NCBI GenBank assembly: GCA_028700425.1 | Contig: JAQVSP010000004.1 | Coordinates: 1 to 47,932 of the forward strand | Direction: 5' to 3' | Origin: Sphaerochaetaceae bacterium | GTDB taxonomy: Bacteria > Spirochaetota > Spirochaetia > Sphaerochaetales > Sphaerochaetaceae | Length of the DNA stretch: 47,932 nt | In this document: positions 1-47,932 of the stretch, one piece after another | Layout: every line of letters starts with the position of its first letter | Numbering within the stretch: the first letter of the stretch is position 1 | Notes under the pieces: generated by a model | What the model saw: only the letters and a program-made list of their open reading frames with translations | Told to the model about the DNA's origin: nothing | Databases searched by the model: none | Translations under genes and position numbers: made by a program

Positions 1-1
1 G

Positions 2-424
2 TCAATTGCAGACAAGGCAAGGGCTTTTGGCCTGGGGGTAGATGACTACATGGTCAAGCCCGTGGACGAGGAGGAGCTTCTGATGAGGATCAAGGCTCTT
101 CTCAGACGTTCGGGAATTGTCAGCACCAGGTGCATTGAGCTTGGATCTACCAGGCTGCTTTACGACAGCTTCTGCGCTGAATGCGGAGACAGGACCTTTG
201 AGATGCCAAAGAAGGAATTCCAGATACTCTTCAGGCTGCTTTCCATGCCCGGCAAGATATTCACAAGGCGCGATCTCATGGATGAGCTGTGGGCTTGGGA
301 GACAGAGAGTGAGGAACGCACTGTTGATGTGCATATCAACAGGCTGCGAGAGCGCTTCAAGGACAACCCCGACTTCACCATAGTCACAGTAAGAGGGCTT
401 GGGTACAAGGCGGTCAGGACATGA
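2..424 (+). CDS. Response regulator, OmpR/PhoB type (5' end outside window)
   Basis: The reading frame is open from the window edge, so the N-terminal part with the phosphoacceptor Asp is missing and about 140 residues are visible. The first residues are the end of a receiver domain: the GVDDYMVKP stretch contains the conserved Lys-Pro of receiver domains. A short linker leads into a winged-helix DNA-binding domain (from about visible residue 45 to the end, with RRDLMDELW and the closing VRGLGYKA typical of Trans_reg_C). It should bind DNA as a transcription factor phosphorylated by the kinase encoded next. Its TGA overlaps the kinase ATG (ATGA), indicating translational coupling. Target genes cannot be told from sequence; the neighbouring chaperone/usher pair is one possibility. 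Confidence 0.93.
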   Translation, partial: SIADKARAFGLGVDDYMVKPVDEEELLMRIKALLRRSGIVSTRCIELGSTRLLYDSFCAECGDRTFEMPKKEFQILFRLLSMPGKIFTRRDLMDELWAWETESEERTVDVHINRLRERFKDNPDFTIVTVRGLGYKAVRT

Positions 425-1476
425 AGCTCCATTTCAAGCCGCGTCCCTTCACGCAGACCATCCGCTTCTATTCGCTTCTTTTCTCATTCCTATGCATCCT
501 GGCCACTGTCATCATGGCAGTCTTCACCTTCACTCTTCTTGCCCACTATGGATTTCCTGCCAAGGAGCTGCTGGATAACAAGCTGCTTTTGGTGGGCATT
601 GGAGCGATAATAACGATAATAATAGGCACAGTGTTCGGCCTGCTGACCAACCGTTATCTGGCCGACCCTCTCAAGCGCATAAGCCTGGCAAGCCAAGAGG
701 TGGCCAGCGGGGATTTCACAGTGAGGCTTCCCGAGGGCAATCACACCACCGAGCTTGATGACATTGCAGTCAACTTCAACCGAATGACAAGCGAGCTTGC
801 ATCCACTGAGCTCATGAGAAACGACTTCGTCAACACCTTCAGCCATGAGCTCAAGACACCCATCACAAGCATAAGAGGCTATGCCAGGCTTCTGCTGCGC
901 GAGGACCTGAGCGATGAGGACAGGAAGGAGTATGCTTCTGTGATCTGCCGCCAGTCAGAGGCCCTTGCCTCCATAACGAGCAGCATTCTGCTGCTTTCAC
1001 GGCTTGAGAATCAGCAGATGCTGTCCGGCTGCCACCAGTTCTGCCTTGATGAGCAGATACGAAAGTCGATCCTTCTTCTTGAAAGAGCCTGGGAGGAGAA
1101 GGGCCTTGAGCTTGACCTGGATCTGGATGAGATCCTCTTCTTCGGCCAGGAGGACCTTCTTGTGCATCTTTGGAATAACTTGCTGGATAATGCCATTAAG
1201 TACTCCAACCCAAATGGAACAATCTTCGTCAAGGCCAAGAAGTCTGCAGGACTGGTTGAGGTCACAGTGCAGGACCAGGGGTGCGGCATAGACGAGCAAA
1301 GCCTTGGCAAGATCTTCGGCAAGTTCTATCAAGGGCCTCATGCCTTGGGTGGAAGCGGGCTGGGACTGCCCATATGCATGAGGATCGCCAACCTGTCGGG
1401 AGGGACCATAACTGTCAAAAGCGCTCTAGGCGATGGCTCTGCGTTTACAGTCAGCCTGCCTATTATGGAAGGCTGA
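421..1476 (+). CDS. Sensor histidine kinase (HAMP, HisKA, HATPase)
   Basis: Membrane sensor kinase of 351 aa, partner of the response regulator just upstream. Two hydrophobic segments (about residues 15-41 and 55-76) flank a very short periplasmic loop, so it probably senses something in or at the membrane rather than binding a large ligand. A HAMP linker (about 77-130) is followed by the dimerisation/phosphoacceptor motif FSHELKTP with His142, an N box (NNLLDNAIKYSN), a G1 box (DQGCGI) and a G2 box (GSGLGLP). All parts needed for kinase activity are present. The final codons overlap an inverted repeat (GTCAGCC...GGCTGAC). Confidence 0.94.
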   Translation: MKLHFKPRPFTQTIRFYSLLFSFLCILATVIMAVFTFTLLAHYGFPAKELLDNKLLLVGIGAIITIIIGTVFGLLTNRYLADPLKRISLASQEVASGDFTVRLPEGNHTTELDDIAVNFNRMTSELASTELMRNDFVNTFSHELKTPITSIRGYARLLLREDLSDEDRKEYASVICRQSEALASITSSILLLSRLENQQMLSGCHQFCLDEQIRKSILLLERAWEEKGLELDLDLDEILFFGQEDLLVHLWNNLLDNAIKYSNPNGTIFVKAKKSAGLVEVTVQDQGCGIDEQSLGKIFGKFYQGPHALGGSGLGLPICMRIANLSGGTITVKSALGDGSAFTVSLPIMEG

Positions 1477-1477
1477 C
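1450..1477 (+). repeat. Inverted repeat across the kinase stop codon
   Basis: GTCAGCCT at 1450-1457 is complementary to AGGCTGAC at 1470-1477, with a 12-nt loop. It could form a hairpin at the 3' end of the kinase mRNA. There is no U-tract, so termination is not certain. Confidence 0.4.
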
Positions 1478-1496
1478 GCCTGCATGCAATCAGCTT

Positions 1497-1513
1497 GCAC
1501 TGCATTGCAGTGC
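1497..1513. repeat. 17-bp perfect palindrome between kinase and tRNA
   Basis: GCACTGCA and TGCAGTGC flank a single central T. It lies 12 bp upstream of the tRNA -35 element. It could be an operator, or part of the transcript end of the two-component operon; a one-base loop makes it a poor RNA hairpin, so a DNA site is somewhat more likely. Confidence 0.4.
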
Positions 1514-1524
1514 CATTGGATTGG

Positions 1525-1553
1525 TTGACAGTCCTTTGACTTTGTGCTAGTTT
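1525..1553 (+). promoter_or_regulatory. Promoter of tRNA-Pro
   Basis: Consensus -35 TTGACA (1525-1530), a 17-bp spacer, then -10 TAGTTT (1548-1553) preceded by TGC, an extended -10. The tRNA begins 14 nt after the -10, which leaves a few leader nucleotides for processing. Confidence 0.7.
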
Positions 1554-1567
1554 CTCTGTTGTGCTTA

Positions 1568-1641
1568 CGGGCAGTAGCGCAGGGGTTTAGCGTACAAGTC
1601 TGGGGGACTTGGGGTCGCCGGTTCAAATCCGGCCTGCCCGA
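1568..1641 (+). tRNA. tRNA-Pro (anticodon GGG)
   Basis: All cloverleaf stems pair. The acceptor CGGGCAG (1568-1574) pairs with CTGCCCG (1634-1640). The D stem is GCGC/GCGT, the anticodon stem CAAGT/ACTTG with loop CTGGGGG (anticodon GGG at 1602-1604), and the T arm GCCGG-TTCAAAT-CCGGC. The discriminator is A1641. The C1-G72 pair and A73 are the usual identity marks of bacterial tRNA-Pro. The 3' CCA is not encoded, so it must be added enzymatically. Confidence 0.96.
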
Positions 1642-1644
1642 TTA

Positions 1645-1670
1645 CAATCCGGCCAGAGATGGCCGGATTG
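1645..1670 (+). terminator. Hairpin after tRNA-Pro
   Basis: Perfect 11-bp stem (CAATCCGGCCA / TGGCCGGATTG) with a GAGA tetraloop, starting 4 nt after the tRNA. It is probably the transcript end, although only a short T-poor tail follows. Its left arm repeats the AATCCGGCC of the tRNA 3' half. Confidence 0.7.
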
Positions 1671-1799
1671 CTTATGTTCAGCCAATGAAGTTGTTTTTTG
1701 ACCTTCGCTATTGAAAAATCCCTTTTTCTTTGTTAATGTAACCGTGAAGCTAAATCTATTTAGTTGATAAGGAGTTGAGGTCTTACACACCGTTGCTTT

Positions 1800-2549
1800 A
1801 TGATGAATAAAAGGGTTATTGCACTAATCACCGTCCTCTGCTTGGCGGCATCAAGCCTGGTGGCTTTTCAATTCTCTCCGCTGGAGCAGACATTTTCCAC
1901 TTCAGGAGCAGAAAGCACAAAGAGCTATACCATAGTAAATGATTCAAACGACAGCATTGCAATAGTCATCACAGCTCTGACAAGAGACCAGGATGGGGAT
2001 GGCAACGAGCTCAACGAGAGCGCTTCAAGCTATTTCTCGATTGTGCCTGCAAAGGTCATTGTCAAGCCTCAGAGCACACAGATCGTCAGAGTCCAGTACA
2101 AGGGCCCCAAGACGGTGACCACAGAGCTCTCCTTCAGGATCCGCGCTGAGCAGACCACCTATTCGCAAGGCCGCCAGCAGACCGAAGGAAGCATGTTCAA
2201 CTTCCTTTACATCTACACTACAAGCGCATATGTAAGTCCGTCTGCAATTGTTGAGAGAGTCGGCATAAGATCCATAACGCCAGCCTTGGATGAAGAGGGA
2301 AACAAGATAATGAAGATTGCCGTCGCAAATGCAGGCAATATTCACCAGATACTCACGGGAGCAGAGATTACCATCACAGACAGCGCCAACAACAGGGTGA
2401 TTCTTTCCGGAACAGAGCAGATCGGCCGAATCAGCGGCCTCAACCTGCTTGCCAAGAAAACAGTGACAGTCTCAGTCCCTTGGCCGGAAGGCTTGCCTTA
2501 TCCTGAAGGGCAGGGCAGCTTCAAGGCGACTATTGACTACAGCAAATAG
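1800..2549 (+). CDS. PapD-like periplasmic pilus/surface-fibre chaperone
   Basis: 249 aa with a signal peptide (basic MMNKR, hydrophobic core, cleavage near LVAF). Residues about 22-140 resemble the first immunoglobulin-like domain of chaperones of the chaperone/usher pathway: a KSYTIVNDS strand, VKPQSTQIVRVQY (the usual beta strand before the F1-G1 region) and ELSFRIRAEQ. The second half (about 150-249) is beta-rich like chaperone domain 2. Such proteins cap subunits in the periplasm and hand them to an outer-membrane usher, and the next gene is usher-like. The start is one of two adjacent ATGs (1800 or 1803). Neither has a good Shine-Dalgarno: AAGGAG at 1769-1774 is too far away. A rho-independent hairpin follows the gene. 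No pilin is visible nearby. Confidence 0.75.
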   Translation: MMNKRVIALITVLCLAASSLVAFQFSPLEQTFSTSGAESTKSYTIVNDSNDSIAIVITALTRDQDGDGNELNESASSYFSIVPAKVIVKPQSTQIVRVQYKGPKTVTTELSFRIRAEQTTYSQGRQQTEGSMFNFLYIYTTSAYVSPSAIVERVGIRSITPALDEEGNKIMKIAVANAGNIHQILTGAEITITDSANNRVILSGTEQIGRISGLNLLAKKTVTVSVPWPEGLPYPEGQGSFKATIDYSK

Positions 2550-2571
2550 GAAGCAAGCGATTGATCAAGTA

Positions 2572-2597
2572 CCCCCGTCCCGAAAGAGCGGGGGTTT
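2572..2597 (+). terminator. Hairpin between chaperone and usher genes
   Basis: CCCCCG (2572-2577) pairs with CGGGGG (2589-2594), followed by TTT. It starts 23 bp after the chaperone stop and ends 18 bp before the usher ATG. It is likely a terminator or attenuator that lowers usher expression relative to the chaperone. TATAAA (2600-2605) right after it could be a -10 for a separate usher transcript. Confidence 0.65.
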
Positions 2598-2614
2598 CGT
2601 ATAAAATAGGATCT

Positions 2615-5600
2615 ATGAAGAGAAAGTCAGAACCAACGTCAGAAGTCAAGAAAGCAGAAAGGGGAGATAATGATAGAAATCACCGTTTCTGGCTTCTTCT
2701 CCTGCTTTTTCTGCTAGGCCTTTTCTCTTCGTGCCTTCTGATATTCGATCTCTTCTATCATTTTAGGCCCCGAATCGTGCTAGAGGCTGTGCCAAGGACA
2801 AGCGAGGTTGCATCAAGGCCCGCAGAGACTCCGATAATAATGAGCACAGATGACACCTTCCTTGAGATAGGCGTTATTGAAGAGGATGAGACACCTGAAG
2901 AAGAGCCTGCTGTCATCAAGGAAGCTGAGATTGTCTTCCCAGCCATAGAGATCAAGCAGGAGATCCAGGAGCCTGAGCAAGAGCCAGAGCCAGAGCCGGA
3001 ACAGAGCGTTGATGAGGTTGTCCTTGAGAGCGTTGGAGGAGTCCCTGAGGCCCCGGTTTTCTTCGAGCCCTACGTAAGTGAGCTTTCAGAAAATGACATC
3101 TGGGCAGACTTTGAGACAACCAGCGACGACTTCTGGGACGACTTTGTATTCAGCGACGAAGCTCCAGCCTACTTTGAGGGCATAAACTACGTTCCGATCT
3201 ATATCAATGGCGAGTACTTCTCAAATATCGAGACCAACATCACCCAGGGCTCAGCAGCTGTCTCTAGATCTGAGCTTTCAAGCCTTCTTTACGGACTATT
3301 GACTGAGCAGTACTATGATGTGTTCTTTGAAAGCCCAGAGGAGTACTACTCAATAGACTACATGACAGAGAAGGAAGCCCAGGCAAGCTTTGAGATTGAT
3401 AGGCTTGAAATCTACCTTGACTTCAATGCAGACCAGTTCCCTGTCAAGGAAATCTCTGTCTCCTCAGCAATAGCCATGAACAGCATGCGTGACAGCCTGA
3501 CCTTTGAAGGAGCCAAGGACCTGGAGCCTGCTGACTTTGCCGCAGCCACCAACCTTTCCCTATTCGGCACCATAACCTTCAACAGGGATCTTCAGCTTAC
3601 CAGCAACAGCCTTGGACTGTCTGCAGTGACTTATCTCAGCTTCTTTGAAAGCGGAGCCGACTTGTCCTACTCGCTAAGCAAGACAGGGCTGAGCATCAAC
3701 AGCTTCAGAGCCTACTACGACTTCGCCGATGAGAACGTCCGCCTGACATTCGGCCATATAGGGACTGCAAGCTCAATATTCAGCGGCAATGCCTTCGGGC
3801 TCTCGCTTGAGAGAAGCTACTCCTATGGAACCGGCTCGGCGCTTGCAAGCCAGTATTCGCAAAGCATTGTCGTTGAACAGGCAAGCATTGTCGAGGTATT
3901 CATCAATGACGTCTCATGCCTGAAGCGCAGCCTAAAGGTAGGCAACTATCAGCTCAAGGATTTTGCATTCGTGCAAGGCGCAAACAACATAAAGGTTGTC
4001 ATAACACCGCTGACTGGCGGTGAGCCTTCAACCTACAGCTTCTTCACAGGATTCGACAACTCCTTGCTGGCCAAGGGCGAGCATTTCTGGAAGCTGAGCG
4101 CAGCCGTCCCAGAATCCACTGTCGATTCAGCAAGCTTGTCACAGAATGGGGACTTCAGGCTTCCCTGGATAGGCGGAGAGGACCTTCTTTTCAAGCTGTC
4201 CGACTTATCCCTGGGATTTGAGCACAGGATCGGAATCGCCGACGCTGTAACGATCTCAGACCTAATCAATGCATCCCTGACACTTTCCAGCGATGGCATT
4301 AGCCATGACTCCTCAATTCAGGGAAACTTCGGCCTTGTATGGGCAAACAAGCTTGGAACCACAAGTGTCAGCTTCAACTCCACCCTTACAAGCCGTTACC
4401 TGCCCGCAGGCTCCGTCACCAGCACCCAGTTCTCGATGTATCTTGCCCAGTCCTTCAATGCTGAAGTCCTTAGGCCCTTGAGCTTCAACTTTAGCTACAA
4501 CAGCGCATCAACTGAGACCCTGGGCACAAGAATCTCAAGCAGCATCCTCTCAACAAACATAGGCTACAGCTTCCCGATCCAGCAAGCTCTTCGGGCTGGG
4601 CTCTCTGCAAGCCTTTCATACTCCCTGTTCACCGGTGACCTGCTCTGGTCAGCATCAGGCAGCATCGGCGGAACCTTCCTTGCTGGGCTTTCTCTTTCAG
4701 CCAACCTTTCCCTGTCCAACTCCACAGGCCGGGTCACGCCTTCGCTGAGCATTGGAGGAAGCTATGTTGTAGGGCCTAAGACCAGCGTGTCAGCATCCAC
4801 AGCAATCGGAAGCACCAGCGCCATAGGAATATCCCAGAAGATTGATAATGATGGCAAGCACAGCCTGCAGCTTAACATCGGCCAGATAGACTTTGCTGAC
4901 ATTCTCAACCACACCTTGAACTTGAACTACAGCTACAATGGATCTCTGCTTGGAGGCTCGCTGCGCTTTGGATCGGCTGCAAAGTACTCATCATTCACGC
5001 TGGGACTTTCTGCCAACACAGCCCTGGCCTATGCTGATGGAGCCTTTGGCATGGCCAAGAGCATTTCCAGCAACTTTTTGCTGGTGAAGCCTCAAGGCAT
5101 ACTCAAGAGTTCCGACATAAGCGTTGCAAGGGCCACCGACTCAACCGGCAAGCCCATGCCCAAGCTCTTCAGCACAGTTGTCTACACAGGCCTTTCAGCT
5201 TATTCTCGAAACAGCGTGGTGGTCTATGGAACCACAGACTCCTTGTTCGGCTCTGGCGGCCTTTTCCTGTTCAACCTTAATCCCAAGGCAAGGCAGGGCT
5301 ATGTGGCCGAGATAGCCATGACACCTTCCGTAACAGTAAGCGGAGTGCTCATGCACGCCGATGGAACTGTCTACGACCAGTATTCAAGCCCTATCTACCA
5401 GCTGCAATTCAGCTCGGATGGAAAGACTGTGACTTACCTTGACATGAGCGCAGGCTACTACCTCTTCACTGACCAGGACGGCCGCTATATTGTAAGCGAC
5501 CTGCCCTCCGGCACCTATTGCTTCGACCTTCAGGTTGAAGGAGGCTGGTATGGAGTGTGCTTCGTGGTTCCTGAGCTTGAGCAGGCCTCGGTTGTCGTGG

Positions 5601-5800
5601 AGCTTGAGACCTACACAGTCGATCCATACCAGTTCACAGTCGAGCCCAAGGGAATTCCTGCCTTAAGCGACTACCAGGCTACTGTTATGCTGAGCGAGAA
5701 GGGCAGAGTAGATGAGACTACCTTCTGGGACAGCCTGTTCACTCTCGAGGAGGGGACAGTGGCTGTTGAGAGCGAAGAGGAGTTCGTGTTCCTGGAGTAG
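2615..5800 (+). CDS. Usher-like outer-membrane protein with N-terminal membrane anchor
   Basis: 1061 aa from the ATG at 2615, chosen over an earlier in-frame start at 2561 because the earlier start would place coding sequence through the terminator hairpin. Order of parts: basic cytoplasmic tail (1-24); one long hydrophobic helix (25-47, longer than a normal signal peptide and without an AxA site); acidic Glu/Pro-rich spacer (about 85-135); a region like the usher N-terminal domain (about 188-280: VPIYINGEY, SRSELSSLL); then a long Ser/Asn/Leu-rich alternating region expected to be a beta barrel. This region carries an inserted plug-like stretch (VEVFINDVSCLKRSLKVGNYQLKDF). The end (about 935-1025) resembles the usher C-terminal domain (DQDGRYIVSDLPSGTYCF). 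Ushers form outer-membrane pores that assemble and export fibre subunits. The membrane helix plus Glu/Pro spacer is not a normal usher feature. SSC in the helix could be a relaxed spirochaetal lipobox instead. The 3' end overlaps the convergent MATE gene by 62 bp. Confidence 0.7.
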   Translation: MKRKSEPTSEVKKAERGDNDRNHRFWLLLLLFLLGLFSSCLLIFDLFYHFRPRIVLEAVPRTSEVASRPAETPIIMSTDDTFLEIGVIEEDETPEEEPAVIKEAEIVFPAIEIKQEIQEPEQEPEPEPEQSVDEVVLESVGGVPEAPVFFEPYVSELSENDIWADFETTSDDFWDDFVFSDEAPAYFEGINYVPIYINGEYFSNIETNITQGSAAVSRSELSSLLYGLLTEQYYDVFFESPEEYYSIDYMTEKEAQASFEIDRLEIYLDFNADQFPVKEISVSSAIAMNSMRDSLTFEGAKDLEPADFAAATNLSLFGTITFNRDLQLTSNSLGLSAVTYLSFFESGADLSYSLSKTGLSINSFRAYYDFADENVRLTFGHIGTASSIFSGNAFGLSLERSYSYGTGSALASQYSQSIVVEQASIVEVFINDVSCLKRSLKVGNYQLKDFAFVQGANNIKVVITPLTGGEPSTYSFFTGFDNSLLAKGEHFWKLSAAVPESTVDSASLSQNGDFRLPWIGGEDLLFKLSDLSLGFEHRIGIADAVTISDLINASLTLSSDGISHDSSIQGNFGLVWANKLGTTSVSFNSTLTSRYLPAGSVTSTQFSMYLAQSFNAEVLRPLSFNFSYNSASTETLGTRISSSILSTNIGYSFPIQQALRAGLSASLSYSLFTGDLLWSASGSIGGTFLAGLSLSANLSLSNSTGRVTPSLSIGGSYVVGPKTSVSASTAIGSTSAIGISQKIDNDGKHSLQLNIGQIDFADILNHTLNLNYSYNGSLLGGSLRFGSAAKYSSFTLGLSANTALAYADGAFGMAKSISSNFLLVKPQGILKSSDISVARATDSTGKPMPKLFSTVVYTGLSAYSRNSVVVYGTTDSLFGSGGLFLFNLNPKARQGYVAEIAMTPSVTVSGVLMHADGTVYDQYSSPIYQLQFSSDGKTVTYLDMSAGYYLFTDQDGRYIVSDLPSGTYCFDLQVEGGWYGVCFVVPELEQASVVVELETYTVDPYQFTVEPKGIPALSDYQATVMLSEKGRVDETTFWDSLFTLEEGTVAVESEEEFVFLE

Positions 5801-7121
5801 GGACTAGGGTCCTGACCTTGGCCTTGTAGAAGATGATGAATGCAGCTGATGAAGCCAGCCAGGATATTGGATAGCAGAGAGCTATCCTGATATTGCTTGG
5901 GCTTTGCATGGCAAGGCCGTAGATCAGCAGAAGCCTCAGCACACATACAGAAAGAAAGGTGACTATCGACGGTCCAAGGGTGTTTCCCGTTCCCCTTATG
6001 GCTGCAGAGAGGATCTCTGTGAATGCAAAAAGGCAATAGAAGGCGGAAATATACACGATGACCTGGGATCCTATCCTGATCACCTCTGGATCCTGGCTGA
6101 AAAGCCGTATGCATGAGGTTCGAAGCAGGCAGAAGGTCAGCGAGAACAGCGAGGAGACCCCCAGGTCCAGCAGAAGCAGCAGCCTGGCGCCCTTGCGTAT
6201 CCTCTGCAGCTTCCCCGCTCCATAATTCTGAGCTGAGAAGGTCAGCATTGTCACATTGAAGCCTGCAGATATTGACCAGAAGAAGCTGTCAAGCTTCGAG
6301 AAGGCCGACCAGGCTGCAACGCTGTCTGTCCCAAGAGTGTTGATGGCGCCCTGGATGAAGAGGCCTGAGACTGTGTACATGGCATTCTGAAGCCCGGACG
6401 GCAGCCCCAGGCGCATGATCTGCCTGATGTCATCGAGATTGAATCGGAACCAGAGACCCTTATGGTCCTTGGCAAGGGCCCTGACAACCAGGAATGCACT
6501 CAGCGTCTGCGATGCAGCCGATGCTATGGCTGCGCCTTTGACGCCAGCGTTGAAGAAGGCTATCAGGATGTAGTCAAGGCCGACGTTGACAGCAGTGCCT
6601 ATGACCAGGTAGCGCAAGGGCTTTCTTGATTCGCCCATTGACCTGAGAATGGCATTGCCCATGTTGTAGACCAAGGCTGGAATCATGCCAAGCATATAGC
6701 AGCCTAGATAGTCTTCTGACATTTTCAGGATTTCATCAGGCGTCTTGAGCAGCTTTAGAAGATCAGGAGCGAAGCCTATGCCCAGGACTGTGATCACAGC
6801 ACCCATGATCACCGAGAGAGTCATGGCTGTTTCGATGCCGGCCTTGCATCTCTTGCTGTCTCCAAGCCCAAAAGCCTGCGATATTGCGATGCATCCTCCT
6901 GATGAGAAGCCGCCAAAGAAGATGTAGATGACGTTTATCAGGGAAAAGGCAGATCCTCCAACAGCAGCCAGTGCGCTCTTGCCCACAAGGTTTCCAAGGA
7001 TGATGGCATCTGCCATTGCATAAAGCTGCTGCAATATGAAGCCCAGCGCTACCGGGACAAGAAAGCGTCCCATGGCCGGGATCATAGGTCCCTGCAGCAT
7101 CTTATTTTCCTGCACCATCAT
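5739..7121 (-). CDS. MATE family efflux transporter
   Basis: About 460 aa inner-membrane antiporter with roughly 12 hydrophobic segments. Family features are an opening like MIPAMGRFLVPVALGFILQQLYAMADAIILG, and a second half repeating the first with VSGLFIQGAINTLGTDSVAAW. MATE proteins export cationic compounds or metabolites in exchange for Na+ or H+. The ATG at 7121 is preferred because the earlier ATG at 7148 lies well inside the upstream MFS gene; the chosen start still overlaps it by 20 bp. It is the last gene of the minus-strand nucleoside operon, so its cargo might be a purine or deoxysugar product, which is inference only. The hydrophilic C-terminal 25 residues are encoded opposite the usher 3' end. 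Confidence 0.88.
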   Translation of the reverse strand: MMVQENKMLQGPMIPAMGRFLVPVALGFILQQLYAMADAIILGNLVGKSALAAVGGSAFSLINVIYIFFGGFSSGGCIAISQAFGLGDSKRCKAGIETAMTLSVIMGAVITVLGIGFAPDLLKLLKTPDEILKMSEDYLGCYMLGMIPALVYNMGNAILRSMGESRKPLRYLVIGTAVNVGLDYILIAFFNAGVKGAAIASAASQTLSAFLVVRALAKDHKGLWFRFNLDDIRQIMRLGLPSGLQNAMYTVSGLFIQGAINTLGTDSVAAWSAFSKLDSFFWSISAGFNVTMLTFSAQNYGAGKLQRIRKGARLLLLLDLGVSSLFSLTFCLLRTSCIRLFSQDPEVIRIGSQVIVYISAFYCLFAFTEILSAAIRGTGNTLGPSIVTFLSVCVLRLLLIYGLAMQSPSNIRIALCYPISWLASSAAFIIFYKAKVRTLVPTPGTRTPLRSQQPLSPPRE

Positions 7122-8295
7122 TTCTCTCAATCCTGCCTGCAGCAACAAATAGGATCACAGAGGCGCAGGAGAAGGCTGTCATGCGCCCCATCATCCCCAG
7201 AACCCCATAGCTCTGGGCAAGAAGGCCAGCAAGGAAGTTGCCAAGCATGCCGCCTAGCCCGCTTGTGATTGCAGCATAGAGCGTAAGCCCTAGGTATTGC
7301 ACCTCCGCTGGCAGTATCTGCCTTATGTAGAGCAATATAGATCCAATGTACAGGCCATAGGCCACTAGCTCAGTGACATAGGACAGCGCTACAACCAGCG
7401 GGGACTGGGAGAAGCCTATTATCAGGCATCTGATTGCTATGCCTGAGAGGCTTGCAGCCATCAACGTCCTTGCCTTGAACCTCTTGCCAAGCTTGTCGAT
7501 GGACAGCAGGGCAGGAAGCTGGAACAGCCCCATCACAAGAAGCGAGAGCCCTGTGTAGATGTCTCCTGCTCCAAGGACCTCGAACTTGCGTGTAAGGTAG
7601 TTCTGAAGAGGAACTGCAGTAAGCTCCGTTAGAAGATAGCTTGCCAGAAGCCACATGTAGGCCTTGCTGGCGAGAATCATTCTCAGCCCCTGGCCTGCTG
7701 TCAGGCTCTTTGGACGAGTGCTCTGAATGCTTGGCGGCTCCTTGATGCTGACGATCATGCCAAGGGTGACCAGGCACAGGGCTATGAAGCAGGGAATGAT
7801 TATCCTAGCTTGCCAGCGATCAATGGCATAGCCGAAGAAGAGAGCCCCAAAGGCGTAGAATACAGCCCCGAAGGACCTCGTAAAGCCATAGGAGAAGCAG
7901 GGATCATCCCTGCCAATGCTGAGGCTCCAGAGGTCTATGATGTTGATTAGCGAGCGAAAGGCTGCAAAGATGATGAAAACAAGAAGACAGGTGATGAGGC
8001 GCCGTGCTATGAAGGCCTGCAGCAGGGCTGAAGCCAGGACTGCAGCGACAAAGCATAGGACAAGCAGCCTTTTCACAGACCTTGAACGGTCTGCGAGCCT
8101 GCCAAGAAGGGGCTGCATGGTCATTGTGGCAAGCGACGAGACTGCCAGTACAAGCCCGCTCTCATAATCGCTGTAGCCATAATAGGCAAGAAGCCTGACA
8201 AGGTAGCTTACAAAGACGCAGGAGGCCATCCAGTAGAATCCCTGGACAAGGCCTAGGCGCATGTTGCTGGCCAGAAAGGCCTTTCTACTTGCCAT
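7102..8295 (-). CDS. MFS transporter (nucleoside/sugar porter-like)
   Basis: 397 aa with about 12 transmembrane segments and the MFS loop 2-3 motif GRLADRSRSVKR near residue 65. The general form, with LVLAVSSLATMTMQPLLG, resembles small MFS porters related to the nucleoside:H+ and oligosaccharide symporters; the substrate is not readable from sequence. It overlaps the deaminase gene by 11 bp (start inside the preceding coding end) and is followed directly by the MATE gene, so it belongs to the same operon. No convincing Shine-Dalgarno precedes the ATG at 8295; translation probably depends on coupling. A second entry route or an exporter for a purine base or nucleoside would fit the setting. 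Confidence 0.85.
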   Translation of the reverse strand: MASRKAFLASNMRLGLVQGFYWMASCVFVSYLVRLLAYYGYSDYESGLVLAVSSLATMTMQPLLGRLADRSRSVKRLLVLCFVAAVLASALLQAFIARRLITCLLVFIIFAAFRSLINIIDLWSLSIGRDDPCFSYGFTRSFGAVFYAFGALFFGYAIDRWQARIIIPCFIALCLVTLGMIVSIKEPPSIQSTRPKSLTAGQGLRMILASKAYMWLLASYLLTELTAVPLQNYLTRKFEVLGAGDIYTGLSLLVMGLFQLPALLSIDKLGKRFKARTLMAASLSGIAIRCLIIGFSQSPLVVALSYVTELVAYGLYIGSILLYIRQILPAEVQYLGLTLYAAITSGLGGMLGNFLAGLLAQSYGVLGMMGRMTAFSCASVILFVAAGRIERNDGAGK

Positions 8296-9586
8296 AAAGG
8301 AATCTGGCAGACTCCTCTGCCTCTCTCAGGATCCGCTCCCTGTCGAGGGTGAGGTACTGTCCATTCTCATAGAGAATCCTTCCATTGACCATGGTCATGC
8401 ATACATCGCTGCCTTGGGCGCTGTAGGACAGTAGGGCAAGCGGGTCAAGGTTTGGCACAAGGTGGGGCTTATCCAGGTCGATAGCGCATATGTCAGCCTT
8501 CTTGCCTACCTCCAGAGAACCCGTATCAGGCCTGCCCTGCAGCAGAGCTCCGTTAGCTGTGGCCATCCTGAGCACTGTCTCTGGCTTCATCAAGGTCGGA
8601 TCGAGATGGTAGCCCTTGTGAATGATGGAGGCCAGATGCATCTCCTCAAGCATGTTGAGATTGTTGTTGCTCGCAGCTCCATCGGTTCCAAGAGCCACGT
8701 TGATTCCAGATCTGAGCATCTTGCCAATAGGAGCGAAACCGCTTCCCAGCTTCATGTTGCTGGATGGATTGTGTATTACGCTGACCTTGTTCTGAGCCAT
8801 TATGCTGATGTCTTCATCGCTTGCCCACACACAATGGGCCGCTGCTGTTGGGCTCTTGAAGGTGCCTAGATCTGCAAACCACCTTGTTGGAGTCTTGCCA
8901 AGCTGGGAAATGCAATCCTCATGCTCCTTTCTTGTCTCTGAGATGTGGACATGAAGACGTCCTCCATTGTCCAGGCAGTCCTCGCTGTAGCGTCTGGCTA
9001 TGAGATCCGTGATTGTGTACTGGGCATGGATGGAGAAGTCGATCCTCAGCCTGTCGTCAAAGGCCTTGTGAAAATCCTTGAAGAGCTCAATGCTTTCCCT
9101 GGCGGGTGCAAAGCTCTCATAGCGCATTGCAGTATCTGGGCAGGTGATGCACCTTGCGATGTTTGCCTTCATGCCGCTCTGCTCTACAACCGCTGTCATG
9201 TCCCTTGGCCTAAGGTACATGTCAGAGAAGCTGGTTGTGCCGGTTGCAATCATCTCCAGCATGGCAAGCTTCATGCCCACCTGAAGGTCCTGCACCCTCA
9301 TCCTGTCCTCTATTGGCCACATCTGATGCAGCCAGTCCTGAAGAGGCAGGTCGCTTCCCAGGCCTCTGAGCAGGACCATGCCAGAATGCCCATGGCTGTT
9401 GATAAGACCGGGAATCAGGAGCCTTGAGTGCATGTCCTTCTCTTCATCATATTTTTCTGTTGGCTTGCTGGAGCCAATATAGTCGATGGTGTCCCCTTCA
9501 ATCCCAAGATAGGAGTTCCTAAGACAGGTGAACGAACCTTCATAGGTAGCGATGATATCGGCGTTCTTCAAAAGCAATGTAGACAT
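8285..9586 (-). CDS. mtaD: 5-methylthioadenosine/S-adenosylhomocysteine deaminase (amidohydrolase)
   Basis: 433 aa, usual length for the MtaD/TrzN branch of the amidohydrolase superfamily. Metal-site motifs are in order: NSHGHSGM (His65, His67), HVHISET, AAHCVWASDEDI and GTDGAASNNNLNML. MtaD deaminates the adenine ring of methylthioadenosine, S-adenosylhomocysteine and often 5'-deoxyadenosine or adenosine to the inosine form, releasing ammonia, in the cytoplasm. The neighbour upstream in the operon is a 6-oxopurine nucleoside phosphorylase, so the product would pass straight on. It has a clear AAGGAG 5 nt before the ATG. The branch is certain; exact substrate preference is inferred. Confidence 0.88.
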   Translation of the reverse strand: MSTLLLKNADIIATYEGSFTCLRNSYLGIEGDTIDYIGSSKPTEKYDEEKDMHSRLLIPGLINSHGHSGMVLLRGLGSDLPLQDWLHQMWPIEDRMRVQDLQVGMKLAMLEMIATGTTSFSDMYLRPRDMTAVVEQSGMKANIARCITCPDTAMRYESFAPARESIELFKDFHKAFDDRLRIDFSIHAQYTITDLIARRYSEDCLDNGGRLHVHISETRKEHEDCISQLGKTPTRWFADLGTFKSPTAAAHCVWASDEDISIMAQNKVSVIHNPSSNMKLGSGFAPIGKMLRSGINVALGTDGAASNNNLNMLEEMHLASIIHKGYHLDPTLMKPETVLRMATANGALLQGRPDTGSLEVGKKADICAIDLDKPHLVPNLDPLALLSYSAQGSDVCMTMVNGRILYENGQYLTLDRERILREAEESARFLYGK

Positions 9587-9599
9587 ATTGACTCCTTCA

Positions 9600-10421
9600 T
9601 CAGATCCTGCTGATGACGCTCTTCATGTAAGAGGAGAAAGCTGAGGCGACCTTGCTTGCTGTCTCCTCGACCTCACCGCCTCCGACTGGGCCCTTCTTGA
9701 CACCAGCGGCCATGTTCGTGATAAGTGCAAAGGCAAGAACGCTCAGGCCGCAATGGGCAGCAGTAAGCGCCTCTGTTACAGTGGACATGCCTATGGCATC
9801 AGCGCCAAGCACCCTGGCAGCGCGTATTTCGGCAGGAGTCTCGAACTGTGGGCCTGGGAAGAACATGTAGATGCCTTCATGAAAGCGAATCGGAGAGCTT
9901 TCTGCGCACTTTCGGGCTATGTCGCGAAGAGCGGCTGTGTACATATCGCTGACATCGAAGAACCTCTTGCCGAACTGCTCAACATTAGGCCCTCTCATGG
10001 GGCTTCCGCCATAGAGCTTTATATGGTCGGATATGATCATCACATCTCCAGGCCTATAGCCCGTATTGACAGCTCCGGCTGCGTTGGTGAGAACCAGCCT
10101 GCTTATGCCAAGCAGCTTCAGGACCCTCACTGGAATGGAGAGCTGCTCCATGTCATAGCCCTCATAGAAGTGGAAGCGGCCTGACATGCAGGCAACGCTT
10201 CGGCCTTCGATGGTTCCTAGGATGAACTTGCCTGCGTGACCTGGTGCTGAGGAGGTCAGGAAGTTTGGAATCTCGCTGTAGGGAATCTCCACCGGGTTTT
10301 CGATCTGTTGGGCAAAGGGTCCTAGCCCTGTACCAAGGATTATGCCGATCTCTGGGCGGATGCTTGTCCTGGACAGGATGTAGTCGGCGCTTTTCTTGTA
10401 GTGCTCGTATGTATAATTCAT
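9600..10421 (-). CDS. punA: Purine nucleoside phosphorylase, trimeric class, altered 5' site
   Basis: 273 aa enzyme that splits purine nucleosides with phosphate into base and (deoxy)ribose-1-phosphate. Motifs in order: GTGLGPFAQQI (phosphate loop), SAPGHAGKF, SGRFHFYEGY, NAAGAVNTGYRPGDVM, GMSTVTEAL and ITNMAAG. Asn236 is the residue that selects 6-oxopurines (equivalent to human Asn243), so hypoxanthine/guanine nucleosides are expected substrates rather than adenine ones. The usual THDEV or NHEEV motif reads GGGEV here, so the His that binds the ribose 5'-hydroxyl (human His257) is Gly248. That would favour nucleosides lacking a 5'-OH, such as methylthioinosine or 5'-deoxyinosine, which the adjacent MtaD could make. 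SD AGAGGAA precedes the ATG. Confidence 0.93.
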   Translation of the reverse strand: MNYTYEHYKKSADYILSRTSIRPEIGIILGTGLGPFAQQIENPVEIPYSEIPNFLTSSAPGHAGKFILGTIEGRSVACMSGRFHFYEGYDMEQLSIPVRVLKLLGISRLVLTNAAGAVNTGYRPGDVMIISDHIKLYGGSPMRGPNVEQFGKRFFDVSDMYTAALRDIARKCAESSPIRFHEGIYMFFPGPQFETPAEIRAARVLGADAIGMSTVTEALTAAHCGLSVLAFALITNMAAGVKKGPVGGGEVEETASKVASAFSSYMKSVISRI

Positions 10422-10431
10422 TCTATTTCCT

Positions 10432-11349
10432 CTAGGCTGATTTCTGGATGCCTTTTCTCTTGTTCCTTATGATCATGATTATTCCGAAGATCGTCATGGC
10501 GATCACTGTGCAGAAGTAGGGGAAGGACTCTGTGAAATAGGAGTTGATGTAGGTCTGCAGCGTCTTGGACATTGAGATTGTAGCTCCAAAGAACAGGGAG
10601 GAGAAGATGGCTGCAATAGGATGAGCCTGGGCCATGCTGGCGGCTCCCATGGCTATGAAGCCTCTTCCTGCTGTCATGTTCTCCACAAAGACCGTGACCA
10701 TGCCCATGCACTGGGCAAGCCCTCCAAGTGCGCACAGCGCTCCTGAGACCAGGATTGAGTTGAACTGGATCCTCTGTGACTTGACTCCCAGGCTCTTTGC
10801 CGCCTCGAAGCTTATTCCTACCGACCTGAGATGAAAGCCCCGTACGGTCTTGAACAGGTACAGAAAGACAAGAATCGCTGTTATATAGCCAAGGTAGTCA
10901 AGTATGCTCAGGCTCTCGAACATCCTGTTTACAAAGGACAGGCTCCCGATCTTGAGGCTGAGCTTAGGAAGGGCGACCATTCCGTTTCCCTGGATGGTTC
11001 CCCTGGTGCCGAAGATGACCTGCATCAGAAAGGAGGTGGCGCTCTGGACAAGCAAATTGATGGAGGTTCCGACCACCATGTCCCTGACTCCCAGGCTTAT
11101 CTGGAAGACAGCGACCAGAAGGGCAACAAGCATTCCCGCTCCAATTGCTGCCATCGTTGACAGAATCACGCTGTGCGTGAAGTAGTTGGTGACTATGGCG
11201 GCAAAGGAAGCTGCAAGCATCTGGCCTTCCAGCGCTACGTTGAACACGTTGCATCTTGTGCAGTAAAGGCTTCCCAGCGCTGCAAACAATATGGGAGTGG
11301 AATAGCGGAGAGTGGAGTTGATCACGGCTGCGACGAACAGGGAATTCAT
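10432..11349 (-). CDS. nupQ: Nucleoside ABC transporter permease (NupQ-like)
   Basis: 305 aa inner-membrane permease of the BPD_transp_2 family with about 8-9 hydrophobic segments. The stretch NVFNVALEGQMLAASFAA and the later GLAQCMGMVTVFVENMTAGRGFIAMGAA are characteristic of the second permease of BMP-type nucleoside importers. It pairs with the permease encoded just upstream; the two genes overlap by 4 bp (ATGA). An AAGGAGG lies 7 nt before the ATG. Confidence 0.92.
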   Translation of the reverse strand: MNSLFVAAVINSTLRYSTPILFAALGSLYCTRCNVFNVALEGQMLAASFAAIVTNYFTHSVILSTMAAIGAGMLVALLVAVFQISLGVRDMVVGTSINLLVQSATSFLMQVIFGTRGTIQGNGMVALPKLSLKIGSLSFVNRMFESLSILDYLGYITAILVFLYLFKTVRGFHLRSVGISFEAAKSLGVKSQRIQFNSILVSGALCALGGLAQCMGMVTVFVENMTAGRGFIAMGAASMAQAHPIAAIFSSLFFGATISMSKTLQTYINSYFTESFPYFCTVIAMTIFGIIMIIRNKRKGIQKSA

Positions 11350-12419
11350 GCCTTTCCTCCTTTGGAGAAAACAGTGAAGTCAAGGACTATCTTGACGGAG
11401 ACAAAAAGGGTGATGCAGCACTGGATTATGTCCGATATCTGCATTGGAAGCCCTACTGCCCTCTGAAGCGCCTGGCCGCCTATGCTCAGGCCGGCAAGGA
11501 AAATGGAGTAGACTAGGGTCAGCAGCGGGTTGTACTTGGCAATGAGCATGGCCATAAGCCCTGTCCAGGCATAGCCTGTGGTAGTGAACATGGCATTGAC
11601 ATAGCGATATCTGGCTCCAAAGATCTCGATGCAGGCTGCAAAGCCGCATATGGCGCCGGAGAGGCCCATTGTCGTGAACATCATCTTGGCTGATTTAATG
11701 CCTCCATAGCTTGCAAACTTGCGGTTGAGGCCGGTTATCTTCGACTCATAGCCAAAGCGTGTCTTCTTGAGAATGAAGTAGATCAGCACTACAGCCGCTA
11801 TGGCTACAAACACACCTATGTTCATCGCGTTCTTCTTGGAGAACCTGAAGAAGCGCATGGCTGCATCTATCTGGGGTGACTGGAAGGCAAGCCCATCGCC
11901 TGCGGTATCCTTGATTGGATAGGCGACAAAGTAGTCGGTGATGTAGTTGGTGGCGTAGTTCAGCATCAAGGTCGTGATTATCAATGAGGCATTGAACTTA
12001 TAGTCAAGGAAGGTCGGAATAAGAGCCCAAAGGGCTCCTGCCGCCATTCCCACAGCAAAGCAGAGAATTGTGGTAAGGGGAGTCTTGACAGGGAAGAACA
12101 AGGCTACCAGCGTGGCGCAAAGGCCGCCTACGCACATCTGGCCTTGCATGCCAAGGTTGATGTAGCCTGCCCGCCAGGCGACTGCAGCTCCCACGCCGCT
12201 GAGCATTATTGGCGCTGACCGAACCAGGGTCTGGGCCAGGTAATAGGGATCGAGGAAGGACTTGGCGAACATCTGCCTATAGGCATAAAGCGGGCTTGTC
12301 CCGACTGCGAGCATGATGAGGGCTCCCAGCATCAGGCCGCCTAAAATGGCAATCACCGGCGACAGAATATTCTGAAGCATTCTCTTTCTTTGCAAGGCCT
12401 TTATGCTGCTGTCAGTCAT
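11346..12419 (-). CDS. nupP: Nucleoside ABC transporter permease (NupP-like)
   Basis: 357 aa, first permease of the importer. The N-terminus KRMLQNILSPVIAILGGLMLGALIML and the region PIMLSGVGAAVAWRAGYINLGMQGQM are typical of YufP/NupP proteins, with about ten membrane segments. It forms the channel with NupQ, powered by the fused ATPase. The start overlaps the ATPase 3' end by 8 bp and the stop overlaps nupQ by 4 bp, so the three are translated as a coupled set. AGGAGG precedes the start. Confidence 0.92.
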   Translation of the reverse strand: MTDSSIKALQRKRMLQNILSPVIAILGGLMLGALIMLAVGTSPLYAYRQMFAKSFLDPYYLAQTLVRSAPIMLSGVGAAVAWRAGYINLGMQGQMCVGGLCATLVALFFPVKTPLTTILCFAVGMAAGALWALIPTFLDYKFNASLIITTLMLNYATNYITDYFVAYPIKDTAGDGLAFQSPQIDAAMRFFRFSKKNAMNIGVFVAIAAVVLIYFILKKTRFGYESKITGLNRKFASYGGIKSAKMMFTTMGLSGAICGFAACIEIFGARYRYVNAMFTTTGYAWTGLMAMLIAKYNPLLTLVYSIFLAGLSIGGQALQRAVGLPMQISDIIQCCITLFVSVKIVLDFTVFSKGGKA

Positions 12420-13920
12420 TGAGCTTGCCTCCTACCATCAATAATCCTATCTGCTCAGCCTTTGCGCTCTGTCTTGTGAACTCGCCGGCGATTCGCCCTT
12501 CGTAGATTACATAGATTCTGTCTGAAAGCTCAAGGATCTCCGACAGCTCTGAGGATATCAGCAGCACCGATCCTCCGCTTGCCCTCTTGTCCAGAAGCTT
12601 GCCATGGATGTAGTCAATGGCTCCAATGTCGATGCCGCGAGTCGGCTCGGCTGCCAAGAGCAGGGGAGAGTCCTGGAACATCTCTCTTGCCACTATGAGC
12701 TTCTGGGCATTTCCGCCTGAAAGCTCATGCATCTCCTGCCTGTCGGAGAGATAGCGTACGTCATAGGCCTTCATCATCGTCTCTGCGTACTCTGCGACTC
12801 CCTTGCTTCTGAATATTCCGCGCTTCATGAGCTTCTCGTTGCCGTTGTAATGGGCCATTATGCAGTTCTCGGCAAGAGTGGCCTCCGAGGCGCTTCCCCA
12901 AAGGTATCTGTCCTCTGGGATGCATGCACAGCCCGATTGCCTTATCTGGCTTGCACTTAGATTGGTGACATCTGCATCGCCTATGAAGACCTGGCCAGAG
13001 GAAAGGCGCCTTAGGCCGGTGATGCACTGGATGAGCTCGCTCTGGCCGTTTCCGCTTACACCGGCGATTCCCACTATCTCGCCCTCATCCACATGAAGGC
13101 TCAGGCTGTCCAGGACCCTCTTGGATCCCTGGCCCATGAGAACCAGGTCCCTGACATCCAGGCATCTTCTGCCCTTTTCCACGGCCTCGATCTCGCGAGG
13201 CCTTATCTGGTGGCCGACCATCAGGAAGGACATCTCGTCGATTGAGGTGTCCTTGCAGGCCATCTCCTTGACAACACTGCCGCTTCTCATGACCATGACA
13301 CGGTCGGCAGTGGCCATGACCTCGTTGAGCTTGTGGGTGATCAGTATTATGCTCTTGCCCTTTGCCTTGAGGTCCCTGATGGTCTGAAGCAGGTCATCGA
13401 TCTCCTGGGGCGTCAGCACTGCAGAGGGCTCATCGAATATGATGATGTCTACGCCCTGATGCAGGACCTTGAGAATCTCAATTCGCTGCTGCAGCCCCAC
13501 TGGGCACTGGGACACCTTGGCATCCGGGTCAATCCTGAGCCCATACTGGCGTGACAGCTCAAGAGTTCTCTGGCGTGCCTTTCTTCGATCGAATACCATG
13601 CCCTTTCTTGGCTCATGGGCATAGACTATGTTTTCAGCAGCCGTGAAAGGAGGAAAGAGCATGAAGTGCTGCTGCACCATCCCGATTCCGTGTGCGATGG
13701 CATCATGTGGCGAGCGGAATTCCACCTCCCTGTCATTGATGAGGATCCTCCCGGAGTTCATAGGCTCCAGGCCATACAGGATCTTCATGAGGGTGCTCTT
13801 GCCAGCGCCATTCTCGCCAACAACAGCGAGAATCTCGCCCTTGTCAAGAGTGAGATTCACCGAATCGTTTGCGACCAAGGACCCATAGGTCTTGGTAATG
13901 TTTTCCATCTTGATGAGCAT
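12412..13920 (-). CDS. nupO: Nucleoside ABC transporter ATPase, two fused domains (NupO-like)
   Basis: 502 aa with two ABC domains in tandem, as in sugar and nucleoside importers of the YufO/RbsA type. Domain 1 has a full Walker A (GENGAGKST, about residues 36-44), Q-loop QQHFMLF, Walker B IIIFDEPSAVLT and a degenerate signature (PVGLQQR). Domain 2 has a degenerate Walker A (GVSGNGQSE, no Lys) but a good signature (LSGGNAQK), so one composite ATP site is probably non-catalytic, as is usual in this family. The ATG at 13920 follows AAAGGAA at a somewhat long distance; an ATG four codons later is possible. A hairpin separates it from the binding-protein gene upstream. Confidence 0.94.
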   Translation of the reverse strand: MLIKMENITKTYGSLVANDSVNLTLDKGEILAVVGENGAGKSTLMKILYGLEPMNSGRILINDREVEFRSPHDAIAHGIGMVQQHFMLFPPFTAAENIVYAHEPRKGMVFDRRKARQRTLELSRQYGLRIDPDAKVSQCPVGLQQRIEILKVLHQGVDIIIFDEPSAVLTPQEIDDLLQTIRDLKAKGKSIILITHKLNEVMATADRVMVMRSGSVVKEMACKDTSIDEMSFLMVGHQIRPREIEAVEKGRRCLDVRDLVLMGQGSKRVLDSLSLHVDEGEIVGIAGVSGNGQSELIQCITGLRRLSSGQVFIGDADVTNLSASQIRQSGCACIPEDRYLWGSASEATLAENCIMAHYNGNEKLMKRGIFRSKGVAEYAETMMKAYDVRYLSDRQEMHELSGGNAQKLIVAREMFQDSPLLLAAEPTRGIDIGAIDYIHGKLLDKRASGGSVLLISSELSEILELSDRIYVIYEGRIAGEFTRQSAKAEQIGLLMVGGKLND

Positions 13921-13956
13921 AAGCTGTCTTCATTCCTTTCGCTGCGGCTGAAAGAA

Positions 13957-13983
13957 GGCAAAGCAGCCTGACGCTGCCTTGCC
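13957..13983 (-). terminator. Hairpin between binding-protein and ATPase genes
   Basis: On the minus strand GGCAAGGCAGC pairs with GCTGCTTTGCC (11 bp with one G-U) around a 5-nt loop, followed by TTCTTTC. A hairpin here would stabilise or partly terminate the message so that more binding protein than transporter is made. This is the usual arrangement for importers. Confidence 0.65.
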
Positions 13984-13999
13984 CTTGTCTTATTCTGGT

Positions 14000-15052
14000 T
14001 TATCTTCCGATGAGCGGAATGAGCTGATTGAGATCCTCTGGCTCTGTGGGCATTGTCCTCATGTCGATCTCGCCGCTGGCAAGCTTCTTTACCACTTCCT
14101 TGAGGTATGCGACATCAGCATCGCTGAGGCGGGAGGAGCGTGGGTTCACGCTGTCCTGTGTGGCCCATACGGCGCCGATGGCTCCGTCGGAGACGCCGAG
14201 CGACTCGTTTTTGCTGTCCCATTCATTGTTCATGAACTTGTCGATCATGTACTGGATGGATGGGTTTGCGCCCTTTATCTGGCTGGAGACGATCCATGGA
14301 TTGTTCGGGTCGGTCATGTCGACGTCCTGGCCTGCTGTCCAGAAGCCCTTCTCCTTGGCTGCCTGGAATGTGCCATAGTCGCCGCCGGCGGCGCAGGAGT
14401 TGATGAACCTGCATCCAAGCTCATACTGCTGAAGCGCAAGCTCGTAGGCAAGGTTGACTTCTGAGTAGCCATAGACATAGTTGAAGGTGAACCTTGCCTC
14501 TGGATCTACAGAGAGAACACCCTGTGCATAGCCATAGCGCCACTTCAGAGAGCTCTCGTTCTGGGAGACGTTGATGCAGCCGTAGTTGTGGCTCTCGCCG
14601 TCGACAACCAATGCAGCAATGACGCCGATGAGGTAGGCGCCTTCGCCCTCGAAGTACTGGATGCACTTGACCTTGTCAGAGTCTGTCAGGGTGTCGATGA
14701 TTCCGAATGCGATGTCATCGTAGATCTCCGCCAGCTCGCTGATGATGGATCCGGCTTCCCAGCTTCCAGCCAGGATGAGGTCGTAGCCTTCGTTTGCGGC
14801 AGCGCGGGCATTTTCCTCATACTCAGCGCTTCCCTTGCACTCAACCACTGTGCCCTTGATGTTCCAGCGAGCACATGCTTCCTCGAAGCCTGCGATGCCT
14901 TCGTTGATGTAGGCGCTTGTTCCCTTTGGATTGGTGATCAAGGCTGCCCTGACCTGCTCTGCTGGCTCGGCGGCTTTCTCCTGTGTTGCTGTGGCGAAAG
15001 CTGCTGATGCGATGACTAGCAGCACAAGTAGAACGAACATGATTCTCTTCAT
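14000..15052 (-). CDS. BMP-family nucleoside-binding protein
   Basis: 350 aa periplasmic substrate-binding protein of the Bmp/Med/TmpC family. It has a signal peptide (MKRIMFVLLVLLVIASAAFA, cleavage before TATQ) with no lipobox Cys, so it looks soluble in the periplasm rather than a lipoprotein as in Treponema TmpC. Family signs are ALITNPKG near the mature start, YDLILAGSWEAGSIISELAE, and NSCAAGGDYGTFQAAKEKGFWTAGQDVDMTD. It should deliver purine nucleosides, or here perhaps 5'-modified ones, to NupPQ. The ATG at 15052 is preferred over a TTG at 15076 because GGAAGGAG sits 6 nt upstream. It lies 20 bp after the isomerase-like gene. Confidence 0.93.
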   Translation of the reverse strand: MKRIMFVLLVLLVIASAAFATATQEKAAEPAEQVRAALITNPKGTSAYINEGIAGFEEACARWNIKGTVVECKGSAEYEENARAAANEGYDLILAGSWEAGSIISELAEIYDDIAFGIIDTLTDSDKVKCIQYFEGEGAYLIGVIAALVVDGESHNYGCINVSQNESSLKWRYGYAQGVLSVDPEARFTFNYVYGYSEVNLAYELALQQYELGCRFINSCAAGGDYGTFQAAKEKGFWTAGQDVDMTDPNNPWIVSSQIKGANPSIQYMIDKFMNNEWDSKNESLGVSDGAIGAVWATQDSVNPRSSRLSDADVAYLKEVVKKLASGEIDMRTMPTEPEDLNQLIPLIGR

Positions 15053-15072
15053 TTTCTTCTCCTTCCTTATTT

Positions 15073-16311
15073 TCAATAGCTTGCGCTATCTTCGATCATT
15101 GTACAACGATTTGGGGAAATCGGCCTTGCCCATTTGATGAATTCATTGAGCTCTGTGCAATAGTCTCCAATGCAGATGATCTGGTGATTGTTTATAGGCC
15201 TTGTCATCATGCCCTGTATGCCGTCTATGAAAAGCTCCAGCTGGGTCCTGCAGTTGAGAGGGCAGGAGGGGCTTGAGGCAAAGACGCCCTTTTTCACCGA
15301 ATAAGCCAAGAGGCTCTCCCTGCACTTGAATACAGTGTAATCGCCGGGGCCGAAAACGCCCTTGATGGCTACTGACAGGCCGCTTTCAAAATGGGTGGAC
15401 AGCTCATAGCTCTGCGTCATGTCCAAGGGCAAGGTGCAATGGGCGAATGTCATCGTGCCTTTCTCGGCATCGACGTTGCATGGGTTGGCCATGAAGCAGG
15501 GCTGGGAGGATACGGCATTGAGAATTACCATGGATACAAGCGATCTTGCATCTGCTTCGCAGGCGCTGACTATGCCTTCCTTGTTTAGGATCGAAAGAGC
15601 AAGACAGCCTGTGGATCCAGTGTCAAGCAGGTCGAAGCACTTCAAGGCAATGGCATCAAGGCCTTGGGCCTTGATGATCCTCTTAAGCGCTCCATATATG
15701 AAGAGAGCCCTGCGTATCTCATCTCTCTGAAGAGGGGATCCTGCCTTGGCCATCAGGGCATCGGTCGACGGGCAGTCTTCATACCGGCACAGCCCAATCT
15801 CTCTTCTCAGGTCTTCCATGCCTACAAAGCTGAGCTTGGCTCCAAGGGTGGAGGAGAGATCGGCGACAGAGAAGTCGCTCAGGTCCTCGGCATTGCAGCC
15901 AATGATGCCAAGATGCATGAGAGAAACCTTCCTGATGGCGTTGATGGCAGCATGAATCTGCAGAAAGCGCTTGGCAATGGCCTGCACCGACCCATAGAGG
16001 ATCTCGCCCTTCAAGCCCCTTTCGTTGAGCAGGTACATGATCTCAAGGCAGCAGGGAATTGAGTTGTCATAAGGGGTGGAAAGGAGGATGTATGGCCCTT
16101 TGGTGCTCTTGAGAAGCTCCTTGAAGTCCCCTAAAGTCCCGCCTGAGCTCACAAGCACAGCTGTGAAGCTTTCCCTGCTGACCTGCTCGGCGCTTCCAGG
16201 ATCCAGCCTGAAGCCAAGGCATGAACTCAGCTCATCAAGGTACTTTTCAGCGAACTTCAGCAGGTGAGGCCTGCTCGATTCGATGTGGGAGACCAGTAGG
16301 GTGATTTTCAT
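15073..16311 (-). CDS. L-fucose isomerase-like protein
   Basis: 412 aa, distantly like the L-fucose/L-arabinose isomerase fold proteins that interconvert aldose and ketose sugars using Mn2+. The recognisable part is residues about 245-370: KCFDLLDTGSTGCLALSIL, a metal-binding type CEAD (in SACEADARSL), MANPCNVD, and the closing GTMTFAHCTLPLDM. The N-terminal half (SHIESSRPHLLKFAEKYL, VSSGGTLGDFKELL) matches the substrate-binding Rossmann-like domains. The start at 16311 has AAGGAGG 6 nt upstream and a TTGACA promoter; an open extension farther upstream is not coding. It heads the nucleoside operon, so its substrate is probably a sugar released from a nucleoside, but the function is unassigned. 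Confidence 0.7.
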   Translation of the reverse strand: MKITLLVSHIESSRPHLLKFAEKYLDELSSCLGFRLDPGSAEQVSRESFTAVLVSSGGTLGDFKELLKSTKGPYILLSTPYDNSIPCCLEIMYLLNERGLKGEILYGSVQAIAKRFLQIHAAINAIRKVSLMHLGIIGCNAEDLSDFSVADLSSTLGAKLSFVGMEDLRREIGLCRYEDCPSTDALMAKAGSPLQRDEIRRALFIYGALKRIIKAQGLDAIALKCFDLLDTGSTGCLALSILNKEGIVSACEADARSLVSMVILNAVSSQPCFMANPCNVDAEKGTMTFAHCTLPLDMTQSYELSTHFESGLSVAIKGVFGPGDYTVFKCRESLLAYSVKKGVFASSPSCPLNCRTQLELFIDGIQGMMTRPINNHQIICIGDYCTELNEFIKWARPISPNRCTMIEDSASY

Positions 16312-16317
16312 CAGCAA

Positions 16318-16324
16318 CCTCCTT
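16318..16324 (-). promoter_or_regulatory. Ribosome binding site deciding the isomerase start
   Basis: AAGGAGG on the minus strand, 6 nt before the ATG at 16311. It fixes the start of the fucose-isomerase-like gene. Confidence 0.85.
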
Positions 16325-16335
16325 GAGACCCTTTT

Positions 16336-16364
16336 AGTATCGAGAAGAAGCATCTTGTTGTCAA
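16336..16364 (-). promoter_or_regulatory. Promoter of the nucleoside operon
   Basis: Minus strand: -35 TTGACA (16364-16359), 17-bp spacer, -10 GATACT (16341-16336). It gives a leader of roughly 20 nt that ends in the strong Shine-Dalgarno. There is no room for a riboswitch. Confidence 0.7.
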
Positions 16365-16372
16365 TCTGGTAA

Positions 16373-16422
16373 TTTTTGGCAAAACCACTTTTTTTGTTGA
16401 ATTTTGTTGCTTTAGCCAAAAA
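16373..16422. promoter_or_regulatory. Candidate DeoR-type operator region
   Basis: An 8-bp inverted repeat, TTTTTGGC (16373-16380) and GCCAAAAA (16415-16422), encloses two direct copies of TTTTGTTG (16392-16399 and 16402-16409) exactly 10 bp apart, one helical turn. The block sits between the two divergent promoters, just upstream of both -35 elements, so the adjacent DeoR regulator is the obvious ligand. Confidence 0.55.
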
Positions 16423-16428
16423 AGCACC

Positions 16429-16457
16429 TTGGAAAATCCAATCTGGCATGCTATCAT
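16429..16457 (+). promoter_or_regulatory. Promoter of the DeoR-type regulator
   Basis: -35-like TTGGAA (16429-16434), 17-bp spacer, -10 TATCAT (16452-16457). The ATG is 7 nt after the -10, so transcription would start at or next to the start codon (leaderless). Confidence 0.6.
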
Positions 16458-16464
16458 CCCAGCC

Positions 16465-17232
16465 ATGAAGGCAACAGAGCGAATAGACAGCATCATTTCC
16501 CTTGTCCCGTACAACGGCTTCATCCTCGTCAAGGACCTGGCCTCCAGGTTCAATGTGACCGAGGAGACTATAAGGCGAGACCTTGGCCGCATAATGGAGA
16601 TGAACATAGGCATATGCAAGGTCCATGGTGGGGCCTACCGGGTGAGCAAGGGCGATGAGACAAGCCCCTTCTCCTTCAGGGCGACCATGCTCACTGAGGT
16701 CAAGGCCCGCTTCGCTGACTATTGCGTAAATATCATCAAGCCTGAAAGCTGCGTGATGCTGGACTCAAGCACAACCTCTCTTTTCATCGCCAGGATGATA
16801 AAGGCCCAGAGGCTCAGGGTGACCATCGTCACCAACTCCCTGCCCATAGTCATGGAATTCGAGGATGACGAGAATTCAAAGGTGATATGCCTTGGCGGCC
16901 AGCTTCGCAAGAGAAATGAGTCGCTTGTAGGCTTTCACACCGTGGAGCTTCTTCGCAAGTACTGCGCCGATTGCTGCTTCATAAGCCCAACCAGCATAGA
17001 CCTGCAGCATGGGCTCACCGATCACAGTGAATTGGAGGCAGCGGTGCGCAAGGCCATGCTTGAGCAGTCAAGCTCGAGATTCCTTGTGGCTGACCACACA
17101 AAGTTCGGCTGGAGCAGCATCAATGTAATATCGCTGTTCAAGGGCCTGGATGCCATAATCTCTGATGTGGAGCCTAGTGCGCAATGGAGTAGCATTCTTG
17201 GAGAGAATGGCATATCATGGCACTGCCTCTAG
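16465..17232 (+). CDS. DeoR/GlpR-family transcriptional regulator
   Basis: 255 aa. The N-terminus MKATERIDSIISL plus VKDLASRFNVTEETIRRDLGRI is the classic DeoR helix-turn-helix (about residues 6-57), followed by VHGGAYRV. The C-terminal DeoRC sensor domain (about 75-235) has SSTTSLFIARMI and VTNSLPIVMEF, which bind phosphorylated sugars in this family. It is divergent from the nucleoside operon and co-directional with an MtnA-like isomerase 19 bp downstream, so it probably represses both until a sugar-1-phosphate accumulates. The ATG at 16465 matches the family start; it has no Shine-Dalgarno but a TATCAT box 7 nt upstream. A TTG at 16429 is unlikely because it coincides with the -35. Confidence 0.9.
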   Translation: MKATERIDSIISLVPYNGFILVKDLASRFNVTEETIRRDLGRIMEMNIGICKVHGGAYRVSKGDETSPFSFRATMLTEVKARFADYCVNIIKPESCVMLDSSTTSLFIARMIKAQRLRVTIVTNSLPIVMEFEDDENSKVICLGGQLRKRNESLVGFHTVELLRKYCADCCFISPTSIDLQHGLTDHSELEAAVRKAMLEQSSSRFLVADHTKFGWSSINVISLFKGLDAIISDVEPSAQWSSILGENGISWHCL

Positions 17233-17251
17233 AGCATAAGGAGATTGACAG

Positions 17252-18310
17252 ATGGAGCGTGCAGATCATGATCTTGCTTTTCTTCTGAAATATGAGAATG
17301 TAGCCTGGTATGAGGATGGAAAGGTTCGGATACTTGACCGAAGAGTCTATCCTGCCCAGAAGACCTTCGTCATTTGCCAGACCCATCAGGAAGTGGCCCA
17401 AGCCCTGAAGGACATGGTCACCCAGTCCGCGGGCCCTTATACAGCAGGCCCGATGGGCATGGCCCTGGCAGCCTGGGAATGCAGGTCGATGGGCCCTGGG
17501 CAGCAGATGGACTATCTCCGACAGGCCTCAGTGCACATCTACAGCGCAAGGCCCACCACAAAAAGCCGCATGCAGATTGTGACTGATGCATGCCTGCCAG
17601 TTGCAGAGAAAGCGCTTGCAGAGGGAAGGCGAGCTGATCTGGCCATACGGGATCACATAGTGGAAGCCAACAACCGCCGCTATGACAAGATGGCCAAGGC
17701 CGCTGAATACCTGGTGGACATGTTCCCCAAGAACGGAAAGATCATGACCCAGTGCTTTGCAGAGACCATACTTGGCATGATGCTTCGCGTATGCAGGCAG
17801 AGAGGCAATGACATAAAGCTCTTCTGTCCAGAGACGAGGCCATACTTCCAGGGAGCAAGGCTGACAGCTACAGTGTGCTATGAGATGGGCTTCGACACCA
17901 CCTTGATAACAGACAATATGCCTGCCTTCGTCATGGCCAACGAGAAGATCGATGTCTTCACCTGCGCTGCAGACGCCATATGCCTGGACGGCTATATATT
18001 CAACAAGGTCGGCACAAGCCAGATCGCCATATGCGCCAATCATTTCGGCATTCCAGTGTTTGTATCCGGCTCTCCCGACATCGGGCATCCCAATCACCAA
18101 AGCGTGACAATCGAGATGAGAGGCCCCGAGTTCTCATTGCAGGCGATGGGGGTAAGGACAGCTGTACAAGGTGTAAAGGGCTACTATCCAGCCTTCGACA
18201 TGACACCGCCTCATCTAATTTCAGGCATTGTAACAGACAAGGGCATTTTCTCTCCCTTTGATCTTCACAGGTATTTTGCCGACGGAACAAGCAGCGAGTT
18301 CACAGTCTGA
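17252..18310 (+). CDS. MtnA-like sugar-1-phosphate isomerase (eIF2B-alpha family)
   Basis: 352 aa of the eIF2B-alpha/MtnA/ribose-1,5-bisphosphate isomerase family. These enzymes convert a cyclic aldose-1-phosphate (methylthioribose-1-P, 5-deoxyribose-1-P or ribose-1,5-bisP) into the ketose. Recognisable are SARPTTKSRM (98-106), the catalytic-Cys region IMTQC (Cys168), the CPETRPYFQGARLTA block (192-206), TLITDNMPAFVM (217-228), the catalytic Asp241 in TCAADAICLDG, and FNKVGTSQIA (250-259). MtnA normally reads GADRI at the Asp site; here AADAI has no Arg, so substrate handling may differ. Cys and Asp are both kept, so activity is expected. An AAGGAG precedes the ATG. It is co-transcribed with the DeoR regulator. 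Confidence 0.82.
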   Translation: MERADHDLAFLLKYENVAWYEDGKVRILDRRVYPAQKTFVICQTHQEVAQALKDMVTQSAGPYTAGPMGMALAAWECRSMGPGQQMDYLRQASVHIYSARPTTKSRMQIVTDACLPVAEKALAEGRRADLAIRDHIVEANNRRYDKMAKAAEYLVDMFPKNGKIMTQCFAETILGMMLRVCRQRGNDIKLFCPETRPYFQGARLTATVCYEMGFDTTLITDNMPAFVMANEKIDVFTCAADAICLDGYIFNKVGTSQIAICANHFGIPVFVSGSPDIGHPNHQSVTIEMRGPEFSLQAMGVRTAVQGVKGYYPAFDMTPPHLISGIVTDKGIFSPFDLHRYFADGTSSEFTV

Positions 18311-18330
18311 GATCTCTGCCCAAAAGGTCT

Positions 18331-18358
18331 TTTAATTTTTCCTTTAAACGATTACACT
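18331..18358 (+). promoter_or_regulatory. Weak promoter candidate for the V-ATPase operon
   Basis: -10-like TACACT (18353-18358) lies 6 nt before the first V-ATPase ATG, with a poor -35 (TTTAAT, 18331-18336) at 16 bp. Read-through from the isomerase gene is also possible because no terminator is visible in the 54-bp gap. Confidence 0.3.
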
Positions 18359-18364
18359 GATGCC

Positions 18365-18661
18365 ATGGAAATTCAGTTGGTTGAGAAGATCCTTGAGACC
18401 GAGAAACAGGCCAAGGCACTTGTTGACAGTGCGCGTGCGCAGGCTCAAGCTATTGTGCAGAATGCGCGCAAGGATTGCGACAATGATCGCAGCCAGGCTC
18501 TGGCAGCCCAGGCAAAGGCAGATGATGAAAGGCTCAAGGCACTGGAAGCGGATTATGACAGGCAGCTGGAAAACCTGAAATCCGATCTGCAGAAGGCAGA
18601 TTTCGATCCACAGGCTGTCAAGCAAGCTGCCCTTAGGATTGTCCAGGCAGTCATAAAATGA
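18365..18661 (+). CDS. V-type ATPase peripheral stalk subunit G/H
   Basis: 98 aa and mostly one long charged helix. Residues about 5-80 are rich in Ala, Lys, Gln and Glu with heptad-like spacing (EKQAKALVDSARAQAQAIV), as in the G/H subunit (NtpF, AhaH) that pairs with subunit E to form the stator stalk. Assignment rests on composition, length and being first in a V-ATPase operon; sequence alone would not be decisive. The start has no Shine-Dalgarno and a -10-like box 6 nt upstream. The stop overlaps the next ATG (ATGA). Confidence 0.8.
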   Translation: MEIQLVEKILETEKQAKALVDSARAQAQAIVQNARKDCDNDRSQALAAQAKADDERLKALEADYDRQLENLKSDLQKADFDPQAVKQAALRIVQAVIK

Positions 18662-19734
18662 AATCGCCATTGTTGAGATATGGGTATCTCAATGCAAAGC
18701 TCAGGGCTAGGATGGCAGAGATGAGAGACAGCCAGGTGCTTGAGAAGGCACGGGAGGCGGGCTCTCTTCTTGAGGTCCTGGAAGCCCTAAAGGGCACTGC
18801 CTACCAGGAGCTTGCAGAGATCTATAACAGCACAGGAGATCTGGGACTTGTGGAGAAGGCGCTTTTGGAGCGTGAGCTGCTTGAGCGCCAATGGGTGCTT
18901 GGATGCCTGGATGAGAAGCCAAGGAAGGCTGCAAGCTTTCTTCTTCAGAAAATAGAGATAGACAACCTCAAGAACACGATCCGCATCTGGCTGGACTGCC
19001 GCTTCTGGGATCTTTCTCCCTCCAATAGGATGAACTACCTTCTCAAGCGCCACATATACAGCGATGTGAACTGGGACGAGCTCATCAACTCCACTAGCTG
19101 GGAGGCCTTCTGCAAGGGCCTTGATGGAACCGTCTATCAGAAAGCCTGCCAGTCCTACAGCGCAGAGGGCCTGAAGAACGACCAGCTGGCATTCCTGGAG
19201 ATGGACCTGGACAAGATTCTCTACAGCGCCTATGAGACTTCTCTCAAGGAGCTTGGAGGACAGGACCGAAAGGTCGCAACCGATATCCTCAACAGGGATA
19301 TAGACCTGAAGAACCTGCTCATACTGATGCGCTATGGCACCTTCTATAAGCTCGACAGCAAGAGAATAAGCAGCCTGCTGCTTCAAGGCGGAGCAGTCAA
19401 TGGCTCCAAGGCCTTGTCTGATTACCTTGCCAGCCGTGACGCACTAGGCCTTGTCAAGCGCTTCATGCCAGCTCTGGCAGCCAGGCTTGACCGGGACAGC
19501 TTCAGCGGCAACGCCTTGCTGGAGACAATGCTTGAGATAGAGCACTTCCTTGGATCTGAGAGAAAAAAGGAGTACACGATGGTTCTTAGAAGGCATCCCT
19601 TCACCATGGCTCTTGTACTGGCATATTTCTTTGTTTATGATAATAACGACCGAGTCCTGAGAACCTTGCTGAATGCAAAGGCCTACAAGATGGATAAGGA
19701 ATCTATGGGGGATTTCCATGACTCTGTTCACTAA
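18658..19734 (+). CDS. atpC: V-type ATPase subunit C (d-like/AC39)
   Basis: 358 aa, usual size for the bacterial/archaeal C subunit, the cap that joins the rotor ring to the central stalk. The N-terminus RYGYLNAKLRARMAEM and internal EIDNLKNTIRIWLDC and DLKNLLILMRYGTFYKL match the repeated 'N-L(K)-ILR' helices of the AC39 fold. It overlaps the upstream gene by 4 bp and the subunit I gene by 17 bp. In Thermus and archaea subunit C is encoded after E; here it is ahead of I, so the operon order has been rearranged. Confidence 0.88.
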   Translation: MKSPLLRYGYLNAKLRARMAEMRDSQVLEKAREAGSLLEVLEALKGTAYQELAEIYNSTGDLGLVEKALLERELLERQWVLGCLDEKPRKAASFLLQKIEIDNLKNTIRIWLDCRFWDLSPSNRMNYLLKRHIYSDVNWDELINSTSWEAFCKGLDGTVYQKACQSYSAEGLKNDQLAFLEMDLDKILYSAYETSLKELGGQDRKVATDILNRDIDLKNLLILMRYGTFYKLDSKRISSLLLQGGAVNGSKALSDYLASRDALGLVKRFMPALAARLDRDSFSGNALLETMLEIEHFLGSERKKEYTMVLRRHPFTMALVLAYFFVYDNNDRVLRTLLNAKAYKMDKESMGDFHDSVH

Positions 19735-21640
19735 GCCTATGAAACTGCTCACTGCAGTCGTCATAACCTCGAGATCCGAAGCGGTAGCTCATAAGCTGCT
19801 TGAGCTTGGACTTCTGGATTTCATCGATGTCAAGAGCCTTGACATCAAGCTTCCTCCTGAGACACGCAAGGCAAGCCCTGCAGCCCTGGACTCCATTTTC
19901 TCCGCAGCAAAGGCCCTTTACGGGCAGGCGGGCCTCATTTTGCCTCAGCCTCGCAAGGAGGATGTGCTGTGCATGATGGACTTTGACCAGCAGAAGGCCT
20001 CCACGTTCATCGAGTCCCTTGGCCAGAGGATCTCTGATTCAAAGGCCAGCCTCAAGAGCCTCAACGAGAGCCTGATCGCCCTGGAGGAGTTCAAGGACTA
20101 TATCGACACAGGAAGGCTCAACTACCTGCAGGTGCATATCGGAAGCTTTCCTAAGCCAGTTGACATCAGGAGCAAGCTTGGCGACTGCATGCTTGTGGAC
20201 ATCCCTGGCGAGCCCTTTGAGATAATTGCGGCCCTAAGGCGAGACGGAGCCAAGGTCAACCCGCTTCTGGAGAAGCTTGGCTGGACCGAGACCGACGATG
20301 TCAAGGCGCAGAAGGCCTCTACAGGCCTGGTCTACGATAAGATCAGCAAGCAGACAGATGATATCCGCGAGCAGATGAAGAAGCTTGCAGAGGCCCCAAG
20401 GCAGATAATACTCGAGAGCAAGGCAGAGCTTGATGGATACTACAAGGCCATACTTGTCGCACGTCTATGCAGCAAGATCAAGGACAGCTTCACCTATACC
20501 CAGAATACAAGCTTCTTCAGCGGCTGGGTTCCCAGCGAGAGCGCTGAGATCCTGGAGCAGGGGATAAAGGAAGCCTCAGAAGGCTCCTGCATCATAGAGT
20601 GGACCCAGGCTGAGAAGGTAAAGGATGTCCCAATCCCTGTGCAGATCTCCAGCCCGAAGATCCTTTCTCCCTTTGCAAGGCTGGTCACAAACTACTCGAT
20701 TCCTGAGTACAAGAGCCTCAACCCCGTTCCCGTGGTCGTTGTCACATACCTGTGCATGTTCGCCCTTATGTTCGCCGACCTTGGGCAGGGCTTCATCCTT
20801 CTCCTTCTGGGCCTTTACAAGACCTGGGACTATGGACGCAATCCATTGAAGAAGGATGGCATGATCAACCGCAACATCAGCGCGCTTCTGATATACCTAG
20901 GGGTGGCCTCCATGATAGGAGGGCTTCTCTTTGGCTCCTGCTTCGGCTATTCATGGATTCCAGCTCTCTGGTTCAACTACCACAGGGTGGTCAACGGGGC
21001 CTCCGATGGCCTTGTAAAGAATGTCTACAGCATCCTGGGAATAACCATACGCTTTGGCGTGGCAGTGATCTTCATTGGCCTGATCATGAACTGGATCAAT
21101 CTCTATCGAAAGAAGAGATGGGTGGATCTGTTCCTGGACAAGTACGGCATCGCAGGCGGCTGGCTGTTTGCAGTCGGCTATTGGGCCGCATCAGCCTTCG
21201 TGAAGTCTGGCTACAAGAGCATGCCTGAAGGCATGTTCCTTCCAATTGCCATTGTTATAGGAGCTGGAAGCCTTCTCTTCAGGGAGCCTCTTGTCTGCAT
21301 CCTTGAGCACAAGCGCATCAGGTTAGACATAATGGAATGGATGGTCCAGCTGCTTGAGGTCTTCTCAGGATACCTTGCCAATACACTGAGCTTCATGAGA
21401 GTCGCAGGGCTTGGGATTGCCCATGTGAGCCTGATGACAGCCTTTGAGCAGATGGCTGACATGACAGAGGATCTTGCATTCAAGATCCTGATCATGGCGC
21501 TTGGCAACGTGCTTGTCATAGCCATAGAGGGCCTCAGCGCAGGCATACAGGCACTTAGGCTCAACTATTATGAGTTCTTTACAAAGTTCTTTACAGGCGG
21601 TGGAGTTGTCTACCGTCCTATGAGCATAGAAAACAATTAA
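19718..21640 (+). CDS. atpI: V-type ATPase subunit I (a-like)
   Basis: About 640 aa. The N-terminal half (to about residue 320) is soluble with coiled-coil stretches; the C-terminal half has about seven to eight membrane helices beginning near PVPVVVVTYLCMFALMFADLGQGF. SFMRVAGLGIAH contains the conserved Arg that faces the rotor ring and is needed for ion transfer. The subunit forms the ion half-channels and stator in the inner membrane. The start at 19718, inside the end of atpC after a GGGGG run, is preferred; an ATG at 19739 just after the atpC stop is the alternative but has no ribosome site. Confidence 0.92.
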   Translation: MTLFTKPMKLLTAVVITSRSEAVAHKLLELGLLDFIDVKSLDIKLPPETRKASPAALDSIFSAAKALYGQAGLILPQPRKEDVLCMMDFDQQKASTFIESLGQRISDSKASLKSLNESLIALEEFKDYIDTGRLNYLQVHIGSFPKPVDIRSKLGDCMLVDIPGEPFEIIAALRRDGAKVNPLLEKLGWTETDDVKAQKASTGLVYDKISKQTDDIREQMKKLAEAPRQIILESKAELDGYYKAILVARLCSKIKDSFTYTQNTSFFSGWVPSESAEILEQGIKEASEGSCIIEWTQAEKVKDVPIPVQISSPKILSPFARLVTNYSIPEYKSLNPVPVVVVTYLCMFALMFADLGQGFILLLLGLYKTWDYGRNPLKKDGMINRNISALLIYLGVASMIGGLLFGSCFGYSWIPALWFNYHRVVNGASDGLVKNVYSILGITIRFGVAVIFIGLIMNWINLYRKKRWVDLFLDKYGIAGGWLFAVGYWAASAFVKSGYKSMPEGMFLPIAIVIGAGSLLFREPLVCILEHKRIRLDIMEWMVQLLEVFSGYLANTLSFMRVAGLGIAHVSLMTAFEQMADMTEDLAFKILIMALGNVLVIAIEGLSAGIQALRLNYYEFFTKFFTGGGVVYRPMSIENN

Positions 21641-21659
21641 GCTTCCGTAGGAGGAAAAA

Positions 21660-22010
21660 ATGTCATTGTTGGTTTTTAAGAGAAGGCTTGGCCTTTCAGT
21701 TCTGGCAACAGTATTGCTGCTTGTGGTTTCCGGCTTGCTTTTCGCACCGCCAGTCTTTGCAGCCGAAACTGCCGTGCAGGAAACTGTAAGCGATGCTAAG
21801 TACATGTGGGTCTGCATTGGAGCTGCCGTGGCTTTCTCGGCAGGAGCCATTTCTGCTGGAATGGCTATCAGCAGGGTCGGAACCGCTGCTATGGGCGCCC
21901 TTTCAGAACGCCCTGAAATCGGATCTCAGGCCTTGATCTTCATAGCCCTTGCAGAAGGTCTGGTTGTGTTTGGATTCATCACTGCCCTGATGATCCTTGG
22001 AAAGATCTGA
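21660..22010 (+). CDS. atpK: V-type ATPase subunit K (proteolipid ring)
   Basis: 116 aa with a cleavable-looking leader (basic MSLLVFKRR, hydrophobic core, PPVFA then AETAV) followed by one two-helix hairpin. Helix 1 is VCIGAAVAFSAGAISAGMAI, the loop is LSERPE, and helix 2 contains the ion-binding Glu in ALAEGLVVFG. This is a single-hairpin c subunit like F-type c, not the four-helix form of Enterococcus. The Gln used for Na+ binding in sodium-type c rings is not obvious in helix 1, so proton transport may be more likely, but that is uncertain. A strong AGGAGG precedes the ATG, suiting the high copy number of this subunit. Confidence 0.9.
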   Translation: MSLLVFKRRLGLSVLATVLLLVVSGLLFAPPVFAAETAVQETVSDAKYMWVCIGAAVAFSAGAISAGMAISRVGTAAMGALSERPEIGSQALIFIALAEGLVVFGFITALMILGKI

Positions 22011-22312
22011 TGAAATACTTTGTCATTGGGGATTATGATACTGTCATGGGTTTCTCCCTAGTAGGAGTGCCTGGACAGATAGCAAGCGACGCCGCCGGCG
22101 CCTCCTCTGCATTTGACCGTGCACTCGATGACAGGCAATACGGCATAATCATCATCACCGATGAAATCGCGGACACCATCCGCGAAAAGGTGGACAAGTA
22201 TCTTTTCTCAGAGTCCTTTCCACTGATAGTGGAGATTCCCGGCCCTTCCAGGGGAGGAGTCTCCCGAGATCTTCACGCCCTGGTGAACCAGGCCATAGGA
22301 GTAGCCTTATGA
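22010..22312 (+). CDS. atpF: V-type ATPase subunit F
   Basis: 100 aa, correct size for the central-stalk subunit F. MKYFVIGDYDTVMGFSLVGVPG and YGIIIITDEIADTIREKVD match the Rossmann-like fold of this subunit, and SFPLIVEIPGP is the usual closing strand. It binds subunit D in the rotor and may regulate ATP hydrolysis. It shares one base with the atpK stop (TGATG) and 4 bp with atpE. Confidence 0.92.
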   Translation: MKYFVIGDYDTVMGFSLVGVPGQIASDAAGASSAFDRALDDRQYGIIIITDEIADTIREKVDKYLFSESFPLIVEIPGPSRGGVSRDLHALVNQAIGVAL

Positions 22313-22917
22313 GCGATCTTTTAGCAAGCATAATCGAGGACGCACAGAAGCAGGCAGACCTCATCCTGGACCAGGCCCGAAAGGATGCCCAGGCCATTAA
22401 GGATGCAGCCTTGGTCGAGAAGGCCAAGGACCTGGAGCTGCAGGCAAGCAAGCTTGAGTCCAGGAAGGCCTATATGGCTGCAAGATTCGAGAGCCAGAAG
22501 CAGGTGGTCGGCAGGAAGGCCGGCCTCAAGCGCAGCGCCTTGTTCAACCAGGCAGTCATGAAGGAGGCAGATGAAATGCTTGCCAGGCTTCCTGAGGATC
22601 CAGGCTATGCCGACATGCTGGCAGACTGGATCTGCGAGGGGGCCATTGAGCTGGACAAGAGCCTGTGCTCTGTGAACTTCTCGGCCAAGGACCATGTGGA
22701 TAGAAGCGTTCTGGACAAGGCCGAGGACCTGATCAAGCGAAGAAGCGGCAAGACCATCAAGCTTCAGATCGGGATAACCGACCTTGAGCAGAGTGGAGTG
22801 ATCATAAGCGTTCCAGGCTCCAATGTCAGCTATAACAACCTTATTTCATCCCGGCTTAGAAGGATGGAGCGCAAAGTCAGCGAGATCCTGGAGGAGAGTT
22901 CATGGATCAGGCAGTAA
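22309..22917 (+). CDS. atpE: V-type ATPase peripheral stalk subunit E
   Basis: 202 aa. The N-terminal half is a long charged helix (LASIIEDAQKQADLILDQARKDAQAI, to about residue 85) that would pair with the G/H subunit. The C-terminal half is a globular alpha/beta domain ending with the usual VIISVPGSNVSYNNLISSRL. It anchors the catalytic head to the membrane stator. It overlaps atpA by 16 bp. Confidence 0.9.
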   Translation: MSDLLASIIEDAQKQADLILDQARKDAQAIKDAALVEKAKDLELQASKLESRKAYMAARFESQKQVVGRKAGLKRSALFNQAVMKEADEMLARLPEDPGYADMLADWICEGAIELDKSLCSVNFSAKDHVDRSVLDKAEDLIKRRSGKTIKLQIGITDLEQSGVIISVPGSNVSYNNLISSRLRRMERKVSEILEESSWIRQ

Positions 22918-24662
22918 TTGGACGAGTCAAGAGAGTCAATGGACCGGTGGTGACTGTCAGCGGCATAACCAATGCCTCTATGATGGAGCTCGTCTATATA
23001 GGCGAATACCGCCTAATAGGAGAGATAGTCAAGCTTGAGGGAAGCTCAGCGACTGTTCAGGTGTATGAGGATACCACTGGCCTTGCCCCTGAGGACCCTG
23101 TGTACACCAGCGGCGGCCCGCTTTGCGTAGAGCTAGGCCCAGGCCTTATTGGATCCATATATGATGGAATCCAGAGGCCCTTGGAGGCCCTGAGGGCCTC
23201 TGGCGGAGACTTCATCGGACGCGGACAGAGCGCCAACTCCATCAGCCACAAGCAGAAGTGGTCTTTCCATAGGACAATGGAGGAAGGCTCCACAGTATCT
23301 GGAGGCTCAATCATCGGCTATGTCGATGAGAACTCCAACATCAAGCATAAGATAATGGTCAGCCCCTTTTGCAAGGGCGGCAAGCTGGTCGACCTTGCTC
23401 CTGACGGAGAATATGACGTGACCCAGGTCATAGCCAATGTGCTCGGCGCCGATGGAAGAAAGACAGCAGTAAGGATGTCTCATAAGTGGCCTATAAGAAA
23501 GAGCAGGCCTGTTCAGAGCCATATGAGCCTGTCAGTGCCCCTCATTACAGGCCAGAGAGTCATCGATGTGCTCTTTCCATTGGCAAAGGGCGGCACGGTG
23601 GCCATACCAGGCGGATTCGGAACAGGCAAGACAATGACCCAGCATGCAATAGCATCCTGGTGCGATGCTGACCTGATAGTCTATGTAGGCTGCGGAGAGA
23701 GAGGCAATGAGATGACCGATGTGCTTCGCGAGTTCCCGACTCTCATCGATCCGCGCACAGGAAGGTCCCTCATGGAGAGGACCATACTCATCGCAAACAC
23801 CTCCAACATGCCTGTCTCTGCAAGAGAGGCATCGATCTACACTGGAATTACAATAGCAGAATACTATCGAGACATGGGCTATCATATAGCCTTGATGGCC
23901 GATTCCACCTCACGCTGGGCTGAAGCTCTCAGGGAGCTTGGCGGACGAATGGAGGAGATGCCGGCAGAGGAGGGCTTCCCAGCCTACCTGCCTACAAGGA
24001 TAGCTGAGTTCTATGAAAGGGCAGGCTACATGAAGAATCTCAATGGAACAGAAGGCTCGGTTTCCGTCATAGGAGCTGTCAGCCCTCCAGGAGGAGACTT
24101 CTCTGAGCCAGTTACCCAGCATACCAAGCGCTTTGTGCGATGCTTCTGGGGCCTTGACAAGGGCCTTGCCTCGGCTCGCCACTATCCTGCAATAAGCTGG
24201 CTGACCAGCTACAGCGAGTACGTTCCGGACCTAAGGTCCTGGTGGGACAGGAAGAGCAATGGAGCCTGGGAGGCAGACCGCACAGCGATCATGAGCCTTC
24301 TTCAGCAGGAGGTCAGGCTAAGCCAGGTCGTCAAGCTTGTTGGCTCTGACGCCCTTCCGGATTCGCAGAACTTCATACTGTCTGTATGTGACCTGTTCAA
24401 GACAGCCTTCCTGCAGCAGAATGCCTTCGATGATGAGGACAAGTACTGCAATGCAGACAAGCAGCTGAAGATGCTGAGGCTTATAATGCTTTACTATGAG
24501 CTTGGAAGCAAGGCGATAAAGGCAGGCTCAACCTTGATCAAGGTCAAGAGGCTCAAGGTCGTGCAGGATCTTGCAAGAATGAGGTTCTCGAAGGACCTTG
24601 GAGATCTTGAGCAGAGGCTCAGGTCTTCAATGAGAGCCTTGGAGGAAGCTTATGACAGATAG
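22902..24662 (+). CDS. atpA: V-type ATPase catalytic subunit A
   Basis: 586 aa, standard length. [13 protein letters not shown] opens the beta-barrel domain; the A-specific non-homologous insertion lies near 110-190; the P-loop GGFGTGKT is at 237-244; [11 protein letters not shown] carries the catalytic Glu; [16 protein letters not shown] and [17 protein letters not shown] complete the active site. Three copies alternate with subunit B and hydrolyse or make ATP in the cytoplasm. GGAGGAG precedes the ATG within the end of atpE. Confidence 0.98.
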
Positions 24663-26058
24663 TCAGAGAATAAGGCTTAGCGGAAGGGAGTACAGAGGGC
24701 TTGAGCGCATCGATGGCTCTCTTGTATTCATGAAGAATACCCATCCCGTCGGCTACAACGAGCTTGTCCAGATAACAGATAAGGATGGCAACATAAGAAG
24801 CGGCCAGGTCCTGGATACCAGCGATGAGGCTGTTTGCGTACAGGTCTTTGACGGCACAAGCGCACTGAACCTTCCTGACACCAGGATGGTCTTCATGGGC
24901 GAGCCTATCACCCTTGGCGTAACTGACAAGATGCTTGGACGGGTGATGGACGGGCTAGGCAACATGCGCGATGGCAACGCCGCCCCTATGGCCGAGGCCA
25001 GGCGCGATGTCAACGGCAGCCCAATCAACCCAACAGCCAGGATATATCCTCGCGACTTCATCCAGACAGGAATATCCTGCATCGATGGGATGACAACCCT
25101 GATACAAGGCCAGAAGCTTCCAATCTTCTCGGCCAACGGGCTTGACCACAACATACTGGCCGCCCAGATAGCCAGGCAGGCCAAGGTCAGGGGAGCAGAC
25201 AGCGACTTTGCCATAGTCTTCGTGGCCATGGGAATCAAGTACGACACAGCCCAGTTCTTCATCGACAGCTTTGAAAGCTCAGGAGTGCTGGACAACGTGG
25301 CTCTCTTCTTGTCCTTGGCTGACGATCCGTCCATCGAGCGCCTGATCACTCCAAAGAGCGCCTTGACGCTGGCAGAGTTCCTTGCCTTCGACAAGGGCAA
25401 GCAGGTTTTGGTGATCATGACCGACATGACCAACTACTGCGAGAGCCTGAGAGAGATATCCACCCTGCGCGGCGAGATACCTTCAAGAAAGGGATACCCT
25501 GGATACCTATACTCCAACCTGGCCGAGCTTTATGAGAGAAGCGGCAAGATTGAGGGAAGGGAGGGAAGCATCACACAGCTTCCGATCCTGACCATGCCCA
25601 ACGACGACATATCTCACCCGATACCGGATTTGACAGGCTATATAACCGAGGGCCAGATTGTGTTCTCGCGCCAGCTTGCATCCAAGGGCGTCTATCCGCC
25701 GGTGGATGTGCTTCCTTCCCTGTCAAGGCTCATGAAGGACGGAATTGGAGAGGGCATGACCCGATCCGATCATCCCCATCTTTCCAACCAGCTGTTTGCA
25801 TCCTACTCCCATGTAAAGGATGTGCGCAACCTGGCCAGCGTGATAGGAGAGGAGGAGCTCACTGACCTTGATCGCTGCTATATGCGCTTTGGAGAGTTCT
25901 TTGAGCAGAGATTCCTGAAGCAGGGCACCAATGAGGACAGAAGCATAGAGCAGACTCTTGATCTTGGCTGGAAGGCTCTTGGCTTCTTGCCCCGCGAGGA
26001 GCTTTCAAGGCTCAGCGAAGATGAGATCGACTCGCACTACACTGCTGCGGAGGCCTAG
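24652..26058 (+). CDS. atpB: V-type ATPase regulatory subunit B
   Basis: 468 aa. It has the A/B fold but lacks a functional P-loop, as expected for the non-catalytic partner. Matches include [62 protein letters not shown] and the signature SVxxSLSRL-like [13 protein letters not shown]. It overlaps atpA by 11 bp and abuts atpD. A GGAGGAAGCTT spacing before the ATG supports this start. Confidence 0.97.
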
Positions 26059-26691
26059 ATGGATACAAGCATAGCCCCTACACGCAGCAATCTTCTCAAG
26101 CTCAAGGAAAGCCTGGAGTTCGCAACTCTGGGCCACGACCTTCTGGACCAGAAGAGAACCATACTGGTCAGTGAGCTGCTGCGGCTTGTGGACCAGGCTG
26201 TCAACTATCAGGATAGGATGGATGCGGCCATGGACAAGGCCCGCAAGGTCCTTATGAGGACTGTGCTTGAGCAAGGCCGCCTGAAGACAGCCCAGCTTTC
26301 GTCGGCTGTGAACATCCAGAGCGACTTTGAGCTTTCAGAGCGCAAGGTCATGGGTGTCAGGCTGCCGCAGGTGCAGACAAGCTTTTCTGGCCAAGGGCCT
26401 TTCTTCAGCCCAGAAGGCACAAGCATCCTGGTGGAGAATGCCATTGAGGCCTTCCGTGAAGCCTTGGAGCTCATGGGCCACCTGGCCGAGCTCAAGGTCT
26501 CCATCATGAGGCTGGCAAGAGAGGTCAAGAAGACTGTCAGGAAGGTCAACTCACTGGAGAAGATCGTCATACCTGATCAGAAACAGACGCTGGCCTACAC
26601 CAGCGATCGAATAGAGGAAGCTGAAAGGGAGAACTACATTCTTCTCAAGGCTGTGAAGAAATCGCTCTCTGAAAAGAGAGGAGGGCAATAG
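26059..26691 (+). CDS. atpD: V-type ATPase central stalk subunit D
   Basis: 210 aa of mostly helical sequence. PTRSNLLKLKESLEFATLGHDLLDQKRTIL is the diagnostic N-terminal helix, and VKKTVRKVNSLEKIVIP followed by IEEAERENYILLKAVKK is the C-terminal helix that turns inside the A3B3 head. It starts at the base after the atpB stop with GGAGG 5 nt upstream. It ends the ATPase set, but the next gene begins only 9 bp later. Confidence 0.95.
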   Translation: MDTSIAPTRSNLLKLKESLEFATLGHDLLDQKRTILVSELLRLVDQAVNYQDRMDAAMDKARKVLMRTVLEQGRLKTAQLSSAVNIQSDFELSERKVMGVRLPQVQTSFSGQGPFFSPEGTSILVENAIEAFREALELMGHLAELKVSIMRLAREVKKTVRKVNSLEKIVIPDQKQTLAYTSDRIEEAERENYILLKAVKKSLSEKRGGQ

Positions 26692-26700
26692 GAGATCAAG

Positions 26701-27180
26701 ATGGCGTTTTCAAGGATTCTGCTGTATATTGACAGCACTGAAGCCTCAGCAAATGCGGCCCTGTATGCTATACTGCTGGCAAGGGACCTGAAGGCGAGGC
26801 TGGATGGTGTCTATGTGATAAACACCAAGGCTATAACAGAGCTTGGGCATGTGGGCATCTTTGTTCAGGAAGAGAAGGATCTTATAGCAAGCGACATGGA
26901 GACTGATGCCCTGCGCTACATTGACAATGTTGAAAAGCTTGCCAGGTCCAAGGGAGTTGAGCTGCATGCCACAATCCTAAAGGGCAATGTGAGCGCCTTG
27001 GTCGTGGAGCAGGCACGAAAGCTTGGAAGCGAGCTGCTTGTGCTTGGGGGGCTTAGGGACATACGAAGCCGCCGCGAGGAGCTGAGCGAGGACTCCAATA
27101 GAATAGCCCGCACAGCCACTTGCCCGGTTCTCCTGGTAAGCGATGATGATGATGTCTGGCAGGATTTTGAGGAGCGCTAG
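26701..27180 (+). CDS. Universal stress protein (UspA-like)
   Basis: 159 aa single Usp domain. FSRILLYIDSTEASANAALYAILLARDLKARLDGVYVI gives the first beta strand and helix, and KLGSELLVLGGLRD...TATCPVLLVSDD the last strands. The ATP-binding form of the motif (GxxGx9GS/T) is not clearly present after GG, so this may be a non-ATP-binding Usp; that is a judgement from reading only. It has an AGGAG at 6 nt and sits between V-ATPase and the EIIA/glp genes, apparently in the same transcript. Confidence 0.85.
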   Translation: MAFSRILLYIDSTEASANAALYAILLARDLKARLDGVYVINTKAITELGHVGIFVQEEKDLIASDMETDALRYIDNVEKLARSKGVELHATILKGNVSALVVEQARKLGSELLVLGGLRDIRSRREELSEDSNRIARTATCPVLLVSDDDDVWQDFEER

Positions 27181-27182
27181 AG

Positions 27183-27605
27183 ATGACAATAGACAAGAGC
27201 ATGATAATACTCCCATTGGAGTCTGATACCAAGGCAAAGGCCCTCGAGGCTCTTTGCAGAAGAGTTGCCAGCGTTCATGGGCTGGATGAGAAGAAGATCC
27301 TGGATGCTGTCAATGAAAGGGAGAAGCTTGGCTCAACAGCCATCGGCCACTGGGTAGCCATACCTCATTGCAGGCTGGATGGGCTTGGGGGCGTCTATAC
27401 AGCCCTTGGAGTCTCACAGCGCCCCATAGAGTACGATGATCAGAGCGTGAGGATTCTCTTTCTGGTGGTGTCCGACAAGGCTCTTCCAAGCGAGCAGGTC
27501 CGAACTCTCAGCCAGATAGCCTCGTTCTGCAACAGCGACGTTTGCCGTCGCCTTCTTCTGGATGCCAAGAGCCCAGAGCAGGCAAGCAGCCTCATAGAGG
27601 ACTGA
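27183..27605 (+). CDS. PTS EIIA domain protein (PtsN/fructose type)
   Basis: 140 aa. GSTAIGHWVAIPHCRL is the EIIA-2 active site with phosphoacceptor His62, and LPSEQVRTLSQIASF matches the later conserved helix (usually LxxLAxLA). Such a free-standing EIIA can receive phosphate from HPr or NPr and act as a regulator rather than in sugar uptake. No EIIB/EIIC gene is in the window. It lies 2 bp after the stress protein gene and 1 bp before the GlpA-like gene, so it is well placed to regulate the ATPase or glycerol metabolism, which is inference. Confidence 0.88.
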   Translation: MTIDKSMIILPLESDTKAKALEALCRRVASVHGLDEKKILDAVNEREKLGSTAIGHWVAIPHCRLDGLGGVYTALGVSQRPIEYDDQSVRILFLVVSDKALPSEQVRTLSQIASFCNSDVCRRLLLDAKSPEQASSLIED

Positions 27606-27606
27606 G

Positions 27607-29325
27607 ATGACGTTCAGGGCCCTGGAGAGGAGAATCAAGTCAATCAGCCCAGAAGCCAGCGCAAGCATCATTGATGGTTGCGTGGTCCTGAAGGGCAAGT
27701 GCAAGAGCTACTCCCAGGTGCTGGAATGCGGAAGGCTTGCAGCCAGGCTTCATAGCGACGGCGTGGTCAACGACCTTTATGTTGAAGGACTAGAGAGCAA
27801 GCCTATGTACATAAGCTCCATCAAGGATGAGGAGCTTGAAGCTAAAAGCTTTGATGTGTGCATAATCGGAGCGGGAGTCGTGGGGTGCGCCATCGCTCGC
27901 GAGATGAGCAGGTACAAGCTTTCCACCATTGTCGTTGAGAAGGAATATGATGTTGGACTCAGGGCTTCCAGCAGAAACGATGGCATGATTCATCCTGGCA
28001 TAGACCTAAGGCCCGGGCAGAGGAAGACCTATTACAATGCAAGGGGAAACAGGCTTTATGACCAGCTGTCCAAGGACCTTGGCTTTGATTTTGTCAGAAA
28101 CGGCAGCTATGTGGTCTTTGACAAGGCCTGGAACTGGCTTTTGCTTCCAGCATTCATCTTCAGACGTATCTTCAACCCAATAGACGGCATCAGGTTCTAT
28201 TCAAGAAAGAAGCTTGCAAAGCTGCAAGGCTCTGTTGCTTCCTGGCAGAAGGGGGCCATGTACCTTCCCTCAAGCGGAATAGTCTGCCCCTACCAGGTAA
28301 CCATATCCCTTGCCGAGAACGCTTACTCAAACGGGGTCAGGTTCAGCCTCGACACTGCGGTGCTGGGCATGCAGAGCAAGGACGGAGAGATCACCTCCAT
28401 CTCTACCAACAGAGGGACCTTCAAGGCCTGCGTTGTGATAAACGCAGCCGGGGTGTACAGCGACATCATAGCCCAGATGGCAGGGGACAGGTTCTTCACC
28501 ATTCATCCAAGAAAGGGAACGGAAGCCATACTGGACAAGGAAGCTGGATATCTTACAAGCTCTGTTGTTGCCAAGATTCCTCTTGGGGATGTCAAGAATC
28601 ACACCAAGGGAGGCGGGCTGGTTCGCACAATTGACGGCAACCTTCTTGTTGGGCCTTCTGCAGAGGAGACCATAGAGCGAGAGGATGACAGCACAAGTTC
28701 CAGCATAATAGCAAGCCTTTTCGAAAAGCATTCCAGGACTGTTCCAGCCTTGACCCAGAGACTGGACATAACCTACTTCAGCGGGACAAGGGCCTCGACC
28801 TATGAGGAGGACTTCATAGTCCGCAAGGGACGCAGGGTCTCCAATATCGTCCATGCAGCCGGCATACAGTCTCCAGGCCTGACCGCAAGTCCGGCCATCG
28901 CCATAGATGTATGCCGCCTTGCCCTTGAGATCCTAAGAGCCCAGGGCATCAATGCAAGGCCAAATGATTCGTTCAATCCCAAGAACCCGCAACGAATAAG
29001 GCCTTCTCGCCTTGATGATGAGCAGCGCGATGCGCTTATACAGAAGGACCCTGCCTACGGCAGGATAGTCTGCCGCTGCGAGGAGATCAGCGAAGGGGAG
29101 ATAAGGGATGCTCTCACCAGGCCTCTTTCAGTCATGAACATGGACTCTGTTAAGAGAAGATGCCGTGTCACCATGGGCCGCTGCCAGGGAGGCTTCTGCA
29201 CGCCGGCTGCAGCCCAGCTGATCAGCAAGCAGGCAGGCATTCCTATGTCCAAGGTGCGCAAGGCCAGAGGGTATCTGGCCCTATGCCCTGTAAAGGAGGC
29301 TCAGGATGAGAACCAGGAGCTTTGA
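27607..29325 (+). CDS. GlpA-like FAD dehydrogenase with N-terminal BON-like domain
   Basis: 572 aa. Residues about 1-62 look like a BON domain (ALERRIKSI, CVVLKGKCKSYSQVLECGRLA, DGVVNDLYV), an unusual addition. From about 82 a DAO-type flavoprotein starts with VCIIGAGVVGCAIA (GxGxxG at 88-93) and continues with SSRNDGMIHPGIDLRPGQ, typical of anaerobic glycerol-3-phosphate dehydrogenase and relatives. The C-terminus (about 490-560) is a BFD-like [2Fe-2S] domain with CRCEE and GRCQGGFC. It probably oxidises glycerol-3-phosphate to DHAP and passes electrons to the GlpB-like subunit encoded next. The two genes overlap by 20 bp. Confidence 0.85.
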   Translation: MTFRALERRIKSISPEASASIIDGCVVLKGKCKSYSQVLECGRLAARLHSDGVVNDLYVEGLESKPMYISSIKDEELEAKSFDVCIIGAGVVGCAIAREMSRYKLSTIVVEKEYDVGLRASSRNDGMIHPGIDLRPGQRKTYYNARGNRLYDQLSKDLGFDFVRNGSYVVFDKAWNWLLLPAFIFRRIFNPIDGIRFYSRKKLAKLQGSVASWQKGAMYLPSSGIVCPYQVTISLAENAYSNGVRFSLDTAVLGMQSKDGEITSISTNRGTFKACVVINAAGVYSDIIAQMAGDRFFTIHPRKGTEAILDKEAGYLTSSVVAKIPLGDVKNHTKGGGLVRTIDGNLLVGPSAEETIEREDDSTSSSIIASLFEKHSRTVPALTQRLDITYFSGTRASTYEEDFIVRKGRRVSNIVHAAGIQSPGLTASPAIAIDVCRLALEILRAQGINARPNDSFNPKNPQRIRPSRLDDEQRDALIQKDPAYGRIVCRCEEISEGEIRDALTRPLSVMNMDSVKRRCRVTMGRCQGGFCTPAAAQLISKQAGIPMSKVRKARGYLALCPVKEAQDENQEL

Positions 29326-30550
29326 TGTAGCGGTGATTGGGTCCGGGCCTGCTGGAATGGCTGCTGCAATCAGCGCCAGCGATGAAGGCTCCAGCGTGGT
29401 GATCATCGACCGCGAGGGCAGAAGCGGGGGAGTACTCAAGCAGTGTGTTCATGATGGCTTTGGACTTGAGCGCTTCCATAAGCGCCTGAGCGGACCATGG
29501 TATGCCCAGATAGAAAGCGATGAGGTGTCAAGAAGGCCCATAGAGGTTCACCAGGACACCTTTGCTAGCAGGATAGAGAAGACCCCTTCAGGATTCAGCA
29601 TCTTCTGCAGCAGCCCCAGGGGCTTTGAGAGAATCGACTGTGCCGCACTGATCATGGCAACAGGCTGCAGGGAGAGGACAAGCAAGCAGATAGCAATCCA
29701 TGGCACCAGGCCAGCTGGCATCTTCAATGCAGGTACCGCTCAGAACATGGTCAACATCCATGGCATACTTCCAGGGCGAAAGGCTGTGATTCTCGGAAGC
29801 GGAGACATCGGCCTTATCATGGCGCGCCGCCTGAGCCTTGAGGGCTGCCAGGTCATCGGGGTCTATGAAGCAAAGAGCGAGCCAAGCGGGCTTGCACGCA
29901 ACATCCACCAATGCCTTGACGACTACCATATTCCGCTTTACCTGGGCACTACAGTGACCAGATGCATAGGAATCGAGCGCCTGGAAGCTGTCGAGGTCGC
30001 CAAGACTGATTCATCCATGCATCCCATTGCAGGCACAGAGCAGATCGTCAGCTGCGATACGCTTGTCATCAGCGTCGGCCTCATTGCGGAGAATGAGCTT
30101 ATCAAGCCCCTTGGAGTCAAGATGGACAAGGCCACAAGCGCTCCGGTCACAGACCAGTATTCCATGACAAGCATCAATGGCCTGTTCTGCACAGGCAATT
30201 GCCGGGTTGTCTTCGACTTGGTGGATACTGTCTCCAAGACCTCCATGATCTGCGGTAGGAGGGCAAGCCAGATAGCCCGAAAGGCCTCAGCAGGCCCTGC
30301 AGTCCAGGTTGTCTCATGCACAGACCTTGCATTTGTATGCCCGCAGGTCATAAGGATGCCAGCCGGCAAGGTTCAGCTGCACTTCAGGCCCAAGAAGGTG
30401 CTGAGGGACTACATGCTCACTGCAAGTCAGGATGGAAAGATCATAGGTCAGAAATACTATTCTGTGCTCAGGCCGGCCCAGATGGAGGACATCGAAATCA
30501 GCGCCGATGAAAGCCAGGCAGAGATTAGGCTGGAAGGAGAGTCGCGATGA
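29306..30550 (+). CDS. GlpB-like FAD/NAD(P)-binding oxidoreductase
   Basis: 414 aa with two dinucleotide folds. VAVIGSGPAGMAAAISA (about 6-22) binds FAD, and AVILGSGDIGLIMARRLSLEG (about 155-175) binds NAD(P). MATGCRERTSKQIAIHG and VSVGLIAENELI followed by FCTGNCRVVFDLVD fit the thioredoxin-reductase-like subunit that partners GlpA-type dehydrogenases in anaerobes. It likely moves electrons between the GlpA flavin/iron-sulphur site and NAD(P)H or a quinone-like carrier. AAGGAGG precedes the ATG inside the upstream gene; the stop overlaps the next ATG. Confidence 0.88.
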   Translation: MRTRSFDVAVIGSGPAGMAAAISASDEGSSVVIIDREGRSGGVLKQCVHDGFGLERFHKRLSGPWYAQIESDEVSRRPIEVHQDTFASRIEKTPSGFSIFCSSPRGFERIDCAALIMATGCRERTSKQIAIHGTRPAGIFNAGTAQNMVNIHGILPGRKAVILGSGDIGLIMARRLSLEGCQVIGVYEAKSEPSGLARNIHQCLDDYHIPLYLGTTVTRCIGIERLEAVEVAKTDSSMHPIAGTEQIVSCDTLVISVGLIAENELIKPLGVKMDKATSAPVTDQYSMTSINGLFCTGNCRVVFDLVDTVSKTSMICGRRASQIARKASAGPAVQVVSCTDLAFVCPQVIRMPAGKVQLHFRPKKVLRDYMLTASQDGKIIGQKYYSVLRPAQMEDIEISADESQAEIRLEGESR

Positions 30551-30903
30551 TATGCATAAGCTGTCCTAGAGGCTGCGAGCTCTCTGTACAGGGCTCCAGC
30601 GACAACTTGATTGTCACTGGAAACCATTGTCCAAAGGGACGGGAGTTTGCCATAAGCGAGACCATTAGGCCTCAGAGATTCCTTACAACTACAGTATCTG
30701 TGGCGCCTGGCCTTGGATGTCAGCGCCTTGCGGTGATCAGCAGGGATCCCATAGACCTGGACAGGCTGAAGGACCTGAGCCTCAGCCTGAAGTCATTTTG
30801 CATCGATCATGAGATAGAGCTTGGCCAGGAGGTCCTGCGCCTTGGGGATGCAGTCTTCTTGGCTGCATCATCTCTTAAGAAGGAGAAGCCAGATGAAAGG
30901 TGA
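30547..30903 (+). CDS. DUF1667 cysteine-cluster protein
   Basis: 118 aa. The N-terminus has Cys3, Cys6, Cys10 and Cys28 (CISCPRGC, then GNHCPKG), a likely metal or iron-sulphur site. DUF1667 proteins commonly sit beside GlpA- and GlpB-like genes and are presumed a third subunit of that dehydrogenase. That role is inferred from neighbourhood, not shown by sequence. It overlaps the GlpB-like gene by 4 bp and the kinase by 11 bp. Confidence 0.88.
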   Translation: MICISCPRGCELSVQGSSDNLIVTGNHCPKGREFAISETIRPQRFLTTTVSVAPGLGCQRLAVISRDPIDLDRLKDLSLSLKSFCIDHEIELGQEVLRLGDAVFLAASSLKKEKPDER

Positions 30904-32437
30904 TTATGCACTAGCAATAGATTGCGGAACCCAGAGCCTAAGAGCCATGGCCTTTGATGCCAAGGGCACCATGGTGGCTAAGTCCACCTACGTTTATGAA
31001 AGAGCCTACTTCAGCCTTCAGAAAGGGTGGGCAGAGCAGGATCCAATGATCTGGTGGAATGCTCTTTGCTCAAGTGTTGGAAAGGTCCTGGAGAACAAGG
31101 AAGTGGCTTCTGGCATAGGCTCCATCTCCATAACGGCGATGAGGGACACCTATGTCAGCCTCGACAAGGATATGAACATAGTCAGGCCATCCATAGTCTG
31201 GCTTGACCAAAGACGTGCAAGGTGCTCTGACGGGCTGGGAAAGGATGCCTTTGCCATGAGCCTGGTGGGCATGAGCGCCACAGCGCTGGATGCCAAAAAG
31301 TCCACCCTCGCCATCTGGATACAGGAGAATGAGCCAGGCAACTGGGAGAGGACAAGGCATTATATCTCCATCCCTTGCTTTCTTGGCTATAAGCTCACAG
31401 GAAAGCTTGCAGACAGCGACTCAAATATCTGCGGACATCTTCCCTATGACTACAGAAATGCTCGCTGGTACAAGCAGAGCGACATGAAATGGAGACTCAC
31501 GCCAATAGAGCTTGACAAGCTTCCCCCAATAGTGCCCACAGGGTCAGTGATTGGCTTTGTGACAGGGGAAGGCTCGGCTGCCACAGGCCTGGAGGAAGGC
31601 CTCAGCGTAATAGCAGTGGGCAATGACAAGGCCTGCGAGACCATAGGATCCGGCTGCCTTGACTCAAGCTGGGCCTCTGTATCCTTTGGCACAACTGCAA
31701 CAATACAGCTTTCCATACCAAAATACGTAGAGCCTCAGACCTTCATGCCCTGCTACAGGGCCGTAGCTCCAGGGCTTTTCAACCCGGAGATTCAGCTTTA
31801 CAGGGGATACTGGATGGTCAGCTGGTTCTCAAGCCAGTTTGGCTGCAATGACGCCCTTGAGGCAAGCAAGCTTGGCATATCGGTGGAGCAGTACATGGAT
31901 CGCATGCTTGACCAGGTGGATCCAGGCTGCGATGGGCTTCTGATGCAGCCTTACTGGGGACCTGTTCTCAAGAAGCCTGAGTGCAAGGGCTCCTTCATAG
32001 GCTGTGCAAGCTACCACACCAAGGCTCATTTCTACCGCTCAATAATTGAAGGCATCAACTTCGGCCTTATGGAAGGCTGCGATGTCATGTCCTCAAGAGC
32101 AAAGATCAAGGTGACCCATCTAACATCCAACGGAGGAGGCTCCAAGAGTCCTCAGGTATGCCAGATCACTGCTGACATGTTCGGCCTTCCTGTGCATTGT
32201 CCCCAGACCAATGAGACCAGCGGATTAGGCTGTGCCATGACAGCCTTTGTAAGCCAAGGCGTGTTCAAGGATTACCAGGAAGCCTCCCAGGCCATGGTCT
32301 CCTTCAGGTCAGTCTATCAGCCAAATATGGCTAATCACAAGATCTACAGCGATATATACCATAAGCGCTATCTTGGCCTTTACAAGAGGCTGAGGAGCAT
32401 CTACCGCGATATGCTCAAGGAGACATCAAATGGCTAG
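30893..32437 (+). CDS. FGGY-family carbohydrate kinase
   Basis: 514 aa. YALAIDCGTQSLRAMAFDAKG is the N-terminal ATPase-fold phosphate loop; IVWLDQRRARC carries the likely catalytic Asp; GWAEQDPMIWW is typical of the family; LTSNGGGSKSPQVCQITADMFGLPV is the adenosine loop region. FGGY kinases phosphorylate glycerol or pentoses/pentuloses. Its place in a glp-like operon favours glycerol or a related polyol, but it lacks the close resemblance to GlpK needed to be certain. The ATG at 30893 has AGGAG 7 nt upstream; an earlier in-frame ATG at 30821 lies well inside DUF1667. Confidence 0.87.
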   Translation: MKGDYALAIDCGTQSLRAMAFDAKGTMVAKSTYVYERAYFSLQKGWAEQDPMIWWNALCSSVGKVLENKEVASGIGSISITAMRDTYVSLDKDMNIVRPSIVWLDQRRARCSDGLGKDAFAMSLVGMSATALDAKKSTLAIWIQENEPGNWERTRHYISIPCFLGYKLTGKLADSDSNICGHLPYDYRNARWYKQSDMKWRLTPIELDKLPPIVPTGSVIGFVTGEGSAATGLEEGLSVIAVGNDKACETIGSGCLDSSWASVSFGTTATIQLSIPKYVEPQTFMPCYRAVAPGLFNPEIQLYRGYWMVSWFSSQFGCNDALEASKLGISVEQYMDRMLDQVDPGCDGLLMQPYWGPVLKKPECKGSFIGCASYHTKAHFYRSIIEGINFGLMEGCDVMSSRAKIKVTHLTSNGGGSKSPQVCQITADMFGLPVHCPQTNETSGLGCAMTAFVSQGVFKDYQEASQAMVSFRSVYQPNMANHKIYSDIYHKRYLGLYKRLRSIYRDMLKETSNG

Positions 32438-34160
32438 GAGAACTGAAGATAATCCCAATTGGTATCTGGACCCGCCGCCCAGGCGATCCTATAGGTCAAT
32501 ATTCAAGTGGGGAGACCCAAGCTTCAACAAGGTGCCCAAGGCAAGCCTTGTGTCCATGATGCGCTCCCGCTTCAACATTGAGAAGCCCCTGGTGGATCCT
32601 ACTGAGCCCCTTGGGCTTGAGACTGTGCCTTCATATATGCCAAGCAAGCTCACCGAGGCCCAGGTCAGCAGGCTCAAGGCCATTGTCGGCGATGAGAATG
32701 TCAGCCTGGATGGCTATGACAGGCTCAGCGTTGCCTATGGAAAGACAATGAGCGACCTGATGAGGCTTAGAGCCAAGATTGTCGAGAATGTGGCTGACGC
32801 TGTAGTCTATCCATCGACCACCGAGGACATAGAGAAGCTTGTTGCCTTCTGCTATGAGGAGAATGTTCCCCTCTATGTGTATGGAGGCGGCTCCTCAGTC
32901 ACAAGAGGCGTAGAGCCTGTGGCCGGCGGTCTCAGCCTAGACATGAGGCGCCATTTCAACAAGGTCATAGCCTTCAACGAGATCGATCATACAATAACTG
33001 TACAGGCTGGAATGAGCGGGCCGGATCTTGAGAGGCACCTGCAGAATGCTGTAAAGGAGTTCGGTGCCAAGGCTGCCTACACCGTGGGGCATTTCCCACA
33101 GAGCTTTGAGTACTCAAGCGTTGGAGGCTGGGTGGTCACCAGAGGCGCCGGGCAGAACAGCACCTACTATGGAAAGATAGAGGACCTGGTCCTCGGGCAG
33201 GACTATGTGACTCCAATTGGCCACATCACCAGCGACAGCTATGCTCGCAAGGCAACAGGCCCGTCCATAGACCAGATCATGATGGGAAGCGAAGGGGCTT
33301 TCGGTGTGCTTTGCACAGTCACGCTGAAGTTCTCCTTCTGGCGGCCTGAGAACCATCTTCGCTTCAGCTATATATTTCCAAGCTGGGAAAAGGCAAGAGA
33401 GGCTGCCAGGACCATCATGCAGGCCGAAAGCGGAAACCCATCGGTGTTCCGATTGAGCGATCCAGAGGAAACCGAGGTCATGCTTGGGCTCTACGGGGTG
33501 GATGAATCCCCGCTGGAAGGCTTGTTGAGGCTGCGTGGATTCAAGAGCGGAGAACGCTGCCTGTTTCTGGGCTTTACAGATGGCCAGCTTGGCTTTTGCC
33601 GCAATCTGAAAAGATCCATACACAGGATATGCAAGTCCTATGGGGCCATGTACCTGACAGCCCTGCCTACAAAGGGCTGGGAGAAGGGAAGGTTCCTGGA
33701 TCCCTACATGAGAGACAGCATGGAGGACTTTGGCGTTGTCACCGACACACTGGAGTGCACCGTCAACTGGTCGAACATGGCTTCCGTTCACAAGAGCGTA
33801 AGGGAGTATTGCCACTCAAGGCCGAACACCATATGCATGACCCATATGTCTCATGCCTATGCCCAAGGAGCCAACCTGTACTGGATATTCATAACACAAT
33901 GCTCTGACCTTGAGGACTTCAAGGCCTACCATAGGGGCATACTGGATGCAATACAGGCTTCAGGAGCTGCAATAAGCCACCATCATGGAATCGGCAAGCT
34001 TTTCGCCCCCTGGCTTGAAGGCTGCATCGGAACAAACCAGATGGAGGTCTTCAAGGCTCTCAAGGCTCACTTCGACCCCAAGAACCTGATGAACCCAGGC
34101 GGAACCGTCGGGCTTGACCTTCAGGAAAGCGAGAAGCGGTTCATAAGGCCTAGATGGTAA
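32430..34160 (+). CDS. Alkyl-DHAP synthase-like FAD oxidase
   Basis: 576 aa of the FAD-linked oxidase (VAO/PCMH) family. The FAD-binding half has VVYPSTTEDIEKLVAF, YGGGSSVTRGVEP and GHFPQSFEYSSVGGWVVTRGAGQN, YGKIEDLV, MGSEGAFGV. The order and wording match eukaryotic and bacterial alkyldihydroxyacetonephosphate synthase. The C-terminal half keeps FRLSDPEE (an Arg needed in AGPS), a Tyr in GANLYWIF and the active-site SHHHGIGK (His517-519). AGPS exchanges the acyl chain of acyl-DHAP for a fatty alcohol, the first step to ether lipids. A glycolate/lactate-oxidase-like role is the alternative. The stop overlaps the convergent RNase-like gene by 11 bp. Confidence 0.8.
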   Translation: MARRTEDNPNWYLDPPPRRSYRSIFKWGDPSFNKVPKASLVSMMRSRFNIEKPLVDPTEPLGLETVPSYMPSKLTEAQVSRLKAIVGDENVSLDGYDRLSVAYGKTMSDLMRLRAKIVENVADAVVYPSTTEDIEKLVAFCYEENVPLYVYGGGSSVTRGVEPVAGGLSLDMRRHFNKVIAFNEIDHTITVQAGMSGPDLERHLQNAVKEFGAKAAYTVGHFPQSFEYSSVGGWVVTRGAGQNSTYYGKIEDLVLGQDYVTPIGHITSDSYARKATGPSIDQIMMGSEGAFGVLCTVTLKFSFWRPENHLRFSYIFPSWEKAREAARTIMQAESGNPSVFRLSDPEETEVMLGLYGVDESPLEGLLRLRGFKSGERCLFLGFTDGQLGFCRNLKRSIHRICKSYGAMYLTALPTKGWEKGRFLDPYMRDSMEDFGVVTDTLECTVNWSNMASVHKSVREYCHSRPNTICMTHMSHAYAQGANLYWIFITQCSDLEDFKAYHRGILDAIQASGAAISHHHGIGKLFAPWLEGCIGTNQMEVFKALKAHFDPKNLMNPGGTVGLDLQESEKRFIRPRW

Positions 34161-35541
34161 AGCTCTGGCCATAGGCAGGAGCCACAGCATCCATGCCCAT
34201 GTCACTGGAAAGATGAAGGGCGTAAAGCTCAGCGTTCTCCTTCTCTCCATGGATGACAAACACCTTTCTTGGAAGGGAAGCGAAGGCTCCTATCCACTTG
34301 TCAAGCCCGCTGCGGTCTGCATGGCCGCTAAGGCCTTCCATCTTGTAGATCTGGGCTCTTACCTTGATCTGCTCGCCAAGCACCTTCACCATCTTCTTGC
34401 CATCGACAATGCTTCGACCCAAGGTTCCTTCGGCCTGGTAGCCTGTGAATACTATGGATGATTCCGATTTCCAGAGGTTATGCTTGAGGTGATGCCTTAT
34501 CCGTCCTGCTTCGCACATTCCGCTTGAGCTGATGATTATGCAGGCCTGGTCCAAGGTATTGAGGGTCTTGGACTTCTCCGCATCCTCTATTGGAATAAGC
34601 GTATCGAAGTCCAGAGGGTTGATTCCTTTCTCCACCAGCTCCATGGCCTGCTTGTCGTAATAGCCAGCAATGCAGGTTGCAAACACCTCGGTTGCCTTGA
34701 TCGACAGCGGGGAATCCAGGTAGACAGGAACCTTGAAGCCCAGCGTCGGCAGCACCTTGGCAAGAAGATATAGCACCTCCTGGGTCCGTCCTACTGAGAA
34801 GGTTGGCATTATGATCTTGCCCCCTCGTGCGAAGGTGCTGATGATTATGCCTCTAAGCTCATCCTCGCTCTGTGACTGAGAAAAGACAGCCTGGTGGTTT
34901 CTGTCTGCGTAGGTGGATTCCATTATCACATAGTCCGCATGGCTTATGTAGCTTGGGTCGTTGATGATTGGCTGGTCCAGGTTGCCTATGTCCCCAGAGA
35001 AGACCAGCTTGGATGCTTTCTTGTCCTCGACGACGAAGACCTCGATGAAGGCCGAGCCAAGCAGGTGTCCAGCATCGATGCATCGAAAGTCCAGGCCCGG
35101 GGCGATGTTGACTGTCCTGCCATAGGAGTAGCTTGTAAAGTATTCCAGGATTCCCCTTGCATCATCCTCTGTGTAAAGCGGCTCAACAGGCTTCTTTCCA
35201 AGCCTGAGAGCCTTCTTAGTGAGCCACACAGCATCGCTTTCTTGTATTTTTGCACTGTCGATGAGCATGATCGAGCAAAGCTTATGGGTTGCCGGGGTGC
35301 AGAAAACAGGCCCCCGAAAGCCAAGCTTATAGAGGTAGGGGAGGCGGCCTGAATGATCGATGTGAGCATGGGTGACCAGGACTGCATCTATGCTCTTGGG
35401 ATCGAAATCAAAGCCCTGGCCCCTTTTGGCATCAGAGCCCTGGGATAGTCCGCAATCAATGAGTATGCGCTTGCCGCAGGCTTCGAGAAGCGTCATGCTG
35501 CCGGTCACGCACAAGGCAGCTCCATAGAATGTTATCTTCAT
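34150..35541 (-). CDS. MBL-fold/beta-CASP RNase-like protein
   Basis: 463 aa. The metallo-beta-lactamase motifs THAHIDHSG, DAGHLLGSAF and SGDIG are all present, followed by the beta-CASP motifs MPTFSVGRTQEVL, SSSGMCEAGRIRHHL and EGLSGHAD near the end. These are the zinc ligands of RNases related to CPSF73 and bacterial YSH1-like enzymes, so it probably cuts RNA in the cytoplasm. The ATG at 35541 (MKITFYGA) is the family start and shares one base with the LUD stop (TGATG); a longer frame upstream is ignored. Confidence 0.9.
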   Translation of the reverse strand: MKITFYGAALCVTGSMTLLEACGKRILIDCGLSQGSDAKRGQGFDFDPKSIDAVLVTHAHIDHSGRLPYLYKLGFRGPVFCTPATHKLCSIMLIDSAKIQESDAVWLTKKALRLGKKPVEPLYTEDDARGILEYFTSYSYGRTVNIAPGLDFRCIDAGHLLGSAFIEVFVVEDKKASKLVFSGDIGNLDQPIINDPSYISHADYVIMESTYADRNHQAVFSQSQSEDELRGIIISTFARGGKIIMPTFSVGRTQEVLYLLAKVLPTLGFKVPVYLDSPLSIKATEVFATCIAGYYDKQAMELVEKGINPLDFDTLIPIEDAEKSKTLNTLDQACIIISSSGMCEAGRIRHHLKHNLWKSESSIVFTGYQAEGTLGRSIVDGKKMVKVLGEQIKVRAQIYKMEGLSGHADRSGLDKWIGAFASLPRKVFVIHGEKENAELYALHLSSDMGMDAVAPAYGQSFTI

Positions 35542-36221
35542 CAGTATCCAAGGTCCTCCAGGCAAATCAGAACTGTAATCCTTCCAGCAGCCTTTTGATG
35601 TCCCATTATGACAGCATTGGAGCATATGGTGGATTCGCAGGCTCCAGCAGGAAGGCACATGAGGTTTTCAGGACTGAACGACCTCTTGATGCAGGACCCG
35701 CTGGAAGCGCAGAAGGTTGGGCAGTCAAGCCTGATGGCATTGGCTGGTGCGCAGATTGTCTTTACACGGACGATGGCCTCGGCAAGGTTGGAGACGATCT
35801 TGCTGGCCGAAGCGACAACTATCACCTTCTCAGGTCCAAACAGCATGGCCGCAGTGCGGTTGCTGGTTCCATCCACGTTGTAGAGCTCCCCATTCAGGGT
35901 GATGGCGTTGGTAGAGGTCAGAAATACATCGCTGAGCAGGCCTTCCCTGAGCCTCTGGTGAAGCTGCTCCTTGCTCAGGCCCTTCTCGTATCGGTCTATG
36001 AGCTTGTAGGGCCCTTTTCGAACTGCCTCCAGCACTCCTGACTCAACAAGGCTGACCGATCCGCCCAGGCCTATTGAGGAGCCGTCTGGAATAAGGGATG
36101 TAACTAGCTTGGGCAAGCTTTCTATGCTCGGGACAAGAGCAGCCTCGAATCCGTTCTTCTTGAGAGCCTCAATGGCATGAGCAGCCTTTATGCTCCTTTG
36201 CTTGTAAAGATTTGCGTCCAT
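35541..36221 (-). CDS. LUD-domain protein (DUF162, LutC/YkgG-like)
   Basis: 226 aa. IGLGGSVSLVESGVLEAVRKG and LSDVFLTSTNAITLNGELYNVDGTSNRTAAMLFGPEKVIVVA are diagnostic for the LUD fold seen in lactate-utilisation subunit LutC and stand-alone homologues. The C-terminus has several Cys (CPTFCASSGSC) that could bind a metal. The start at 36221 has AGGAGG 5 nt upstream. It lies 8 bp after the GPH symporter gene and is coupled to the RNase-like gene. The role of this stand-alone form is unknown. Confidence 0.88.
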   Translation of the reverse strand: MDANLYKQRSIKAAHAIEALKKNGFEAALVPSIESLPKLVTSLIPDGSSIGLGGSVSLVESGVLEAVRKGPYKLIDRYEKGLSKEQLHQRLREGLLSDVFLTSTNAITLNGELYNVDGTSNRTAAMLFGPEKVIVVASASKIVSNLAEAIVRVKTICAPANAIRLDCPTFCASSGSCIKRSFSPENLMCLPAGACESTICSNAVIMGHQKAAGRITVLICLEDLGY

Positions 36222-36229
36222 GTTGCCTC

Positions 36230-37585
36230 CTAATGCGCAATAGCGCCTTGATCGTGTTTTCTTTGAAGCTCTGCCTTTGTCCTTGTCCACGCAGGGCCAT
36301 CCAATGTGTAGAAGAGAATTGAGATGGCGGGGATAATGACTGCAAGAGCGCTTGTGCCCATCCAGGCAAAAAGAATGCCTGACTTAGCCTGGACGCTCTG
36401 AAGGCCCTTGCCTAGAGCCTGGTCATAGCCGAAAGCCTGAATGATGAGCAGGAAAGCTGAGTTGGCTAAGCTTACAGCTGGCTTGCTTGTAACATTGTTG
36501 ACGCCAAAGTACATGCCCTCTCTTCTCAGGCCTGTGACGCTCTCATCGTAGTCAATGGCGTCGCCTATGAGAAGGGGCACCATGAGCATTGCTCCAGCAA
36601 AGCCGATTCCCGCCAGCAGAAAGCCGATGGCGCACAAGGCAGGCAGAGCCCCGCCAAGCCATACAGTCAAGGTTCCTGAGAACATGATGGCAAACATGCC
36701 AAGCATCCTGCGCCTTATTCCTAGCGATGCAGCAATTTTGGAAAAGAGAACTATTCCGATGACAATCCCGGCTGCAAGAGAGGCATAGACCAGGATCATA
36801 GGGGTGGAGAACTCATCAAAGTAGTAGAGAACTCCCTGTGTAAGTATGGTCTGGATGAAGACCACGCTTAGGTTGCAGATCATGTATATGTCAAAGCTTA
36901 TGTTCTTGAAGCAAGCAACAAGGCCCTTGAAGAAGCCCATGCCGTCAGCTTTCTTTTCGTATTCCTCTTCCTTGTAGAAATAGGTTGAGAGGTGGATGAC
37001 AGCCAGGGCAAGCAAGCCCAGGGCATCCATGACAATGCGAAAGACAAGGGCGCTCTGGCCAACCTGGGGCTTGATAGTGGGCACCAAGGCCAAAGGGATG
37101 GCCATTGCAAGGGCATTGCTTACTATTCTCAGGGTGAAGATGGAAGCTCTTTCATTGTTGTCCAGTGTCATCTCATAGGGCATTATGTATATGGATGAGC
37201 TTACAGCAACGTGGCATAGGTCAAAAAGGAAAAGACAGCCAAGCATCTGGGCCATCAAGGCACTCTGTCCGCTTCCCAGCCCTAGATCCTGCCAGCTTAG
37301 GCAGAAGAAGCCTGCTGTGAAGAAGCAGCCATAGCGGATGAAAGGCCTTCTTCTTCCCAGCTTGCTTTTCACTCGGTCTGAGATATAGCCAAAGAGAGTA
37401 GGGGTGAAGAAGTTCCAGGCAGCAAAAAAGGCCCAGACAATGCTGGCTCGGCCTTCAGTGAGCCCAAGGTACTTGGTGTAGTAGTAGGTGAGCATGCCTG
37501 AGGTCATCAGGCTGTACAGGCTTAGGGTGAATCCATCAGCTGAACACAGCATCACCTTGCTTAGAGTGGATATCTTCTTCTCCAT
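36230..37585 (-). CDS. GPH-family sugar/glycoside symporter
   Basis: 451 aa with about 12 membrane helices. MLTYYYTKYLGLTEGRASIVW and FGYISDRVKSKLGRRRPFIRYG are classic for the glycoside-pentoside-hexuronide:cation symporters (MelB/GusB type). The imported sugar is unknown; a beta-mannoside is possible given the mannosidase 2 kb away, but that gene is in another transcript. The ATG lacks a Shine-Dalgarno and has a TATCAT box 6 nt upstream with TTGATA 18 bp before it. Confidence 0.88.
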   Translation of the reverse strand: MEKKISTLSKVMLCSADGFTLSLYSLMTSGMLTYYYTKYLGLTEGRASIVWAFFAAWNFFTPTLFGYISDRVKSKLGRRRPFIRYGCFFTAGFFCLSWQDLGLGSGQSALMAQMLGCLFLFDLCHVAVSSSIYIMPYEMTLDNNERASIFTLRIVSNALAMAIPLALVPTIKPQVGQSALVFRIVMDALGLLALAVIHLSTYFYKEEEYEKKADGMGFFKGLVACFKNISFDIYMICNLSVVFIQTILTQGVLYYFDEFSTPMILVYASLAAGIVIGIVLFSKIAASLGIRRRMLGMFAIMFSGTLTVWLGGALPALCAIGFLLAGIGFAGAMLMVPLLIGDAIDYDESVTGLRREGMYFGVNNVTSKPAVSLANSAFLLIIQAFGYDQALGKGLQSVQAKSGILFAWMGTSALAVIIPAISILFYTLDGPAWTRTKAELQRKHDQGAIAH

Positions 37586-37591
37586 GGCTAC

Positions 37592-37621
37592 ATGATAGCC
37601 TTATCCCAAGCTCCTTATCAA
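37592..37621 (-). promoter_or_regulatory. Promoter of the GPH-LUD-RNase operon
   Basis: Minus strand: -35 TTGATA (37621-37616), 18-bp spacer, -10 TATCAT (37597-37592), then 6 nt to the ATG. This predicts a leaderless message. Confidence 0.65.
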
Positions 37622-37655
37622 GCATTAGTTGATTCCATGCCTTCATCGGCATTGG

Positions 37656-37685
37656 TTCTTTACTATTTTCATGCAAAACTATATT
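37656..37685 (+). promoter_or_regulatory. Candidate asnA promoter
   Basis: -10 TATATT (37680-37685) with a weak -35 TTCTTT (37656-37661) at 18 bp. It would give a 5' leader of about 20 nt carrying the AGGAGG, too short for a T-box. Confidence 0.4.
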
Positions 37686-37700
37686 GTTTGCCTAATTTCA

Positions 37701-37706
37701 AGGAGG
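37701..37706 (+). promoter_or_regulatory. Ribosome binding site fixing a GTG start for asnA
   Basis: AGGAGG followed 5 nt later by GTG at 37712. An in-frame ATG lies upstream, but only this start fits AsnA length and has a ribosome site. Confidence 0.85.
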
Positions 37707-37711
37707 ATACA

Positions 37712-38746
37712 GTGTCAAGCATATTCCCAAAGGGCTACAGAAGCCTTATAGATCAGAAGCAGACAGAGAAGGCGATCAAGTTTGTCAAGGATACATTTGA
37801 GAGGGAGCTAAGCGGCGAGCTTTGCCTTTCCCGCTTTACCTCTCCTCTTTTTGTGGCCAAGGGCAGCGGCATCAACGACGATCTCAACGGCGTTGAACGT
37901 CCCGTATCATTCCAGGTTGGCAACATGAACAATACCTCCATGGAGATAGTTCAGTCCCTTGCCAAGTGGAAGCGCATGGCATTGGCGGATCATGGCTTTG
38001 AGCCAGGCCGCGGGCTGTATACGGACATGAACGCCATACGCCCTGACGATGACATAGATGCAATACACTCAATCTATGTCGACCAGTGGGACTGGGAGAA
38101 GGTCATGGCTCCGGATCAGAGGTGCCTCGACTACCTCAAGCAGACTGTCAGCAAGATCTATGAGGCCATGAAGCGCACACAGTTCCTGGTGAGCGAAAGC
38201 TTCTCTCAATGCAAGGCCGACCTGCCTGAGGACATTACCTTCATATCCAGCCAGAAGGCCCTTGAGCTGTACCCAGACCTCGATCCTGTCTCCAGGGAGA
38301 AAAGGCTTGCCCAGGAGCATGGAGCAATATTCATCATGGGCATAGGAGCTGCGCTTTCCGATGGAGTCAGCCATGGAGGACGAAGCCCTGACTACGATGA
38401 CTGGTCAACACCAAACAGCGAAGGCTTTGAGGGGCTAAATGGCGACATCATCGTATGGGACAAGATCCGGGGCGACAGCCTCGAGCTCTCCAGCATGGGC
38501 ATAAGGGTGGACAATGAGGCTCTTCTCAGGCAGCTTGAGATAAGAGGGTGCATGGATAGAAAGAACCTTTACTGGCACAAGAGGCTTCTCAACGGTGATT
38601 TCCCACAGACAATAGGCGGAGGAATCGGCCAGTCAAGGCTTTGCATGTTCCTTCTCAAGAAGGCTCATATCGGAGAGGTCCAGGCCTCAGTCTGGCCTGA
38701 TGAGGTGCATGAGGCAGCCAAGGCTGCAGGAACCTTCATATTCTAA
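37712..38746 (+). CDS. asnA: Aspartate-ammonia ligase (asparagine synthetase A)
   Basis: 344 aa from the GTG at 37712. It makes asparagine from aspartate, ammonia and ATP in the cytoplasm. KQTEKAIKFVKDTFERELSGELCLSRFTSPLFV, SGINDDLNGVERPVSF, LAKWKRMAL, YTDMNAIRPD, SIYVDQWDWEK, RSPDYDDW and IGGGIGQSRLCMFLL cover the class II synthetase-like active site in order. Length and motifs are complete. Upstream frame without ribosome site is ignored. It is divergent from the GPH operon and followed by two hairpins. Confidence 0.97.
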   Translation: MSSIFPKGYRSLIDQKQTEKAIKFVKDTFERELSGELCLSRFTSPLFVAKGSGINDDLNGVERPVSFQVGNMNNTSMEIVQSLAKWKRMALADHGFEPGRGLYTDMNAIRPDDDIDAIHSIYVDQWDWEKVMAPDQRCLDYLKQTVSKIYEAMKRTQFLVSESFSQCKADLPEDITFISSQKALELYPDLDPVSREKRLAQEHGAIFIMGIGAALSDGVSHGGRSPDYDDWSTPNSEGFEGLNGDIIVWDKIRGDSLELSSMGIRVDNEALLRQLEIRGCMDRKNLYWHKRLLNGDFPQTIGGGIGQSRLCMFLLKKAHIGEVQASVWPDEVHEAAKAAGTFIF

Positions 38747-38751
38747 AAAAA

Positions 38752-38775
38752 ACGGCACCCCGCCAAGGGTGCCGT
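38752..38775 (-). terminator. Hairpin after asnA, U-tract on minus strand
   Basis: ACGGCACCC (38752-38760) pairs perfectly with GGGTGCCGT (38767-38775) around a 6-nt loop. The plus strand has eight As before it (38745-38752) but no T run after, so as a rho-independent terminator it points leftward. It would stop antisense transcription into asnA. As plus-strand RNA it is only a protective hairpin. Confidence 0.6.
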
Positions 38776-38888
38776 CCATACTAAGGAGGTATGAAAAACT
38801 GTTGCTCTGCTAATAATGATGCAAAAGCCGTGCCAACCTCTTTTCTGCCCTTTTAGTCTCTGAATTCACAAGTTTTGATGTGAAATAT
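38776..38888 (+). other. Untranslated or small-RNA segment between two hairpins
   Basis: About 110 nt between the asnA hairpin and the next terminator. It holds a perfect AAGGAGGT (38783-38790) and a complementary ACCTCTTT (38836-38843, one G-U), so the ribosome site can be paired shut. It could be the asnA 3' UTR, a small RNA, or a leader. Confidence 0.35.
38791..38856 (+). CDS. Possible 21-residue small ORF
   Basis: ATG at 38791 directly after AAGGAGGT opens a 21-codon frame (begins MKNCCSANND, ends FLPF) closed by TAG. The spacing between ribosome site and ATG is essentially zero, which argues against efficient translation. No family is recognised. It is listed because the ribosome site is the most perfect in the window and nothing else explains it. 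Confidence 0.2.
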   Translation: MKNCCSANNDAKAVPTSFLPF

Positions 38889-38924
38889 AAGCCAAGTGTG
38901 AAAATAATTCCCACTTGGCTTTTT
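38889..38924 (+). terminator. Rho-independent terminator upstream of the nucleotidyltransferase-like gene
   Basis: AAGCCAAGTG (38889-38898) pairs with CACTTGGCTT (38912-38921). One mismatch further in, GAA/TTC pairs as well around an AATAA loop; a T run (38920-38924) follows. It ends the asnA transcript. Its right arm contains the -35 of the next gene. Confidence 0.85.
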
Positions 38925-38944
38925 CATTATATGTCGCCTATCAT
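38915..38944 (+). promoter_or_regulatory. Promoter overlapping the terminator
   Basis: -35-like TTGGCT (38915-38920) within the terminator right arm, 18-bp spacer, -10 TATCAT (38939-38944), 5 nt before the ATG at 38950. Confidence 0.5.
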
Positions 38945-38949
38945 TGGCT

Positions 38950-39765
38950 ATGATCTACCTAGAATTCGCCAAGCTCTTCAGTGAGCTTGATAATGTGCTG
39001 GCCATCACCCTTGCAGGCTCAAGCGTTGCCCCGATAAGCGACAGCTACAGCGATTACGACCTTTATGTCTACACAAGCTCCCCGATCTTGCCCTCGACTA
39101 GAAGCCAGCTTCTGGCCAAGCTAGGAGGAAAAGTCCAGGTGCAGGCCTCTTTCTTCGAGGAGGGCGATGAGGTGAGCTTTGAAGAAGGCCCTTATCTGGA
39201 TATCATGTATCGCGATGCCTCCTGGATAGATTCCCAGGTCAAGGACGTATGGGAGCTGTGCAACGGAAGGCTTGGCTACAGCACCTGCTTCATATTCAGC
39301 ATAGTCAACTCAAGGATCCTCTTTGAGCGAGGAGGCTGGCATTCCAGTCTCCTTGCCCGAGTGAGCACTCCTTACCCAGAGGCCTTGAGACAGAATATCA
39401 TAAGGCGCAACATGATCCAGCTCTGTGGGCCTATCCAGTCGCCCTACATCAAGCAGCTGGAGCTGGCCATCAAGCGGGATGACCTGGTCTCCATGAACCA
39501 TAGGCTCTCTGCCATGATAGCCTCCTATTTCGATGTGCTCTTTGCTTGCTCCTGCAAGCTGCATCCAGGAGAGAAGAAGCTTGAGAGATATGTGAAGGCA
39601 TACCAGCTTGCCACCCCAGAGAACTGGGAGAAGGACCTTCGCCTAGTCTTGCAAGCCTCTGCAGACAAGAAAAGCCTGCTAGGCTATGTGCAGGCTCTTC
39701 TTGATAATCTAAAGGCTATGCTAGCGGCCCAGGCTGTAAAGGTCCCATATCTTCAGGGCCTTTAG
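38950..39765 (+). CDS. Nucleotidyltransferase-like protein (DUF4037 type)
   Basis: 271 aa. AITLAGSSVAPISDSYSDYDLYVY near residue 16 is a nucleotidyltransferase-fold signature: GS followed by a D-x-D pair, as in DNA polymerase-beta-like and aminoglycoside nucleotidyltransferase-type proteins. The rest resembles DUF4037, with a helical C-terminal domain (LELAIKRDDLVSMNHRLSAMIASYFDVLFA). Substrate unknown. The ATG at 38950 has no Shine-Dalgarno but a TATCAT box; a TTG two codons upstream overlaps that box. Its 3' end overlaps the convergent beta-mannosidase gene by 45 bp. Confidence 0.75.
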   Translation: MIYLEFAKLFSELDNVLAITLAGSSVAPISDSYSDYDLYVYTSSPILPSTRSQLLAKLGGKVQVQASFFEEGDEVSFEEGPYLDIMYRDASWIDSQVKDVWELCNGRLGYSTCFIFSIVNSRILFERGGWHSSLLARVSTPYPEALRQNIIRRNMIQLCGPIQSPYIKQLELAIKRDDLVSMNHRLSAMIASYFDVLFACSCKLHPGEKKLERYVKAYQLATPENWEKDLRLVLQASADKKSLLGYVQALLDNLKAMLAAQAVKVPYLQGL

Positions 39766-42135
39766 CTCATCCTTGGTCTCGAAGGCTATTGTGAGGACCT
39801 TGCCAGGACGCAGGGCAAAGTTGTTGTCGCTGAAGCGGCCCCTTGCTGATCCCTCATCTAGAACAACATTGAAGGCGGGTCTTGAGCATTCCAGGTCCAC
39901 CTCATAGCCATTTTCGGTCTTCCTGACAGTGGACTTGATCCTTGGATCCTCAAGAGGGCATCTCTTCTCCTCAAGAGGCAGAAGGGTGGTCTCCAAGGTC
40001 TTGCCGTTGACCTCTATCTTAAGGTTCAGGAAGAAATCCCTTGAGCTTGAGCTTAAGGTCTTGATCTCAGTGCTGGACATTGAGCCTGACTCAAGGCTCT
40101 CCTTTTCGCTGAACACGGTCCTGCCGTCAAAGCCCATGGCCTTAAGCCTCCACTTGACAGCTGCCTTGGATGGGCCATCATTGACGATGAAGCAATGAAT
40201 CACATCCTTATCGTCCTTGTACATGATAGGAGCCACGCTCTCATAAAAGCGTCTTGCGCTGTAGTGCAGGACCTTGTAGCGCCCGCCGTACTCAAGGCTG
40301 GACCATGAGGCAACCGGCCAGCAGTCGTCAAGCTGCCAGTAAAGCGTTCCTAGGCAGTAGGGCATGAGAGTGCGATAGTATTCAATGGCGGTCTGCATTG
40401 CCTTGGCTTGCTGGATCTGGCTGAGGATGACCTGAGCCTCAAAGGAGGAGGGAAAGCGATAATAGCGGGAGAAGTTCTCCAGGATTATGGAGTTGCCCCG
40501 CAAGTTGCGCTGGTGGTCCTCCATGATAGGACTGGTGAGGTTCAGCTGGTCAGCAGGGCAGAATGACTTGATGCTGGTCAGGGAGGGGAAGCTTTGGTAG
40601 CCAAACTCGCTGACAAAGCGCGGCTTGACCGTGCGGTAGTGCTCAAAGCTGCGGCCTTCATGCCAGACTGACCAGAAGTGCATGTCCCCCTTGCTGTCAT
40701 CATGCCAGTTGTCTCCATAATTTCCCTCTCCTGCACAGGGGCTTGAGGGCCAGTATTTCTGGTCTGGGCAGATTGACTTGATCTTTCTGGCAATGACACC
40801 ATGGTTCAGCCTGTCATAATCGGCAAAGTAGCGCTCCTTGTTGGCCCTTGATTCCTCATACCAGCCAATTGAGCCCAGGCACTCGTTGTTGCCGCACCAA
40901 AGAGCTATAGAGGCGTGGTCATGGATTCGCCTGAGCTGGTAGTCCAGCTCAGAGGTTACATTGTCCAGGAATTCGTCCCTTGATGAGTACATGGAGCAGC
41001 TGAACATGCAATCATGCCAGATCAATATGCCTAGCTCATCACATAGCTCATAGAAGCTTTCTCTTTCATATTGCCCGCCGCCCCAGAGCCTGACAGCGTT
41101 CATGTTGGCATCTTTTGCTGCCTCTAGAAGGCCCCTGTAGTGGGCCTCCTGGTGGCTTATGATGGCATCAGGTGGAATCCAGTTGGCTCCCTTTGCAAAG
41201 ATCGGCCTGCCATTGACGATGAAGCCAAAGTCCTCGTCATGAACCTCAATGGTCCTGAAGCCTATTTTCTTGGCTTGCTTGCACTCGCCAGCTTGCAGGA
41301 CAAGGCTGTAGAGAGCCTGCTCGCCCCAGCCATTAGGCCACCAGAGCCGGGGGCTCTTGACAGTGGCATTGATGACTATCTCGGATATGCCTAAGCCTAC
41401 ATTGGCCTCTGTGGTCCAGCTGCCAAGAGTTTCTATTGACATGGAAAAAGGAAGAGTGCACTGTTCGAAGGCCTCTATCCTGATTCTCTCCTCGAGAACC
41501 CAGGTATCAAGATCAGAAGTCTTCATGAAAAGCCTAGAGTCGAGAATGCGTGCCTTTTCATAGCATCTTATTGCTATGTCGCCATATATTCCAGAGGAGT
41601 TTATGCATGGGCCCCAGTCCCATCCGCTTTGGCACTGGCACTTGCGAAGCATGTTGCGATAAGGAGAGCTTACAGGATAGACAGAGTAGGGTATGAAGTA
41701 TCTTTCCTTGGCAGCCTCTGCAATGGCGCTTTTCAAGGGTGAATCGAAGGTTATCGAGATTGTGTTCAAGCCGCTCTTGAGAAAAGGCTTGACATCAAGG
41801 CTCCAGAAGCGGAACTGGCTGCAGGTGCGTCCAACAAAGGATCCATTGACCAGAACTGATGCCATGGTGTCCACCATGGTCATCTCCAGAAGGACGGCGG
41901 AAAGCTCCAGGTCCTCTTGTGCAGCTTCAAAGGTCCTTGTTATGGTCCAGTCAGTCTTCTCCACCCATTGGATGCCAAGCTCATTGTCAGCCCAATAAGG
42001 ATCGGCAATGATTCTCTTCTCCAAAAGCGCAGTGTGCACATCCCCTGGAATCCTCATGCAAATTCCAGCTAGGTCTTTGCGGTTGGCATCCAAGGCATTA
42101 AGAACCCAGTTCCCCTTCAAGTCAATTGTTCTCAT
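39721..42135 (-). CDS. Beta-mannosidase (glycoside hydrolase family 2)
   Basis: 804 aa, no signal peptide, so a cytoplasmic enzyme cleaving terminal beta-mannose from imported oligosaccharides. Domain order fits GH2 mannosidases: N-terminal sugar-binding domain (IPGDVHTALLEKRIIADPYWADNE), immunoglobulin-like domain, then the TIM barrel with FIVNGRPIFAKGANWIPPD, RLWGGGQYE, the acid/base Glu in WCGNNECLG and the nucleophile Glu in FVSEFGYQSFPS. LYWQLDDCWPVASW closes the barrel. The ATG at 42135 has AGGAG 6 nt upstream and a promoter just before it. It is transcribed alone. Confidence 0.93.
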   Translation of the reverse strand: MRTIDLKGNWVLNALDANRKDLAGICMRIPGDVHTALLEKRIIADPYWADNELGIQWVEKTDWTITRTFEAAQEDLELSAVLLEMTMVDTMASVLVNGSFVGRTCSQFRFWSLDVKPFLKSGLNTISITFDSPLKSAIAEAAKERYFIPYSVYPVSSPYRNMLRKCQCQSGWDWGPCINSSGIYGDIAIRCYEKARILDSRLFMKTSDLDTWVLEERIRIEAFEQCTLPFSMSIETLGSWTTEANVGLGISEIVINATVKSPRLWWPNGWGEQALYSLVLQAGECKQAKKIGFRTIEVHDEDFGFIVNGRPIFAKGANWIPPDAIISHQEAHYRGLLEAAKDANMNAVRLWGGGQYERESFYELCDELGILIWHDCMFSCSMYSSRDEFLDNVTSELDYQLRRIHDHASIALWCGNNECLGSIGWYEESRANKERYFADYDRLNHGVIARKIKSICPDQKYWPSSPCAGEGNYGDNWHDDSKGDMHFWSVWHEGRSFEHYRTVKPRFVSEFGYQSFPSLTSIKSFCPADQLNLTSPIMEDHQRNLRGNSIILENFSRYYRFPSSFEAQVILSQIQQAKAMQTAIEYYRTLMPYCLGTLYWQLDDCWPVASWSSLEYGGRYKVLHYSARRFYESVAPIMYKDDKDVIHCFIVNDGPSKAAVKWRLKAMGFDGRTVFSEKESLESGSMSSTEIKTLSSSSRDFFLNLKIEVNGKTLETTLLPLEEKRCPLEDPRIKSTVRKTENGYEVDLECSRPAFNVVLDEGSARGRFSDNNFALRPGKVLTIAFETKDELKALKIWDLYSLGR

Positions 42136-42151
42136 GATTGCTCCTGGATCT

Positions 42152-42180
42152 AGGATAAACCAGAAACATCCTTTGAGCAA
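42152..42180 (-). promoter_or_regulatory. Promoter of the beta-mannosidase gene
   Basis: Minus strand: TTGCTC (42180-42175), 17-bp spacer, TATCCT (42157-42152). The leader would be only about 10 nt and still carries the Shine-Dalgarno. Confidence 0.5.
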
Positions 42181-42280
42181 TCATGGCCGGACAAGATGGG
42201 CATTGACAGCTGATTATTCTCGCCTAGGCTTTGATTGGCTGAATGGGAATAATGCAGCAAAGACAAATCAGGCAGCGGTC

Positions 42281-42306
42281 AAAAAAAGGAGCCCGACGGG
42301 CTCCTT
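42281..42306 (-). terminator. Terminator of the PPi-phosphofructokinase gene
   Basis: On the minus strand AAGGAGCCC pairs with GGGCTCCTT around a 3-nt loop, followed by a run of seven Ts (42287-42281). It starts 22 bp after the pfp stop. Confidence 0.9.
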
Positions 42307-42327
42307 GCTGTTAAAGATCAGGTATGA

Positions 42328-43980
42328 CTAGTGCTCTAAGGCAAGGGTGATCGTGGTCCTGTCGCAGACCTCGCTTGGTCCCCAGTACTGGATTGCGCCA
42401 GGGTAGGTGAAGCTGGTCTTCTCAGCCCAGGCCTGCCTCATTGCTGCAAAGTGCTTGAAGGGCTTTCCATCCAGCTCCACAAGAGCTTTCTTGATCACTG
42501 GCTTGAGTGCGCCGTTTCTCATCTCCATGTTCATCATGCTTGTGATTGGGATTCCTCCAGCAATCCAGGAAGCGGCAGGAGCCTTGAGGTTCTTCACGCT
42601 CGAGATATAGCCAGTAAGGCCGTTTGCCAGAAGTAGGAAGGCATTGTAGCCAAGGCTGTAGCAATAGTCTGCATCGAAGTTCGATGGGAATGCACAGCGT
42701 CCCTCGTAGCCGAAGAAGTGTGACAGGGCGCTGAACTTCCCGTTGTAGGCTCCAGCCTTCTTCATTGCCTTGAGCTTGGTCTCGACCATGTCGATGATAA
42801 GCTTTTCTGTCTCGATCTTGGACACCTGCACGTTGCCGTGAGGATCTCGGTCGCTGACAAGCTGTGCCTGGACAAAGGCTGGCAGGCTGTTGAAGGCTTC
42901 TGCATTGATGCCTTCAAGCTTGGCAGAGACGAAGGACCTCTTCTGGTCCAGGCTCTCCAGGGCGTTGAAGGCAGCCTCGTTGGCTGCAAGCACATCGTTG
43001 ATGGCAAGAATCAGGGCCTTGAACTGGGGGACAAACTCTATGAGGCCTTCTGGAACCAGGCAGACTCCAAAGTTCTCTCCATTGTTGCCTCTTAGGGCGA
43101 CTATGGAGGCAACGTAGTCAGCTATGTCTGAGATTGACATGTTCCTGGCTTCGACTTCCTCGCCGATAAGGCAGATGCTAGGCTGTGTCTCAAGGGCGCA
43201 TTCAAGAGCTATGTGGCTTGCAGACCTGCCCATGAGGCGGATGAAGTGCCAGTATTTCTTTGCGCTGTTGGCATCGCGCTCGATGTTGCCGATAAGCTCG
43301 CTGTAGGTCTTGGAGGCTGTGTCAAAGCCAAAGGAAGCCTCTATGGCCTCGTTCTTGAGATCTCCGTCGATTGTCTTGGGGCATCCGACGACATTGATGG
43401 CTATCTTGTTGGCCCTGAAGTACTCGGCGAGCACTGCTGCATTGGTGTTGGAGTCATCGCCTCCGATAATGACGATGCTGTTGACTCCATTCTCGCTGCA
43501 GACCTTTGTGACCTTCTCAAATTGCTCTGTGGTCTCAAGCTTGGTTCTTCCGCTGCCGATGATATCAAATCCGCCGCTGTTGCGATAGGAATCGATAAGG
43601 TCCGATGTGATCTCGATGTAGGCGCCATCTACAAGGCCGCTTGGGCCTCCAAGGAAGCCAAGAAGCCTATTGGCTGGATTTGCCTTCTTGCATGCATCGA
43701 AGAGTCCGGCTATCACATTGTGTCCGCCGGGAGCCTGTCCGCCAGAGAGTATGACGGCTACTGTGAATGTCTTTTGAGCAAGATCATTGCGGCCTAGCTT
43801 GAACCTTACGCTCCGAAGAGGGTAGGTGCATGGGAAGTCGGCAGCTATTGCGCTCTGGTCGCACTGGCTTTCCATTGGCGAACCATACTCGGCCTCGATT
43901 GCTGTAATGCTGCTGCAAAGGATTCCCGGGAGCTTTGGCTGATATGAATAACGTGCTTTCTGAAGTGGAGAGATTTCCAT
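42328..43980 (-). CDS. pfp: PPi-dependent 6-phosphofructokinase, long form
   Basis: 550 aa, the long type of pyrophosphate:fructose-6-phosphate 1-phosphotransferase found in spirochaetes and plants. [27 protein letters not shown] (Asp in place of the ATP-type Gly, a mark of PPi use), [10 protein letters not shown], and [18 protein letters not shown] are the substrate and PPi sites. It performs the phosphofructokinase step reversibly without ATP. AGGAGG precedes the ATG, and a strong terminator follows the gene, so it is monocistronic. Confidence 0.95.
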
Positions 43981-44004
43981 TGATGTCCTCCTGAACTGAC
44001 TTGA

Positions 44005-44034
44005 ATTTTAAAGAGTTTCCATGGTCTTGTTCAA
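44005..44034 (-). promoter_or_regulatory. Promoter of the PPi-phosphofructokinase gene
   Basis: Minus strand: TTGAAC (44034-44029), 18-bp spacer, TAAAAT (44010-44005). It leaves a leader of about 20 nt that includes AGGAGG. Confidence 0.55.
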
Positions 44035-44088
44035 CATTTGAAGCAAGAAAGTGCTGGCTAATGAGCTTTTTTGGTTCATCATGCTTCA

Positions 44089-44117
44089 TTGCATTTGTTC
44101 CTATGTTATTGTAACAT
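44089..44117 (+). promoter_or_regulatory. Promoter of the YaiI/YqxD-family gene
   Basis: TTGCAT (44089-44094), 17-bp spacer, TAACAT (44112-44117), then 6 nt to the ATG at 44124. This predicts a leaderless transcript; no Shine-Dalgarno is present. Confidence 0.65.
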
Positions 44118-44123
44118 TCAGCA

Positions 44124-44672
44124 ATGGAGTCCAACGTGCCTGAATTCAAGAGCCCTATTCTCTGGGTAGACAGCGATTCCTGCCCGGTGCAGATCCGCTC
44201 AATCATTCTCAAGGCAGCCATCAGGCTGGATCTTGAGACGGTCTTTGTGTCTGACAGGGAGCTGAAGGATGTGAAGACAGCAAGGAGCGAACACACAGCA
44301 ATGCTGAGAAAGGTCGATCCAGATGCTGTTTCCTCAATATTCTATGTTGTAGTCCCAACTGGCGCCGACAGCGCTGATGACTATATCGTTGAGAATGCTG
44401 ACAATCCAGATGCCCTGGTCATAACCCGTGATGTACCGCTGTCCTCCAGGCTCGCTTCAAAAGGCCTTGTATGCCTTGATGACAGAGGCAGGATCATTGA
44501 TTGGTCGAATGCAGCCAACCGCCTCAGCCAAAGGGATGCAAACTACCAGCTTCGCGAGGCTGGGGTCTTTGATGAGAGGAATGACAGGATAAGCGAAAGG
44601 AACATAAGGGAATTCTCAGCTTCCCTGGATAGGCACTTGAATATGCTGAAAAAGAAAGGTGTTATAAAATAA
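44124..44672 (+). CDS. YaiI/YqxD family protein (DUF188)
   Basis: 182 aa. ILWVDSDSCPVQIRSIILKAAIRLDLETVFVSDR is the family hallmark (usually VDADACP), followed by GADSADDYIVENADNPDALVITRDVPLSSRLASKG and NYQLREAG. The fold is related to PIN/NYN nucleases, with the acidic residues D-x-D, D-D and TRD-P preserved. The biochemical role is not established. It starts a monocistronic unit at a probable leaderless promoter. Confidence 0.9.
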   Translation: MESNVPEFKSPILWVDSDSCPVQIRSIILKAAIRLDLETVFVSDRELKDVKTARSEHTAMLRKVDPDAVSSIFYVVVPTGADSADDYIVENADNPDALVITRDVPLSSRLASKGLVCLDDRGRIIDWSNAANRLSQRDANYQLREAGVFDERNDRISERNIREFSASLDRHLNMLKKKGVIK

Positions 44673-44746
44673 TGTATAAATACTATATTTGAGTTGTATT
44701 TTATTTATATCATTTACCTATTGAAACAGCAAAGTTTCCATAAAGT

Positions 44747-44771
44747 AAGGCCCTCTTTGTCAGAGGGCCTT
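44747..44771. terminator. Bidirectional terminator between convergent genes
   Basis: AAGGCCCTC (44747-44755) pairs with GAGGGCCTT (44763-44771) around a 7-nt loop, between the YaiI/YqxD and DUF1846 genes. T-rich tails follow in both directions, weakly. The AT-rich stretch 44673-44746 before it holds no other feature I can support. Confidence 0.75.
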
Positions 44772-44776
44772 CGCTT

Positions 44777-46285
44777 CTAGAAGTTATAGAGATTGCTTGT
44801 AGGATAAATTGGCTCGCTTGTTGCATTGAGCCCAAGTTTCCTGATGCCGTTTGCATCTCCGTCGCTTGGCATATGGGAAAGATGCACCTCGCAGCCACGA
44901 AGCTGATCTATAGAATCAATGGCAACCTTGGCAGCTGGATTTATGGAAGAGCTCATGGCCAGGCAGATCAAGGTCTCCTCAAGGTTCAATGACACTCCTC
45001 GGCTAAGAAGGTGATCGCGCTTGAAGCTTGTGACTGACTCTATGATCATGTTCGGTATGAGGTCGATCTTCTTTGGTATCTGAGCTATGCTCTTGACTGC
45101 ATTGAGCACAAGCGCGCTGGAGGCATGGAGTACAAGGGAGTTATGGGCTGTGATGAACTCACCGCTCTTGAGCTCCATGGCTGCAGCGCAGGTTATGCCA
45201 TCGGCACCCTTGCCCTTGGCAATGGACCTGTCAAGCTCAACCTGGCATACATTGACTGCAGGCCTGTCAGTGGGCTTCAGTCCAGCCTTCTGCATGATGT
45301 TCTCTGTTCTTCGCAGGGTCTCGAGAGTCGCCTTGCCCTGAAGACGCTCGCAAGCGCTTCTATAGTAGCGTCTGATGATCTCCTGCTGGCCTGCATACCT
45401 GACAGCCTCATCATCTATGATTCCGAAACCATCCCTGTTGACTCCCATATCGGTAGGGGAGTTGTAGGACTTGCCTGTGATCTTCTCAAGTATGCTCTTG
45501 AGAATGGGAAAGGCTTCCAGGTCCCTGTTGTAGTTGACAGCCATCTTGCCTGTGGCCTGCATGTAGAAGTAATCGACGATGTTGACATCGCCGATGTCGG
45601 CAGTTGCCGCTTCATAGGCTATATTGACTGGGTGGTCGATAGGCAGGTTCCATATGGGGAAGGTCTCGAACTTGGAGTATCCAGACTTCCGGCCCTGCTT
45701 GTAGTCGTGGTACATCTGGTTCAGGCAGGTGGCAAGCTTTCCGCTTCCCGGTCCTGGCGCTGTGACCAGCACAATAGGCTTATCGGTAGGGATGTATGCA
45801 TTGGCTCCATAGCCTTCATCGCTGACAATCTTGTCAACGTCCATCGGGTATCCATTGGTCGGCTCGTGGACATAGACCTTTATGCCACGACCCTCAAGGT
45901 GCTCCTTGAAATCCAGGGCGGCCTTCTCCCCCTTGAAGCGTGTGATCAGTACCTTGTCTGCCTTGATTCCAGCCTTGGCAAAGTCATCGATCATCTTGAA
46001 TACATCAGTGTCGTAGGTGATGCCGAAATCGCTTCTGAACTTCTTGTGCACGATGTCCCCTGCATAGATGCAGATGATTACATCCAGCTTGTCCCTGAAG
46101 GACTGGAAGACCCTCATCTTGACATTCGGGTCGAAGCCTGGAAGCACGCGGGATGCATGATAGTCATACATAAGCTTGCCGCCGCATTCCAGGTAGAGCT
46201 TTCCATCATTCTGGGCCATTCGCTCCAGTATGCATTGTGTCTGCTCCTGAAGATACTTCTCGTTGTCAAAGCCGATTCTGTACAT
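44777..46285 (-). CDS. DUF1846 family protein
   Basis: 502 aa, full length for the family (about 500). MYRIGFDNEKYLQEQT, LYLECGGKLMYDYHASRVLPGFDPN, VLVTAPGPGSGKLATCLNQMYHD and GMGVN-like DMGVNRDGFGI are highly typical. GPGSGKL looks like a nucleotide-binding loop. The function of DUF1846 is unknown. AGGTG precedes the ATG, and the gene starts 3 bp after the DJ-1-like gene stop, so both share a transcript. Confidence 0.93.
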   Translation of the reverse strand: MYRIGFDNEKYLQEQTQCILERMAQNDGKLYLECGGKLMYDYHASRVLPGFDPNVKMRVFQSFRDKLDVIICIYAGDIVHKKFRSDFGITYDTDVFKMIDDFAKAGIKADKVLITRFKGEKAALDFKEHLEGRGIKVYVHEPTNGYPMDVDKIVSDEGYGANAYIPTDKPIVLVTAPGPGSGKLATCLNQMYHDYKQGRKSGYSKFETFPIWNLPIDHPVNIAYEAATADIGDVNIVDYFYMQATGKMAVNYNRDLEAFPILKSILEKITGKSYNSPTDMGVNRDGFGIIDDEAVRYAGQQEIIRRYYRSACERLQGKATLETLRRTENIMQKAGLKPTDRPAVNVCQVELDRSIAKGKGADGITCAAAMELKSGEFITAHNSLVLHASSALVLNAVKSIAQIPKKIDLIPNMIIESVTSFKRDHLLSRGVSLNLEETLICLAMSSSINPAAKVAIDSIDQLRGCEVHLSHMPSDGDANGIRKLGLNATSEPIYPTSNLYNF

Positions 46286-46288
46286 ACA

Positions 46289-46834
46289 TCACCTCGCCTG
46301 TATATCTCTTCGCATCTTCTGTGCTGCACTCTCCCCAAACAAGGCCTTGACCAGCGCAAGACCAAATTCCTCAGCGGCTCCTGGACCGCTTGCTGTAATC
46401 AGCTTTCCATCTTCAACAAGCCTGGAAGAGGAGAACTGGAAGGCAGGGTATGCCTGTCCCATTCCCGGATAGCAGGTGGCCTTGTGACCATCAAGAAGCC
46501 CAAGAGGGCCAAGAACAACTGCTGGGCTTGCACAGATTGAGGCTATGATGGCTCCTTGTGCACTAGCTTCGACGATTGCCTTGTTAGCAGGCCATGAGGA
46601 GGCAATGTTGCTTGCCCCAGGCATGCCTCCAGGGATTATGACCAGGTCATAAGGCCCATGGGCGTCTTCGATGCTGATGCAGCCCTTGATCTCAATGCCA
46701 TGGGAGCCCTTGGCGCAAGGGCCGCTGACGCAGGCCAGGTCGACCTGTGCACCTGCTCTTCTCAAGAGGTCACATGGAAATATGGCCTCGACTTCCTCAA
46801 ATCCATCTGCCAGGATCAACAAGGCTTTCTTCAT
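46289..46834 (-). CDS. DJ-1/PfpI family protein (YajL-like)
   Basis: 181 aa from the ATG at 46834, which has AAGGAG 6 nt upstream. KKALLILADGFEEVEAIFPCDLLRRAG with the conserved Glu, VIIPGGMPGA, and SICASPAVVLGPLGLL with the nucleophile Cys are the DJ-1 marks. Members act as deglycases or chaperone-like stress proteins; the exact activity is not readable here. A longer frame reaching into the DAHP synthase gene is not used. Confidence 0.92.
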   Translation of the reverse strand: MKKALLILADGFEEVEAIFPCDLLRRAGAQVDLACVSGPCAKGSHGIEIKGCISIEDAHGPYDLVIIPGGMPGASNIASSWPANKAIVEASAQGAIIASICASPAVVLGPLGLLDGHKATCYPGMGQAYPAFQFSSSRLVEDGKLITASGPGAAEEFGLALVKALFGESAAQKMRRDIQAR

Positions 46835-46844
46835 AGCTTGCTCC

Positions 46845-47894
46845 TTACCTTGCGGTATTGTCTTTAAGCTTCTCATATGTGTTCATAATCAGGTCCTCTG
46901 TCTCATCCCACCCAAGGCAGGCGTCTGTCACAGACAGCCCGTAGACCAGCTCATGGCCAAATTTCTGCGATCCATGCTTGAGATTGCTCTCCAGCATGAA
47001 GCCCCTGATGGCCCTCTGGCCGTAAAGCACCTGGTCAAGAACAGCGTTCATGACTCTCGTTTGCCGAGAAGGATCATGCAGGCTGTTGCCGTGGCTGCAG
47101 TCGATTATTATGGATGGCACAAGGGCGTTCTCAACCATCATGTGGATGGCGTGCTTCACATCAGCCTCATAGTAGTTGGGGCTTTGCTCTCCGCCTCTTA
47201 AAATGAGATGGCAGCAGTCATTGCCCTTGCTTCTGACAATGCATGACCTGCCTTCGCGGTCGATGCCAAGAAAGGCCGAGGGCTCCTTGGCAACCTTTAT
47301 GGAGTTCAAGGCTCCTATGATCTCGCCATTGGTTCCATTCTTGAATCCCACAGCTATTGAAAGGCCTGAAGCCAGGGACCTATGGACCTGCGACTCGCAG
47401 GTCCTGGCTCCAATGGCTGCCCAGCACATCAGGTCGTCTATGTATTGAGGGACTATAGGATCCAGGACCTCGCATCCAACAGGAACCCCAAGCCCTGTTA
47501 TCTGTATCAGAAGCTCCCGGGCCATTCTCAGGCCCTTGTTGGCATTATAGGAGCCATCCATGTCAGGATCCATGATGAGGCCTTTCCAGCCTCCTGAGGT
47601 GCGTGGCTTCTCAAAGTATGCACGCATGACTATGAACAGCTTGTCGCTTGTCTTGTCAATAACGCTCTTAAGCTTTCTTGCATATTCAAGCGCAGCAACA
47701 GGATCGTGGATCGAGCATGGGCCCACAACACATAAGAGCCTGTCATCCAGGCCCTTTATGATTCTCTCCACTGAGATCCTGCTTTGTGCTATGAATGTGA
47801 GCAGGGAATCTGAGAGCTGATAGGTCTTCAGGAGAGAGGCTGGAGTCACCAGGTCTTCCACCCCTTTAAGCCTTACATCAGAAATTCCCGGCAT
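46845..47894 (-). CDS. 3-deoxy-7-phosphoheptulonate synthase (DAHP synthase, class I)
   Basis: 349 aa, complete. It condenses phosphoenolpyruvate and erythrose-4-phosphate, the first step to aromatic amino acids. VVGPCSIHDPVAALEYA, RAYFEKPRTSGGWKG, DGSYNANKGLRMARELL, GARTCESQVHRSLASGLS, VGFKNGTNG and IIDCSHGNS are the AroFGH signatures. Which allosteric type (Phe, Tyr or Trp) cannot be told by eye. GGAG lies 8 nt before the ATG. It is followed 10 bp later by the DJ-1-like gene and may be the first gene of that operon; the 38 bp upstream to the window edge show nothing definite. Confidence 0.95.
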   Translation of the reverse strand: MPGISDVRLKGVEDLVTPASLLKTYQLSDSLLTFIAQSRISVERIIKGLDDRLLCVVGPCSIHDPVAALEYARKLKSVIDKTSDKLFIVMRAYFEKPRTSGGWKGLIMDPDMDGSYNANKGLRMARELLIQITGLGVPVGCEVLDPIVPQYIDDLMCWAAIGARTCESQVHRSLASGLSIAVGFKNGTNGEIIGALNSIKVAKEPSAFLGIDREGRSCIVRSKGNDCCHLILRGGEQSPNYYEADVKHAIHMMVENALVPSIIIDCSHGNSLHDPSRQTRVMNAVLDQVLYGQRAIRGFMLESNLKHGSQKFGHELVYGLSVTDACLGWDETEDLIMNTYEKLKDNTAR

Positions 47895-47932
47895 ATCTAG
47901 AACTCCGCCTGTCCGACAGCTCTTGGATAAGG

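Follow-up and report, generated by a model that had tools for sequence, protein, structure and literature searches.

A Sphaerochaetaceae bacterium encodes what is probably a non-classical chaperone/usher fibre-assembly machine with an usher that, we infer, spans both membranes as one chain; no experiment bears on cleavage, localisation or fibres. The gene pair lies in a 47,932-nucleotide stretch of DNA (contig JAQVSP010000004.1, positions 1 to 47,932), referred to here as the window. This reading draws on the fold of both proteins, the conservation of the usher's added N-terminal region, its single origin, the odd numbers of membrane helices and the scattered location of the subunits, all of which come from sequence or structural models. 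Anchoring of the usher in the inner membrane is likely, and we infer that the helix remains uncleaved. The presence of the mature usher in both membranes at once, as a lasting link between them, and the reason for such a link are likewise inferences.

Identity and fold of the chaperone and usher

An earlier note on the window, made from the DNA letters alone, had proposed a PapD-like chaperone followed by a 1061-residue usher-like protein in a probable spirochaete. Both open reading frames are where it had placed them and the predicted folds support both identities. Its guess at a spirochaete is also correct, the named relatives being Sphaerochaeta and Sphaerochaetaceae. The features of the pair are as follows.

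1800..2549, + strand: periplasmic pilus chaperone, PapD-type, non-classical (CsuC/CfaA/EcpB) type (249 aa, two Ig-like domains)
2615..5800, + strand: outer-membrane usher carrying an extra membrane anchor and spacer at its N-terminus (1061 aa; AF2 model, Foldseek)
2615..2686, + strand: usher cytoplasmic tail, residues 1-24 (from sequence; 8 K/R, 5 D/E)
2687..2764, + strand: usher membrane helix, residues 25-50, FWLLLLLFLLGLFSSCLLIFDLFYHF (hydropathy 2.66; AF2 helix 13-48)
2765..3124, + strand: disordered Glu/Pro-rich periplasmic spacer, residues 51-170 (pLDDT below 50)
3125..3148, + strand: DDFWDDFV motif, residues 171-178, probable chaperone-docking tail (alignment of 77 ushers)
3179..3520, + strand: usher N-terminal (recruitment) domain, residues about 189-302 (AF2; within the Foldseek alignment to FimD)
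3536..5035, + strand: beta-barrel, residues 308-807, with a plug inserted after the sixth strand (DSSP of the AF2 model; FimD/PapC fold match)
3860-4054, + strand: plug, residues 416-480 (six-strand insert in the AF2 model)
5042..5713, + strand: two C-terminal beta-sandwich domains, residues about 810-1033 (AF2)

The chaperone has a signal peptide ending ...SLVA|FQFSP. Its match to PapD_N was borderline in a Pfam search of the window (22.4 bits, cut-off 23) and above the cut-off in a search of the genome (23.5 bits). The AF2 model (pLDDT 87) contains two Ig-like domains, and the best 11 PDB fold matches were to CfaA, CsuC and EcpB. Residues Pro83 and Arg113 are invariant in 36 homologues and align with Pro60 and Arg89 of EcpB in a HMMER alignment to 5dfk, using an inferred chain numbering offset of 15 for that structure. 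The superfamily proline corresponds to CsuC Pro59 and EcpB Pro60, and the arginine of non-classical chaperones is Arg89 (PMC4654587). In the second domain, N177, G179 and H182 are invariant, and no obvious equivalents of CsuC Tyr196 and Arg174 were seen without superposition of the structures. Modelled fold and hallmark residues place the chaperone in the non-classical (Csu/CFA/ECP) group.

The AF2 model of the usher has a mean pLDDT of 77, with the folded part mostly at 80-95. The strands of the N-domain (189-281) are followed by a group of six (308-400), the insert with six of its own (416-480), roughly eighteen more (490-807) and, last, those of the C-terminal beta-domains (821-1033), which agrees with the N-domain, barrel, plug and C-terminal domain described in the earlier note. 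This is the 24-strand-type barrel with plug that the note had made the structural test of its claim; barrel strands were counted from DSSP of the model, and closure of the barrel was not measured. The best 18 PDB matches of the model in Foldseek were all FimD or PapC, the best having an E-value of 8.8e-31 over 896 columns.

A profile search of 2615-5800 against usher families had also been proposed, with the absence of a match to count as refutation. Neither Pfam (PF00577, PapC_N, PapC_C) nor NCBIfam gave an usher match to the window protein, and the PDB, searched by sequence with the usher alone or with its profile of 38 rows, also gave no match; Pfam showed a sub-threshold CarboxypepD_reg match at residues 917-969. 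We attribute the silence of the Pfam profiles to the divergence of this sequence, and the proposed refutation would therefore misfire, as the predicted structure upholds the identity. A relative, L085, retains weak matches to PF00577 (E 0.016) and TcfC (E 0.051). The usher assignment rests on fold and outgroup evidence and not on Pfam, and on the modelled structures the identity of the pair as chaperone and usher is close to certain. A terminator-like hairpin between the two genes (2578-2593) was set aside, such sites being no commoner than in shuffled sequence.

Probable membrane anchor, spacer and docking tail

As the earlier note had claimed, the usher begins with a 24-residue tail and one hydrophobic stretch (25-50), followed by a Glu/Pro-rich disordered spacer to about residue 170; the distance from the membrane segment to the N-domain is 145 residues. 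Helix calls rest on hydropathy and AF2. In the alignment of 77 ushers, the DDFWDDFV motif aligns with xDLFAEIFG, the sequence at which the mature protein begins in many unanchored relatives. Given the role of the usher N-terminal tail (PMC8410936), this motif is probably the chaperone-docking tail, retained at the end of the spacer.

Distribution and origin within the Spirochaetia

The usher was found in 26 of 37 Sphaerochaetaceae genomes, and whenever a fetched contig carries both genes, usher and chaperone are neighbours. All 36 aligned Sphaerochaetaceae ushers have the basic tail, membrane segment and Pro/Glu-rich spacer, and the basic tail is present in every single-helix homologue. The anchor with its spacer is kept in every family homologue examined and is missing from related ushers; in all 36 members it stands where other ushers have a cleaved signal peptide and an N-domain free in the periplasm. 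Their spacers are 118-342 residues long (median 158), with 15% P, 22% D/E and 4% K/R. By comparison, the N-termini of 30 ushers drawn from 13 other Spirochaetia families resemble signal peptides, and their N-domains lie 0-36 residues behind that segment except in two that carry an additional folded domain.

A single branch (SH-aLRT 100) separates the anchored ushers from the others. The anchored and unanchored labels on the tree follow N-terminal sequences read by eye; the automatic label erred on a few rows where hydrophobic patches occur inside spacers. On this phylogeny the anchor arose once, within Sphaerochaetaceae. One anchored sub-clade has 3, 5 or 7 membrane helices, as computed for 26 of the 30 ushers in the multi-helix group and for 29 of 30 once segments inside spacers were discounted by eye. 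The helix number is nearly always odd, which leaves the spacer on the periplasmic side.

More broadly, one query gave a chaperone-usher match in 66 of 297 Spirochaetia genomes. The host list and distribution of archaic systems given by PMC4654587 does not include spirochaetes. Our results place non-classical chaperone-usher systems widely in a group absent from that distribution. The literature searched yielded no description of an anchored usher and no paper joining 'chaperone-usher' with 'Sphaerochaeta'. The usher match in G021 (E 9.9e-4) was rejected; it is a 968-residue protein with a peptidase-like N-terminal part.

Candidate subunits

No pilin is encoded in the neighbourhood of the pair, as had been noted, and most genomes have no subunit gene beside it. 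The suggested search for secreted beta-rich subunits with donor strands elsewhere in the genome returned four small pilin-like candidates on other contigs, three with visible signal peptides and one cut off before that point. They have the sequence motifs of an N-terminal donor strand and a GxY(x)n beta C-terminus, with subunit-like proteins ending in GxYxxxV; these are motifs only, and no structure was predicted. None matched a Pfam family, and no SCPU-type subunits were found in the window or its genome. Pilin-like proteins occur in 18 of 26 usher-bearing family genomes and 1 of 11 without the usher (Fisher P 0.001, not corrected for kinship). That they pair with the window chaperone is an inference, drawn from their end motifs and this co-occurrence. 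At L074-L076 the chaperone/usher pair is followed by four or more secreted beta-rich proteins, and SCPU-domain subunits adjoin the outgroup loci L079 and L085 of unanchored relatives. Some weak pilin-profile matches, such as L133, L139 and L140, were clearly other proteins.

Alternative explanations

The N-terminal helix could be an unusual but cleaved signal peptide, leaving an ordinary outer-membrane usher with a long acidic disordered periplasmic tail before its N-domain. Its N-terminal position and basic-then-hydrophobic order are those of signal peptides, and a possible Ala site lies nearby in 11 of 33 anchored homologues. Among 33 chaperones, 32 have such a signal-peptidase-like site, as do 26 of the 29 unanchored ushers, by a rule fitted to the chaperones that replaced a strict AxA rule passing only 23 of 36 of them. 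The window usher and two thirds of its homologues have no such site, although nearly all chaperones of the same genomes do. Spacer lengths also jump from 0-36 to at least 118 residues with hardly any intermediate values, the pattern to be expected of a spacer that has to reach across the periplasm. One signal peptide cannot explain ushers with 3, 5 or 7 helices, which fit a true membrane domain better, and we regard cleavage as unlikely without dismissing it. Lipidation of a Cys at the helix end would be another means of anchoring the spacer, and in about two thirds of the single-helix homologues a Cys does sit at the end facing the periplasm. The window Cys lies mid-helix with hydrophobic residues behind it, however, L060, L063, L078, L088 and L105-L107 have none at the helix end, the preceding residues (RTC, KTC, HTC, SDC, PQC) form no lipobox and the hydrophobic stretch is too long. 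This reading was rejected for want of a lipobox at the conserved Cys and retains very little credibility.

The likeness to TonB drawn in the earlier note holds for the layout of cytoplasmic tail, one helix and Pro/Glu-rich spacer and fails for energising. If the anchor coupled the usher to ExbB/ExbD, proton-motive force would drive secretion or plug opening. ExbD was not found, however, in the window's own genome (a 94%-complete MAG) or in 12 of 18 usher-bearing family genomes tested, no conserved helix residue like the TonB Ser/His was noticed in homologues and multi-helix anchors exist. Chaperone-usher assembly requires no such energy source (PMC8410936). With its partner missing, TonB-type energising was rejected, and we consider it the least credible of these readings. 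A repurposed pair, whose usher fold exports something other than a donor-strand fibre, would suit the lack of adjacent subunit genes in most genomes and of a Pfam family for the pilin-like proteins. Against it, proteins ending in GxYxxxV co-occur with the usher, in L074-L076 the pair has at least four secreted beta-rich proteins after it, and the docking tail, plug and C-domains are all retained; repurposing is improbable, somewhat more so than cleavage.

Proposed mechanism and significance

In the fibre-assembly reading that we prefer, the chaperone would bind secreted subunits whose genes lie elsewhere in the genome and hand them to the usher, which would join them by donor-strand exchange and export the fibre via its plugged barrel. 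An uncleaved anchor of 1, 3, 5 or 7 helices would, in Sphaerochaetaceae, have replaced the ancestral signal peptide, with the disordered spacer of 118-342 residues attached straight to the chaperone-docking tail. One polypeptide would then probably start in the cytoplasm, cross the inner membrane and the periplasm and enter the outer membrane. Such a tether may keep the docking tail and pore near the Sec exit, help to capture chaperone-subunit complexes locally and, where the fibre is assembled, link the two membranes. We lean, with less assurance than for the machine as such, towards a permanent trans-envelope fibre-assembly station with a single origin in Sphaerochaetaceae, derived from an ordinary signal-peptide usher. 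In it, one chain would be both an inner-membrane protein, with 1 to 7 helices, and a 24-strand pore of the outer membrane, the two parts joined by a periplasm-spanning disordered tether. The suggestion that the usher ties the outer-membrane pore to the inner membrane is supported by the conserved anchor and spacer, and its persistence in both membranes is only inferred.

A double-membrane usher must pass BAM while held by its anchor, which counts against a bridge, and we know of no usher precedent for this.

Ushers are textbook outer-membrane machines with a recruitment domain hanging free in the periplasm. Here the docking tail appears tied to the inner membrane across a whole bacterial family. 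If this is true, the usher would count among the rare proteins that sit in both membranes. It would raise the question of how BAM can insert a barrel to which an inner-membrane anchor is still attached, and nature would have supplied a test of whether pilus assembly is limited by the delivery of subunits.

Comparison with known systems

The classical ushers FimD and PapC share with the window usher the predicted N-domain, 24-strand-type barrel, plug after strand 6 and two C-domains at a sequence identity of about 14%, but have an ordinary signal peptide and a free N-terminal domain, with neither membrane helix nor spacer. Archaic (Csu) and alternative (CFA/I, ECP) systems resemble the window pair in chaperone fold and the diagnostic Arg and Pro, a likeness that extends to the unanchored usher relatives, which adjoin SCPU-domain subunits. 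The archaic operon has SCPU-type subunits beside the pair, as in outgroup L079/L085 and not in the window; Sphaerochaetaceae differ in their anchored usher and in scattered subunits without a Pfam match. The P-usher CupB3 of Pseudomonas aeruginosa likewise has an extra N-terminal module. That module is a POTRA-type domain fused to an outer-membrane protein whose signal peptide is cleaved, and unlike the window usher it has no inner-membrane anchor. TonB has the same short cytoplasmic tail, single membrane helix, long Pro/charged periplasmic spacer and contact with an outer-membrane pore, but it is a protein separate from the pore, with its own C-terminal domain and a need for ExbB/ExbD.

Locus and predicted folds

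The chaperone-usher pair lies on contig C43, which is the window, in a 2.1 Mb genome (210 contigs, 94% complete), flanked on one side by two-component-system genes and a tRNA-Pro gene and on the other by a MATE-like transporter gene on the opposite strand.

Genes of the pair
1800-2549, + strand, chaperone gene (249 aa)
2615-5800, + strand, usher gene (1061 aa)

A terminator-like hairpin between the two genes (2578-2593) showed no excess over shuffled sequences. In many Sphaerochaetaceae, though not in the window, the pair is directly upstream of V-type-ATPase-operon-like genes (loci L061, L064-L066, L068, L070-L072, L077, L081-L083 and others). The relatives recovered through the chaperone carry the names Sphaerochaeta, Sphaerochaetaceae or Spirochaetales, and the genomes compared are mostly MAGs.

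Against Pfam, the window chaperone reached 22.4 bits for PapD_N, slightly below the cut-off, and the chaperone of L085, a locus from another family of the class, reached 40.6 bits. The AF2 model of the window chaperone (pLDDT 87) is a two-domain Ig protein whose top 11 PDB fold matches are all non-classical (CfaA, CsuC, EcpB), with classical chaperones ranking after them. The characteristic superfamily proline and non-classical arginine, Pro60 and Arg89 in EcpB (PMC4654587), align with P83 and R113, both invariant across 36 chaperone homologues.

The window usher has no match among the Pfam or NCBIfam profiles, and searching PDB sequences with a 38-row usher profile gave none either. The usher fold is shown by computation, in an AF2 model that rests on 38 sequences. 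The model has a helix (13-48) and disorder (48-185), followed by the N-domain and six strands, an insert of six strands, about 18 further strands and two C-terminal beta domains. FimD and PapC account for its 18 best PDB matches (best E 8.8e-31, 896 columns), and the predicted layout equals that of the five-domain usher described in PMC8410936.

Conservation and origin of the anchor

By computation, the anchor is conserved among Sphaerochaetaceae ushers and has a single origin. Homologue N-termini were read by eye. In each of the 36 Sphaerochaetaceae ushers aligned, a short basic tail leads into a hydrophobic helix, and a spacer 118-342 residues long follows (median 158; 15% Pro, 22% Asp/Glu, 4% Lys/Arg). 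Searching the whole class recovered the usher family from 66 of 297 Spirochaetia genomes. The outgroup used, 28 fetched loci plus L079 and L085 from 13 other families altogether, has ushers mostly of ~780-900 aa with signal-peptide-like N-termini and, except in L171 and L172, only 0-36 residues to the N-domain. In a tree of the usher core with the anchor columns left out, built by a quick method and with long outgroup branches, the 47 anchored rows form one side of a single branch (support 100), which argues for one gain of the anchor.

A cleaved signal peptide is a less likely alternative reading of the helix. Of 33 chaperones, 32 have a signal-peptidase-type site where the hydrophobic core ends, as do 26 of 29 outgroup ushers; among the anchored ushers only 11 of 33 do, and the window usher is without one there. 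Enlarged anchors, in which 3, 5 or 7 membrane helices are predicted ahead of the spacer, occur in genus g16 and in the second usher copy of G011 (ushers of L200-L227 and L074-L076). Counting by dynamic programming on hydropathy gave these odd numbers in 26 of the 30 multi-helix-group ushers; in three of the four exceptions the additional segment is a hydrophobic patch within the spacer, and the only true even count is that of L207, apparently 2. Classes 1, 3, 5 and 7 all leave the tail cytoplasmic and the spacer periplasmic. The 30 rows are related and so are not 30 independent trials; despite this, four odd classes fit poorly with a cleaved signal peptide, and the anchor helix is likely to remain uncleaved, a reading without experiment.

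About two thirds of single-helix anchored ushers carry a Cys at the periplasmic helix end, often as TCF (group loci L061-L072, L077, L081-L083, L092-L108). A lipobox was considered and rejected on sequence.

A conserved DDFWADF-type motif at the spacer end aligns with the sequence xDLFAEIFG that starts the mature form of many unanchored relatives. In PapC, an essential, Phe-containing tail at the N-terminus of the N-domain clasps the chaperone (PMC8410936). We infer that the tether was added before a complete ancestral mature usher, directly onto its docking tail. The unanchored ushers of L171 and L172 (~955 aa, with a signal peptide) show another N-terminal addition within the same family, a folded ~150-aa domain before the docking tail. 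At the textbook ~0.31-0.36 nm per residue, simple arithmetic gives a reach of ~37-42 nm for 118 residues and ~45-52 nm for the window's 145, enough for crossing a periplasm.

Candidate subunits

The earlier note stated that no pilin is encoded beside the pair, and indeed none adjoins it in the window. In relative genome G007 a 203-aa secreted protein lies immediately upstream of the pair, and as a query it led to a relative in the window's genome.

Pilin-like proteins in the window's genome
C164:3480-4079, - strand, 199 aa, found with the G007 protein
C12:3208-3717, + strand, cut by contig end, found with the C164 protein
C37:3105-3371, - strand, cut by contig start, found with the C164 protein
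C37:2485-3018, - strand, recognised beside C37:3105-3371

All four have GxYxxxV-type C-terminal strands, and three have a signal peptide followed by an alternating strand such as INLTATVTY; the start of the C37:3105-3371 fragment is missing. Their relatives have a scattered distribution within the family, and genome G017 has many copies. Pilin profile matches occur in 18 of 26 usher-bearing versus 1 of 11 usher-less family genomes (Fisher P 0.001; P 0.008 minus query genomes) and, by genus, in 13 of 15 versus 1 of 7 (P 0.002), statistics uncorrected for kinship and for genome reduction.

At least eight G017 contigs (L150-L160) start or stop inside near-identical pilin-like copies, with ends such as NMSWSGNEELPAGDYVSNVKIEYTIK, as if the assembly had been broken by a multi-copy, possibly recombining subunit family.

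At the multi-helix loci L074-L076, at least four small secreted proteins are encoded directly downstream of the pair. At the unanchored outgroup loci L079 and L085 an SCPU protein, the subunit domain of archaic systems, adjoins it (E 6.9e-12 and 6.1e-10). Directly upstream of the unanchored pair of L079 (genome G058), L079:7905-8408 encodes a secreted protein of 167 aa that has no Pfam match and is possibly that pair's main pilin.

Proposed working and comparison with TonB

The most likely scheme, put forward without experiment, is that subunits would exit Sec, be capped by the chaperone and then be captured by a docking tail tied simultaneously to the inner membrane and the pore, with donor-strand exchange then taking its usual course. 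The tether would hold capture close to the Sec exit and the pore fixed over its supply, and might also link the two membranes. That the mature usher resides in two membranes, and that it benefits from doing so, is likewise inferred in the absence of experiment.

Two Sphaerochaeta-like genomes have a pilin-like gene immediately downstream of a cluster of OM-receptor-like, ExbB-like, ExbD and TonB-like genes (L240:7692-12330; L241:2082-6700, the latter with two ExbD-like ORFs). ExbD (PF02472) was not found in the window's genome, nor in 12 of the 18 usher-bearing family genomes searched, MAG gaps being possible. The window usher is taken not to be a TonB-type protein; what it shares with TonB is its architecture.
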